Below, in pieces: positions 1 through 43,317 of a DNA stretch of 43,317 nucleotides (its first letter is position 1; every line of letters begins with the position of its first letter). A program made the position numbers and the translations under genes. The stretch lies in IMG/VR virus record IMGVR_UViG_3300043783_000100, positions 1-43,317 of that record; one strand, given 5' to 3'. This stretch comes from a virus. The notes beneath the pieces are model-generated. The model searched no databases, had not been told where the DNA came from, and saw nothing but the letters and a program-made list of their open reading frames with translations.

Positions 1-230
1 CTTCTCGCCTCGGCCCAAGTCGCCACCGGTGGTCTGTCGCCCATCACCGCGCCGGTGCAGGGCACCCCCATGGTGGCCGGGCAGTGGGTGGACTACTCGG
101 GCAGCTTCGAGCAGCCCGGCGTGATGCCCGGCATTCAGGACGCCGAGTTTGACTTGAAAGCCTTTGTCTCGACCATCCCGTTTCTGGGAATGGAAGGGTT
201 GGTGCAGTTGGACTACTCGGTAGTCCCCCT
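1..230. repeat. Terminal overlap, left copy (circular genome)
   Basis: These 230 bases recur at 43088-43317 with a single difference (C128 here, T at 43215). The repeat ends exactly at the end of the window and the capsid reading frame continues across the join. This is the signature of a circular or circularly permuted molecule written out slightly past one turn. A real direct terminal repeat cutting through a capsid gene is less likely. Confidence 0.9.
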
Positions 231-879
231 GATCGAAGCCCGCATGAATGACTCGACAAACGTAACGATCGACACGTTTGCCACCTCGCTCTACAACAAC
301 GTTGCCAACACGCAGCAACTGATCGGGCTGCCGGCCGCGATCGACGACGGCACGTTCTCGGCCACCTACGGCGGCATCAGCCGCACCACCAACACCTTCT
401 GGAAATCGACCTACGTCCACGGCAACGGCAACGTCACGCCGACCCGCAACTTGATGCTGCAGTACATTTCTCAGGTCTCCAAGACCACCGGCGAAATGCC
501 GTCGCTTGGCATCATGGGGTTCGGCACTTGGACGCTGCTGGCGCAGGATTTCACCTCGGCCGAGCGCTACAACATCACGCCCGGCTCGGCATTCGGGGCA
601 GATGAGAAGGCTTCCTCGTTGTTCCGCGCATTGGACGTGGCGGGTGTGCCGTTCTACGCCGATCCGTACTGCCCGGAAGGGGTGCTGTATCTCATCAATA
701 CCAACTATTTGTCGCTGTTCCTGCACGAGCGGGCGGCATTCAGCTTCACCGGCTTTGAATCGACGTTGCCGAATAACCAACTCGGCTACATCGGTGCCAT
801 CCTTTCGCTGCTCGAGCTCGTTGACGTGAAGTGCAAGGCGCACGGCAAGTTTGACGGCTTGGCTTTCTTGAACATCTAA
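1..879 (+). CDS. Major capsid protein, C-terminal part (5' end at 42956)
   Basis: This is the main part of the phage major capsid protein. The frame is open from position 1 and joins in frame with the GTG start at 42956 across the circular junction, giving about 336 residues, a normal size for a coat protein. The ATG at 55 is internal: the residues before it (joined region around 43040-43087 and 1-54) continue the same protein. The order portal, scaffold-like genes, this gene, then connector-type genes is that of a podovirus head module. The family assignment rests on size, position and general composition; I see no short diagnostic motif. Codon 127-129 is CCC (Pro) here and CTC (Leu) in the duplicate copy. 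Confidence 0.82.
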   Translation, partial: LLASAQVATGGLSPITAPVQGTPMVAGQWVDYSGSFEQPGVMPGIQDAEFDLKAFVSTIPFLGMEGLVQLDYSVVPLIEARMNDSTNVTIDTFATSLYNNVANTQQLIGLPAAIDDGTFSATYGGISRTTNTFWKSTYVHGNGNVTPTRNLMLQYISQVSKTTGEMPSLGIMGFGTWTLLAQDFTSAERYNITPGSAFGADEKASSLFRALDVAGVPFYADPYCPEGVLYLINTNYLSLFLHERAAFSFTGFESTLPNNQLGYIGAILSLLELVDVKCKAHGKFDGLAFLNI

Positions 880-889
880 AGGCAACACC

Positions 890-1804
890 ATGGCTCGCAT
901 AGGCGGCGCATTTCCCCTTCCTCTCGCGCAAATCGGCGAGGGTACAGCCAGGGTCAGTCTCGGCTCTGGTGGCGTGTTCTACCTCCCGGCTGGCGAATAT
1001 ATCGTCACCCTGGACGCCAACACGGTGCTGGAACGCTGGGATCCGACCGAACAGGTCTGGGCGGTGTTTGACGACGCCGCTGTCAACAACGGCGATTTTC
1101 TCAGTTGCGACGGCTTCAATTTCCGTCTGCACAATATTACCGGTGTGGTTAGCGGCAACACCCTGACCGCCGGTTCCGGCATGACCAACGGCATTGGCCC
1201 GGTGCAAACCGGCGTGTCGATCGCCTATGGCGCGTCCAGCACTACCGGCTACCCGACCGCGACCGGCTACGTTGTGATTGGCGGCTCGGTCGCCGCTCCG
1301 ACCGTGACCCAGGCCGGCTCGGGCTTTCTGATCCCGCCGGTTATCGTGATCGATCCGCCACCCCCGGGCGGCGTGCAGGCTTCGGCCATTGCGGTGATGA
1401 CCGCGGCGGGCTCATCGGGCATCGCTTCGATCACCATGGTGAATGCCGGCGCTGGCTATCTGGTCAGCCCGAATTTCTACATCATTCCGCAGACGCCGGT
1501 TTATCAGGGCGGTCCGTCCGGCGGTATCGCCGCGGGCACCATTCCGGCTCCCGGCCTGGTGTTCCCGACCAATGCCGTTCCTGGCAACCAGAATACCTCG
1601 CCCGTCGGCGCCCAACTCACCCCGGTTGCGCTGACAGGCTCGGGCACGCTGCTGGCGATTCACATGATTAATTCGGGCGGCGGCTATACTTCGGCTCCGA
1701 CCGTGACGTTCACGGGCGGCGCTGGCGGCGTGGCTTCAACGGCGCTGGTCGCCGTGACCTCGCTGGCCAATTCCTCGGTATTGCTGCAGCCGCGCGTCCA
1801 ATAG
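890..1804 (+). CDS. Virion protein with GxGY beta-modules, probable head decoration
   Basis: A 304-residue protein directly after the capsid gene, with AAAGG seven bases before its ATG. The N-terminal 100 residues are unrecognised (GSGGVFYLPAGEY, then a region rich in D and V). From about residue 135 on there are three glycine-rich modules of the form GxGY/F, a proline and a TVTF-like strand, around residues 140, 184 and 260; the last reads SGGGYTSAPTVTFTGG. The same module occurs in two other structural genes here (2573-3574 and 4910-8590). Position after the coat gene suggests a head decoration or fibre-like protein. That is inference; the structural role is likely, the exact one unknown. 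Confidence 0.6.
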   Translation: MARIGGAFPLPLAQIGEGTARVSLGSGGVFYLPAGEYIVTLDANTVLERWDPTEQVWAVFDDAAVNNGDFLSCDGFNFRLHNITGVVSGNTLTAGSGMTNGIGPVQTGVSIAYGASSTTGYPTATGYVVIGGSVAAPTVTQAGSGFLIPPVIVIDPPPPGGVQASAIAVMTAAGSSGIASITMVNAGAGYLVSPNFYIIPQTPVYQGGPSGGIAAGTIPAPGLVFPTNAVPGNQNTSPVGAQLTPVALTGSGTLLAIHMINSGGGYTSAPTVTFTGGAGGVASTALVAVTSLANSSVLLQPRVQ

Positions 1805-1814
1805 GAGAATCGCA

Positions 1815-2135
1815 ATGGCGACCACGACCGGAACTGATGTAACTCTGGCGCCGGCAAAGATCTTGTCGGTGACGGAGCTTAAGAACGGCAAGGTGTTTCT
1901 CATCACCGAGGCCAAGGTGTACGAATTTATGGACAACAAGCTGCGCCCGGTGACGTTTGCCGATGTGGAATACGCCGCGGTGGTTGCCGGCACGGCACCC
2001 ATGCCCGTCGGCGGCGTTCCAAGCGCAGCCCCGGCACCGGTTCCCCCGGTTGCCGCGCCGGTTACGACACCGGCCGCCACGACGGGGCTGTTCGGGACCA
2101 CCCCCGCACCCGCCAAACCGGCTGGAACCCCGTGA
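1815..2135 (+). CDS. Small structural-module protein with Pro/Ala-rich tail
   Basis: A 106-residue protein preceded by a clear AGGAG (AATAGGAGAATCGCA before ATG). Residues 1-60 look folded, with alternating charged and hydrophobic residues including ITEAKVYEFMDNKLRPV. Residues 60-106 are a low-complexity Pro/Ala/Thr linker. Its stop overlaps the GTG of the next gene. I do not recognise a family. It sits between the capsid and connector genes, so a minor head component is the natural guess. Confidence 0.6.
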   Translation: MATTTGTDVTLAPAKILSVTELKNGKVFLITEAKVYEFMDNKLRPVTFADVEYAAVVAGTAPMPVGGVPSAAPAPVPPVAAPVTTPAATTGLFGTTPAPAKPAGTP

Positions 2136-2569
2136 CCCCGGCCGATCTCGCCCAGCAACGGGTAAAATATATCAAGATCACCAATAATCTTGATGTACCC
2201 TTTACCGATCGCCACGACGGCGTGCCCATTACCATCATGCCCGGCCGTAGCGAAAACCTGCCGCTGGACATGGCCGCGCACATCCTCGGCTATCACCCGG
2301 ATGTCGAGCCGGAAACCATGTTCCGCTACATCTGCAAACGCCAGGGCTGGAATACACCGGCCCATGTGAAGCAGAACGAGGGCAGCCAAAAGACGCTGGC
2401 GCGCGAGTATTTCGACAAGCTCAAGATCGAGGCCATCGCGTTCAAACTGGTCCCGGCCGAGGAGCCTGACCCGAAGAAGCCGGTGCCGGCCGAGCAAGAC
2501 GTGCCGCAGGAAGGCCTTATGCGCGATGCTAGGGCCGCGTCAAAAGCGCGCATGGGGCAGCAGGCGTGA
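2132..2569 (+). CDS. Hypothetical head-module protein
   Basis: A 145-residue protein that starts with GTG overlapping the previous stop (GTGA), a normal translational coupling. It is mixed alpha/beta and charged. A central segment, FRYICKRQGWNTP near residues 68-80, is followed by a lysine- and acid-rich helical tail. It has no transmembrane segment and no motif I recognise. Position before the adaptor-like gene suggests a head-completion or connector-associated role, by synteny only. Confidence 0.6.
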   Translation: MTPADLAQQRVKYIKITNNLDVPFTDRHDGVPITIMPGRSENLPLDMAAHILGYHPDVEPETMFRYICKRQGWNTPAHVKQNEGSQKTLAREYFDKLKIEAIAFKLVPAEEPDPKKPVPAEQDVPQEGLMRDARAASKARMGQQA

Positions 2570-2572
2570 TGA

Positions 2573-3574
2573 ATGCAGCTCTCCGATTACATCACGCAGC
2601 TCCAATTTCTGCTGCATGACCAGACCAATGCGGATTTCAGTCAAGCCGAACTGATAAACGCTATCAACAACGCGCGCGAAGTCACCGCGCTCGACTTCCA
2701 ATGCTGCCGTACTGGTTACTTGTCTGCGCCATCGGGCCCGATAAACCCTAATACGAATATTGGCCCCTACCAGGCTGCGGCCTATCAACCGGTTTCAGTA
2801 ATTCCTAATCAGGAAATATACCCGTTGACGGGTGCGCCCTACAGCGTCCTGAACGGCATGATTGTAGGCGCTACTGTCACGCTGGGCGGCAGCGGCTATA
2901 GTCCAGCGACCACGGTGACTTTTCCTGCGCCGCCTGGTGTTGGCACCCAGGCATTTGCCGTGCCTGTTATTGCCGACGGCGTTATTACATCAATTAACAT
3001 GACCCAATGGGGTGCCGGTTATGCGCCAGTAATTCCATTAATTTCAATTTACCCCCTGCCTGCCATTACGATAGCCGACACCGGCGGCGGTACGGGCGCC
3101 ATGGCGAAGGCGGTGATGTTCAGTAACGTGTTCAACGTTATTTCGATTTCGTATATCTGGGGCAATCAGCGTTACATGCTGCGCTTTCGCGCGTTCAGCT
3201 TGTTTCAGGCGTATATGCGATCGCAGCTCGGCTTCTATCAGCGCGGCATGATTTGGACTATCCATCCGTCGAACGGCACTGTGCTAATTCAACCGCCGCC
3301 GGACCAGCCTTACCAAACCGAATGGGACGTGTTGAGTACGCCTGTCCCGCTGCTGCTTCCAACTGATTATGAAGTGCAGATATTACCGCCATTTACCGAT
3401 GCGGTAAAATACTACGCCGCGCATTATTGCTTGAACAAGTTGCAGAATTTCAATCAGGCGGAATATTATCTAAAACTGTATTCAGCTCGCGTGCCAAAGA
3501 TTATATATGGCCAAGGCCCGGTGCGCATACCTAATCCCTACAACAAGACGTTCCAGCGCCGAGTATCGAGGTAG
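2573..3574 (+). CDS. Head-tail adaptor-like protein with inserted GxGY modules
   Basis: A 333-residue protein. Its N-terminus (LSDYITQLQFLLHD, then an INAINNAREV helix) and C-terminus (FTDAVKYYAAHYCLNKLQNF) are helical and resemble podovirus head-tail adaptor or tail-tube proteins. Between them, roughly residues 95-165, lie two glycine-rich GxGY modules (LGGSGYSPATTVTF and TQWGAGYAPV) like those in the genes at 890 and 4910. The layout looks like a conserved adaptor fold with a beta-rich insertion. Family placement is inferred from layout and synteny. It starts at ATG 2573, three bases after the upstream stop. Confidence 0.6.
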   Translation: MQLSDYITQLQFLLHDQTNADFSQAELINAINNAREVTALDFQCCRTGYLSAPSGPINPNTNIGPYQAAAYQPVSVIPNQEIYPLTGAPYSVLNGMIVGATVTLGGSGYSPATTVTFPAPPGVGTQAFAVPVIADGVITSINMTQWGAGYAPVIPLISIYPLPAITIADTGGGTGAMAKAVMFSNVFNVISISYIWGNQRYMLRFRAFSLFQAYMRSQLGFYQRGMIWTIHPSNGTVLIQPPPDQPYQTEWDVLSTPVPLLLPTDYEVQILPPFTDAVKYYAAHYCLNKLQNFNQAEYYLKLYSARVPKIIYGQGPVRIPNPYNKTFQRRVSR

Positions 3575-3576
3575 CC

Positions 3577-3798
3577 GTGCGCGTTGTTGTCGTTTTACTC
3601 GCCGCTCAGTTCTTTTACCCATGGCAGCCGCATTATCGTGGTGCGCATCATCACCACTCTGTGCCAGGGTACATCCCGGACTGTGCCGAGATTAATGCGG
3701 TGGTGAAGTCATTGGGGCCGGATCGCTACGAGCGTGCGTTTCGCGCTGCTACCCCGGAGCAGCAAAAGATTATTACAGACTGTGTGGCAAGGCCATGA
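3577..3798 (+). CDS. Small protein with hydrophobic N-terminus
   Basis: A 73-residue protein starting at GTG 3577, two bases after the previous stop. The first 12 residues (RVVVVLLAAQFFY) are hydrophobic and could be a short signal or anchor. A histidine run (HHHH) and a charged helical C-terminus follow. Its stop overlaps the next ATG (ATGA). Function unknown; an envelope location is possible but weakly supported. Confidence 0.5.
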   Translation: MRVVVVLLAAQFFYPWQPHYRGAHHHHSVPGYIPDCAEINAVVKSLGPDRYERAFRAATPEQQKIITDCVARP

Positions 3799-4067
3799 GC
3801 GATGTTCCTAGTAATGGGTATCATCTTCACGCGCCCACCATTGCGGCGGTGGCCTCGGTGGTTGGTATTGTCATTTATGTTGCCGGATTTGCCAGCGGCT
3901 ACATTATGATGCGGCAAAACCTCAACGACCTTCAATCCAGGCTTATTGAAATGCAAGCCGAGATGTCTTCAATGTCAACCAGGCTGATAAAATTGGAGGA
4001 CAAGGTTGATTATACAGCGCAGGGCGTCGCCGATCTGAAAGCCCTAACAGCGGGGACAAAACGCTAA
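3795..4067 (+). CDS. Single-helix membrane protein with coiled coil
   Basis: A 90-residue protein with one strong transmembrane segment (about residues 13-38, AAVASVVGIVIYVAGFASGY). A heptad-like helix follows (NLNDLQSRLIEMQAEMSSM, continuing to RLIKLEDKVD). It is coupled to the previous gene by ATGA. Its stop codon interlocks with that of the opposite-strand gene at 4064. The topology resembles i-spanin-like or tail-associated membrane proteins, but the function is not identifiable. Confidence 0.6.
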   Translation: MSDVPSNGYHLHAPTIAAVASVVGIVIYVAGFASGYIMMRQNLNDLQSRLIEMQAEMSSMSTRLIKLEDKVDYTAQGVADLKALTAGTKR

Positions 4068-4297
4068 GGCGTTGCCGCTGCCGGGGGAGCGACGGACGCG
4101 GCAAGTGCTGCGGTATCTGATGCCACCTTAGCCGAGATTGCACTGATGTTGGTTGCGGCCGCCTCGATTGCAGCCGTGTTGTTGGTGGCAAGTGCTGTGG
4201 TCAGAGCAGCTATTTCCGCCTGGATTGCGGTGTCTGCCGCGGCAAAGTTGGTGGAGAGTGTAGCGACGGCGGCGTTAAGATCGTCTATGGCGGCCAT
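4064..4297 (-). CDS. Ala/Thr-rich helical protein on the opposite strand
   Basis: A 77-residue protein starting at the ATG at 4297, preceded by AGGAG nine bases upstream, a much better site than the in-frame ATG at 4414, which has none. The sequence is a regular alanine-, threonine- and asparagine-rich helix (AAIDDLNAAVATLSTNF onward) that should form a coiled coil, like short phage trimerisation stalks. It is the only leftward gene in the long rightward structural block and may be an independently expressed added gene. If the 4414 start is used the protein is 116 residues with a helical extension. Function unknown. Confidence 0.6.
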   Translation of the reverse strand: MAAIDDLNAAVATLSTNFAAADTAIQAEIAALTTALATNNTAAIEAAATNISAISAKVASDTAALAASVAPPAAATP

Positions 4298-4518
4298 GAT
4301 AGTTAACTCCTGTTTTGATAGCCGGTGAATGAGCGCAAGGATCAAGTCCAGCTTGGGAATGATCCCGCGGATGTCGTCTTTGGTGACCAGGATTTGGCTG
4401 TCGAAGATGCCCATGTCTTTAACATTTGGCTATGGCACGGCGTTTGTGCAAGCAAACACCGCCTTGTGGAACTTTTAGGGTGGCGATATAGTTGCCATCG
4501 CAGAAAGGATAAACCCAA

Positions 4519-4752
4519 ATGTGTTTTTCGATGGCGTGGGCCGAGCAGCTTTGCATTTGGCTCGTTATCATTTTTGCGGTGTTTGCTGTTATCCGTTTGG
4601 TCATGCCGTACTTGACCAGCCTGATCGGTAGCCCGCTTATTGTCGGTATCATCAATATTGTGCTTTGGGCCATTGTGGCGATCATGGCCATCAAGGTTAT
4701 CTTCATGCTGTTTAGCTGTATCCTCGCCGGTCCGGGCGGGTTCTTGCATTGA
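4519..4752 (+). CDS. Two-helix small membrane protein
   Basis: A 77-residue, very hydrophobic protein with two transmembrane segments (about residues 9-30 and 40-68). A short polar turn containing PYLTSLIG lies between them. AAAGGA precedes the ATG by eight bases. It lies far from the lysis genes at 22745, but size and topology would also fit a holin or tail-associated membrane protein. Function unknown. Confidence 0.55.
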   Translation: MCFSMAWAEQLCIWLVIIFAVFAVIRLVMPYLTSLIGSPLIVGIINIVLWAIVAIMAIKVIFMLFSCILAGPGGFLH

Positions 4753-4895
4753 TTACCAACCTCAATGAACTGCCCCTGACTACGCCAACTATGGTGTTTC
4801 TGATTTTGACCGTCGTGGCGATTGCCATTGGCCTAGAGCAGCTTACCGCCTGGATCTGGCCGCCCACAGGAATGTTGTCCTATTGCTGCTGTTAA
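4749..4895 (+). CDS. Possible small membrane peptide (TTG start)
   Basis: A 48-codon frame starting with TTG overlapping the previous stop (TTGA). It has one hydrophobic segment (MVFLILTVVAIAIGL) and ends in three cysteines (SYCCC). An internal ATG at 4791 would give 34 residues. It fills the gap before the large tail gene and continues the membrane-protein theme of its neighbour. No clear ribosome-binding site, so the call is tentative. Confidence 0.35.
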   Translation: MITNLNELPLTTPTMVFLILTVVAIAIGLEQLTAWIWPPTGMLSYCCC

Positions 4896-4909
4896 TGTAG
4901 CGTCCGCCC

Positions 4910-7900
4910 ATGGCGGGCCAGCAACTACCCCAACCCGGCGGGGACCAACGGTCCCAGACCAAGTTCATTGTTTTCGAGAACTTCGAAAAAATGAACACAC
5001 AAAGTATCCGGCAATCGCTGTCGGAGAAGGAGCTGGCGTGGCTGGAAAACCTGCAGCCGATTGCCGGCAATAATCTCACTACCGTTCCGGGCCCGTCCGC
5101 CGTTGCCTTGGCGACGCTTGGCGAAACTATTTCCGAGATGTTCTATGCTGATTTGATGGGCGTGGATTATTTTGTGGTGTTCACGTTTTCCGGCTCGGGC
5201 TATCTCGTTAATATTTCCACCGGCGCCGTTAATAATTTTGCTCCGGACGGCACGTTCAGCCCCTACCCCGACGTGACGACATGGGAGGCAACGCGGCTGC
5301 TGATTGCCGATCCGCTGGCCGGCTTTACCTCGTTTGACGGGCAGACCTTTTCCCAACAGGGCGGGGTGTCGCCGAACATTACCGTTACCAATGGAGGGTC
5401 CGGTTACGGATCCGTGCCGACCGTCACCATCAGTGGCGGTAGCGGTAGCGGTGCGGCGGCTATTGCGGTACTGACAAACGGGGTGGTGACTTCGATCACC
5501 CTGATTAATCCCGGCCATGGCTATCAGCCCACCGATGTATTGACGGTGACGATCAGCGGCAGCGTCGGGTCCGGCGCCACCGGGCATGTGACGATGACCA
5601 ACTCGTCCGTTGGGTCGCTTAGTTTAACGTCTCAAGGGCTATGGAACGGCAATCCTGCGCCTGCGGCGGCGGTAGCGTTAGCCTTTTCTGGTGGTGGCGG
5701 CACAGGGGCGGCGGGTTATTGTACCGTCTTTGCAACTGGTTCGCCGCCAACTCAGCGGCGCCTATCCGCTGCAGTATTGACTACCCCAGGTTATGGCTAC
5801 ACGTCGGCGCCGACAGTTACTATTCCGGGACTTAGCGGAGTTATTCAGCAGCCGATTATTACTGCTGTGCTGGGCACGGAATCGGTGGCGACTATTGTGC
5901 TTGATACCGCAGGTGCTGGCTATGCCGGTCCTCCCGCGGTTTCAATCGTCCCCAGCGACGGCAACGGCTCGGGCGCGACAGCAGTAACGACGTTGGCAGG
6001 CACGTCCGTTAATACTCTGACGCTCGATCCTTCCCCTGTTCTGACCTTGCAGATTGCCATTCAGGGCGTTTCGTCAACGCCTGGCACCTATGCTCTAAGT
6101 TTTACTGGCGGTGGCGGCACCTTAGCGGCCGGCACTGCAACGATTGGTAATTATCTCAACAACGGCGGCGGTATATCGGTTGGTGTAATTTCGTACAATT
6201 TGACTAATGGCGGCACCGGTTACACGACTGCCCCGGCCGTTACCGTTGTCGGCGCGACCTTCTCCATAAACCCGACCATAAACGCTTTCATTGCTTCGCA
6301 GGGCGCCGGCTACGATTTAACGCCTGCGGTGCTTATCGGCGCCGGAATCGGCGCAACTGCAACCGCTCATGTTTGGCCCTTCATCAATTCGAGTATCGTG
6401 GGCTATGCGTTCACCACGGTCGCAGTGTTCCAGGGTCGCGTTTGGCTCGGCGGCGGTCCGTTGCTCACATGGAGCGGCACTGGGGCGAGTTTCGGCAACG
6501 TCGGCTACGATGATTTTTTGGCGGCTGACGCTTCGGGCTCGCTGATTATTTCCGATGCCGATTTGATCCACGCCATAACCGCGCTGCGCAGCTTGAACAA
6601 TTATCTGTGGATCATGGGCGATCAGTCGGTCAAGCAGATCGGCAATATATCGCTCAATAGCGCCGGCAACGTTACGCTGTTCACCATCCTTACGCTGTCG
6701 TCCGATCAGGGTACGATCTACAAGAAATCCTGCATCAGTTACAATCGCGTGTTTATGTTTGCCAATACTAACGGCATCTATGGGGTGTTTGGCAGTAGCG
6801 TGCAAAAACTGTCGTCTGATATGGATGGCATCTGGAAGCAGGTTGATTTTACCCTACAGCCGCAAGGCGCCTTGGCCGACATCAACGCCATCCACAATGC
6901 GGTGTTTCTGGTCAGTTATGTGGACTCTCTCATCCCGTTTATTCCCAGTTTTCAGGCCGATAACTCTTGGACAGTTGTTGCTTTTGTCACCCTTTCAAAT
7001 GCCAATCACACCGCGACATTGGTTGCCAGCAATACCGGCCAGGCGCTGTCGGTCAATTCCTATACCAAGGGGCTGATTTATGCTGAGTTCGCGGTTACTT
7101 CCGATTTTACTGCGGCGGGCAGCTCTATAGGAGTTATTTCCGTCATAGCGGGCACCGGTGCTTCTATCAGCGCTGCGGGCGGTGAAATCTCCACCAGCGC
7201 CGGCCCTGTTGGCCCCATTGGCAATTTCAATGGCAAGATTCTCAGAATTGCTCTGGACGCAACCAACGCGCTTATCTGGTTTTCCATAAGCGGCGGGCCG
7301 TGGAACGGCAATCCGGCTGCCAATCCGGCAACGGGTGCTGGCGGTATTAATTTTCCGACTTCATCCGGTCTCGGGCCGAACGCCAACCACGATGCTTTGT
7401 TCTTCAATACAACAATAGCCGGACAAACTATTACTGATACGCCTGCGATTACGATTAACACGGCCGGACCACTGATTTTTCCCAATCCATTTCTTTCCGT
7501 TACCGGGCGCTCGATCATGCTCGCCTTCGACGGCAAGAAATGGTTTGTCATCAACCAGGGCATGTCGCTGGCCGCCATTGCTACGTCAGCCAATTTGGCA
7601 AGCGGCCAAAATTCGCTCTACGGCAGTTTGACGGGGCTGGACATAACTAAATTATTGGCAGCGACGGCACCCCCCACCAACAGTTTCGGTCCTTTTGGCG
7701 GCACTTGGAATCCGGCAATATTCCCAACTAATACCGCTTATTCAAATGGAAATCTTACTATAACACGTATTGCTGGCCCACCGTCAGGAAGCATCACCAC
7801 TGTCTATCATACTGCCGGGCTTTATTATCTTGAGTTTACGCCTAATGCTAATTTTTCTGCGCCCATTAACATTACAAACGGAAACGGGGACGGCATTGGC

Positions 7901-8590
7901 GTTCTTAATCTTACGACGGGCCTCAATGCAATTGTCATCGGTGGCGACGGCGAGATTTGGGTGTTTAATGCGGTTGCTATTGATACTGGCATTAATCTTG
8001 GCTCACTCGCGTCGTCGGTTGTTGATGTGGCATTCGACGCAACAAACGCGTTGGTGTGGTTTCGGGTGAATAATGGTTTGTGGAACGGCAACCCGACTGC
8101 CGACCCAACAACGGGCGTAGGCGGTATTAATTTCTGGACCTCTACCCACGGCCCAGGGCCCAATACCAACGGTGACCACCTATTCTGGTTTGCTGCTATG
8201 TCGTCCGTGAACGCCTCTGTCACCATCAATCCTAGTCTTGCTCTATCTGCCACTCTGCTGCCATTCAAGATCCAGACCGCACTGACCCATCACGGCAATG
8301 CAGTCCAGGGCAAGAAGGCCATCCGAGCCGGATTGTCGTCAGACTTGGCAAATGGCACTGGTGCTGTTGTTATGACGGTCGATACCGAAGTCGTAACATC
8401 CGGTACGGCGCATGTCATGGACGTGCCGAATGGCTTTGCTGTTATTGGTGGCGCCAATGATGCTAACAATTTGCCGATCAATACGGCCGGGATTTATCTT
8501 GGGCTCACCATCACCGGCGCGTTGTCGGATTTTACTATGACTAATTTGTTATTGGAGTATCAGGAAACGTCGCTGTGGAAGGGCAAGTAA
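4910..8590 (+). CDS. Large tail/stabilisation protein with GxGY and duplicated SPRY-like modules
   Basis: A 1226-residue virion protein. The N-terminus (FIVFENFEKMNTQSIRQSLS, then ELAWLENLQPI) is a signature I associate with podovirus tail or DNA-stabilisation proteins. Residues about 160-475 contain six GxGY beta-modules (for example NGGSGYGSVPTVTISGG and NGGTGYTTAPAVTVVG). Residues about 475-690 form a conserved-looking beta-propeller-like section (VFQGRVWLGG, LWIMGDQSVKQIG). Two long related domains follow, centred on residues 780 and 1041, each with DATNAL(I/V)WF, WNGNP and TG(A/V)GGIN; they resemble SPRY-type carbohydrate- or protein-binding domains. The extra modules make it much longer than a minimal member. 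Structural role is confident; domain names are inference. Confidence 0.75.
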   Translation: MAGQQLPQPGGDQRSQTKFIVFENFEKMNTQSIRQSLSEKELAWLENLQPIAGNNLTTVPGPSAVALATLGETISEMFYADLMGVDYFVVFTFSGSGYLVNISTGAVNNFAPDGTFSPYPDVTTWEATRLLIADPLAGFTSFDGQTFSQQGGVSPNITVTNGGSGYGSVPTVTISGGSGSGAAAIAVLTNGVVTSITLINPGHGYQPTDVLTVTISGSVGSGATGHVTMTNSSVGSLSLTSQGLWNGNPAPAAAVALAFSGGGGTGAAGYCTVFATGSPPTQRRLSAAVLTTPGYGYTSAPTVTIPGLSGVIQQPIITAVLGTESVATIVLDTAGAGYAGPPAVSIVPSDGNGSGATAVTTLAGTSVNTLTLDPSPVLTLQIAIQGVSSTPGTYALSFTGGGGTLAAGTATIGNYLNNGGGISVGVISYNLTNGGTGYTTAPAVTVVGATFSINPTINAFIASQGAGYDLTPAVLIGAGIGATATAHVWPFINSSIVGYAFTTVAVFQGRVWLGGGPLLTWSGTGASFGNVGYDDFLAADASGSLIISDADLIHAITALRSLNNYLWIMGDQSVKQIGNISLNSAGNVTLFTILTLSSDQGTIYKKSCISYNRVFMFANTNGIYGVFGSSVQKLSSDMDGIWKQVDFTLQPQGALADINAIHNAVFLVSYVDSLIPFIPSFQADNSWTVVAFVTLSNANHTATLVASNTGQALSVNSYTKGLIYAEFAVTSDFTAAGSSIGVISVIAGTGASISAAGGEISTSAGPVGPIGNFNGKILRIALDATNALIWFSISGGPWNGNPAANPATGAGGINFPTSSGLGPNANHDALFFNTTIAGQTITDTPAITINTAGPLIFPNPFLSVTGRSIMLAFDGKKWFVINQGMSLAAIATSANLASGQNSLYGSLTGLDITKLLAATAPPTNSFGPFGGTWNPAIFPTNTAYSNGNLTITRIAGPPSGSITTVYHTAGLYYLEFTPNANFSAPINITNGNGDGIGVLNLTTGLNAIVIGGDGEIWVFNAVAIDTGINLGSLASSVVDVAFDATNALVWFRVNNGLWNGNPTADPTTGVGGINFWTSTHGPGPNTNGDHLFWFAAMSSVNASVTINPSLALSATLLPFKIQTALTHHGNAVQGKKAIRAGLSSDLANGTGAVVMTVDTEVVTSGTAHVMDVPNGFAVIGGANDANNLPINTAGIYLGLTITGALSDFTMTNLLLEYQETSLWKGK

Positions 8591-8591
8591 A

Positions 8592-8942
8592 GTGCCGCAG
8601 TTTCAGCCGGACACGGTGACGTTTAATGACATCCCTGGCCTCGGCATGTGGGACGACAACCATCACAGGGAACATCAGCAATTCGTGCAAGTGCTGGCGG
8701 CCCGGACGCCACCGATTCTGCTCGACAACTACGATTTTCTGCAATGGCTCACCAGCGGCAATGCGCGCCCATCCATTACGGAGACCCACAGCACGGCCCA
8801 TGCCCAATTGCGGCAGATAACTGGGGTTTCGGGCACCGATTACAGCCAGTTTGATCTGTCCAAGCAGGATGATTTCTATAACTTCACCGGCTATCATGCT
8901 ACGGAACATGCGGCGATCCGCGCCGTGCTAGGAATCGTATAG
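8592..8942 (+). CDS. Hypothetical tail-module protein
   Basis: A 116-residue soluble protein starting at GTG 8592, one base after the previous stop. It is rich in His, Asp and aromatic residues (MWDDNHHREHQQFVQVLAAR and a C-terminal GYHATEHAAIRAVLG). Conserved-looking His/Asp clusters hint at metal binding, but I do not recognise the family. It lies between the large tail protein and an HNH gene. Confidence 0.6.
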   Translation: MPQFQPDTVTFNDIPGLGMWDDNHHREHQQFVQVLAARTPPILLDNYDFLQWLTSGNARPSITETHSTAHAQLRQITGVSGTDYSQFDLSKQDDFYNFTGYHATEHAAIRAVLGIV

Positions 8943-8944
8943 TC

Positions 8945-9289
8945 ATGCCTCCTCATAAGCCTATTAGAGAGAGATTTGAGGAAAAATACATTCCAGAACC
9001 CAATAGTGGGTGTTGGCTCTGGGTCGCGGCAAGATGCGCTGATGGGTACGGCTGCATTGGTGAAGATATTACTCGGCGCATTCTTGGTGCTCATCGTGTG
9101 TCGTGGGCCTTGTACCGCGGTGAGATCACTGACGATTTGCAAGTTTTGCATCAGTGCGACAACCCTGCCTGTGTAAATCCCGACCATCTTTTTCTTGGCA
9201 CTCAGCTTGAAAACATTAGAGATAGGGATAGGAAAGGTAGGACGACTAAAGGGCCATATACTGTAAACCCGCGACCGACAGGAGGCTAA
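8945..9289 (+). CDS. HNH homing-type endonuclease
   Basis: A 114-residue HNH_3-type endonuclease. The N-terminus PEPNSGCWLW with a following DGYG and HRVSWALYRG is the usual front half. The catalytic HNH is VLHQCDNPACVNPDHLFLGT, with the zinc-binding cysteines, followed by N and the basic tail DRDRKGR. Such free-standing nucleases usually act as homing enzymes that cut near their own insertion site. It separates the genes at 8592 and 9306 and looks AT-richer than they are. Three other HNH-type genes occur in this genome. Confidence 0.85.
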   Translation: MPPHKPIRERFEEKYIPEPNSGCWLWVAARCADGYGCIGEDITRRILGAHRVSWALYRGEITDDLQVLHQCDNPACVNPDHLFLGTQLENIRDRDRKGRTTKGPYTVNPRPTGG

Positions 9290-9305
9290 AATTTTTGGCG
9301 ACTTC

Positions 9306-9668
9306 ATGCAGCAGTTCGGCCTTAATTTTCCGTTCCAGGGCGCGGATGCGCAGGGCGGACTGTTCGGCGATAATGCTCCACAAACCCAACAGCAACCGCC
9401 GCTTGGCAATACGGCCGCACCGGCCGCACCGGGTGGTGGTGCACCTGCGGGAATTGGCACGCCAAACATAGCGGCGTCTACAGCTCCAGGGGCTATCAGC
9501 GGACCTTCGGCCTCGCCAAACCCGACTGCCGTTGGCGGCCAGTCTCCCACTGCGCCTAGCCCGTTTGCCAGCCCATTGGCGCCTGGCGGCGGTGCCGGAA
9601 TATCGGACCAGTATAATCCAGCACCTGCGGCAGGAGTGGGCAGTCAGTTTTCTGGAAAGGCATTGTGA
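9306..9668 (+). CDS. Pro/Gly/Ala-rich virion-module protein
   Basis: A 120-residue, low-complexity protein rich in Pro, Gly, Ala and Ser, with a short ordered N-terminus (QQFGLNFPFQGADAQGG). From ATG 9306 there is no nearby Shine-Dalgarno sequence. A perfect AGGAGG at 9280-9285 sits five bases before an in-frame ATT at 9291, which would add five residues (MFGDF if initiated there). Position before the ejection-type genes suggests a minor internal virion protein. Function unknown. Confidence 0.55.
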   Translation: MQQFGLNFPFQGADAQGGLFGDNAPQTQQQPPLGNTAAPAAPGGGAPAGIGTPNIAASTAPGAISGPSASPNPTAVGGQSPTAPSPFASPLAPGGGAGISDQYNPAPAAGVGSQFSGKAL

Positions 9669-10312
9669 TGGCCGTTGGCGATACGACAAGCGGTAGCACT
9701 GGTTTAAGCGGCTCTAGTCTGCTCGGGCTTGGCTCGCTCGGCGTTGGCGCAGCCGGACTTGGTTTGATCTTAGGTGAAGGTGAGTCGCCGTTGCCGGGCG
9801 AATTTAATCAACTGACCGCAAGCGTACCGACGTTGCAAAGTCAGGGCAGCACATTATTCGGCGAGGGGCAGCAATTTACCAATCAGGGCGCCCAAGCATT
9901 GCAGATGGCGCAACAGGGTGAATTGACGCAGCCACAACAAGCGCAGTTGCAGTTGTACCGGGAGAGTTTGGGTAATCAGGCGGCGCAGACCTACGCCAGC
10001 ATGGGCCGCAACATAAATCAGGATACCTCGGGCATCAGCACGCAGGCCAATATCGACACACAAGTAAATGCGATGGCCAATCAGCAGATCCAATCCACCA
10101 TTGCGCTTGGATTGGGCGAGACTTCAGCGGGCAGTAGCTTTACTGGGCAGGCGCTCGGGTTTGAAAACGCGGCAAATCAGGCACTCATTGCTGCGGGCAC
10201 AGCTCAACTGCAGCAGGACAAGGATTATTCGACCGCACTGACTGGCGCATTTAGTGCGATCGGGACGATGTTGGGCGGCGGCGCCGGTAAAGCTATAGCG
10301 GCATTGGTGTAA
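9668..10312 (+). CDS. Probable DNA-ejection (internal virion) protein, small
   Basis: A 214-residue protein starting at ATG 9668, overlapping the previous stop, with GGAAAGG upstream. The N-terminus is a glycine-rich hydrophobic stretch (LLGLGSLGVGAAGLGLILG). A long Gln/Ala-rich helical region follows (QQAQLQLYRESLGNQAAQTY), then a glycine-rich C-terminus (GTMLGGGAGKAIAAL). This composition and the position ahead of two larger internal proteins match the gp7/gp14 type of ejection protein of podoviruses. Assigned by composition and synteny. Confidence 0.55.
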   Translation: MAVGDTTSGSTGLSGSSLLGLGSLGVGAAGLGLILGEGESPLPGEFNQLTASVPTLQSQGSTLFGEGQQFTNQGAQALQMAQQGELTQPQQAQLQLYRESLGNQAAQTYASMGRNINQDTSGISTQANIDTQVNAMANQQIQSTIALGLGETSAGSSFTGQALGFENAANQALIAAGTAQLQQDKDYSTALTGAFSAIGTMLGGGAGKAIAALV

Positions 10313-10315
10313 GTG

Positions 10316-11899
10316 ATGACCGACCTAATAAATGCCAAAACCAACGATCCAGAGTCCTCGTCCGGCTGGACAACGGGTTATTCTGATGATTCTCCCGAAA
10401 TGGCGTCGGCCAAAGACCGGCTTGCGACTGGATTAAATAAGCTCTATCCGGGCGGTGACTCGCCACTGCGCATTACCATTCCTGGGCCGCAGCAGCCCGC
10501 GGATGAGGCAAAGATTGGCAAATACGAGGCTGGTATCGCCACCGCCCAGCAGCCCTACTATGAGAAACTAAACAAGGTATTGAGCAGTCCGCAGGAGGCA
10601 ACCGCACATCTGGAAAAGGTTAAGGACGCGCCCAATCCGGAGGACTATCACAAATACTCCATGGAGTTTGCCAGTGCGGCAGCGGTACTCGGCGCGGTTG
10701 CCGGCCGGTTCACCCGTGCGGGTGGTACAGCGGCATTGAATGCCTTTTCAGGTGCGCTCAAGGGCTGGCAGGCGGGCAATGTGCAGGCTTATGAGGAAGC
10801 GTCAAAGCAATGGGAGCAGGCGACCAAACAAACTATTGCGAATAACAATGTTGAACTGCAAAAATATCACGAGATTTTGGACAACAAGAAAGCCAACATC
10901 GAGCAGATGATGGCTGGGCTTACCATTGCCTCGTCCGAGTATCAGAACAAGGTTATTTTCGATCTGGCCAAGTCGGGCAATTTCGGTGCGGTGGCGCAGG
11001 CGGTCGATAAAATGGGCGCGGCCAATCAACGGCTTCAGGGGGCGTTTGGGCAGTTAAATGGAGTGCGCAATGACCAGTGGGCGGAGGCTGATTCCAAAAT
11101 AGATACGCTTAATAACGACCCTCAACTTAATTTGCAGATAAGACAAACCAACCCGAAAGAATGGTTTGCATTGGCTGCTGCTGGCCACGCTCGGGGAAAA
11201 GAGCTGAATCAACCACCGGCAGAGCCGGAAATGTCGCCAACCTTGGACGCCGACGCCGAACGCTACAGACAAACCGGCACTCTGCCGCCGAACATGGGAC
11301 GCGGAATACAGGGTCAGACTCAGGCTCATTCCATTCGCCAAAGAGCGACCGAACTGGAAATTGCTGCGGGTGGCAATCCAAGTGATTGGCCAACTAAATG
11401 GCAGCAATTCAGATCCAGGGGCGTCGGTCTTAATAGGGAAGAAAGCACACTCAGCGGGCGAGCGGGCAATGTTTCAATTGCAGTTGATGAAGCCGAGAGA
11501 ACGATTCCGATTGTTCGGCAGCTTGCTCAACAAAATGCAGGAAAAGGTATTGCCGTTTGGAATACGGTTGACAATGCTTGGAAAGTCCAAAGTGGCGATC
11601 GGGGTTTTGCACAGTACGTCGCTCAGTTGAACTCTCTTATTAACATTTATGGCCGGGTGATTTCCGGCGGAGCGGCTGGTACGGTGTCGGACAAAGAACA
11701 TGCCCGCGGCTTTTTGAATCCGAATATGCCACTGACTGCAGTAGAGGGATCGCTTGACGCATTTCAGACCGAGGTTGGTATCGCGCAGCAGGCGCCCGAA
11801 CGGGCGCGCACTAAGATGCGCGGGAATCAAGGCGATGGTGGCGCACAGACGCTGCCTGCAGACAGTAGCGACGGCTGGGGCGAAGTGAAGGTCCACTAA
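10316..11899 (+). CDS. Probable internal virion / ejection protein, large
   Basis: A 527-residue, mostly helical protein, starting at ATG 10316 (a GTG at 10313 is also in frame). It has an Ala/Gly-rich hydrophobic segment near residues 120-145 (ASAAAVLGAVAGRF and TAALNAFSGALKG) flanked by long charged helices. The next gene begins in the overlapping TAATG. Length and position as the middle of three genes fit the podovirus set of ejected internal proteins that help bring DNA across the envelope. No enzyme motif seen. Confidence 0.6.
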   Translation: MTDLINAKTNDPESSSGWTTGYSDDSPEMASAKDRLATGLNKLYPGGDSPLRITIPGPQQPADEAKIGKYEAGIATAQQPYYEKLNKVLSSPQEATAHLEKVKDAPNPEDYHKYSMEFASAAAVLGAVAGRFTRAGGTAALNAFSGALKGWQAGNVQAYEEASKQWEQATKQTIANNNVELQKYHEILDNKKANIEQMMAGLTIASSEYQNKVIFDLAKSGNFGAVAQAVDKMGAANQRLQGAFGQLNGVRNDQWAEADSKIDTLNNDPQLNLQIRQTNPKEWFALAAAGHARGKELNQPPAEPEMSPTLDADAERYRQTGTLPPNMGRGIQGQTQAHSIRQRATELEIAAGGNPSDWPTKWQQFRSRGVGLNREESTLSGRAGNVSIAVDEAERTIPIVRQLAQQNAGKGIAVWNTVDNAWKVQSGDRGFAQYVAQLNSLINIYGRVISGGAAGTVSDKEHARGFLNPNMPLTAVEGSLDAFQTEVGIAQQAPERARTKMRGNQGDGGAQTLPADSSDGWGEVKVH

Positions 11900-13404
11900 T
11901 GCCCACCTACAGCATTGATGGCCCAGACGGCAAAACCTACTCGATTGATGGTCCTGCAGGAGCAACACGCGAGCAGGTTATTGCCAAGATCAAAGAGCGA
12001 CAGCCGCAAACCGGAACTGCCGAAGTTGAGCCATCCACTCTGGGCGATGTTGCCACATCGTTTGGCCGCGGTGTGGTCAAAGGTGCGATCGGCATGGCCG
12101 GATTGCCCGGCGATGTGTCCAACATGGTTGGCAAGGGTGTCGAGAAGGCCGGTGAGTTTTTGGGTGCCGCCCCGCAGTCGGTGCCGGAACTGCCCGGTAT
12201 GCCGAGCTCGGGCGACATCACCAAAAAGGTTGAGGGTGTTGCTGGAAAGTTCGAGGAACCCAAAACTACTGCCGGCAAGTACGTGCAATCGGTCGGCGAG
12301 TTTGTACCGTCCGCCGTTATCGGGCCGGGTGGCGCGCTCACAAAGGCCGCGACTACGGTTGCGGGCGGCTTGGGATCGGAGGCGGGGGCCGAATTGGCTC
12401 CTGAAGGCTATGAGGGCGCTGGCCGATTTGTCGGTGGCCTCGTTGGTGGCATTGGGGCCGGGACTGCTGCAGCCGAAACTGCCGAGCGCGGTTTGGCGAG
12501 GCAATTGCCGGGCAAGGCGGAAAACTACACGGCATCTAAAAACGCCTTTGACATGGTTAAAAAGGCCGGGGTTAAAATTGAGCCCACTGCCGTAAACACT
12601 TTTTTGGGCACGGTTGAACAGGATTTGCAATCTAATTTCATCACGCGGGCGGGTGAGGGACGCGAGATATTCCCGGCTCTGGACAAGGCCAAGGATGGTG
12701 ACTTGGCCGAATTGATTGATCTTCATTCCCGGTTAGGCAAGGTCAAGCCAAACCGAGGGGAGTTGCACGAAGCTGCTGTGATGATTCGGCCGCAAATCCG
12801 TGAGTTCATTGAAAATCTGCAACAGCCACAACTGATAAGCGGCGACCCGAGGTTTGTTTCCCAAGTTTGGGGGCATGCCCGCGATACTTGGCGCGTTCAT
12901 GCCAAGCTGTCCGAAGTCGAGCAGGCTGCCGAAGCCGCAACCACGCGCAAGATGGCTACCGGCCGGGGCATGAACTGGAACACCTTTCGGCAGGAGTTCA
13001 AGAAAATCCTACTTAGCGACGATAAAACTCGCGGCTATTCCGATGAGGCCGTGAACAAGATTGAAAAGATTGTCAGGGGAACGTTTGCGCAAAATGCTGC
13101 TCGAGTTGGGTCTGCCATGGCGCCGCAACGCGGAGTCTTGGGTGCAGCACCGGCGGCCTTCGCCTTGGCGGCGGGCGGTGTAGAGCCGGCCGGCATCGTG
13201 GCCACCATAGGTGAGGTGAGCCATTTGCTAGAGGGCTACCTGACCAAACGGCAGATCAAGCAATTGGAGGATTTGATTAAACGCGAATCACCCCTTGCTT
13301 CCAAGCAAACCCTGCCTGACCGCTCGATAATTGCTCCTGCGGCCGCGCTGCGCTCTGAAATGGCGGCAGGCGGCAATAGCCCGCTTGCCCAACCGGGACA
13401 GTAG
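11899..13404 (+). CDS. Internal virion protein with MPTYSIDGPDG-type N-terminus
   Basis: A 501-residue protein. The N-terminal 38 residues contain a twofold repeat (YSIDGPDGKTYSIDGPAGA) followed by REQVIAKIKERQPQ, a short domain I have seen at the start of many large phage internal or transglycosylase proteins. Glycine-rich hydrophobic helices follow (GRFVGGLVGGIGAGTAA near residues 175-195), then long amphipathic helices. I see no transglycosylase motif. Third of the ejection-type genes; coupled to the previous by TAATG. Confidence 0.6.
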   Translation: MPTYSIDGPDGKTYSIDGPAGATREQVIAKIKERQPQTGTAEVEPSTLGDVATSFGRGVVKGAIGMAGLPGDVSNMVGKGVEKAGEFLGAAPQSVPELPGMPSSGDITKKVEGVAGKFEEPKTTAGKYVQSVGEFVPSAVIGPGGALTKAATTVAGGLGSEAGAELAPEGYEGAGRFVGGLVGGIGAGTAAAETAERGLARQLPGKAENYTASKNAFDMVKKAGVKIEPTAVNTFLGTVEQDLQSNFITRAGEGREIFPALDKAKDGDLAELIDLHSRLGKVKPNRGELHEAAVMIRPQIREFIENLQQPQLISGDPRFVSQVWGHARDTWRVHAKLSEVEQAAEAATTRKMATGRGMNWNTFRQEFKKILLSDDKTRGYSDEAVNKIEKIVRGTFAQNAARVGSAMAPQRGVLGAAPAAFALAAGGVEPAGIVATIGEVSHLLEGYLTKRQIKQLEDLIKRESPLASKQTLPDRSIIAPAAALRSEMAAGGNSPLAQPGQ

Positions 13405-13416
13405 GAATATTGTCAC

Positions 13417-13608
13417 ATGGTCACAAAGGCTGAAACCGATGATTCAGCGTCTTTTCTCAAGGCGCTCAAGAAGGGGGTTAAGGACGTGCTGGCCAACAAG
13501 GATTCGCAACCGTCCGAGCGGGTGGCTGCGATCACGGCTGGCGCCAAACTCCTGATGATCCAACACCGAATCAACGAAAGCGACGGCAAGGGATTTTTCG
13601 ACTCGTGA
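13417..13608 (+). CDS. Small helical hypothetical protein
   Basis: A 63-residue charged helical protein (FLKALKKGVKDVLANKDSQ). It has no cysteines or membrane segment. The stop overlaps the next gene's GTG start (GTGA). It follows the ejection genes. Function unknown. Confidence 0.55.
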   Translation: MVTKAETDDSASFLKALKKGVKDVLANKDSQPSERVAAITAGAKLLMIQHRINESDGKGFFDS

Positions 13609-13865
13609 CCGAAGTTCGCCAACTTTTTGCCGATGTGCAGCCCGGTCCGGTAGAAGCCGACATTGGGCCAACATTCATCGAAACCGCCCGCACCATCAGC
13701 CAAATCTGCGCTACGCGCATGTTGCTCATGGTCGCCGTTCTGACCGGAGCTGTAATCTGGATTTGGGCTACATGGCAGCCGACTGACGAGCGGCTTTATG
13801 TGGCCTGTGCGTTCTCACTCGTCTTTGTGCTGCCGCAGGTGGCACTATTCTGGAAACGAGGCTGA
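13605..13865 (+). CDS. Two-helix membrane protein
   Basis: An 86-residue protein starting at GTG 13605, coupled to the previous stop. Residues 1-35 are soluble and acidic. Two transmembrane helices follow (MLLMVAVLTGAVIWIWATW and LYVACAFSLVFVLPQVALF), ending in a basic KRG. The layout suggests an inner-membrane protein with its N-terminus in the cytoplasm. It may be a holin-like or phage envelope protein; nothing is diagnostic. Confidence 0.6.
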   Translation: MTEVRQLFADVQPGPVEADIGPTFIETARTISQICATRMLLMVAVLTGAVIWIWATWQPTDERLYVACAFSLVFVLPQVALFWKRG

Positions 13866-13868
13866 CCA

Positions 13869-14273
13869 ATGAGGCAATTTTCCAAGTTTGCATTCGGCAT
13901 CGTCGCCGGCGTGCTGCTCGCGGGCGCCATGGCTGCCGGTATCTTTACTGCCACGGCGCAGACGACGTTTAACGGTCCGGTGATGACGACCGTCACGCTC
14001 ACCACAACCGCGTCCACACAAATTATTGCGGCCAATCCGTCGCGGCGGCTGATCCAGATTTGCAATGTGGGCGCGTCAAACGGCGTTTGGATCGCCCCGA
14101 CCGTGCCGGCGGTGGCTAATGCCTCGATTCCGTTGTCGGCGCTCTCGACCCTGGTGGACACTTGCTACACGTCGCCGCCTGTGGCGAACCCGCCCGCTGG
14201 TGGTGGCAACGGCGCGGCCTGGAACGCGATCGCCCCAACAACCAATGTGACTTTAATCGTGCTGGAGTGGTGA
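13869..14273 (+). CDS. Exported small beta-protein (signal peptide)
   Basis: A 134-residue protein with an N-terminal signal-like sequence: basic RQFSK, a hydrophobic core GIVAGVLLAGAMAAGIF, and a TATAQ site near residue 31. The mature part is short and beta-rich (TLTTTASTQIIAANPSRRLI and an NGVWIAP strand). It resembles the small proteins at 16090 and 18186 in composition. It opens the block of exported proteins. Role unknown: a periplasmic or surface-located phage product is inferred. Confidence 0.6.
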   Translation: MRQFSKFAFGIVAGVLLAGAMAAGIFTATAQTTFNGPVMTTVTLTTTASTQIIAANPSRRLIQICNVGASNGVWIAPTVPAVANASIPLSALSTLVDTCYTSPPVANPPAGGGNGAAWNAIAPTTNVTLIVLEW

Positions 14274-14276
14274 TTC

Positions 14277-14711
14277 GTGGATTTACACCCCACGATTGAA
14301 GCTCGATCTATACCCGAGCCAAATAGCGGGTGTTTGATTTGGCTCGGGGCCAGTAACCACTTTGGGTATGGCCGAATAAAGGACAAAATGGCTCATCGGG
14401 TGTCCTATGATTACTCGGTGGGCCCAATTGGTGAACTGTGTGTTTTACATCTTTGCGATAATCCGACGTGCTGCAACCCGGATCATCTGTTTCTGGGGAC
14501 AAAGGAGCAAAATTGTATTGATCGAGCGCAAAAAGGTCGGAGCGCAGATCAGCGCGGAGAAGCTAACAATGGGCCTACGAAATTAACGACGATTCAGGTC
14601 TTAGAAATCAGAGAAGCAAAAGGGACGTACGGAATAATAGCTCATCGGTACGGCGTCAGTCCTTCGACTATAGGCTATATAAAATCCCGAAAACGGTGGG
14701 GGCATATTTGA
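14277..14711 (+). CDS. HNH endonuclease with C-terminal HTH
   Basis: A 144-residue HNH_3-type nuclease starting at GTG 14277. It shows IPEPNSGCLIWLG, then AHRVSYDYSVG, the catalytic VLHLCDNPTCCNPDHLFLGT, and a C-terminal helix-turn-helix (HRYGVSPSTIGYIKSRKRW) typical of homing enzymes that bind their target with a small HTH. It is inserted between two exported/membrane genes. By eye it is AT-richer than its neighbours, suggesting recent arrival. Confidence 0.85.
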   Translation: MDLHPTIEARSIPEPNSGCLIWLGASNHFGYGRIKDKMAHRVSYDYSVGPIGELCVLHLCDNPTCCNPDHLFLGTKEQNCIDRAQKGRSADQRGEANNGPTKLTTIQVLEIREAKGTYGIIAHRYGVSPSTIGYIKSRKRWGHI

Positions 14712-15767
14712 ATGTTCCTCCTAGGGTTTTCGGTTATGGCAGCTTACTGGCCTTGGATGTGGAGTCCTGCCGTAACACCAAAATTAGCAGCTCTTTCAAT
14801 TCTCGCCCCGGCCCTGTTACTCTACCGGCAGCAACCCATCCCATTCACGCGGGCGCATTTAGCTGGCTGCGCTCTTATCGGCTGGGCGGCCCTGTCGGTC
14901 TTGTGGTCTTGGGTGCCGCTGTATAGCATTGGCGCGTTGTGGCAGATCGCATTCCTTCCCGCGATCTGCTTTTGCCTCGGGTCGCAGAATCACTCCCTGC
15001 GGCCCCTTTTTATTGGCGCCGGGCTGGGCATGGCTGCTTCGTCTGCCGTAGCTGTGGCCCAACTGGCCGGGTGGATCCACTGGCCGACCATAAATGTGCC
15101 AAGTGGCCTGTTCCTCAATAAGAACTTCATGGCCGAGGCCGCAGCCCTGGTCCTGATCTGGCTCATTGTCGAGCGGGTGTGGTGGCTGGCCGCCCTGGTA
15201 ACACCCGCTCTAGCCCTCACAGACGCCCGTGGGGCGCTGCTGGCGCTGGGGGTGGGTTTGGCCTTGGAACTGAGGCGGCGGCCATCCTGGCTCATGGGCG
15301 GGCTTCTGGTGGCCGATATGGTGCTGTTCGGCTATGGGATGGCTACCCATAGTGCTGCCACGACCGTTGAGCGGTTGGACATCTGGCAGGAATCGGCTGA
15401 CAGCATGGGGTTTTTGGGGTCCGGCATTGGCTCCTACGGCTTTATGCCCCACGCGCTCCATGCCGATGGCTTCTCCATGCACGCCCACAACGATTACCTC
15501 GAATTGGTGTATGAGTTGGGCCTGATCGGGCTGGGCCTGTGGGCCCTGTTCATGCGGGAGCTGTGGGGGCCGCTCAACTCGGCCCGGCTGGTGCTGATCG
15601 TATTCGCGGTGGAGGCGTGTTTTGCATTCCCATCACATCTACCGGCGACAATGGCTCTCGCTGCGTTGGCTGCCGGCTATGCTGTTCGGGATGGGGTTGT
15701 GGTACGGCGGGTCGCTACTCACCGCCGAAATTTTGGCAACCCGGGGGTCGCGGGAGCCGGACTATGA
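14712..15767 (+). CDS. O-antigen ligase/polymerase-like membrane protein (Wzy_C type)
   Basis: A 351-residue polytopic membrane protein with about nine to ten hydrophobic segments. It has the features of the WaaL/Wzy/PglL ligase superfamily: an FLNKNFMAEAAAL segment near residue 135 and a large periplasmic loop containing RLDIWQESADSMGFLGSGIG. The hallmark HAHNDYLELVYELGLIGLG follows; the His and the HN pair are the usual ligase residues. Such enzymes join or polymerise lipid-linked glycans in the inner membrane. In a phage this suggests alteration of host surface polysaccharide, for example blocking re-adsorption. It is somewhat shorter than typical cellular ligases. Coupled to neighbours on both sides. 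Confidence 0.75.
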   Translation: MFLLGFSVMAAYWPWMWSPAVTPKLAALSILAPALLLYRQQPIPFTRAHLAGCALIGWAALSVLWSWVPLYSIGALWQIAFLPAICFCLGSQNHSLRPLFIGAGLGMAASSAVAVAQLAGWIHWPTINVPSGLFLNKNFMAEAAALVLIWLIVERVWWLAALVTPALALTDARGALLALGVGLALELRRRPSWLMGGLLVADMVLFGYGMATHSAATTVERLDIWQESADSMGFLGSGIGSYGFMPHALHADGFSMHAHNDYLELVYELGLIGLGLWALFMRELWGPLNSARLVLIVFAVEACFAFPSHLPATMALAALAAGYAVRDGVVVRRVATHRRNFGNPGVAGAGL

Positions 15768-15888
15768 CAAGGCTATGGGGTGGCTCACCATGGCGGCCAG
15801 GGTTATGCCGCTTGAGTATCGGTTTCGGGAGTACGCCTACAAGCGCTCGATAGGAGGCCACCAGAATGGCACGCTACAATCTAAATGA
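15679..15888 (+). CDS. Small membrane-anchored protein overlapping the ligase 3' end
   Basis: A 69-residue frame that overlaps the ligase gene by about 90 bases and runs past it. It has one hydrophobic N-terminal segment (MLFGMGLWYGGSLLTAEIL), then a charged segment YDKAMGWLTMAARVMPLEYR resembling one TPR-like helix pair. The frame is open upstream to 15622 and the start is uncertain; no clear ribosome-binding site. It overlaps the next gene's start. Plausible partner of the ligase, tentative. Confidence 0.5.
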   Translation: MLFGMGLWYGGSLLTAEILATRGSREPDYDKAMGWLTMAARVMPLEYRFREYAYKRSIGGHQNGTLQSK

Positions 15889-16087
15889 CCGGCCGGTGCC
15901 GGGCGGCTCGATGGAGCCCCGGCTGAACATGCCCAGGACTCACAAGGAGCTGAACGCCAAGGTCGGGGCGGCAATGCCGGACCCGTTGGTGCGGGCAACT
16001 AGCCGCAACAATTCCGTGGCAGGGCCGGCCAGCGACGATATTCGTCGCCGCGCGGCCGGGCTGGCATCCCGCTTCATCAAGGATTGA
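15866..16087 (+). CDS. Small basic hypothetical protein
   Basis: A 73-residue soluble basic protein with AGGAGG nine bases before ATG 15866. It has a conserved-looking Pro/Arg-rich N-terminus (RYNLNDRPVPGGSMEPRLN) and a helical C-terminus (IRRRAAGLASRFIKD). No signal peptide. Function unknown. Confidence 0.6.
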   Translation: MARYNLNDRPVPGGSMEPRLNMPRTHKELNAKVGAAMPDPLVRATSRNNSVAGPASDDIRRRAAGLASRFIKD

Positions 16088-16089
16088 CC

Positions 16090-16488
16090 ATGCAACGGCT
16101 TTGGACGGCGTTCTTCATCCTGCTTGGACTTGGCCTGCCGGCTCTGGCCATCAGCGTCGGACCGATCTTCCCGGCGGCGGTACTGTCACAAACGCTGGGC
16201 GGTACGTGGCAGGTTTTATTTGCCGCGAATGCAAACCGGACGACACTTTGGATTGAGAACTACTGCACGGCCACATCGCAGGGCATCACGACGGCCGAAA
16301 GCCTGTTCGTGTATTTTCTGCCGACAGGTGTTGCTGCGCCCACCACGGCATCCGGCCCGAGCCTGGGCGCGTTTGAGTTGGCCGCCTGCGGCAGTCAGGT
16401 CTTTGCCGATCAGTACATGACCAAACAGGCGGTCTATGTTGATAGTGCCACGACCGGGCATCAATTCACGGCATGGCAATCGCAATGA
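16090..16488 (+). CDS. Exported small protein (signal peptide)
   Basis: A 132-residue protein with AAGGA seven bases before ATG 16090. The signal peptide is clear (MQRLWTAFFILLGLGLPALA, cleavage after ALA). The mature domain is beta-rich with two cysteines (YCTATSQG and LAACGSQVF) that could form a periplasmic disulfide. Similar in plan to the gene at 13869. Coupled to the next gene by ATGA. Role unknown. Confidence 0.6.
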   Translation: MQRLWTAFFILLGLGLPALAISVGPIFPAAVLSQTLGGTWQVLFAANANRTTLWIENYCTATSQGITTAESLFVYFLPTGVAAPTTASGPSLGAFELAACGSQVFADQYMTKQAVYVDSATTGHQFTAWQSQ

Positions 16489-16751
16489 AGTGGCTACTCG
16501 CAGTTGTTTTTGTTGGAGCTGCAATAGGGCTTATGGTTCTGATAGCGACTGCTCAGGACATAACCGGCGGCCTCAATAACCCCACCAATGCGATCATCGG
16601 CGGCGTCGGTAGTGGCGGGGGCTTCAACAATTCCACTGGTACTATTGTCGGTGGTGGCGGTGGTCCGACAAGTGCGGATTGCATCGAGTACGATACTGGC
16701 GCTTGCATCCTCTACAACACCGGCGCCTCCAACTCTATAACGTGGCATTGA
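16485..16751 (+). CDS. Exported glycine/asparagine-rich small protein
   Basis: An 88-residue protein starting at ATG 16485 (ATGA overlap). The signal peptide or anchor is KWLLAVVFVGAAIGLMVLIATA, with a likely cleavage before Q. The mature part is Gly/Asn-rich (GGLNNPTNAIIGGVGSGGGF) and ends with two cysteines. Low-complexity glycine-rich sequence suggests a linker or adhesive/fibre-associated peptide. Function unknown. Confidence 0.55.
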   Translation: MKWLLAVVFVGAAIGLMVLIATAQDITGGLNNPTNAIIGGVGSGGGFNNSTGTIVGGGGGPTSADCIEYDTGACILYNTGASNSITWH

Positions 16752-18184
16752 TGCGTAAAATCCTGCTCGCATTCGCAATCCTCGCCGGTCTGACCGCGCC
16801 AGCTTTCGCGCAGCCGAAAACCATTCCGGCGCTGACGCCGCTCGGCACGCTGACGGGCGCGGAGACGGTGCCGGCCTGCACGACAGTACCGTGTGGCTCG
16901 ACCACGACCCAGGACATCGCCGATCTTGCTCCAGGCACGCATATGCCGGCCGGTTCCAACCTTGTTTTTCAGGTGACGACCACCGGCAATGACGCCAACC
17001 CTTGCACGACGCTATCGCCGTGCTTGACGATCCAGCACACCGTCTTGCTGGCGGAAAAATACGATTACCAAAATCTCTATCAACCGACGATCAATGTGGC
17101 GGGCGGTTCGTACGTCGAGACAAATGGTGTGGAACTTTCGCAGCTTATCAACTGTCCCGCTGGCGGCGTAATCACCGGCAACCAAACAACGTGGACAAAC
17201 GTCGTCGTCGATGGCAACAACAACGGCAACAATGGCGTATTCCTTTTATCCGGGATCAATAGCTCTTGGACGCTCTCAGGAATGAGGGTTACCAACGCAG
17301 GCAATTTATTTTCCGTTTTTGGGCATTCGTCCTTAACAATCGACGAGATTAATTTTGCTTTCAATGATAATACCTTTAACGGCATTGACGTTGGAGCCTA
17401 CGGCGCCGTAGGCGAAACTAACACCACTTCCTACAGCGTGACGGAGACCGGAACCGGAACAACGCATAATGCCTTTATCGTCACGTCGGATGCCGGAAAC
17501 GGGACCGCCGTCTTTCAGGGACCGACCGTAATCACCTTCACCAACGCAATCATTTTCGATCATTGGGCCGATAGTGTCGATTACAGCAATGTACAGATGC
17601 TCGGGAATATCACTAACCCGACTAATCTTACGATCGCGACGCAATTATTTTTTGCCGATGTTTTTTCAAACATAGATTTTGGCGCCGCGTGGCTTGCACT
17701 TACTGTGCCGACATTGGGCGCAGTCGATGCGAGTTCAATCCTGCAAGGGTTTCCAGTAGGTCAGCAGGTATCTGGGCCGCCGACGACCAGTAATCTCGCC
17801 ATTTCGCAGCAATGGGGCGTCTTCAAAGACACCACCCAAGGCCCCGGCCTCGGCATCACGCTCAAATACAACGATGCTGGCACACTCTACGATGTCGGCC
17901 CGGGCGCCATCGCCACCGGTTCTCCTCCAACCTTGACCGGCACCTGCACCACCGCTTCCCAGGTAGGAGCAAACACCGCGGGTACGTTCACCGCAACGTG
18001 TGTGGCCCAGACCGTCATCATAACTTTTGCAACCACGGCACCCAACGGCTGGACATGCAACGCTCACGATCTCAGCACGCCCACAGACGCCCTCAATCAG
18101 ACCGCAACTTCCGCAACGAGTTGTACTTTAACCGGAACGACCGTGGCGTCTGATCGAATTTCGTTCAACGCAGTTGGGTTCTAA
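16751..18184 (+). CDS. Exported beta-helix (tailspike-like) protein
   Basis: A 477-residue protein starting at ATG 16751 (TGATG overlap). The signal peptide is clear: MRKILLAFAILAGLTAPAFA followed by Q. The mature N-terminus carries VTTTGNDANPCTTLSPCLTI, the front end of many right-handed parallel beta-helix proteins, then coil repeats rich in Asn, Gly and Val to about residue 330. A small C-terminal domain with four cysteines follows. Pectate-lyase-like folds of this sort bind or cleave polysaccharide. No catalytic residues can be assigned by eye. A signal peptide is unusual for a virion fibre. Confidence 0.65.
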   Translation: MRKILLAFAILAGLTAPAFAQPKTIPALTPLGTLTGAETVPACTTVPCGSTTTQDIADLAPGTHMPAGSNLVFQVTTTGNDANPCTTLSPCLTIQHTVLLAEKYDYQNLYQPTINVAGGSYVETNGVELSQLINCPAGGVITGNQTTWTNVVVDGNNNGNNGVFLLSGINSSWTLSGMRVTNAGNLFSVFGHSSLTIDEINFAFNDNTFNGIDVGAYGAVGETNTTSYSVTETGTGTTHNAFIVTSDAGNGTAVFQGPTVITFTNAIIFDHWADSVDYSNVQMLGNITNPTNLTIATQLFFADVFSNIDFGAAWLALTVPTLGAVDASSILQGFPVGQQVSGPPTTSNLAISQQWGVFKDTTQGPGLGITLKYNDAGTLYDVGPGAIATGSPPTLTGTCTTASQVGANTAGTFTATCVAQTVIITFATTAPNGWTCNAHDLSTPTDALNQTATSATSCTLTGTTVASDRISFNAVGF

Positions 18185-18185
18185 C

Positions 18186-18506
18186 ATGGGCAGCGGCAGC
18201 ACCACATTCCCGTCTCCAAACGCATTACCAGAAGCGATCGTCAGCGATACGCCGAGTGTTGTGGTCGCAACCATAAACTTGCAGCGCGCGGGATTGTATG
18301 TATTCAACCCATCAGCAACGGTCACGTTATGGGTGTCGCCATCTAGCACGCCCGCAGTTGTCAATGGTGCCGGCTCAATTGCCATTCAACCGTTGCAGGG
18401 AGTGATGTTTGGGCCGCCTAACACGCCAAGCTGGACAAACGGCATGAATGCCATTGCAGACACAGCGGGCAGCAATGTCATTGTGATTCACGAATATTAC
18501 CAATGA
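18186..18506 (+). CDS. Small beta-protein without signal peptide
   Basis: A 106-residue protein with a beta-sandwich-like pattern (INLQRAGLYVFNPSATVTLW and SIAIQPLQGVMFGPP). It starts at ATG 18186, one base after the previous stop. Composition resembles the small exported proteins at 13869 and 16090 but no signal peptide is present. Coupled to the next gene by ATGA. Likely structural; function unknown. Confidence 0.55.
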   Translation: MGSGSTTFPSPNALPEAIVSDTPSVVVATINLQRAGLYVFNPSATVTLWVSPSSTPAVVNGAGSIAIQPLQGVMFGPPNTPSWTNGMNAIADTAGSNVIVIHEYYQ

Positions 18507-20005
18507 AACGCTCTTGCCTTGCACTAATTCTGCTAACGCTGGCGACTTGGCCCGCCCACGCCCAACGCAATACCGTTACGGTTATTGGTCCAGTTACGCC
18601 CGGTGATTGCACGCAGTTCAATTCCACTAATGTTCTAAAGGACGCGGGCGCTCCTTGCGGCTCGGGCGGCGGCGGTGCCGTGAGTTCGGTTGCCAATAGT
18701 GATGGCACGCTAACCGTATCGCCTACGACGGGAGCTGTTGTTGCATCTCTCAATCTTAGCAATCCAAACATTTGGGTTGCGGTCCAAACTTTCAGCGCCA
18801 ACGATCTAGTGTTGGCCGGCGTTACCGGCTCGACGCAGTGTCTCCAAGCATCGGCAACCGGTGTCGTGACTGGCACGGGGGCGGTTTGCGGCGGCTCTGG
18901 TTCAACCGGGGCCAATCCCACTGCAACTGCTGGCCCGGTAGCGGTTAATGGTGTCGCCACCACCTTCCTGCGTTCGGACGGCGCCCCGGCAATTCAATTG
19001 GCCACCAGCGGTCAGTTCGGCATCGTGGAGGTTGACGGTACGACAATCACGGCGGCCGGTGGCGTCATTAGTGCAGTTGGCGGGGGCGGGTCTGTTGGCT
19101 CAGTCACCAATAGCGACGGCTCCTTGACGATATCGCCCACGACGGGCGCCGTGGTTGCATCACTCAATCCCGCCCATGCCAATACTTGGACTGCAGTACA
19201 GACTTTCAATGCCAACGATCTAGTGTTGGCCGGCGTGACTGGTTCAACACAGTGTTTGCAGGCATCCTCAGCCGGTGTCGTGACTGGAACAGGAACGACT
19301 TGCGGTTCTGGCGGTGGTGGCATTACCGCGCTCACTGGAGATGTGACTGCTTCCGGCTCAGGCTCGGTTGCAGCTACGGTAGCCAAGATTGCTGGCGTTT
19401 CTGTAGGCACACCAACCGGAACCGGCAATGTGGTGTTCTCGGCGTCCCCAACATTTACCGGCACCATTACAGCTGCCGCGGAGGCTTTGTCCGGTGCATT
19501 GACCATCAATGTTGCCGGCTCGACGCAGTGCCTGCACGTCAACACATCCGGTCTTGTCAGTGGGACAGGAGCGAATTGCACTTCCGTCACTAATAGCGAC
19601 GGTAGTTTGACTATATCGCCGACAACCGGAACTGTAGTTGCATCTCTCAACATCGCTCATGCAAACACATGGAGCGGAAACCAAACTTTTAATGGTGTTA
19701 GTACGTTTGGCGCGGCAATACGGGTTCCTGTCAGAACAGCGATCAGCGCCACTGACACCATTAGTGCCACAGCCGATTATTTTATTTGTCCGCTTAACAC
19801 GAGCGTTGCCGCGACCGAGAATCTTCCTGCCGGGGTGACCGGCTTGACGTTTCTGATAAAGGATTGCGGCGGCAATGGCGCGACGCATAGTATCACAGTC
19901 ACGCCATTATCGGGCAACATCGATGGCGCCTCTACCTTTGTGATGAGCACCAATTATCAGAGCGTCAGCGTGACCTATACGGGCGCGCAATGGAGCATTA
20001 ACTGA
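18503..20005 (+). CDS. Exported fibre-like protein with internal repeats
   Basis: A 500-residue protein with a clear signal peptide (MKRSCLALILLTLATWPAHA then Q). It contains at least three copies of a module: VTNSDGSLTISPTTG, VVASLN, ANTWTAVQTF, LAGVTGSTQCLQAS, GVVTGTG, Cys. The HANTW.AVQTF phrase is typical of phage tail fibres. Each module carries paired cysteines that could be oxidised in the periplasm. A 26-base identical DNA repeat (18797-18822 and 19211-19236) shows recent module duplication. The C-terminus (GNGATHSITVTPLSGNIDGA) resembles fibre tip domains. Surface role likely. Confidence 0.65.
   Translation: MKRSCLALILLTLATWPAHAQRNTVTVIGPVTPGDCTQFNSTNVLKDAGAPCGSGGGGAVSSVANSDGTLTVSPTTGAVVASLNLSNPNIWVAVQTFSANDLVLAGVTGSTQCLQASATGVVTGTGAVCGGSGSTGANPTATAGPVAVNGVATTFLRSDGAPAIQLATSGQFGIVEVDGTTITAAGGVISAVGGGGSVGSVTNSDGSLTISPTTGAVVASLNPAHANTWTAVQTFNANDLVLAGVTGSTQCLQASSAGVVTGTGTTCGSGGGGITALTGDVTASGSGSVAATVAKIAGVSVGTPTGTGNVVFSASPTFTGTITAAAEALSGALTINVAGSTQCLHVNTSGLVSGTGANCTSVTNSDGSLTISPTTGTVVASLNIAHANTWSGNQTFNGVSTFGAAIRVPVRTAISATDTISATADYFICPLNTSVAATENLPAGVTGLTFLIKDCGGNGATHSITVTPLSGNIDGASTFVMSTNYQSVSVTYTGAQWSIN
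18797..18822 (+). repeat. 26-bp exact direct repeat, copy 1
   Basis: Identical to 19211-19236, 414 bases downstream, inside the fibre-like gene. It encodes the ANDLVLAGV part of the repeated protein module. The surrounding sequence is similar but diverged. Confidence 0.85.
19211..19236 (+). repeat. 26-bp exact direct repeat, copy 2
   Basis: Second copy of the 18797-18822 repeat in the fibre-like gene. The copies are in the same reading frame (414 bases apart, divisible by three), so recombination between them would delete one module in frame. Confidence 0.85.
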
Positions 20006-22734
20006 TGCTCCGCGGCCTAATCGTTCTTGCCTTCGCGGTTCTGTCTCTCGGCGCCTTCCCCAGTGGCGGGCGCTATGCCGGCGGCGGTTCTCCCGGCGTC
20101 ATGGCGAGGCCGATAGCGCCATTGATACAAACGCTCGGCACGGTAACGCATGTCACTATCAACGGTGCTGATACGCCGGCACGCGTTATAACGGACATGA
20201 ATTATTTGGGCGCGTTCAACGTGCGCGACTTCGTGCAGGCGGACGCGACCAAGTTTGGTGTGATTGCGGCAGCGCACGCCAAGTTCGACAACGCAACTTC
20301 AAGCTGGAACTCATGCAGTGGGACCAGCACGGCGACTTATCTTAGCAATCTGACTACAGAACTGGATACTTTTGTCGGGCTGTATCCCGGTTCGGTTCCT
20401 TTCGTTGACGGCCAGAACGAAATCAACAACTTCCCGCCGTGCTATCTCATCACGGCGCCGGCAACCAGCTCGGCGGGCGCGGTGGTGAACTTCTCGGCAG
20501 TCCCGGCCTCGGTGGTGACTACGGCAACGGCGACCTACGGATCCGGCATTGTCGCCACTGATGTCACCACGCCGGGCAACATCCCTGGCGGCGCCACGGT
20601 GGTCTCGGCGACCACGACAACCGTCACGCTCAGCGCCTCGACCACGGTCGCTGGCAGCGATGTGATCCAGTTCAAGGCCAACGGCACCAATCCAGCGTCT
20701 GGCATTACTTGGCAGACCGACATCTACAATACCGTTCATGCTGACGCGACGCTTGCCGGCACGCAGATCACGAACTTCACCGACTTCCCAAACTACGGTG
20801 TCGCGGGAACGGCCGATCTCAATAATCAGCATCCATATCCGACCAATGGCGCGCAGCCGGGTTGGCAGAATCCAGCCCAAGGACCGCCGCAGATTGCCGG
20901 TCTGCCGGTGGTATTCACCGAAACGGGCTACAACACAGTTACAACTGACCCCAACGGCGTGGATCAAACTCGTCAAGCAATCTTCGCGCTGAATAACATT
21001 TTTGACTCGTACATCCTCTACAACGTCCCAGATATTTGGTTTTACGAACTCATTGATGATGGCACCGACAGCAATCCGTTCAATAATGAAGGTATCTTTA
21101 CCAATAGTAATGTGCCCAAGACGGCGGCTACCGTCCTCAAGAACTTCATCACGATCATGTCGGACGGGGGCGGCACATTCTCGCCGGGTCGGTTGAACTA
21201 CTCGATCTCCGGACTGCCAACGCCAAGCGGTTCGTTTCCCACCGGTACATTAGGCGGATTCTCCGGGTTATTTCAGAAGTCGAATGGTAACTATTACATC
21301 ATAATCTGGAACGAGCCGCAGATTTGGAACGCGACCACGCATGCGCCAGTGACGCCAAGTACGTCCTCGCTGACCGTCAATCTGGGGTTAACGGCGGCGA
21401 CGGTAAACGTCTATGATCCGATCACCAGCACAACGCCAATCTCGACAGCAAGCAGCGTATCGTCGGTCACACCATCAATCACCGCCGACCCATTGATTGT
21501 CGAGATCATCCCTAGCAATTATTATACGGTTTCACCGCCGCCGATCTCGGCCAACATCGTCACGTCGCCATCACTGCCGTTCACGGTGACGCTGGGCACT
21601 GGTACATTTTCGGGCTCACAGACCATCACCATCAGCGACGGCGGCAATGGCGGCACCATCACCCCGTCAGTCGGCTCGCCGGGCACCAGCACAGTAGTGG
21701 TCACACCTACGGTCAGCACTACCAGTTTTACCTTTACCTATACTGGCGCGACGGCTGGCAACAAGACGATCAGCTTCGCCAATGCGCAGGGCTGGCACGA
21801 CGCACAGGCGCAAATCTATTATCCGGCTAACCCGATCCCGCCCTACGACGGCACGGTCTGGAACAACCCCGGCGGCTGTTGCGGGGGCGACACCGGCGTT
21901 GCGCACGGCACCTACCACAGCAACCTGCTCAACACGACCATTGGTTATGTGATCTATACACCGCCCGGCTATCCCACCGGAGGGCCGTTTCCGGTGGTCT
22001 ATTTCCTCACAGGTTCGGGCAGCAACGAGAATAGCTGGATCGGCGTCGGCTCGCCGGACCCATACGGCGTGGTGCAGGCGGCGATCGTTGCCACGACAAT
22101 TAAACCGATGATCGTCGTCACTTTCAACAGCACCTATTTCGGCGACAATAGGGACGCTCAGCCGGGCAGCACGAACTACGGCACCTGGCCGCCGCAAACC
22201 ATGCTGATCTATGAAGGCATCGCCCACATCGACGCCACCTACAGCACCATCGCCAATAAGACTGGGCGGGCCTTGCAGGGCTTCTCAATGGGCGGCCAGG
22301 CTTGTATGCGCTTCGCCACCAAATTTCCGCAAATGTTCAGCTCGGCCTATTGCATCGCACCGGCCAGCGACGACGTGGCGCCGAACTATCCGATCTGCGT
22401 GCCTGGCGTTCATTGCAGCGACGTGACGAGCTCAGACCCGACAGAACTCTCCGTCCTTTTCAACAACAGTACGGCGGCTTACCAGAACGACAGCGTGTGG
22501 GGTTCGGGGGCGTACAATGCGCCGAACATCAACGGCCTGCCGATCCATGTTCTTGTAGGCAGCCTGGACGCATTGGATGCGGTCGCGGTGGACTATTTCA
22601 CGCTGCTCGACTATGCCGGTGTCGCCCACGATGCCCTAACGGTTGCTTCCGGTTGCGGCCACGACTATAGCTGTGATGTCGGCTCTGTTGGCGTCAATGT
22701 GCCTTGGCAATACGCTTCAACAAATTTCCCATGA
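20005..22734 (+). CDS. Bifunctional depolymerase-like protein: glycosidase-type barrel plus esterase
   Basis: A 909-residue protein coupled to the fibre gene by TGATG. Residues 1-18 look like a signal peptide or anchor (LRGLIVLAFAVLSLGAF). Residues about 45-385 resemble a clan GH-A glycoside hydrolase: DGQNEINN (candidate acid/base E139) and VVFTETGYN (candidate nucleophile E306), interrupted by a beta insertion at 150-225. Residues 430-505 look like its accessory beta-sandwich and 520-605 like an Ig-type domain. Residues 640-905 are an esterase D-type alpha/beta hydrolase: YTPPGYP, nucleophile S761 in GFSMGG, an Asp near 854 and H886 in GCGHDY. Two activities on one chain fit removal of an acylated polysaccharide. 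The GH assignment is inference; the esterase is firm. Confidence 0.72.
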   Translation: MLRGLIVLAFAVLSLGAFPSGGRYAGGGSPGVMARPIAPLIQTLGTVTHVTINGADTPARVITDMNYLGAFNVRDFVQADATKFGVIAAAHAKFDNATSSWNSCSGTSTATYLSNLTTELDTFVGLYPGSVPFVDGQNEINNFPPCYLITAPATSSAGAVVNFSAVPASVVTTATATYGSGIVATDVTTPGNIPGGATVVSATTTTVTLSASTTVAGSDVIQFKANGTNPASGITWQTDIYNTVHADATLAGTQITNFTDFPNYGVAGTADLNNQHPYPTNGAQPGWQNPAQGPPQIAGLPVVFTETGYNTVTTDPNGVDQTRQAIFALNNIFDSYILYNVPDIWFYELIDDGTDSNPFNNEGIFTNSNVPKTAATVLKNFITIMSDGGGTFSPGRLNYSISGLPTPSGSFPTGTLGGFSGLFQKSNGNYYIIIWNEPQIWNATTHAPVTPSTSSLTVNLGLTAATVNVYDPITSTTPISTASSVSSVTPSITADPLIVEIIPSNYYTVSPPPISANIVTSPSLPFTVTLGTGTFSGSQTITISDGGNGGTITPSVGSPGTSTVVVTPTVSTTSFTFTYTGATAGNKTISFANAQGWHDAQAQIYYPANPIPPYDGTVWNNPGGCCGGDTGVAHGTYHSNLLNTTIGYVIYTPPGYPTGGPFPVVYFLTGSGSNENSWIGVGSPDPYGVVQAAIVATTIKPMIVVTFNSTYFGDNRDAQPGSTNYGTWPPQTMLIYEGIAHIDATYSTIANKTGRALQGFSMGGQACMRFATKFPQMFSSAYCIAPASDDVAPNYPICVPGVHCSDVTSSDPTELSVLFNNSTAAYQNDSVWGSGAYNAPNINGLPIHVLVGSLDALDAVAVDYFTLLDYAGVAHDALTVASGCGHDYSCDVGSVGVNVPWQYASTNFP

Positions 22735-22744
22735 TGAGCCTCAC

Positions 22745-23227
22745 ATGCAAACATCTGCTGACGGACGCAAATTTATCGAGATGAAAGAAGAATCCGGTGT
22801 AGCCAAAACCGTCGCTTACAATGACGGCACCGGTACCTGGACGATTGGATTTGGTCATACTTCTGCTGCGGGCCTGCCACGGGTTTATCCTGGCATGACG
22901 ATTACCACGGCCGAGGCAGATGCTATACTTGGCAGTGACTTAGCCTCAGTCGAGAATGACATTAACCATAATGTTAAAGTGCCGCTCAATCAAAACCAAT
23001 TTGATGCCTTGGTTAGTTTCGATTTCAATACCGGCGCGCTTGATCGCTCCGGGCTGCTGCAACTCATCAATGGTGGCGTGACTAATCCCCAACTTATCAC
23101 CAATGCTTTCGAGGCATGGCGCTACGCTCATGTGCATGGTGTCATGGTGCCCATTCTACTCGGGCGGCGCCAAGACGAGGCCAAATTGTATCTCACGCCG
23201 GTAACAGAACAGGCGGCCGTGGCATGA
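22745..23227 (+). CDS. Endolysin, T4-type lysozyme (GH24)
   Basis: A 160-residue muramidase that would cleave peptidoglycan at the end of infection. The catalytic pattern is visible: Glu in MKEESGVAKTVAY (E16), Asp in YNDGTG (D27), and Thr in TWTIGFGHT (T33). The later FDALVSFDFNTGA segment is typical of GH24. From ATG 22745 there is no signal peptide, so release would depend on a holin. The frame is open upstream to 22643 but that part overlaps the previous gene. Coupled to the next gene by ATGATGA. Confidence 0.88.
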   Translation: MQTSADGRKFIEMKEESGVAKTVAYNDGTGTWTIGFGHTSAAGLPRVYPGMTITTAEADAILGSDLASVENDINHNVKVPLNQNQFDALVSFDFNTGALDRSGLLQLINGGVTNPQLITNAFEAWRYAHVHGVMVPILLGRRQDEAKLYLTPVTEQAAVA

Positions 23228-23481
23228 TGAAAGGCAGCATCAAATGGGCGGTATGGCTGTTTCTGATAGTTGCCACCTTTTCGATTATGGAAGGCTGGTC
23301 GCTCCACGAGGGGACGAGCACATTGTCCAGATTTATCTGGGACATAACGGCAGAATTTCCGCCTTTCCCATGGGTGGCTGGATTCCTCACTGGATTTTTA
23401 GTGGCACATTTTTGGTGGGGGGGCATAGTATCATTTAAGCCCGTAACCATGGAGAAACACGATGCAGCTTCCAACCAATGA
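23224..23481 (+). CDS. Membrane protein, candidate holin/antiholin
   Basis: An 85-residue protein whose ATG overlaps the endolysin stop. It has two hydrophobic segments: WAVWLFLIVATFSIM near residues 8-22, and FPWVAGFLTGFLVAHFWWGG near residues 50-70. Size, topology and position beside the lysozyme fit a holin or holin partner. No sequence family recognised. Confidence 0.55.
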   Translation: MMKGSIKWAVWLFLIVATFSIMEGWSLHEGTSTLSRFIWDITAEFPPFPWVAGFLTGFLVAHFWWGGIVSFKPVTMEKHDAASNQ

Positions 23482-23863
23482 CCAGGTAAATTCCGCCCTG
23501 CGTCACGTCTATACGGCAGTAGGCACTGCCTCGGCCGTATTGATCTTTGTCGGTCTTTCCCAGAGCGACGCCACGGCATTGGGTGTTGCCGTGCACAAAA
23601 TTGGCGATGGTATTGCTTCGATCATTGCTGGCATTGGTATGCTGATTCCCGTTGTATCGGCTCTGTACGCGGCATGGTCTGCCAGCCCGTTCTCGCGGCT
23701 TATCAGCATGAAGAAAGACCCCGAGATTGCCCAGGTTCTTGCCAAGCCCGGCACGCCCACGGCAGCCCTGGCCGACTCCATCCCCGGCGATAAGATCACC
23801 GTGGCAACCCCTGCGGTGGTACGGGCGATCCAGGCCAATGCCCCGGCACTAAAAACCGGATGA
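23462..23863 (+). CDS. Candidate holin (two membrane helices)
   Basis: A 133-residue protein with GGAG eight bases before ATG 23462, overlapping the previous gene by 20 bases. It has two membrane helices (VGTASAVLIFVGLSQ, then a glycine-rich IASIIAGIGMLIPVVSALYA) and a hydrophilic C-terminus beginning with SMKKDPEIAQVLAKPG. This plan is common in annotated phage holins of alphaproteobacterial phages. Either this or the preceding gene is probably the pore former. Confidence 0.55.
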   Translation: MQLPTNDQVNSALRHVYTAVGTASAVLIFVGLSQSDATALGVAVHKIGDGIASIIAGIGMLIPVVSALYAAWSASPFSRLISMKKDPEIAQVLAKPGTPTAALADSIPGDKITVATPAVVRAIQANAPALKTG

Positions 23864-23910
23864 TTTACTACAGGTGTTGCACTCACGACACACCTTCTAG
23901 GCGTAGTCTG

Positions 23911-23933
23911 CCCCTGTAAATTTCACACAGGGG
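23911..23933 (+). promoter_or_regulatory. Hairpin covering the porin ribosome-binding site
   Basis: CCCCTGT (23911-23917) and ACAGGGG (23927-23933) form a perfect 7-bp stem with a 9-base AT-rich loop. The 3' arm contains the AGGGGA that lies six bases before the porin ATG at 23940, so folding would hide the ribosome-binding site. A translational control element is suggested; no promoter with good consensus is evident in 23864-23910. Confidence 0.5.
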
Positions 23934-23939
23934 ACCACC

Positions 23940-24749
23940 ATGAAGAAATATCTCTTGCTCACAACGGCACTGGCAGCCCTAGCACTGCCCGCCTATGCGG
24001 CCGATATGCCAGTCAAGGCACCGCCCGTCGTTAGCCCCTTCATCAATTGGACAGGATCGGGCTGGTTTTGGGAATTCGGCACCTACGCGGGCGTAGCCCA
24101 ATCGTCAGTTAACGGCTCGTCGTTGCTAGTCTCAAGCCTTGTCAGTTCTAATATCACTGCGTCGGGCGGTGGCATCGAAGTCGGACTCGGTTATATCCAC
24201 GGCAACACCAACACGCTCGGGTTCGGCAATTGGTTCGAGCTGCAGGGAAAAGGGGCGTATCAAAATATCCAAGGCGGTATTCAGGTGCCCGGCGGCGATT
24301 CTGGATTTTTCAGTCGATGGTCGGCAGAACAAGACGCCTGTGTCGGCGCCGATGTCATAGCGGCGATTGGATCTGTTATCGGCAATCTCGGCGTCAACTG
24401 GCCGACGTGGACACCTTCGCTCCCGGCAAATGTGCAGGTTGGCATTCCAAAGCAATGTTTCGGCGGCGAGGTACGCGAGTTCGGTCTGGGTGGCCAGTTC
24501 GGAGGCGCAACTGGCACCACGATTGGCGTCGCTCCCGGTGTGATTACGGAGTTTATTTATCCGACATTGGGGACGAATGGACTGCCAAATGGCGGCGCTG
24601 TCAAACTGTGGGCGTCAGTTGATTGGAACGCAAAAGGGTTTACGTTTGACAACGTGTTCGGTAAGACCGGTTCTGTGGGGGTCACTCCTGGCGTCAGTGA
24701 AGGTACAACGTACCGCGCTGGTATCGACTTTGCATTGGCGTTTAAGTAA
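23940..24749 (+). CDS. Outer-membrane porin-like beta-barrel protein
   Basis: A 269-residue protein with a textbook signal peptide (KKYLLLTTALAALALPAYA) and the mature start ADMPVKAPP, a hallmark of porin/Omp25-31-type outer-membrane proteins in Hyphomicrobiales. It has alternating aromatic and glycine-rich strands (SGWFWEFGTYAGVAQSS; GGIEVGLGYIHGN; FNV-type strands near the C-terminus GTTYRAGIDFALAFK). The last residue is Lys rather than the usual Phe, so barrel insertion may differ. A host-derived surface protein carried by the phage could mask or replace a receptor. It stands behind its own hairpin leader. Confidence 0.75.
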   Translation: MKKYLLLTTALAALALPAYAADMPVKAPPVVSPFINWTGSGWFWEFGTYAGVAQSSVNGSSLLVSSLVSSNITASGGGIEVGLGYIHGNTNTLGFGNWFELQGKGAYQNIQGGIQVPGGDSGFFSRWSAEQDACVGADVIAAIGSVIGNLGVNWPTWTPSLPANVQVGIPKQCFGGEVREFGLGGQFGGATGTTIGVAPGVITEFIYPTLGTNGLPNGGAVKLWASVDWNAKGFTFDNVFGKTGSVGVTPGVSEGTTYRAGIDFALAFK

Positions 24750-24762
24750 CCGAGGCTGTGCG

Positions 24763-25149
24763 ATGTGGAATCTATTTTGGTCCACAAATCTGCGTCGCAC
24801 GGCCACCTCCATATTTGCCCTCGTTACCGCATTTGCCAGCTCGATCGTAGCCATTCCGCCTGCCGTGGCACTGGTAGCGGATTGGCAACCCATTGCATTC
24901 AAGACTTACGTTCTCGATAGGATTCAGACGACGATAAATCCGATGTTGCAGACCGAATCCAAGCTGCTCATCGCCCAGGCCCAGACAACGGCCGCGCTCA
25001 ATGCAATTCTGTTGACGCAACTGCAATCGTCGCTGTATGCCGCCCAGAAGGACATGCAGACAGCGCCGAGTCAGACCGTGCAGGAGCGCATTAACGACCT
25101 GAACAAACAGATCCACGACCTGCAGACCACCAGTGCGGGTGGGCGTTAG
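24763..25149 (+). CDS. Membrane-anchored coiled-coil protein (spanin-like topology)
   Basis: A 128-residue protein starting at ATG 24763 with GAGG upstream. One N-terminal transmembrane helix (TATSIFALVTAFASSIVAIPP) is followed by a Gln/Ala-rich periplasmic helix (LLIAQAQTTAALNAILLTQL, then RINDLNKQIHDLQ). The layout matches an i-spanin, but no partner lipoprotein is visible nearby, so this is only a topology match. Its stop interlocks with the convergent gene at 25146. Confidence 0.6.
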   Translation: MWNLFWSTNLRRTATSIFALVTAFASSIVAIPPAVALVADWQPIAFKTYVLDRIQTTINPMLQTESKLLIAQAQTTAALNAILLTQLQSSLYAAQKDMQTAPSQTVQERINDLNKQIHDLQTTSAGGR

Positions 25150-25511
25150 GCTCCCCGGTTGAACACCACCACGCTCGGCGGCTTGTCCGGTGGCGGCAAT
25201 TGATCCGGCTTGACCAGTTTCGTTCTCCATTGGGTCCAGCGGGATCTGGTTTCCTCTGAATGTGAGATGACCCCCTCCCATTGCCGAATCAGAAACTCGC
25301 ACAAGTCCTGTGCGGCGTCGCGGTCTATTTCGGCATTTGACGCGCGTTCGCGCCAGTAATCACGGTCCTTAGTGACAATCGTTACGGTATTGCTCACGGC
25401 TTGGTTCTCGGCCGTGACGCGGGTAAAGTCCGCGCGGAGCTGCGCGTATCCTTGGCCAAAAATAGTTCCAAGTTTTTCCATTTCCTCGGAACTGATATTG
25501 TCAATATTCAT
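25146..25511 (-). CDS. Hypothetical helical protein ending the leftward operon
   Basis: A 121-residue, charged, helical protein with AGGAG eight bases before its ATG. The N-terminus (NIDNISSEEMEKLGTIFGQG) and the long helix ending RDYWRERASNAEIDRDAAQD suggest a coiled coil. It has no membrane segment or cysteine motif. It is the last gene of the leftward arm and its stop overlaps that of the rightward gene by four bases. Function unknown. Confidence 0.6.
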   Translation of the reverse strand: MNIDNISSEEMEKLGTIFGQGYAQLRADFTRVTAENQAVSNTVTIVTKDRDYWRERASNAEIDRDAAQDLCEFLIRQWEGVISHSEETRSRWTQWRTKLVKPDQLPPPDKPPSVVVFNRGA

Positions 25512-25562
25512 GTTTTCTCCTGTTGGTCAGGGATTAACTTTTTGCTGCTGTTTCGGCATCAG

Positions 25563-25643
25563 TTAGCGCCAATACTGCCGATTGGCAGCCTTCCTAGCGT
25601 AGCAAATGCCGGCGACGAGAAGAACGATCACAATTATTTCCAC
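25563..25643 (-). CDS. 26-residue membrane peptide (GTG start)
   Basis: Starts at GTG 25643, with AGGAG six bases upstream. One hydrophobic helix (EIIVIVLLVAGICYA) is followed by a basic tail (RKAANRQYWR). The alternative upstream start of the longer frame (25751) has no ribosome-binding site. Between this gene and 25512 there is only a ten-codon frame after a TGATG. Part of a series of tiny membrane peptides in this arm. Confidence 0.4.
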   Translation of the reverse strand: MEIIVIVLLVAGICYARKAANRQYWR

Positions 25644-25660
25644 CGAGGGTCTCCTGGTGT

Positions 25661-25771
25661 TTACTCCCAAAACCATAGCGGCCTGGGATGGTGGCGAAAG
25701 CATAGGATGGTGCAATAGCCGGGGTGCAAGCACGAATGCCAAAGCGGGCATATTGTTCGAGCGTCCTTCAT
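25661..25771 (-). CDS. 36-residue Cys/His-rich peptide
   Basis: Starts at ATG 25771 with AGGGAG seven bases upstream. It contains four cysteines and several histidines (ICPLWHSCLHPGYC, CFRHH), compatible with a small metal-binding fold, and ends in aromatic residues. The good ribosome-binding site and its place in the tight operon support it; no family recognised. Confidence 0.4.
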   Translation of the reverse strand: MKDARTICPLWHSCLHPGYCTILCFRHHPRPLWFWE

Positions 25772-25806
25772 TTCAATCTCCCTGCATTGGACGTAGTCGG
25801 CCCGGC

Positions 25807-26154
25807 TTACGCCAATCGCAGCCCGTGTAGTTCAATAGCTCGATGCTCTGTCAGCCACTCATGAACTTTTTTCGCGGCCTCTAAAACATCTTTCGGCACC
25901 TCCACTATGAAAGCTTCCTTGCCCGATTCCGTATAGACCCGCACTTGCATTTCATTCTCCCTGCCTGGGACGGTTAGCGCCCGATTGGCGATGATCCTTA
26001 GCGCCGCCCGACCGTAGCCCGTTGTTTTACCCTTCTGCGCAATTTCTGAAAGTGCCGCCCTCAACCGCTTGATCTCGACGGCCATGCAAAGCGGGCAGTA
26101 GCCGTCAGCCATCACAGCCGTCTCGCGGTCGTCGATCTCATGGAAGCAAGTCAT
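25807..26154 (-). CDS. Small protein with CxxC and IKRLRAAL helix
   Basis: A 115-residue protein. An N-terminal YCPLCMAVEIKRLRAALSEI is a phrase common in small phage proteins of alphaproteobacterial phages. The second half (MQVRVYTESGKEAFIVEVP onward) reads like a separate small domain: it starts with a Met preceded by GGGAGAATGAA on the DNA, so internal initiation giving a 47-residue product is possible. The start could also be the ATG at 26112. Function unknown. Confidence 0.55.
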   Translation of the reverse strand: MTCFHEIDDRETAVMADGYCPLCMAVEIKRLRAALSEIAQKGKTTGYGRAALRIIANRALTVPGRENEMQVRVYTESGKEAFIVEVPKDVLEAAKKVHEWLTEHRAIELHGLRLA

Positions 26155-26168
26155 GTGCTTATCGGCGG

Positions 26169-26327
26169 CTAGTGCGGAAAAGATTTAAGGACGTGCCATC
26201 GCTGCGACGCGCCACAGCGCAAGCATACATCGGTTCGGTACTCGCAGGGATCGGGCGGCACGGTCGCGGGCGACCACCATTGCCCCCGCTTCCATTTGTG
26301 ACCGAACCATCGGCAAAAGAGCTTCAT
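26169..26327 (-). CDS. Small zinc-ribbon protein (MKLFCRWFGHKW type)
   Basis: A 52-residue protein starting at ATG 26327 with GAGG five bases before. The N-terminus KLFCRWFGHKWKRG and the later CLRCGASQRWH form a zinc-binding set found in the short DUF1660-like phage proteins. Cytoplasmic, role unknown. The frame is open upstream to 26351, but that start has no ribosome-binding site and overlaps the previous gene. Confidence 0.65.
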   Translation of the reverse strand: MKLFCRWFGHKWKRGQWWSPATVPPDPCEYRTDVCLRCGASQRWHVLKSFPH

Positions 26328-26341
26328 GCGATCCTCGGCGG

Positions 26342-26434
26342 TTAGCGGCACTTTTCACAGAAGGGCGTCGGCGCCCCGTGAAACACAAAGGCTATGCCAC
26401 ATTTGGCACAATAGACGGGGACCAAAATTGCCAT
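26342..26434 (-). CDS. 30-residue zinc-ribbon peptide
   Basis: Begins at ATG 26434, with GAGG about ten bases upstream. The sequence carries two CxxC pairs (YCAKCG and FCEKCR) separated by 13 residues, a complete minimal zinc ribbon. It overlaps the upstream reading region of the next zinc-ribbon gene. Too short for routine annotation but well formed. Confidence 0.5.
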   Translation of the reverse strand: MAILVPVYCAKCGIAFVFHGAPTPFCEKCR

Positions 26435-26446
26435 GTCAGTCCGGCC

Positions 26447-26524
26447 TCATGTTAGGTTTGGGTACAGATAAACCCATAGGACGCACAGCCCAATTCCGAT
26501 TACGATGCAGACAAGAATTTCCAT
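26447..26524 (-). CDS. 25-residue membrane peptide
   Basis: Begins at ATG 26524 with AGGA eight bases before. It is almost entirely one hydrophobic helix (EILVCIVIGIGLCVLWVYLY) with a short polar end. It is one of at least five such peptides in this operon. Confidence 0.45.
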   Translation of the reverse strand: MEILVCIVIGIGLCVLWVYLYPNLT

Positions 26525-26540
26525 GCTAGCGTCCTGCTAC

Positions 26541-26654
26541 TCAGATAAGGCGGATCAGATAGACGATGCCGCCGACCGCGCCGATAGTTCCCAGAAGCCA
26601 AATCATGAGCGTGATAAAGCCGTTCAGTTGCGCTCGGTTTTCCGCGTCCATCAT
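26541..26654 (-). CDS. 37-residue membrane peptide
   Basis: Begins at ATG 26654 (a second ATG follows at once) with AGGA five bases before. A polar N-terminus (MDAENRAQLNGF) precedes one transmembrane helix (LMIWLLGTIGAVGGIVYLI). Function unknown; topology suggests a small inner-membrane effector. Confidence 0.5.
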   Translation of the reverse strand: MMDAENRAQLNGFITLMIWLLGTIGAVGGIVYLIRLI

Positions 26655-26671
26655 TCCCGTCCTGTTTGTGC

Positions 26672-26926
26672 CTATCCGCCCTTGACGACCATGCACTTCG
26701 CCCACCGTTTCAGGTCGTCCAAATCAACCCGCGCTGGCTCTCTCGTGGCACGGGCTACTTTGATGTAGAACTCTATCGAGTTGGGATTTTCGTCCAGCAT
26801 AGCCAGCGCCTCATAACCCAGCTTCTCGGGCACCCCCAGCCGACGCAGCAGCTCGGAGTCCTTCACGAACAGACCGCCGTTGCGTGCCTTCCGCTCTTGC
26901 TTGGGTGTTGGTGCCGCGTCCGTCAT
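26672..26926 (-). CDS. Putative small DNA-binding protein
   Basis: An 84-residue basic protein, its ATG one base after the methyltransferase stop. The segment GLFVKDSELLRRLGVPEKLG looks like a helix-turn-helix of the kind seen in small phage DNA-binding and excisionase-like proteins. A second helix (LDDLKRWAKCMVVKGG) ends the protein. The DNA-binding call is inference from pattern only. Confidence 0.5.
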   Translation of the reverse strand: MTDAAPTPKQERKARNGGLFVKDSELLRRLGVPEKLGYEALAMLDENPNSIEFYIKVARATREPARVDLDDLKRWAKCMVVKGG

Positions 26927-26927
26927 T

Positions 26928-27863
26928 TCACTGTTCCGCAGAAGTTAGCCGCTGACTGTTCATGATCGCGCGCCCGATGATTTCCGGGATTTGCGGGACG
27001 ACAGCGTTGCCGAGGCTCCGCAGTCGGTCCACCCGAGCGGAAACCCCATGAGCCACTCGACCCACATCGGGTTCAATGCTCCACCAACTACTTGAGGAAG
27101 GCATTCGCCGGCTGTGCTGCCCGTCCGCTCCATTCGACTGCGGCCCGGATGACGATAGTCCCGCGCTGTCGGCGTTGGCATCAGAGCGGCACCGAGAAGC
27201 GTTGGGTTGCCCCGCATGTAGGTTTTTGATCCCCTCACGCCGTCCGCTCGAGCTGGCGTCGGCCACATCTTCACCGCCTGCGCCAAGTCCACTTGGACCT
27301 TGCTGCCATTGTGATAGGCCGACCGCCCACGCCAATCGTTGACATGTGCTACCGACCGGCCACCGTTCGGGACCATCGGAGTAGGCCACAATCCAGATTC
27401 GGTCTCGGATGTGCGGGGCACCAGCGGCGCAAGCTGGTATGCAGTGCCACTCCGCATCATACCCGAGCGTGGCCAAGTCTCTGAGAACACGGTCAAGCCC
27501 TCGACCAAGCAATGCTGCGACGTTCTCCACGACGATGTAGCGGGGTCGTAGCTCGCCAATAAGTCTGGCGTACTCTGACCATAGGCCACTGCGGCTGCCG
27601 TCAATGCCGCCGCCCTTTCCGGCGTGGCTAATGTCCTGGCACGGGAAGCCTCCACAGATGACATCGGCAGCAATTCCATCTGCTCGGAGGCGGTCGGCGG
27701 TAAGGGTTTTGACATCATCGTAGCAGGGGACGGTCGGCCAATGCTTTTTGAGGACCGCTCGGCAGAAGGGCTCGATCTCGCAGAACGCGACGGTTCGCAT
27801 CCCGGCTCTTTCGAGCCCGAGAGAGAAGCCGCCAATTCCTGAGAAGAGGTCGAGGACATTCAT
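26928..27863 (-). CDS. dcm: C5-cytosine DNA methyltransferase
   Basis: A 311-residue enzyme that would methylate C5 of cytosine using SAM, probably to protect phage DNA from host restriction. The motifs are all present in order: I, LDLFSGIGGFSLG (5-17); IV, GGFPCQDIS with catalytic C75; VI, VVENV (111-115); VIII, IRDRIW (152-157); X, LGNAVVPQ (284-291). The target-recognition region (about 165-262) is unusually rich in Ser, Gly and Arg (VADASSSGRRE, ANADSAG) and looks weakly structured. A second, same-strand ORF covers almost the whole gene (26960-27859). Target sequence cannot be read from the protein. Confidence 0.92.
   Translation of the reverse strand: MNVLDLFSGIGGFSLGLERAGMRTVAFCEIEPFCRAVLKKHWPTVPCYDDVKTLTADRLRADGIAADVICGGFPCQDISHAGKGGGIDGSRSGLWSEYARLIGELRPRYIVVENVAALLGRGLDRVLRDLATLGYDAEWHCIPACAAGAPHIRDRIWIVAYSDGPERWPVGSTCQRLAWAVGLSQWQQGPSGLGAGGEDVADASSSGRREGIKNLHAGQPNASRCRSDANADSAGLSSSGPQSNGADGQHSRRMPSSSSWWSIEPDVGRVAHGVSARVDRLRSLGNAVVPQIPEIIGRAIMNSQRLTSAEQ
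26960..27859 (-). CDS. Overlapping same-strand ORF in the methyltransferase gene (+1 frame)
   Basis: A 299-codon open frame that starts four bases after the methyltransferase ATG (ATGAATG) and runs without a stop almost to its end. Its product is not random-looking. It has DPATSSWRTSQ and FSETWPRSGMMRSGTAY near residues 105-140, then LVPRT, and three WPTP or MPTP phrases (LWPTPM, MWPTPARADG, MPTPTARDY). The end is LNPMWVEWLMGFPLGWTDC. I recall this set of phrases from annotated phage proteins, including some I believe stand alone, but cannot check that here. Either a real overprinted gene, or a shadow frame that looks conserved because the methylase is. Confidence 0.35.
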   Translation of the reverse strand: MSSTSSQELAASLSGSKEPGCEPSRSARSSPSAERSSKSIGRPSPATMMSKPLPPTASEQMELLPMSSVEASRARTLATPERAAALTAAAVAYGQSTPDLLASYDPATSSWRTSQHCLVEGLTVFSETWPRSGMMRSGTAYQLAPLVPRTSETESGLWPTPMVPNGGRSVAHVNDWRGRSAYHNGSKVQVDLAQAVKMWPTPARADGVRGSKTYMRGNPTLLGAALMPTPTARDYRHPGRSRMERTGSTAGECLPQVVGGALNPMWVEWLMGFPLGWTDCGASATLSSRKSRKSSGARS

Positions 27864-27878
27864 TTTCCAGTTAATCTG

Positions 27879-28160
27879 TCAGATGCCGCCGACTGCGCGA
27901 ACCCGCTCAAGGGCGGCGCCGAACGTCCACGGTATTTCCATAACGGCGCGATGAATTGCAATTGAATATTGAATATCAACTGCCCAGACGGCATCTTGAA
28001 TGGAGTCGCCTGGCGTCCGGCCAATCGACTTAGCAAAAAGTCCCAGCGCACATTTTTGTGGAGTGGGCCAATCATACATCTGCTGCGGGTCCTGCCGCTC
28101 AAGCCAAGCAATAAAACCGGCTAAGCCTGTCTGCGTTTCCCATTTCGGATCGTAGAGCAT
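27879..28160 (-). CDS. Hypothetical protein upstream of the methyltransferase
   Basis: A 93-residue protein starting at ATG 28160 with AGGAG eight bases before. The in-frame ATG at 28202 lacks a site. It is soluble and mixed helical, with tryptophan-rich segments (LYDPKWETQTGLAGFIAWLE; DAVWAVDIQYSIAIHRAV). No motif recognised. It ends 15 bases before the C5-methyltransferase start, so the two are probably co-translated. Confidence 0.6.
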   Translation of the reverse strand: MLYDPKWETQTGLAGFIAWLERQDPQQMYDWPTPQKCALGLFAKSIGRTPGDSIQDAVWAVDIQYSIAIHRAVMEIPWTFGAALERVRAVGGI

Positions 28161-28185
28161 CGTGTTTTCTCCTGCTTGTTCCGTA

Positions 28186-28314
28186 TCAGTCGAAATCCGC
28201 ACGATGGCGGATCATTTGCTTTTGGCCTTCGTGCCAACCGCGGCACCAGCCCGCAAGAAAGGCGATGGCGCCGATGGCCAGCATTCCGAAGATGAGGGGT
28301 TCTATGGTCATCAT
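28186..28314 (-). CDS. 42-residue membrane peptide
   Basis: ATG 28314 overlaps the stop of the SAM methyltransferase gene (TGATGATG). One transmembrane helix (PLIFGMLAIGAIAFLAGWC) precedes a charged tail (HEGQKQMIRHRADFD). The longer frame to 28467 lies inside the methyltransferase gene and is not needed. Role unknown. Confidence 0.5.
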   Translation of the reverse strand: MMTIEPLIFGMLAIGAIAFLAGWCRGWHEGQKQMIRHRADFD

Positions 28315-28775
28315 CAGACTGCCTTTGCGAATACCGACCAGCTCACGTCTTGCTTGACTTTGAAAAGAGGCCGAACTGGAAAGAGGCCCAAAACCTTTTT
28401 CAGCGGCTGGCTCCCGTTCGCCCATTTGAAGTGCAGCGTGCCCGAGCTCCGCAGTACCCGCCAGCATTCGTCGAAGCCCGCGCGAAGGGTCTGCTGCCAG
28501 TCACCCGATCTCATTTCCCCATACTTGGTGCGAAGGAATGACTTTGAGGGCGTATCCCTAATGATGTGCGGCGGATCGAAAACCACAATATCAAAGCATT
28601 CGTCAGGGAAAGGCAGCATGGTAAAGTCGGCGCACACGTCTGGTCTCACTTGCCAGTTTGGGCGAATTGGAATGGTGCCTTTTGGCAGAATGCGGCGATC
28701 AACATAGATCGTGTCGTCCCGGTTCTTGTCGAACCAGATGTGACGCCCCGCGCAAGTGGTGTCTAGAATCCGCAT
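28314..28775 (-). CDS. Class I SAM-dependent methyltransferase
   Basis: A 153-residue methyltransferase starting at ATG 28775, eight bases after the previous stop; upstream in-frame ATGs lie inside that gene. The SAM site is MRILDTTCAGRHIWFD, the acidic strand end IYVDRR, then FDIVVFDPPHI, the DPPH motif IV of amino-methyltransferases. The C-terminal FKWANGSQPLKKVLGLFPV completes the small fold seen in many phages. Substrate unknown: DNA adenine or cytosine N4 is possible, another target cannot be excluded. Confidence 0.75.
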   Translation of the reverse strand: MRILDTTCAGRHIWFDKNRDDTIYVDRRILPKGTIPIRPNWQVRPDVCADFTMLPFPDECFDIVVFDPPHIIRDTPSKSFLRTKYGEMRSGDWQQTLRAGFDECWRVLRSSGTLHFKWANGSQPLKKVLGLFPVRPLFKVKQDVSWSVFAKAV

Positions 28776-28782
28776 TTGCCCG

Positions 28783-28977
28783 TTAACTTGTTGAATTTGC
28801 CTTTTTGATTTCTTCGATCTGGCGGTTGATGTCCTGCTCCACGTGGCGCAGCGCGTCGCGAAACCCCTTGGCGTAAGAGCCCGTATCACCCTTTACCTCG
28901 GAGCGGACTTCGCGAACGATCTTCTTCGCCCCGCGAAGTCCGTAAGTATCCATGGCGTTCCAGTATTTGCCCAACAT
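28783..28977 (-). CDS. Small charged helical protein
   Basis: A 64-residue protein with AGGA nine bases before the ATG. Highly charged helices (YGLRGAKKIVREVRSEVKGD; RHVEQDINRQIEEIKKAN), no cysteine, no membrane segment. It sits between the SSB-like gene and the SAM methyltransferase. Function unknown. Confidence 0.55.
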   Translation of the reverse strand: MLGKYWNAMDTYGLRGAKKIVREVRSEVKGDTGSYAKGFRDALRHVEQDINRQIEEIKKANSTS

Positions 28978-28995
28978 TTGCCGATTATCCTGTCG

Positions 28996-29412
28996 TTAGA
29001 ACGGCACGTCCCCCGCCGCATTGCGGTCCAGCGGCGGCATGGGGTCGGGATCGGCAAACGGAGCGGGAGACTCCGATCGGGGCACCTCTTGTACCGGCGG
29101 CTTAACTCTGATGGCGGGGACAATCTTGCCGCCGAACTCCACGAACGGGTCAACAAACAGCGTGATTTGCTTGCCGATCCACAAACTGTAATCCTTGCCG
29201 TGCGCAAAGGCGATCCGGCCAGCGTTGACCTTGTTGCACACCAGCACCTTGCTTGTGTTCTCAAATCCTATAACCAGCTTGCGCGTTACTTTGCCGTCGT
29301 TCTGGTTAAACTCTCGTGGCGTGACCGATTTGATGGTAACTTTTGGTTCACGGCCCTTAATGTCATCAGATTTTAGCGTGTTGCCGCTGAAAATGTCATC
29401 AATGCTAGGCAT
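28996..29412 (-). CDS. SSB-like / DNA-metabolism protein with acidic VPF tail
   Basis: A 138-residue protein starting at ATG 29412 with GGAG seven bases before. The body is a beta-rich domain (KVTIKSVTPREFNQNDGKVT; LVIGFENTSKVLVCNKVN; ITLFVDPFVEFGGK) consistent with an OB-type fold. A disordered Pro/Asp linker ends in GDVPF, like the DIPF tip of bacterial SSB that recruits other replication proteins. The call is inference from fold pattern and tail; the family is widely seen in phages as hypothetical. Confidence 0.55.
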   Translation of the reverse strand: MPSIDDIFSGNTLKSDDIKGREPKVTIKSVTPREFNQNDGKVTRKLVIGFENTSKVLVCNKVNAGRIAFAHGKDYSLWIGKQITLFVDPFVEFGGKIVPAIRVKPPVQEVPRSESPAPFADPDPMPPLDRNAAGDVPF

Positions 29413-29641
29413 GTTCTTGCTCCGGTTGTGTGAGTTGTTTGCGCATTTCATCTAAAGAGTTTGCCAATTGCCGCAACGCCCCGGCATCGGCCTCGAGCTG
29501 CAGCATAGGTGTGGTTTCGGGGCTGAACCCCGATTGCTTCGACTCGGCCAAGTTCCGGAGCCAATGCTTGACATCCATCTCATACAGGTTGGTGCGCTGG
29601 TGAATGCGGTAGCACAGGTCGTGGACCGGAAAATTGCTCAC
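29405..29641 (-). CDS. Small helical protein (GTG start)
   Basis: A 78-residue protein starting at GTG 29641 with GAGG eight bases before and overlapping the stop of the upstream membrane peptide (GTGA). The sequence VSNFPVHDLCYRIHQRTN is followed by a helix with heptad character (LRQLANSLDEMRKQLTQPEQ). It ends inside the start of the SSB-like gene. Function unknown. Confidence 0.5.
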   Translation of the reverse strand: MSNFPVHDLCYRIHQRTNLYEMDVKHWLRNLAESKQSGFSPETTPMLQLEADAGALRQLANSLDEMRKQLTQPEQEHA

Positions 29642-29727
29642 TTGGCTATCCTCATCAATCCCGCAACTAGAAACCCCACGGCAGCACCAACGAACGCGCC
29701 AATCATTAGCCCAAGCACAAAACTCAT
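29638..29727 (-). CDS. 29-residue glycine-rich membrane peptide
   Basis: Begins at ATG 29727 overlapping the previous stop (ATGA), with AGGG upstream. Almost all one helix with small residues (FVLGLMIGAFVGAAVGFLVA) and a basic end. It resembles very short phage membrane peptides of the DUF3789 type. Function unknown. Confidence 0.5.
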   Translation of the reverse strand: MSFVLGLMIGAFVGAAVGFLVAGLMRIAK

Positions 29728-29963
29728 GACTTGCCCTGTGGCGCCAGTTTGGTTTCATCCGACCAATGATTAGCCTCAGGATTGCCAGCATCCCATTGAT
29801 GCTCGGTTTGCTGTGCGGCCTCGGAAACGGTGAAGGCGCTTTCCATCAATTCGTGAGCGCGTTGCCCGGCCACGGCAAGGCTGTAGCCCTTGTCCACATA
29901 GCGGACAAAAGTTTGGGCGAGGATTACTCGGTAAATCCCTCGCGGTATTTCCATTGTGCTCAT
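29724..29963 (-). CDS. Hypothetical small protein
   Basis: A 79-residue soluble protein (EIPRGIYRVILAQTFVRYVD; AHELMESAFTVSEAAQQTEH). The ATG at 29954 is an alternative start. Coupled to the next gene by ATGA. The internal helix may be a small regulatory domain; no family recognised. Confidence 0.55.
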   Translation of the reverse strand: MSTMEIPRGIYRVILAQTFVRYVDKGYSLAVAGQRAHELMESAFTVSEAAQQTEHQWDAGNPEANHWSDETKLAPQGKS

Positions 29964-29969
29964 GTCAGC

Positions 29970-30047
29970 TCACATAATGATGTAGAACGCGAGGATGATT
30001 GCCATGGCGAGGTATAGGGTCCAGATTGGGTCGATGCGGGTGTTCAT
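29970..30047 (-). CDS. 25-residue membrane peptide
   Basis: Begins at ATG 30047. A polar N-terminus (NTRIDPIW) precedes one hydrophobic helix (TLYLAMAIILAFYIIM). No ribosome-binding site is obvious, so this is tentative; it is the first frame leftward from the divergent control region at 30048-30094. Confidence 0.35.
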   Translation of the reverse strand: MNTRIDPIWTLYLAMAIILAFYIIM

Positions 30048-30094
30048 AGTTGTCACTATTGACAGCAACATTCGGTCGTGTCAATAGGTGTCAC
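30048..30094. promoter_or_regulatory. Divergent operator-like region with TATTGACA inverted repeat
   Basis: Between the leftward peptide at 30047 and the HTH gene at 30095. TATTGACA (about 30057-30064) faces its inverted copy TGTCAATA (about 30079-30086); CAC/GTG flanks extend the symmetry. Each arm contains a TTGACA, the -35 consensus, one per strand. A further GTCAC pair surrounds the ATG. This would suit binding by the adjacent HTH protein. Confidence 0.45.
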
Positions 30095-30295
30095 ATGGTC
30101 ACGGCAAAACAAATTTACCTGACGCGAAAACGATTAGGCGAGAGTCCAGCCAAGTTTGCCGTTCGGTTCGGTGTGGTGCGAACCACAATTCTCAATTGGG
30201 AAAAGCGGGGCCCGCCAAAGACAAGTTATGCGCAGCATTTTATTACCGAGAAATTAGCCGGCATGGCTTTTGAGTTTGCGGAGCGGAACCGATGA
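30095..30295 (+). CDS. Small helix-turn-helix regulator
   Basis: A 66-residue protein with AGGTG five bases before ATG 30095. The HTH is SPAKFAVRFGVVRTTILNWE, of the Cro/XRE kind, and a basic C-terminal helix follows. It stands at the head of the rightward island, next to an inverted repeat in its own promoter, so it probably controls this island and perhaps itself. Coupled to the nuclease gene by ATGA. Confidence 0.7.
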   Translation: MVTAKQIYLTRKRLGESPAKFAVRFGVVRTTILNWEKRGPPKTSYAQHFITEKLAGMAFEFAERNR

Positions 30296-30684
30296 GTACG
30301 CTCGCCCGCAAGAAAAGTCGCTACGAGGAGGACACCGTTCAAATGGCCCTCGTCCAGCATATCGAGCTGCGCAAGGTGCCCGGCTTAGTGTGGTGGTACA
30401 CACCAAATTCCAGCAAAATGGGCGGCAAGGTTACCAAATCGGGCGTGCCCTTGGCTGCGATCCGGGCAAAGAAAATGGGCTTACGCGCGGGTGTGTCGGA
30501 TCTAGTGTTTCTGCGGCCGGACGGTCTGTTCTTTGTCCTCGAACTCAAGGCCAAGGGCGGCCATCCCAGCGAAGAGCAGCATTGTTTCATGGACGATGTG
30601 GAGCTTGCAGGCGGTTATGCGGCTTGGACCGATAGCCTGGATCGGGCGCTGGACATACTCAAATCGTGGAATCTGATTCGATGA
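30292..30684 (+). CDS. VRR-NUC domain nuclease
   Basis: A 130-residue stand-alone VRR-NUC protein of the PD-(D/E)xK superfamily. It shows QHIELRKVPGLVWWYTPNSS, then the catalytic GVSDLVFLRPDGLFFVLELK with D70, E84 and K86, and a downstream Gln (EEQHCF) in the position used by the family. In phages these single-domain nucleases process branched or damaged DNA during replication and recombination. It is coupled on both sides, in a cluster with replication-type genes. Confidence 0.85.
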   Translation: MSTLARKKSRYEEDTVQMALVQHIELRKVPGLVWWYTPNSSKMGGKVTKSGVPLAAIRAKKMGLRAGVSDLVFLRPDGLFFVLELKAKGGHPSEEQHCFMDDVELAGGYAAWTDSLDRALDILKSWNLIR

Positions 30685-31064
30685 TTGGCCATCCACTACC
30701 GTTCGATTGGGAGCCGTCGCGTGATGACGTGACTTACGGCCGCAATCTGGGGCTAAGTGACGACCAGATTGCAGATGCTCTTGAGGAATTGCGTCTATGG
30801 GCCGGGGCCAACGCTAACCGGGCCGTAGCACGCAAAAGCAACTGGCACATGGCGTTTAAGTCGTGGATGCGTAGAGAGGCAGCAAAAAGGAAAAGCCATG
30901 CAACAGGAAATCCAACAATCGACGCCTTCGACAAGATCATTGACCTTACAGCTAGCAACCGAATCGAAGGCGGCCCTAGCGTGGCCGACAAGTGCCCAGG
31001 AAGCGGCCAGGGCGGGGAAGCAACTGATTGGCTGTTTCCCCCACGCAAGGCCGCCGGACCCTGA
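30681..31064 (+). CDS. Replication-type protein with C-terminal SNWHMAFKSWMR segment
   Basis: A 127-residue protein starting at ATG 30681 (ATGA overlap). LGLSDDQIADALEELRLWAG leads into KSNWHMAFKSWMRREA, a phrase shared with the C-terminal region of many phage replication initiators. The N-terminal DNA-binding part of such initiators is not present, so this may be an adaptor only. The last 55 codons overlap the next gene in another frame. Confidence in gene reality is good; in function, modest. Confidence 0.6.
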   Translation: MIGHPLPFDWEPSRDDVTYGRNLGLSDDQIADALEELRLWAGANANRAVARKSNWHMAFKSWMRREAAKRKSHATGNPTIDAFDKIIDLTASNRIEGGPSVADKCPGSGQGGEATDWLFPPRKAAGP

Positions 31065-31371
31065 AAGCTACGCCCTGGCCATATCGACGGTGTTGCAACA
31101 GTACCCGCTGGCCGTCGTTCAAGAGTGTTGCGACCCCCGATTCGGACTACCGCGTACCCGAGAGTTTCCGCCCACGGTCGCTTCAATTGCTGAGTGGTGT
31201 GAATTGCGCGTGAAGCGCCACCACGGGGCGATCATTCATGGCCGGCTCGAGCAGGAAGCCGCCGCGCATGATGCCAAGTTCACCCCTGAGCACAGGCTCA
31301 CCATGATCGAGCGGCTTAAGGGGCTGATGCGTGGCTTATTGGTGCGGGAGCGGGAACAATCTAAAGCCTAG
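30898..31371 (+). CDS. Helicase-loader-like phage protein
   Basis: A 157-residue protein with AAGGA seven bases before ATG 30898, overlapping the previous gene by 167 bases in a different frame. The core IGCFPHARPPDPESYALAIS, then YPLAVVQECCDPRFGLP and FPPTVASIAEWCELR, matches a family of alphaproteobacterial phage proteins usually found beside replication genes. No Walker motif is present, so it is not an ATPase loader. Its stop codon interlocks with the convergent gene at 31368. Confidence 0.6.
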   Translation: MQQEIQQSTPSTRSLTLQLATESKAALAWPTSAQEAARAGKQLIGCFPHARPPDPESYALAISTVLQQYPLAVVQECCDPRFGLPRTREFPPTVASIAEWCELRVKRHHGAIIHGRLEQEAAAHDAKFTPEHRLTMIERLKGLMRGLLVREREQSKA

Positions 31372-31640
31372 CCGCCTCGGCACTGCTCGCAGGCAAACGT
31401 TTCAATCCCGGCATACCAGCACCGGCTGACGGTCTCGCAGCGCCGGCCACAGCAATCGCAAACCAATAGCTTCGGCGCAGCCTTTAACGGACCTAGCCGC
31501 CAATGCGACAGAGCCTCACTGGTGCGTTCGGCCTGCAGCTCGGCCATCTCCTCCCGCCGCACCATGACAACCATCCACACGGCCACGCCAAGGGCAAAGA
31601 GCGCCATTGCCCCGATGATGCAGGCGACCATGGTTATCAT
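31368..31640 (-). CDS. Membrane protein with cytoplasmic zinc ribbon
   Basis: A 90-residue protein whose ATG overlaps the previous stop (ATGA). An N-terminal transmembrane helix (MVACIIGAMALFALGVAVWM) is followed by a charged helix and a C-terminal set of cysteines (VCDCCGRRCETVSRC and FACEQC) able to bind one or two zinc ions. Function unknown. Confidence 0.6.
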   Translation of the reverse strand: MITMVACIIGAMALFALGVAVWMVVMVRREEMAELQAERTSEALSHWRLGPLKAAPKLLVCDCCGRRCETVSRCWYAGIETFACEQCRGG

Positions 31641-31849
31641 TGGGTGATGTCCAGTTTGAGCGGCCGCACCGCAAAATCATAAATGGATTGGGCCAACTCG
31701 GTTATCTTGTCGGGCGAGCTGGCTTTGGTAAGAGCTTGTTCCAGTGCCCATTTTCTCAATTGAAGCCGCTCAATATAGGCGCCCACTTGGCGCTCGGCCT
31801 CGGCTTGCATCTTAACAATCTGTTGCGCGTTCAATGGATTATCAGGCAT
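31637..31849 (-). CDS. Small helical protein
   Basis: A 70-residue protein starting at ATG 31849 with AAGGA eight bases before. The longer frame (to 32026) overlaps the upstream zinc protein and is rejected. Helical and charged (NAQQIVKMQAEAERQVGAYI; ALEQALTKASSPDKI). Function unknown. Confidence 0.55.
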   Translation of the reverse strand: MPDNPLNAQQIVKMQAEAERQVGAYIERLQLRKWALEQALTKASSPDKITELAQSIYDFAVRPLKLDITQ

Positions 31850-31923
31850 TGTTGTGTCCTTTTGAGTTGGCTCCATAACCTTGCCGTCCAAGGTGGCGGT
31901 TGCGTAGAATGGGAATACCACGA

Positions 31924-32196
31924 TCAGCCACCAAGTCCCGGCAACGGCTTGACATTCGTCTTGGCCGGCACCCACCACCGGCCCTCCCAACCGCAATGAT
32001 GCGACCAGGTACGGGCCCATGAGCATTCCGGCTCGCCTATTTCACCCGAAACCGGGTCCAATAGTTTAATATCACAGCGGTTTTCGTGCATGACATAATC
32101 GGCGGCCCTGGTCATGGAATGCAAATAATGGGCGCATGTGCGGCAGGATTTAATGCCGGTTTTGGTAGCGGGCGCGAGAGTATGGGCGGGGGTCAT
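31924..32196 (-). CDS. Small cysteine/histidine zinc protein
   Basis: A 90-residue protein starting at ATG 32196 with GGAG eight bases before. Metal ligands are spread through the chain: SCRTCAHYLHS, HENRCDIK, PECSWARTWSHHCGW. This spacing is typical of small phage zinc proteins of unknown role. Cytoplasmic. Between its stop and 31850 there is no separate gene. Confidence 0.6.
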   Translation of the reverse strand: MTPAHTLAPATKTGIKSCRTCAHYLHSMTRAADYVMHENRCDIKLLDPVSGEIGEPECSWARTWSHHCGWEGRWWVPAKTNVKPLPGLGG

Positions 32197-32215
32197 GAAC
32201 TGCACTCCGTGCGCC

Positions 32216-32473
32216 TTACGGCCTCTTGTCCGTCTCGGCCAAGATCATGCTTTGAATTAACAAAGCCGTCGGACTCATCTGCAGCACCCGGGTTATGCGC
32301 AGCAATGTGGACAGCGGCGGATCTGATAGTCCCAGCTCGTATTTTGAAACCTGTTGCGGGGTCATCTTGGCCTGTCTGGCAACATATTGCTGGGACAGGC
32401 CAAGTTGCTCGCGTTTGTCGGCCAGGCGGCGGCCGACTTCGACCAAGAATCGATAGTCGTGGTGTTTAGGCAT
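32216..32473 (-). CDS. XRE-family transcriptional regulator
   Basis: An 85-residue, single-domain Cro/C1-type repressor. It has VGRRLADKREQLGLSQQYVA, then the recognition helix region MTPQQVSKYELGLSDPPLST and a closing LLRITRVLQMSP. Its ATG overlaps the stop of the wHTH gene (TAATG), so the two regulators are made together. No C-terminal cleavage domain, so it is not a LexA-type induced repressor. Probably controls a phage promoter. Confidence 0.8.
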   Translation of the reverse strand: MPKHHDYRFLVEVGRRLADKREQLGLSQQYVARQAKMTPQQVSKYELGLSDPPLSTLLRITRVLQMSPTALLIQSMILAETDKRP

Positions 32474-32820
32474 TACAACAATTCAAACGGTTCAGACCAC
32501 ATTTTGTGTTTCGCGCGGTCACTCGCGATGTCGAATATCCGTTCCAGCCGATACCTTGCCCCAGGCCCCATATCGGACTTGATGCGGTACCCCTGCGGGG
32601 CCAGTTCCTTATTGGCGTAGTGGATGGTGCATTTGATCGAGTTGGCCGCCCATTCCGGCTCACCATTGGGCCGGTCGGCATAGACCAGGTTGGCCAGATC
32701 CCCTGCAGTAATGCCGTCCGGCCGATTGGCAACCAGCAACACAATGCGGCGCCGGACCGGGCCGGTGACGCGCAGGGCGGGCGCGTAGGGGCGTTTGCAG
32801 TGGGGGCAGCAGTCGGTCAT
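32473..32820 (-). CDS. Zinc-finger plus winged-helix DNA-binding protein
   Basis: A 115-residue protein starting at ATG 32820 with GGGGA five bases before. The N-terminus DCCPHCKRPYAPA is a zinc knuckle. Residues about 25-105 resemble the OmpR/PhoB-type winged helix used by response regulators: AANSIKCTIHYANKELAPQG is the recognition region and PGARYRLERI the wing. There is no receiver domain. Such stand-alone versions are seen in phages of alphaproteobacteria; a transcription role is likely. Confidence 0.7.
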   Translation of the reverse strand: MTDCCPHCKRPYAPALRVTGPVRRRIVLLVANRPDGITAGDLANLVYADRPNGEPEWAANSIKCTIHYANKELAPQGYRIKSDMGPGARYRLERIFDIASDRAKHKMWSEPFELL

Positions 32821-32966
32821 TTGAGTCCCCAATCAATGTTCTTGATGCTGATTAGAATTGACCACACTGTCACGCCAAGCATTTCCGGCACATGGGAAGT
32901 GACTAGCCCGCAGATGCCAGCAATAAAGGCCCATACGTAGAATCTGACGTTTAGGTGTTTATCCAT
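32817..32966 (-). CDS. 49-residue membrane protein
   Basis: Starts at ATG 32966 with AGGTT eight bases before, and its stop overlaps the next ATG (ATGA). Two short hydrophobic stretches (FYVWAFIAGICGLVTS and LGVTVWSILISI). It heads a leftward cluster with two regulators. Function unknown. Confidence 0.55.
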   Translation of the reverse strand: MDKHLNVRFYVWAFIAGICGLVTSHVPEMLGVTVWSILISIKNIDWGLK

Positions 32967-33049
32967 GTTCATAACCTAAACTCCTAATTGCGGGACTGTC
33001 AATCCCGGCGCATATTTGCTACACAACAAATCAATAGGGAAATATTCCC

Positions 33050-33238
33050 ATGCGAATCACATTCGACCTGTCCCCACCCGCGGCAACACTATTGCTGCGC
33101 TTGGCCGAACACATCCGTACTCACGCGGGGACTGAACCGAGCTGCGACGCTATATGCCGGTCGCTGGTGACGGATATTCTGGTGGACGATGCGGTGTGTC
33201 ATGGGGTCATTGCCGAGCCGAGTAGGGCGATGAATTGA
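33050..33238 (+). CDS. Small rightward hypothetical protein
   Basis: A 62-residue protein with GGGA nine bases before ATG 33050. The opening RITFDLSPPAATLLLRLAEH could be a strand and helices as in a ribbon-helix-helix protein; CDAICRSLVTDILVDDAV follows. It stands alone on the plus strand between two leftward clusters and is followed by a hairpin. The 83 bases before it are AT-rich and may hold divergent promoters. Confidence 0.5.
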   Translation: MRITFDLSPPAATLLLRLAEHIRTHAGTEPSCDAICRSLVTDILVDDAVCHGVIAEPSRAMN

Positions 33239-33240
33239 GC

Positions 33241-33268
33241 GGGGCGGCAGATTGGCGTCCGCCGCCCC
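33241..33268. terminator. GC-rich hairpin, possible bidirectional terminator
   Basis: GGGGCGGC (33241-33248) and GCCGCCCC (33261-33268) form a perfect 8-bp stem with a 12-base loop, two bases after the stop at 33238 and before the converging gene at 33312. There is no T-tract on either side, so termination efficiency is uncertain. Confidence 0.5.
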
Positions 33269-33311
33269 TAATGCCACTCGCCACGCGACGCGGCGAAGGA
33301 CGCGCGGGGCG

Positions 33312-33722
33312 TCATGGCATGTCGTTAGTCGGGTCCATGAACATTTCAACTTGGTCCATTTCATCGCTGAATAGGCCGATATCGCATGGTTGCTGCGGCT
33401 TGGCGGGTTTGAGCGGCGCAGTCCATTTGCGTTCGGCAACGGTCTTTTCGTCTAGTGCGCGGGGATTGAGTGGCATTAAAGAGCAACTCATAGGATTTGC
33501 ATAATCTGCCACTGTTTTAGGAATCACACGCCGCTTAAAGCTGTCAGTGAAGCCTTCTGGCGTGTACGACTTTGGATTATTGAACGACCCTGGCGGGTCT
33601 GCTGGATGGTCGTCCAGTCCATAGTTTTCCTCACGCGGCCGCCAGTCGCAAAAATGCGTGTTAGGGCAACGACCATCCATTGTGAGGCTTTCGCCGCAGT
33701 CAGGACATTTAGAACGGGACAT
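33312..33722 (-). CDS. Hypothetical protein with N-terminal zinc ribbon
   Basis: A 136-residue protein starting at ATG 33722 with GGAGG six bases before, the best site nearby; the open frame extends upstream to 33857 without need. N-terminal KCPDCGESLTMDGRCP with FCDW nearby forms a zinc ribbon. The rest is Pro-rich and probably extended (DEKTVAERKWTAPLKPAKPQ). Function unknown. Confidence 0.6.
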   Translation of the reverse strand: MSRSKCPDCGESLTMDGRCPNTHFCDWRPREENYGLDDHPADPPGSFNNPKSYTPEGFTDSFKRRVIPKTVADYANPMSCSLMPLNPRALDEKTVAERKWTAPLKPAKPQQPCDIGLFSDEMDQVEMFMDPTNDMP

Positions 33723-33963
33723 AATCACCCTCCATATCGAGTTGGCCGCGGTTGAGTGCATTGGTGGACTCGGCAAACCATGCCCGAAAGTCAGCGAACA
33801 CAAGCCGGACCTGTTCGTGCAACAGCTCGCCAGCGTCGAGCTCGGCGTCGGCCGCACGTTGGTCGGCCGCCATGCGAGACTGATTCGGCTTGTAGGTCCG
33901 GCCGCCTGTTACCGGTAGCCTGGCCCGGCGAGCGTTGAGGTAGTCGATTGAGTGTACGGGCAT
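33709..33963 (-). CDS. Hypothetical helical protein
   Basis: An 84-residue protein; a basic Arg/Lys-rich N-terminus (LNARRARLPVTGGRTYKPNQ) followed by amphipathic helices (AADAELDAGELLHEQVRLVF). It ends in MEGDYVPF. It overlaps the next gene's start. I considered a small terminase subunit or DNA-binding protein but see no clear HTH. Confidence 0.55.
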   Translation of the reverse strand: MPVHSIDYLNARRARLPVTGGRTYKPNQSRMAADQRAADAELDAGELLHEQVRLVFADFRAWFAESTNALNRGQLDMEGDYVPF

Positions 33964-33968
33964 GGCAC

Positions 33969-34238
33969 TTACTCGCCTTGCACTGTCGTAAACTCAGGGA
34001 TGCCGTCCATTGACGACACATAGACGTTGCCTTTGCCGTCCGGCATTCCGCCACCGAACCAACGCCCGCCCCAGCAGTACTTGGCCGCGAGCGCGACTGC
34101 GGCCGCCATGTGATTCGCGTCACTATTGAGTGCCGAATCCCAATGGATTGTGACGCTACCGGCCGACGCCGTTGCCTTTACGCGGCTGCCACGGAAGTTA
34201 GAGGGTCCGATGTAACGAGTTGTGATTGCTTGGTACAT
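33969..34238 (-). CDS. Phage protein of the YQAITTRYIGPSN family (unknown function)
   Basis: An 89-residue protein starting at ATG 34238, six bases after GCGAAGGA. Upstream residues in the open frame (MARAGSEGNQ) come from a leader shared with the next gene and are probably not translated. The sequence YQAITTRYIGPSNFRGSRVK, the H in NHMAAAVALAAKY and the RWFGGGMPDGKGNVYV end match a small protein common in proteobacterial phages. No known activity. Confidence 0.65.
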   Translation of the reverse strand: MYQAITTRYIGPSNFRGSRVKATASAGSVTIHWDSALNSDANHMAAAVALAAKYCWGGRWFGGGMPDGKGNVYVSSMDGIPEFTTVQGE

Positions 34239-34281
34239 TTGGTTTCCTTCGCTACCGGCCCGGGCCATCCGAACCGTGAAT
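34239..34281 (-). repeat. Conserved leader, copy A
   Basis: Reading on the minus strand: ATTCACGGT, three bases, GATGGCC, two bases, GGCCGGTAGCGAAGGA, then six bases to the ATG at 34238. The same parts with identical spacing occur before 34457. It supplies the ribosome-binding site (GCGAAGGA) and a GGCC(N2)GGCC palindrome. Confidence 0.75.
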
Positions 34282-34289
34282 GGGTGGGG

Positions 34290-34457
34290 TTAAGATTCGA
34301 CTAAAAACTCCATTTCGTAATGGTACACGGCAGCCCATCCCGAGACCGGAGCGCCGGCCTCAAATTGGCGTTGCCAGAACGATACGGGGCGTTGCCGACG
34401 CCACTCGTAGTCAGTCATTGCATCGAGCTTATTAAGCCAGTCGGCTAGTGTGCGCAT
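34290..34457 (-). CDS. First gene of the leftward arm, hypothetical
   Basis: A 55-residue protein starting at ATG 34457, six bases after GCGAAGGA. The upstream extension (MALAGSEGQN) belongs to the shared leader. The sequence is aromatic and charged (RTLADWLNKLDAMTDYEWRR; GWAAVYHYEMEFLVES). No family recognised. Being first from the control region it may be an early product. Confidence 0.55.
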   Translation of the reverse strand: MRTLADWLNKLDAMTDYEWRRQRPVSFWQRQFEAGAPVSGWAAVYHYEMEFLVES

Positions 34458-34500
34458 GTTCTGTCCTTCGCTACCGGCCAAGGCCATCTTGACCGTGAAT
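34458..34500 (-). repeat. Conserved leader, copy B
   Basis: Second copy of the 43-base leader (see 34239-34281): ATTCACGGT, GATGGCC, GGCCGGTAGCGAAGGA with the same spacers. 32 of 43 positions fall in the identical blocks, and the spacers differ. A duplication in front of two unrelated proteins points to a regulatory role. Confidence 0.75.
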
Positions 34501-34502
34501 TG

Positions 34503-34531
34503 ATACTCTCATAACCGTATGTGGGTGTCAA
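34503..34531 (-). promoter_or_regulatory. Candidate promoter for the leftward arm
   Basis: On the minus strand TTGACA (34531-34526) is a perfect -35. Seventeen bases further, GAGTAT (34508-34503) is a poor -10, directly in front of the ATTCACGGT of leader B. The position, just upstream of the first leftward gene, is right; the -10 is weak and might need an activator. Confidence 0.4.
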
Positions 34532-34568
34532 CTGGCAATTGAGAGGGGATGCGATAATAATTAAATAA

Positions 34569-34710
34569 ACCGTGAACACATTATGGAACATTTCTGTGGG
34601 ATGTTGCCCACTAATAGCCGAGTGAATTGGGATTCATTATTTGAATTGGGATTCATTTCTTCGATTTGGTGTAATATCAATAGCTTAGACCCCCCATTGA
34701 CATTCACGGT
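34569..34710. promoter_or_regulatory. Divergent control region with facing TTCACGGT elements
   Basis: TTCACGGT occurs on the minus strand at 34576-34569 and on the plus strand at 34703-34710, pointing outwards from the tandem palindrome at 34623-34657. With leaders A and B this makes four copies within about 440 bases. The rightward copy directly follows and overlaps a TTGACA (34697-34702), which could be a -35; no good -10 follows at normal spacing (GACAAT at 34722 is 19 bases off). Looks like the main switch between the two arms. Confidence 0.45.
34623..34657. repeat. Tandem palindromic operator-like sites
   Basis: TGAATTGGGATTCATT occurs twice, at 34623-34638 and 34642-34657, 19 bases apart. 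Each copy contains the inverted repeat TGAAT-TGGG-ATTCA, as expected for a dimeric repressor binding the same face of the helix roughly two turns apart. It lies centrally in the divergent region. Confidence 0.65.
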
Positions 34711-34942
34711 TTGCCCCCACAGACAATGGTCACCGGATGGCCGGTCCGAAGGTTCTTCCTTTCTGGCTTTAACGATGCTTCAGACAACTCGGCTAAGGGG
34801 CCGGCAAGCTCGGCTTCTCTCGTTCACACCCCTTCAATGCAAAGCCGCTTTGCTCTATCTTCAGTCCGCTAGGGACACTCGGCCTAGCGTGAAATGAAAT
34901 GAGAGCGTTGTCACGACCCAACCGTGTAAGGTTTTACCTGAC
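34711..34942 (+). promoter_or_regulatory. Leader region before the HTH gene
   Basis: About 230 bases without a convincing gene. They contain a degenerate relative of the minus-strand leader (GGATGGCCGGTCCGAAGG at about 34735-34752). There is also a perfect 7-bp hairpin, CGCTAGG (34867-34873) with CCTAGCG (34883-34889), and GTAAGGTTTTAC, a small inverted repeat about 8 bases before the ATG at 34943. The frame at 34583-34897 has no family features and no ribosome-binding site, so I left it out. Confidence 0.4.
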
Positions 34943-35155
34943 ATGACAGAAGCCGAGCTGATCCAGCAAGTTAGGGCTGTTAGATATGGCCGTACCCCAA
35001 GCATTCAGTCGATTGCGCAGGCAGCCGGCATGACCCGTGATGTGCTGTACAAGGCGATGAAGTCAGGACATCTTCCAGAGCGCCACAGAGCATCGCTGGC
35101 AAGTGTTATGCAGCATGTAGCCAAAGGGCTGTATTATAATCCTCGTTCGCCATAG
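34943..35155 (+). CDS. Small HTH protein ahead of terminase
   Basis: A 70-residue protein with AAGG eleven bases before the ATG. The HTH reads SIQSIAQAAGMTRDVLYKAM and the C-terminus is basic. It is the first gene of the rightward arm and stands just before the large terminase, so it may be a late-gene regulator or the small terminase subunit. The length is short for a terminase small subunit, but no other candidate is evident. Confidence 0.6.
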   Translation: MTEAELIQQVRAVRYGRTPSIQSIAQAAGMTRDVLYKAMKSGHLPERHRASLASVMQHVAKGLYYNPRSP

Positions 35156-35428
35156 CTGCGTTCTGTTCGATTATGACCCATTCTACGGGCATTTCTGGTA
35201 CTTGGCACTAGCTACAACCTTCCCATGGTCTTCCCAGCCAGCTAACATTCGGCTGCAGCTGTAGCAATATCAATGGGTTAGGTGCCTAGGCCAACAGCTT
35301 GCCACACTGGTGCACCCGTCTGCCGCCCAGCGCGCGGGCCCGGGAGCGGGCAGGTTGGGGCGTGAGTGGTGAGAGCGTGCGCCCCACACCCGGTCCACCC
35401 CCATAAAAATTATGGTATGTGACGTTGC
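35156..35428. other. Non-coding region before terminase (candidate packaging site)
   Basis: 273 bases with no gene. They hold short GC-rich inverted segments (GCGCGCGGGCCCGGGAGCGG near 35330-35350; CGGCTGCAGCTG) and an AT-rich stretch close to the terminase start (AAAAATTATGG). A cos or pac site is often found here in phage genomes. I see no ribosome-binding site with a good match before the ATG at 35429. Confidence 0.3.
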
Positions 35429-37300
35429 ATGAGCAACCCCAGCGCAGTTCCGCTCAAGGCCGAATCGGCACCGGACGAACCGGAACGGTTTGAGCTGCGC
35501 TCATCCGCGGTTGCGCCGTTTCCGCGGGCCAAGTTTCTGCAATTTCTCAAGACACTAAAGGTTCAGTCCAAGGATTATGGACTGGTGCCGTTTCGGTTGC
35601 TGGGATCGCAGCATTATTTACTTGATGAGATTTGTGCGGCTCTGGACCGCGGAATCACGGTTATTTATGTGCTCAAGAATCGGCAGGCCGGCATCAGTAC
35701 ATTTTTACTGGCGTTGGATTTGTTTTGGGCATTCAACTACAAGGGATTGCTTGGCTGCTTTATTACGCACGAAGAATCATCACGCGACGATTTTCGGTCA
35801 GCAATCGAGGTATTCTTTGCTGAGACCCCCAAGACCCACAAAGTCAACTACGTCCGGCACAACAGAAACCTGCTCATCCTCAAGAACGCATCGAAGTTCC
35901 GCTATCTGATTGCCGGCACTTCGAGCGGCCGCAAGGGTGGGTTGGGCCGGTCCGGCAGTGCCAATTTTGTTCATGCGACGGAGGTGGCGTTCTATGGCAA
36001 TGATGATGACTTGGCCGAGTTCCGATCTCAGACGAGTTCGCTCTATCCGCACCGGCTACAGATTTACGAATCTACTGCCAATGGTTTCAACCACTACGAG
36101 GAAGCCTGGGACAATGCCAAGAAAGACCCGACGAAGGCCGCAATATTTATCGGCTGGTGGCGGGATGAGAGAAATAGTTTCCCCCTCGATCACCCATTTT
36201 TTTCTAAGTATATGCCCGATGGTATCCAAAGTTCGCTCACCTCGCTGGAGCGAAAACGGGTCCGTGAAGTACGAGAACAATTTGACTTTGAAATATCACT
36301 CCAACAAGTAGCCTGGTATCGGTGGCATCTCGAAAGCGAGAAGATTAACGACCAGTCGTTGATGGATCAGGAATACCCGTGGACGGATCAGGACGCATTC
36401 CAGGCGACAGGTTCGCAGTTCTTCACTGCGGAAGCGTTAACAAACTCTATTCGGGAAGCCAAGAAACATTCCTTCCAGACCTATCGCTACAAGCTTACGC
36501 ACAAGTTCGAGGAGACGGTGCTGCAGCAGACGCGGGATCCGCGGTCGCCACTCCGCGTCTGGGAGGAGGCGTCACGTTTCGGATATTATGTGTTGGGCTG
36601 TGACCCGGCTTATGGTTCGAGTGACGAAGCCGACCGGTCGGTGGTGAGTGTGTGGCGTTGCTTTGCCGACTGTCTGGTTCAGGTTGCCGAGTACTGCTCG
36701 CCCGAACCTTCGACCTACCAGTGCGCCTGGGTGCTGTCGCATCTGGCGGGCTATTACGGGCCGACGTGGTTGATGCCGATACTGGAAATCACCGGGCCGG
36801 GTCAGGCGGTGTTTGATGAGCTGATGAAGGTGCAGAAACTGTCAGCCGAGATGAGGCCAGAAAATGATACGCACGGCATTAGAAATATTCTTGGTAATAT
36901 GCGGCATTTTTTTTATCGCCGCATTGATAGCCCTGGCGGCGGTTCTCTGATCTACCAGTGGAAAACCACCGAGGAATTGAAGCAGCGCATGATGAACCAG
37001 ATGAAGAATGGAATTGAACTTGGGAGAATGGTCCCAAGATCAGTTCCCCTGATTGATGAAATGCGCAAGATCGTCAATGACGAGGGCCACATTGGCGGCG
37101 AGGGCCGGGCCAAGGATGACCGCGTGATGGGTGCCGCGCTGGCTTACCAGGCGTGGAATATGTGGGGTCAGCCGCTGGTCAAGAACATGGGGCTGACCTT
37201 GGCGCGGTCCTTGGAAATTGATGAGCGCGGTGGTACAGAGCCGGTGGACAGGTTGATTGTGAATTTTCTCCGCAAGCAGCAGATTAAGGTGCCGGCCTGA
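35429..37300 (+). CDS. Terminase large subunit
   Basis: A 623-residue DNA-packaging motor protein (ATPase plus nuclease) that cuts concatemers and pumps DNA into the prohead through the portal. ATPase motifs: a Walker A variant KNRQAGIST (83-91); Walker B with catalytic Glu, VHATEVAF (E185); and motif III, ESTANGFNHYEEAW near 214. The RNase H-type nuclease shows VLGCDPAYG (D392), an acidic ILEITGPG and the final RAKDDRVMGAALAYQAW. Full length. The next gene overlaps its stop (TGATG). Confidence 0.95.
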   Translation: MSNPSAVPLKAESAPDEPERFELRSSAVAPFPRAKFLQFLKTLKVQSKDYGLVPFRLLGSQHYLLDEICAALDRGITVIYVLKNRQAGISTFLLALDLFWAFNYKGLLGCFITHEESSRDDFRSAIEVFFAETPKTHKVNYVRHNRNLLILKNASKFRYLIAGTSSGRKGGLGRSGSANFVHATEVAFYGNDDDLAEFRSQTSSLYPHRLQIYESTANGFNHYEEAWDNAKKDPTKAAIFIGWWRDERNSFPLDHPFFSKYMPDGIQSSLTSLERKRVREVREQFDFEISLQQVAWYRWHLESEKINDQSLMDQEYPWTDQDAFQATGSQFFTAEALTNSIREAKKHSFQTYRYKLTHKFEETVLQQTRDPRSPLRVWEEASRFGYYVLGCDPAYGSSDEADRSVVSVWRCFADCLVQVAEYCSPEPSTYQCAWVLSHLAGYYGPTWLMPILEITGPGQAVFDELMKVQKLSAEMRPENDTHGIRNILGNMRHFFYRRIDSPGGGSLIYQWKTTEELKQRMMNQMKNGIELGRMVPRSVPLIDEMRKIVNDEGHIGGEGRAKDDRVMGAALAYQAWNMWGQPLVKNMGLTLARSLEIDERGGTEPVDRLIVNFLRKQQIKVPA

Positions 37301-37452
37301 TGCCGTTACGCAAGGGAAAATCCAAGGCGACGTTTTCCTCGAACGTGTCCGAGATGATTCGCGCTGGTCATCCTCGCGCTCAGGCATTGGCTGCCGCTTA
37401 CCGGCAGAAGCGTGGCGGCAAGCGCCGCAGCCGTAGGAGTCGCAGACGATGA
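37300..37452 (+). CDS. 50-residue arginine-rich basic protein
   Basis: Starts at ATG 37300 overlapping the terminase stop. The N-terminal half (MPLRKGKSKATFSSNVSEMI) matches a small protein often found in phages beside packaging genes. The C-terminus is a dense basic run (QKRGGKRRSRRSRRR), protamine-like, suited to DNA or RNA binding. Stop overlaps the next ATG (ATGA). Function unknown. Confidence 0.65.
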   Translation: MPLRKGKSKATFSSNVSEMIRAGHPRAQALAAAYRQKRGGKRRSRRSRRR

Positions 37453-37991
37453 CAAAACGCAAGGGCCGCAGACAGGATGGTCAACATAATAATAATTTTC
37501 TTCACGGCATGTCCAATTCGCCAGAACATGTCGCATGGCAGAGTATGACTTGGCGGTGTACTAATTCAAAACTTAAGGACTGGCCGCGTTATGGTGGCCG
37601 AGGCATAAAAGTTTGTGAAAGGTGGGCCAGTTCATTCGCTAACTTCTTTGCAGATATGGGGTCTAGACCAAGCATCAATCATAGTTTGGATCGTTACCCG
37701 GACAAGAATGGTAATTATGAGCCGGGAAATGTTCGCTGGGCTACACCGGATGAGCAGGCAAACAACAGGCGAAGCAATCGAGTCGTGTGTTATCATGGCA
37801 AGGAGATGTCGCTGACCGCAGCGGTCCGGCTGTCTACAAGTGGCGTAACAAGATACATAGCCGGTCGTCGTCTCAATTCTGGTTGGCCGGCCGATAAGGC
37901 ACTAGATACACCTAGTGTCTATAAACTGGGGTTGTCCTATGGCAACAGGGATTCTGCGCTCGTGGCACTGTTTGAATCGGGCGTGTTCTAA
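37449..37991 (+). CDS. HNH-type homing endonuclease-like protein
   Basis: A 180-residue protein. NSPEHVAWQSMTWRCTN, GGRGIKVCERW and HSLDRYPDKNGNYEPGNVRW followed by ATPDEQANNRRSNR form the common phage variant of the HNH/NUMOD domain. A C-terminal segment (LTAAVRLSTSGVTRYIAG) resembles an HTH-like repeat for DNA binding. Its 3' end overlaps the next gene by about 53 bases. By eye AT-richer than the neighbours. It is one of four such genes in the structural arm. Confidence 0.75.
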   Translation: MTKRKGRRQDGQHNNNFLHGMSNSPEHVAWQSMTWRCTNSKLKDWPRYGGRGIKVCERWASSFANFFADMGSRPSINHSLDRYPDKNGNYEPGNVRWATPDEQANNRRSNRVVCYHGKEMSLTAAVRLSTSGVTRYIAGRRLNSGWPADKALDTPSVYKLGLSYGNRDSALVALFESGVF

Positions 37992-38418
37992 AGAGTTTAC
38001 GGCTTGGGAATCCAACCCTACTTGCGCAGCATGTGGCTGTGTCCGAGTGGCCTGGATCCCCGGCGGCGGGCATGTTGCCGGCACTGCCAAGGCGGCCGAT
38101 GTGGAGCTGCGCAAGCTGGTCGATGCCTTCAAGATGTCGGATGTCAACTCGGCCCAGCGTGGCGAGCGGGCGATGCCCAGGTTGCCGCCACAACCGGTTG
38201 CCGGACGCGACCAGCCCAATATGCAGTTTGCGCCCGGCTTTACCGCGCCGATTGTCCGCGACAGCAGTGGCCGCGTCGTGGCGACGTGTCAGCCCTCTAC
38301 AAGTCATGTGAACTTCAAGGCCAAGGTCGGCACCGGGGTGCCATTGGCTCATAGTCGATCGGTGCCGGGGGTTCATGCGGCAACGTCGATCGAGGCAAGT
38401 CACCGGCCGCCGCGATGA
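37939..38418 (+). CDS. Zinc-ribbon protein between terminase and portal
   Basis: A 159-residue protein starting at ATG 37939. The N-terminal zinc ribbon is HCLNRACSKEF and CAACGCVRVAW; the remainder is Pro-, Gly- and Val-rich and probably flexible. Proteins of this type are found between terminase and portal in related phages. Its start lies in the 3' end of the HNH gene. Coupled to the next gene by ATGA. Role unknown. Confidence 0.6.
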   Translation: MATGILRSWHCLNRACSKEFTAWESNPTCAACGCVRVAWIPGGGHVAGTAKAADVELRKLVDAFKMSDVNSAQRGERAMPRLPPQPVAGRDQPNMQFAPGFTAPIVRDSSGRVVATCQPSTSHVNFKAKVGTGVPLAHSRSVPGVHAATSIEASHRPPR

Positions 38419-38882
38419 CGCACCAATCTCAACTTATTCCAGCCGCGAATAAATTTCATCTTGGGAATGGTGTGGACGGTAAACATTACTGGATTACGCC
38501 GCCAGAATTATATCAGAAACTAGATAACGAATTTCACTTTGATTTTGACCCATGCCCATATCCGCTACCGGTTGGCTTTGATGGTTTGACCTGCAAATGG
38601 GGCGGCTCCAATTACGTCAATCCGCCTTTCGGTTCGATAATCCACCAAGGCAAGAAAAAAGGGCCGACAGCTTGGGTACGCAAGGCGATTATTGAACATA
38701 GAAAGGGTAAGAACGTAGTGCTGGTTTATCCAGTGGATAAGTGGGTATTGATGTTGCTCGAGGCGATTGGCACCGAAGTCAGAAATCTTGGAGATGTCCG
38801 GTGGTTAGCCATTGAGGATGGATCTCGAGGTAAGGGGACGGGGCGTCATATAGCGGCGTTTATTCTAAGGGCACCCAAATGA
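38415..38882 (+). CDS. DNA N6-adenine methyltransferase (Dam family)
   Basis: A 155-residue phage Dam-type enzyme that would methylate adenine using SAM. Signature parts: WITPPELYQKLDNEFHFDFD (26-45), DPCPYP, FDGLTCKW, and the catalytic NPPF (69-72), with TAWVRKAIIEH downstream. Short but complete for PF05869-type proteins. Located among packaging and head genes. Target (GATC is usual for the family) not provable here. Confidence 0.85.
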   Translation: MTHQSQLIPAANKFHLGNGVDGKHYWITPPELYQKLDNEFHFDFDPCPYPLPVGFDGLTCKWGGSNYVNPPFGSIIHQGKKKGPTAWVRKAIIEHRKGKNVVLVYPVDKWVLMLLEAIGTEVRNLGDVRWLAIEDGSRGKGTGRHIAAFILRAPK

Positions 38883-39064
38883 AGCCGGAGCGCGTCGGAA
38901 AAAAGATAGCGGTAAGCGTGTTGTTTGACGTAGTAACCGTCGAAATTATTTGTGGGGACGCCTACGAGGCGCAAGTTTTATTCGATGATCTTATTCAACG
39001 GCTACAGTCGGGCGAAGGCATTACTTTGAGTGTCAAACAGCCCGTAGCTGAAAGTGTTGACTAA
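38879..39064 (+). CDS. Small hypothetical protein
   Basis: A 61-residue protein, ATGA-coupled to the methylase and TAATG-coupled to the portal. A beta-strand/helix mix (KKIAVSVLFDVVTVEIICGD; LFDDLIQRLQSGEG). No motif recognised. Confidence 0.55.
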   Translation: MKPERVGKKIAVSVLFDVVTVEIICGDAYEAQVLFDDLIQRLQSGEGITLSVKQPVAESVD

Positions 39065-40821
39065 TGATAATCCCCGAATCCGAACCGTTGCGAAGCGAGT
39101 ATCTGACTTGGCTTTTGGATACCTGCACCGCGTCCAGGGAGGAACGCAAGGAGCTATATGACCGGCGCCGGCAGTTCTTTCTGTACGGTACTTCGGGCAA
39201 TACCGACATCATCTATAATCGCATCGAGTCTCACCTCGATCTGGTTGGCTCGTTTTTGTACTCGCCGGACCATGCCGAGTTTTCTCTCTCCGCGCCGGCG
39301 AATGCGTCCGATGCCGAGGTCAAGCAGTTCATGGCGGCGCAGGACGCTTTCAATGGCGATTTTCGCGATGCCGGGCTGTTCGACTTCTTCGGCGATGCGC
39401 TCAATTGGTCGCTGGTGATGGACACTGTGATCGGCAAAATGGGCTGGTCCGATGTCAAGGAGGAGGAGACATTCAGTCTCGTCATGCCGTGGCAATTCGG
39501 GGTATTTTCCGAGGAAACTACCGACCTGGAATCCCAGCCGGCATTCAGCCATAGCTACTTCATCGACTACGACAACGCCTGCCAGCGGCTGATTCGGGCC
39601 GGTCTTGCCAACAAGATCGACAAGCTGAATGTGGTCAACACCCCGTTTGCCAGCCCGTTTCCCGAAATGGTCACGCGCATGATTATTGCGTCAACGTCAG
39701 GGGAGAACCTAAGTGGAAACGTCACTGGATCAGTCAACCCTTCATATGTGGCCAGACCAAGCTACGTGGCTAAAATCAATAGACCTTTGGTGGAGTTTCA
39801 TGAGCTCACCGTATGGGACGACGAATGTGAGGATTACCGGGTATTCTTCATGGTTGACCCAGGTATCATTCTATCCGACTCCAAAAAAACCATAGAGGTG
39901 ATGAAAAAGGCCAAGGGTTTCAAGGAGGTCAGCAAGAATCAGGAGCAATTCTACAACACATCTTGCAATCCGTTCTTCCCCAAGGACCATCCCTACGTCC
40001 AGATCACGCCCTACAGCATCTACGAGTATTTCTGGGGCAAGGCACACATCGAATCGCTGATCCCGCTGCAGCAATGGTCGAACGAACGGCTCGACCAGAT
40101 TCACGATATTCTAGAAAAACAAGCCTACCCGCCCCGCGTCGGCTCCGGTTTCCTTGGCATGACCGAGGAAAAGATGGACGCCTTCGGCGGCGCCGATACC
40201 TGGGTGATGGATCCATTGCCGCAGGCGGCCATCAAGGAACTCATTCCGGAAATGCCGCCGGATATTTTTGCCGACTACAATTCGATAGGGGCGCTGTTCA
40301 TCGAAGCCTCGGGCCTGACCGAAACCATGCAAGGCAAGGGGGCGAAAGATGTTCGTTCTACGGGCCATGCCAAGCAAGTGCTTACTACGGGCAGCGGCCG
40401 CATCAAAAAGACCGCAACCAAACTCGAAGGTCCGCTGGTACGCATGGGCGACCTGGCACTAAAGCTGAACATGCGCAACAACGATGAGGCGATCAAGCCG
40501 GACCCGAAAGAGGATGGCAAGCCGGGGGATGAGTTTTTCTATCACAACCTGTCGCCGGATTATTCATTGAGCGTAGCCGGGCACAGCCACAGTCCGTTGT
40601 TTGCGGAGGATAGCCGAGAAATGGCTACGCTGTTGATGAAAGCGAGGGCGATTGATGAGGAGGCGTTTATTCGCATGCTGAATCCTCCTAACAAAAACAA
40701 TCTCATTCATTCATTGCGCGGCCGACAGAAAAAAGCTGCGGCCGCGGCGGCCCAACGCGCCCAGATGGGGCTGCCGCCGGAAGGCGAGAAGCCGAAAAAG
40801 AATGGACACGCGCACCCATAA
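39064..40821 (+). CDS. Portal protein
   Basis: A 585-residue protein that would form the dodecameric ring through which DNA enters the head. It begins SEYLTWLLDTCTASREERKE. The central crown/stem part includes IPLQQWSNERLDQIHDILEK, typical of podovirus portals, and the C-terminus is a Lys/Ala-rich helix (RGRQKKAAAAAAQRAQMGLP). Length and place directly before the scaffold-like genes support the call. It starts by overlap with the previous stop. Confidence 0.8.
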   Translation: MIIPESEPLRSEYLTWLLDTCTASREERKELYDRRRQFFLYGTSGNTDIIYNRIESHLDLVGSFLYSPDHAEFSLSAPANASDAEVKQFMAAQDAFNGDFRDAGLFDFFGDALNWSLVMDTVIGKMGWSDVKEEETFSLVMPWQFGVFSEETTDLESQPAFSHSYFIDYDNACQRLIRAGLANKIDKLNVVNTPFASPFPEMVTRMIIASTSGENLSGNVTGSVNPSYVARPSYVAKINRPLVEFHELTVWDDECEDYRVFFMVDPGIILSDSKKTIEVMKKAKGFKEVSKNQEQFYNTSCNPFFPKDHPYVQITPYSIYEYFWGKAHIESLIPLQQWSNERLDQIHDILEKQAYPPRVGSGFLGMTEEKMDAFGGADTWVMDPLPQAAIKELIPEMPPDIFADYNSIGALFIEASGLTETMQGKGAKDVRSTGHAKQVLTTGSGRIKKTATKLEGPLVRMGDLALKLNMRNNDEAIKPDPKEDGKPGDEFFYHNLSPDYSLSVAGHSHSPLFAEDSREMATLLMKARAIDEEAFIRMLNPPNKNNLIHSLRGRQKKAAAAAAQRAQMGLPPEGEKPKKNGHAHP

Positions 40822-40902
40822 GTGCAACACTTGATATTGCGAATGGGCGGGGTGTAGCAATGATGCTGCACTGACGCCCGTCCCTAACAGGAAGGAGCCT
40901 TC

Positions 40903-40950
40903 ATGGCCCGACGCAAACATAGGCGCGGCCGGCGTAAGCATCGCCGGTAA
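40903..40950 (+). CDS. 15-residue arginine-rich minipeptide
   Basis: The peptide is MARRKHRRGRRKHRR: two exact copies of RRKHRR joined by a single Gly. A near-perfect Shine-Dalgarno (AGGAAGGAG) lies six to seven bases before the ATG, far better than most sites in this genome. It is followed by 50 bases and a strong terminator. Arg-rich minipeptides can bind RNA (as the lambda N N-terminus does at boxB) or compact DNA. Whether it is translated is unknown. Confidence 0.5.
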   Translation: MARRKHRRGRRKHRR

Positions 40951-41002
40951 GCGTCACTCAACTACACGACACTCAGCAAAGCTCACTCACTTGCTACCCT
41001 CT

Positions 41003-41040
41003 GAGCCCCGGCGCCCACATCGCCGGGGCTCTTGGTTTTT
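41003..41040 (+). terminator. Strong rho-independent terminator after the portal region
   Basis: A perfect 11-bp stem (GAGCCCCGGCG at 41003-41013 with CGCCGGGGCTC at 41021-41031), a 7-base loop (CCCACAT), and a TTGGTTTTT tail. It separates the terminase-portal transcription unit from the scaffold/capsid unit. Confidence 0.85.
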
Positions 41041-41046
41041 GTTGTA

Positions 41047-41076
41047 TTGACGACTATCGGCATTTAGTCCTATGAA
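41047..41076 (+). promoter_or_regulatory. Promoter just after the terminator
   Basis: TTGACG (41047-41052), an 18-base spacer, then TATGAA (41071-41076), each close to the sigma70 consensus. A start about seven bases on would lie only a few bases before the ATG at 41086, giving an almost leaderless transcript; that gene also lacks a ribosome-binding site. Confidence 0.5.
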
Positions 41077-41085
41077 TATCGTCCT

Positions 41086-41541
41086 ATGCCGATGGACGCT
41101 CCGCTCACTCCGCCGCCGCCAGCTCCAACACCTCCTCCTGGTGCTGGTGCTGCACCTCCCGGCTTGCCCAAATCGCCGGCCGGGGGGCCAGGCGGACCAG
41201 GCGCTTCGCCGATGCTGTCGCCCGGTGGCGGTGCCGGCAATCAAGCTGCGGCAATGCAATCAGTCAAAGTCGCCATGCCGACTCTGTTGCACGCGGCTCT
41301 CGCGTTTGCGGTTGGCTCCAAAGAACAACAGGCACTGATTAACGCGTATCGCGCCCTCACGCCAATCTTCGGCAAGGCCGAAGGCTCCAACATGGTGCCT
41401 GCCGGTATCGCCTCAATGGCGATGAATGCGCAGAAAGGCGGGGGTATGTCAGCCGCTCCTCCGCCCGGCATTAAACCAACCAACACCCCGCCGCCGGGAA
41501 TGGATATTCCGGGCGCGGCTATGGAGGATCAAGCAGCATGA
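41086..41541 (+). CDS. Pro/Gly/Ala-rich head-module protein
   Basis: A 151-residue protein. The N-terminal 50 residues are low complexity (PPPPAPTPPPGAGAAPPG). A helical middle follows (QSVKVAMPTLLHAALAFAVG; QQALINAYRALTPIF), then a Pro-rich end (GIKPTNTPPPGMD). The ATG has no ribosome-binding site, in keeping with the near-leaderless promoter. Likely head-assembly role by position; the ATG at 41092 is an alternative start. Confidence 0.55.
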   Translation: MPMDAPLTPPPPAPTPPPGAGAAPPGLPKSPAGGPGGPGASPMLSPGGGAGNQAAAMQSVKVAMPTLLHAALAFAVGSKEQQALINAYRALTPIFGKAEGSNMVPAGIASMAMNAQKGGGMSAAPPPGIKPTNTPPPGMDIPGAAMEDQAA

Positions 41542-41747
41542 CCGAATATTTGAGACCCAAGGCGTCGGCACCTGCGCGTACGCGCAAGATGGAAAACGGG
41601 ATTTTTCGAAATCCCCCGACCTACACTGCGCTCGGCGGCTTCACCTCGGAATCAAAATACACCGACCCGTCCGGTAAGCGCATGAAGATTCCCGGCCCAA
41701 GTCTTGAACGCGGCGGGCCGTCGGCACAGAAGGGAAAACCGATCTAA
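41538..41747 (+). CDS. Small basic head-module protein
   Basis: A 69-residue protein starting at ATG 41538, coupled to the previous stop (ATGA). Basic, little secondary structure (PARTRKMENGIFRNPPTYTA; SGKRMKIPGPSLERGGP). Sits between the Pro-rich and scaffold-like genes. Function unknown. Confidence 0.55.
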   Translation: MTEYLRPKASAPARTRKMENGIFRNPPTYTALGGFTSESKYTDPSGKRMKIPGPSLERGGPSAQKGKPI

Positions 41748-42299
41748 ATGGGTGACGATCCCAAACCCCAAATCGACCCGGCAGTGGCGCAAGACCTCGC
41801 CCGCCTCGCGCTCGATCTGTCGCACGACAAGAAATTTCGCAAGCAATTCGGCAAGCTGGTCAAGGAAGCCAAGCCCGAATCGCCCCATGCCGCCGCCTTT
41901 GCCGATGTGGACATTGAGGACAGGTTCGAGTCGTTCAAGTCCGAACAGGAGCAGCGCGAAATCAAGCGGGCGCAGGATGCCATCATGGAGCGGCTGAATA
42001 CGCAGCGGCAAAAGCTGCTGACCGGCAGCGAGGATGGTTCGGCCCCGATATACGATGAGGATACGGTCAAGAAAATTGAGGAACTGATGCAGAAAAAGGG
42101 CATCAGCGACTACGAGGATGGCCGCATTCTCTATGCCGCCATCAATCCGCCGGCTAATACCAAGCCCAGCAACGAACCGGCGCCCCCGGGCGCCACCTGG
42201 GAAATGCCGGCCTTTGCCGAATACGCCAAGGATCCGAACAAGGCCGCGCGCAACAATGCGTATGCGGTCATTGATGAGTTTCGCAGGAGACGCGCGTAG
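41748..42299 (+). CDS. Scaffold-like protein
   Basis: A 183-residue highly charged, helical protein (QDLARLALDLSHDKKFRKQF; RFESFKSEQEQREIKRAQDA; EELMQKKGISDYEDGR). No cysteine. Its charge, coiled-coil content and place between portal and major capsid protein (with only an HNH gene between) fit a scaffold that guides prohead assembly. The assignment is by composition and synteny. Confidence 0.6.
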   Translation: MGDDPKPQIDPAVAQDLARLALDLSHDKKFRKQFGKLVKEAKPESPHAAAFADVDIEDRFESFKSEQEQREIKRAQDAIMERLNTQRQKLLTGSEDGSAPIYDEDTVKKIEELMQKKGISDYEDGRILYAAINPPANTKPSNEPAPPGATWEMPAFAEYAKDPNKAARNNAYAVIDEFRRRRA

Positions 42300-42919
42300 T
42301 GGGCGACCTCGCACCAGTTCTTGTTTGCAAGCATTGCAAGGAAGATTTTGTTCCTTGTCAAACCGGCGCCGGTAAATATTTTATGGAACAGCAGTTCTGC
42401 TCCAGAGAATGCGTTTATGCTTGGCGCCGAGCGAGGCCGAGACGGCCGTCCCCTGTTTTTGAGTGTGAAAAGTGCGGGGAGTTAACCGCGCGTACCAAGC
42501 ATATTCACAAGGGGAAAGCCACGCACAATTATAAACAACGTTTTTGTTCAAAGCGTTGTGCCCAGCTTGGTCGCGTCCATGATCGTGATAGCAAGGGTTG
42601 GACACATCCTCGTACCGGCTATCGGTACAAGTTGCGTAAAGGCCATTTTGTTGCTGAGCATCGCGAAGTAATGGCAAAGATTATCGGTCGCCCTCTATTG
42701 AAGGGCGAGACTGTTCACCATAAGAATCGCATCCGTACTGATAACCGACCAGAAAATCTTGAACTTTGGTCGCACAATCACGGTCCGGGTGCGCGGGTGG
42801 AAGATCAAATCGCATGGGCTAAAGATGTTCTGGCGTCTTACGGAGAGTTGCCGTCAGTGCCGGTTCATATTAACCCAGGTACCATGGGCATTGGATTAGC
42901 ATTAGCGCATCAGATGTAG
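42299..42919 (+). CDS. HNH endonuclease with N-terminal zinc fingers
   Basis: A 206-residue nuclease starting at GTG 42299 (TAGTG overlap). Two zinc-finger-like modules at the front (LVCKHCKEDF...FCSRECVYAW and FECEKCGELTAR...FCSKRCAQLG) are followed by the HNH_3 core: GHFVAEHREVMAKIIGRPLL, KGETVHHKNRIRTDNRPENLE with the catalytic His, and LWSHNHGPGARVED. Probably a homing enzyme inserted between scaffold and capsid genes. Confidence 0.85.
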   Translation: MGDLAPVLVCKHCKEDFVPCQTGAGKYFMEQQFCSRECVYAWRRARPRRPSPVFECEKCGELTARTKHIHKGKATHNYKQRFCSKRCAQLGRVHDRDSKGWTHPRTGYRYKLRKGHFVAEHREVMAKIIGRPLLKGETVHHKNRIRTDNRPENLELWSHNHGPGARVEDQIAWAKDVLASYGELPSVPVHINPGTMGIGLALAHQM

Positions 42920-42955
42920 TATTGATGCAATGCTATACTTGAAGGAGAACGTATA

Positions 42956-43317
42956 GTGCCAGTATTTGGGCAAGGAATCGTGCCGGCCAGCGGCGCTATA
43001 GCCTCTGAATTGTCCGCTGTAGTTAGGCGGGCGTTCATGAACAAAGTATACGTGCAAATTTGGAAAAGTGCCCCACTCATCAGTGCCCTTCTCGCCTCGG
43101 CCCAAGTCGCCACCGGTGGTCTGTCGCCCATCACCGCGCCGGTGCAGGGCACCCCCATGGTGGCCGGGCAGTGGGTGGACTACTCGGGCAGCTTCGAGCA
43201 GCCCGGCGTGATGCTCGGCATTCAGGACGCCGAGTTTGACTTGAAAGCCTTTGTCTCGACCATCCCGTTTCTGGGAATGGAAGGGTTGGTGCAGTTGGAC
43301 TACTCGGTAGTCCCCCT
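42956..43317 (+). CDS. Major capsid protein, N-terminal part (continues at position 1)
   Basis: The true start of the capsid gene: GTG at 42956 with AAGGAG eight bases upstream (42942-42947). The product begins VPVFGQGIVPASGAIASEL and passes NKVYVQIWKSAPLI before reaching the sequence repeated at position 1. From 43088 the text repeats 1-230 with one change, C128 to T43215, which alters Pro to Leu. The numbering 43088-43317 is a second copy of the gene's early part, not a second gene. Confidence 0.82.
   Translation, partial: MPVFGQGIVPASGAIASELSAVVRRAFMNKVYVQIWKSAPLISALLASAQVATGGLSPITAPVQGTPMVAGQWVDYSGSFEQPGVMLGIQDAEFDLKAFVSTIPFLGMEGLVQLDYSVVP
43088..43317. repeat. Terminal overlap, right copy
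   Basis: Copy of bases 1-230 with one mismatch at 43215 (T here, C at 128). See the left copy. Confidence 0.9.

Follow-up and report, generated by a model that had tools for sequence, protein, structure and literature searches.

In the DNA cytosine-5 (C5) methyltransferase M.EcoHK31I, which recognises YGGCCR, the gene for the large chain, alpha (about 309 amino acids), contains the coding sequence of the small chain (about 176 amino acids) in a different frame, and M.EaeI is of the same two-polypeptide type. Multispecific C5 methyltransferases of Bacillus phages contain several tandem target recognition domains (TRDs), each with its own target, whereas M.HhaI and M.HaeIII are monomers in which a single chain comprises the catalytic core, the TRD and motif IX. 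Two-chain C5 enzymes are already known from restriction systems: M.EcoHK31I consists of two polypeptides, with motifs I–VIII and X on the large chain and motif IX on the small chain, and M.AquI of two chains divided after motif VIII (PMC3404938). A literature search for overlapping phage cytosine methyltransferases found no description, most subscription journals lying outside that search. Here we analyse a virus contig of 43,317 bases (the window) in which one locus very probably encodes a heterodimeric C5 methyltransferase similar to M.EcoHK31I, using one message in two frames. Both frames are conserved and under purifying selection. The new elements are the breadth of the family, the measured two-frame constraint and a natural series of nested, split and fused forms, together with the small subunit as the probable site of the TRD.

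The locus is an overlapping pair of ORFs on the minus strand, and both frames proposed in the initial annotation were confirmed from the sequence. Frame 0 (26928–27863; 311 amino acids), hereafter alpha, encodes a C5-methyltransferase core with motifs I–VIII and X; the +1 ORF (26960–27859; 299 codons) opens four bases later, in ATGAATG, and frame +2 contains 11 stops. Alpha matches phrog_363 (PHROGs) and, over residues 1–163 only, Pfam PF00145 (DNA_methylase; 147.7 bits, E = 7e-43), and its AlphaFold2 model has a confident catalytic core that Foldseek matches to M.HaeIII and M.HhaI. The catalytic PCQ of motif IV (27636–27644; C75 and Q76), the ENV of motif VI and the GN of motif X are invariant in alpha alignments, motif X reading GNAVVP (26994–27011) with G285, N286 and P290 all invariant. 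Motifs I, IV, VI, VIII and X of the C5 core are present in alpha, whereas the same-chain TRD and motif IX of M.HhaI and M.HaeIII are absent. Residues 192–272 (27048–27290), the usual C5 site of both elements, have a pLDDT of <50 throughout, and the model predicts an alpha without a folded TRD and with a floppy segment in its place. Motif IX is encoded in the +1 frame.

This division of motifs (I–VIII and X against IX) is that published for M.EcoHK31I, a likeness of architecture. The nesting of the small chain, beta, in another frame and the chain sizes (311 amino acids for the window alpha and 171–278 for betas of the family) are also similar. Unlike in M.AquI, where motifs IX and X share the small chain, motif X of the window is on alpha and beta lies inside alpha. 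PHROGs lists the two halves of the window enzyme, matched by phrog_363 and phrog_1008, as separate 'DNA methyltransferase' families, with their overlap unrecorded. A second predicted DNA methyltransferase (28314–28889, minus strand; phrog_954, E = 1.8e-50) is located about 450 bases upstream of alpha, and the few neighbouring genes inspected included no recognisable restriction endonuclease.

The openness of the +1 frame was compared with shuffles in which frame-0 codons were swapped among synonyms, keeping the frame-0 protein and codon usage. For the window, 0.1% of shuffles attain a +1 run of 299 codons, the mean of their longest runs being 126. Across 171 homologous loci, the mean +1 run is 254 codons versus 125 in shuffles, and runs of 180 codons or more occur in 164 loci for the +1 frame and in none for the +2 frame; around half of these loci were retrieved with the +1 protein as query, so that openness is a selected property there, and the other half with the frame-0 protein. 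No +1 excess was detected in 150 other genes (89 codons versus 86 in shuffles) or in E. coli dcm (88 versus 109), and significant +1 openness was seen in none of 11 genomic C5 enzymes, these being the loci with a usable ORF among 23 (the ORF finder gave none for the other 12). Scored against a beta family profile built without the window, the real +1 frame reaches 306.7 bits, compared with a maximum of 153.6 in 300 shuffles.

These comparisons bear on the alternative that the +1 ORF is a conserved shadow frame, kept open but not translated, as a side effect of alpha protein conservation, base composition and codon bias. Against the beta profile, synonymous shuffles of the window have a mean score of 103 bits, and the N-terminal +1 similarity is, to that extent, partly inherited from alpha. 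Yet the observed openness exceeds that of the shuffles, including at 45–50% GC, where shuffles almost never attain it; neither other genes nor most of the other C5 enzymes examined show it; only within the limits of beta is the +1 frame constrained; and beta persists without alpha overlap in the split loci described below. For the +1 frame as a whole, we consider a shadow origin very unlikely. The initial annotation had offered it as the alternative to a second protein, and it holds for that part of the N-terminal similarity and, as set out next, for a set of repeats in alpha.

Selection in each frame was measured by sorting changes between close relatives (46 independent pairs) as silent or not in either frame, with dSN/dSS denoting alpha-silent, beta-altering changes relative to changes silent in both frames. 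Inside the overlap, dSN/dSS is 0.35 (0.30–0.41), with values of 0.34 (0.28–0.40) at 190–480 nt of alpha, 0.36 (0.27–0.48) in the variable region of the WPTP blocks and 0.37 (0.23–0.57) at motif IX. Outside it, the ratio is 0.82 (0.67–1.04) in the first 145 nt of alpha, 0.78 (0.49–1.27) at 145–190 nt and 0.86 (0.65–1.24) past the beta stop, and over the overlap the contrast weakens to 0.71 (0.63–0.81) when +2 is taken in place of +1. Suppression of synonymous variation had been expected of a real second protein; alpha-silent changes that hit beta are indeed suppressed inside the overlap, and neither before nor after it. Together with the existence of non-overlapped homologues, this bears out the claim of two genuine same-strand proteins. 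Alpha is less constrained than beta over the variable region, at 0.58 (0.47–0.74), so the frame-0 'VADA' repeats look like a shadow of the beta WPTP blocks. That the two share DNA was correctly recorded in the initial annotation, but its reading of the VADA repeats as the recognition region of the methyltransferase gives way to that of a beta shadow.

The same measurements place the beginning of beta. Constraint sets in about 190 nt into alpha, near position 27680, which makes a start at 27859, as first proposed, unlikely and probably wrong; the first 60 or so of the 299 codons are without clear constraint in relatives, and the corresponding segment (27680–27859), with the dSN/dSS values given above for the first 190 nt of alpha, is probably untranslated. 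Start codons preceded by Shine–Dalgarno (SD) sequences are enriched in the +1 frame of relatives at 130–205 nt (34 versus 10.4 and 35 versus 15.5 expected), with no excess beyond 275 nt. Judged from these patterns, beta of the window probably starts near 27679 or 27664, each an ATG; 27718 and 27715 are possible but lie upstream of the constrained part, and none of the window's own candidates has a strong Shine–Dalgarno sequence. The most likely extent is 26960–27679 (239 amino acids from ATG 27679), on the basis of the phrog_1008 match, the constraint and the SD-plus-start enrichment in relatives. The enrichment of internal start signals in the +1 frame also argues against programmed frameshifting, in which some ribosomes would shift +1 within alpha to yield an alpha–beta fusion and no separate beta. 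Such a product would be without motif X in the nested layout, and although two relatives (L004 and L175) are natural fusions with motif IX in the alpha frame, we regard frameshifting as unlikely.

What beta is can be approached through its sequence. The +1 product contains SSWRTSQ, WPRSGM, three WPTP/MPTP blocks (WPTPM, WPTPA and MPTPT; 27170–27388) and LNPMWVEWLMGFPLGWTD (27023–27076), the last nearly invariant in the beta alignment. As had been noted from the sequence, LNPMWVEWLMGFP and EPDVGRVAHG of alpha lie on identical bases, from 27076 downwards. The best-conserved stretch of the beta alignment is LNPxWVEWLMGxPxxW. Beta matches phrog_1008, labelled 'DNA methyltransferase' (E = 3.5e-32); the +1 product matched no family in Pfam or NCBIfam, a sequence-profile comparison of beta with the PDB gave no match, and its AlphaFold2 model (pLDDT 60, pTM 0.30) had no structural match (VIA-align). 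Homology identifies LNPMWVEWLMGFPLGW as C5 motif IX, the link being provided by the Megaera plasmid enzyme L175, a protein covered end to end by Pfam. The alpha frame of L175 contains the beta-type motif IX as LNPDWVEWLMGYPISW, followed by LGNAVVP, and phmmer aligns this region of L175 with LHPRECARVMGYPDSY...FGNSVV of M.HhaI as a weak second domain (5.5 bits) that sits in the correct order after the strong first domain. Motif IX is likewise fused beside motif X in the alpha frame of PFR1 (L004). The second frame posited in the initial annotation is, in short, real as a protein-coding sequence, and what was missed is its identity as motif IX and the probable TRD region of the same enzyme.

Natural variants carry this argument further. 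An alpha core was found in 255 of 259 loci and is arranged with a nested beta, as in the window, in 245 of the 255. Four loci (L002, L006, L177 and L178), from Mycobacterium phages Anthony and Ovechkin, Streptomyces phage Samy and Arthrobacter phage Andrew, are split: alpha terminates after motif VIII, beta extends 556–901 nt beyond the end of alpha, and the old alpha frame under this extension holds 5–7 stops. Most of the beta coding sequence is unoverlapped in these loci, which therefore provide the homologue free of an overlapping methyltransferase frame that the initial annotation had looked for. At their ends, split betas have a motif IX-like sequence and a motif X of the GNGV type, phrog_1008 groups them with nested betas, and the division after motif VIII, with IX and X on the small chain, resembles that of M.AquI. 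Since alpha ends after motif VIII, the TRD of the split enzymes can only be in beta. The TRD of the family is probably on beta, within the WPTP-block region. The evidence from the window family differs here from the published account of M.EcoHK31I, in which the predicted TRD is placed on the large subunit (PMC3404938). Most betas have 1–5 xTP repeats by a simple pattern count, the number of blocks being variable; the split-type beta of phage Ovechkin (L178, 1477–2748) has about seven LPTP blocks, which could form a modular recognition region.

A group of C5 methyltransferases from Firmicute phages (L266–L345; 74 scored) was first taken as a monomer control. Motifs IX and X are kept in frame 0 of these enzymes, motif IX being canonical in 61 of 74, and yet a +1 ORF covers the catalytic motifs (about 90–574 nt of each gene) with a mean of 166 codons versus 65 in shuffles (p < 0.05 in 73 of 74). 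This ORF is itself constrained, with w of 0.44 (0.34–0.62) at 190–480 nt and 0.77 (0.65–1.01) downstream. The group was dropped as a negative control for that reason, and the genomic C5 enzymes took its place. A frequent ending of the +1 ORF, matched under a strict pattern in 27 of 74, is SLSDILEE..V..KYFLS, which resembles an in-frame element after motif VIII in the Halomonas enzyme L348.

A constrained +1 ORF beside a complete frame 0 is what would be expected if beta were real but an independent overprinted gene, such as a regulator or anti-restriction protein, and not an enzyme subunit; that no fold could be assigned from the beta model is also compatible with this reading. It is nonetheless very improbable, given that beta carries the methyltransferase motif IX, which adjoins motif X in L175, that only beta can provide TRD, IX and X in the split loci, and that the window alpha is without a folded TRD. 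Returning to beta as an enzyme subunit, the Firmicute-phage ORF exists without transfer of TRD and motif IX, and the overlap over motifs IV–VIII may therefore predate that transfer. We tentatively raise the possibility, which we hold as somewhat less than probable, that dual coding on one strand arose early and is the general condition in a large part of the phage C5 methyltransferases, with a constant N-terminal beta domain over motifs IV–VIII and a sliding boundary beyond it that places on beta only the element after motif VIII (Firmicute phages), TRD and motif IX (window type) or TRD, IX and X (split type). If so, target recognition would reside in repeated WPTP blocks that can be re-assorted as modules.

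We propose that alpha folds as the SAM-binding catalytic domain (motifs I–VIII) and adds motif X after a floppy linker, and that beta, initiating at its own internal start codon about 145–200 nt into alpha, brings the WPTP-block region, taken as the TRD, and motif IX. The two chains would be translated from one message and assemble into a single enzyme, as in M.EcoHK31I and M.AquI (PMC3404938), which would methylate DNA at a site chosen by beta. Protection of phage DNA from restriction is a probable role, since this is an orphan phage enzyme.

The nested arrangement, described for a few restriction–modification enzymes, is common in phages, and annotation usually records one frame. Pfam and NCBIfam name the frame-0 gene a methyltransferase, yet this gene appears to be without motif IX and a target-recognition region; both seem to be encoded by the other frame, which is assigned to a separate family or left unannotated. 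An expression clone with frame 0 recoded would lose the partner, and the enzyme made from it could be inactive. The family is also a large natural resource on overlapping genes of one strand, with nested, split and fused versions, and the question why both halves of a split enzyme stay on one stretch of DNA becomes testable with it.

In terms of spread, 265 phage records have a beta match and at least 597 stretches of viral contigs encode a relative, with further relatives in bacterial genomes, plasmids and one archaeal MAG; a search of E. coli genomes for an M.EcoHK31I-like copy gave a partial DNA match in 4 of 5,426. Among individual relatives, L240 has motif X in the +1 frame, and L238 shows matches in several frames, perhaps owing to a tandem copy or an assembly error. 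On the Roseicitreum plasmid pRA03 (L265, 1415–2677), the CDS annotated as 'DNA methyltransferase' (1931–2680) is the beta frame, and the overlapping alpha is unannotated. The alpha encoded on the Methylorubrum extorquens AM1 megaplasmid (L176, 2089–3021) has an extra Cys-rich insertion, CECGWRGTKARRNCPACRRDL, in its catalytic half, inside the beta overlap.
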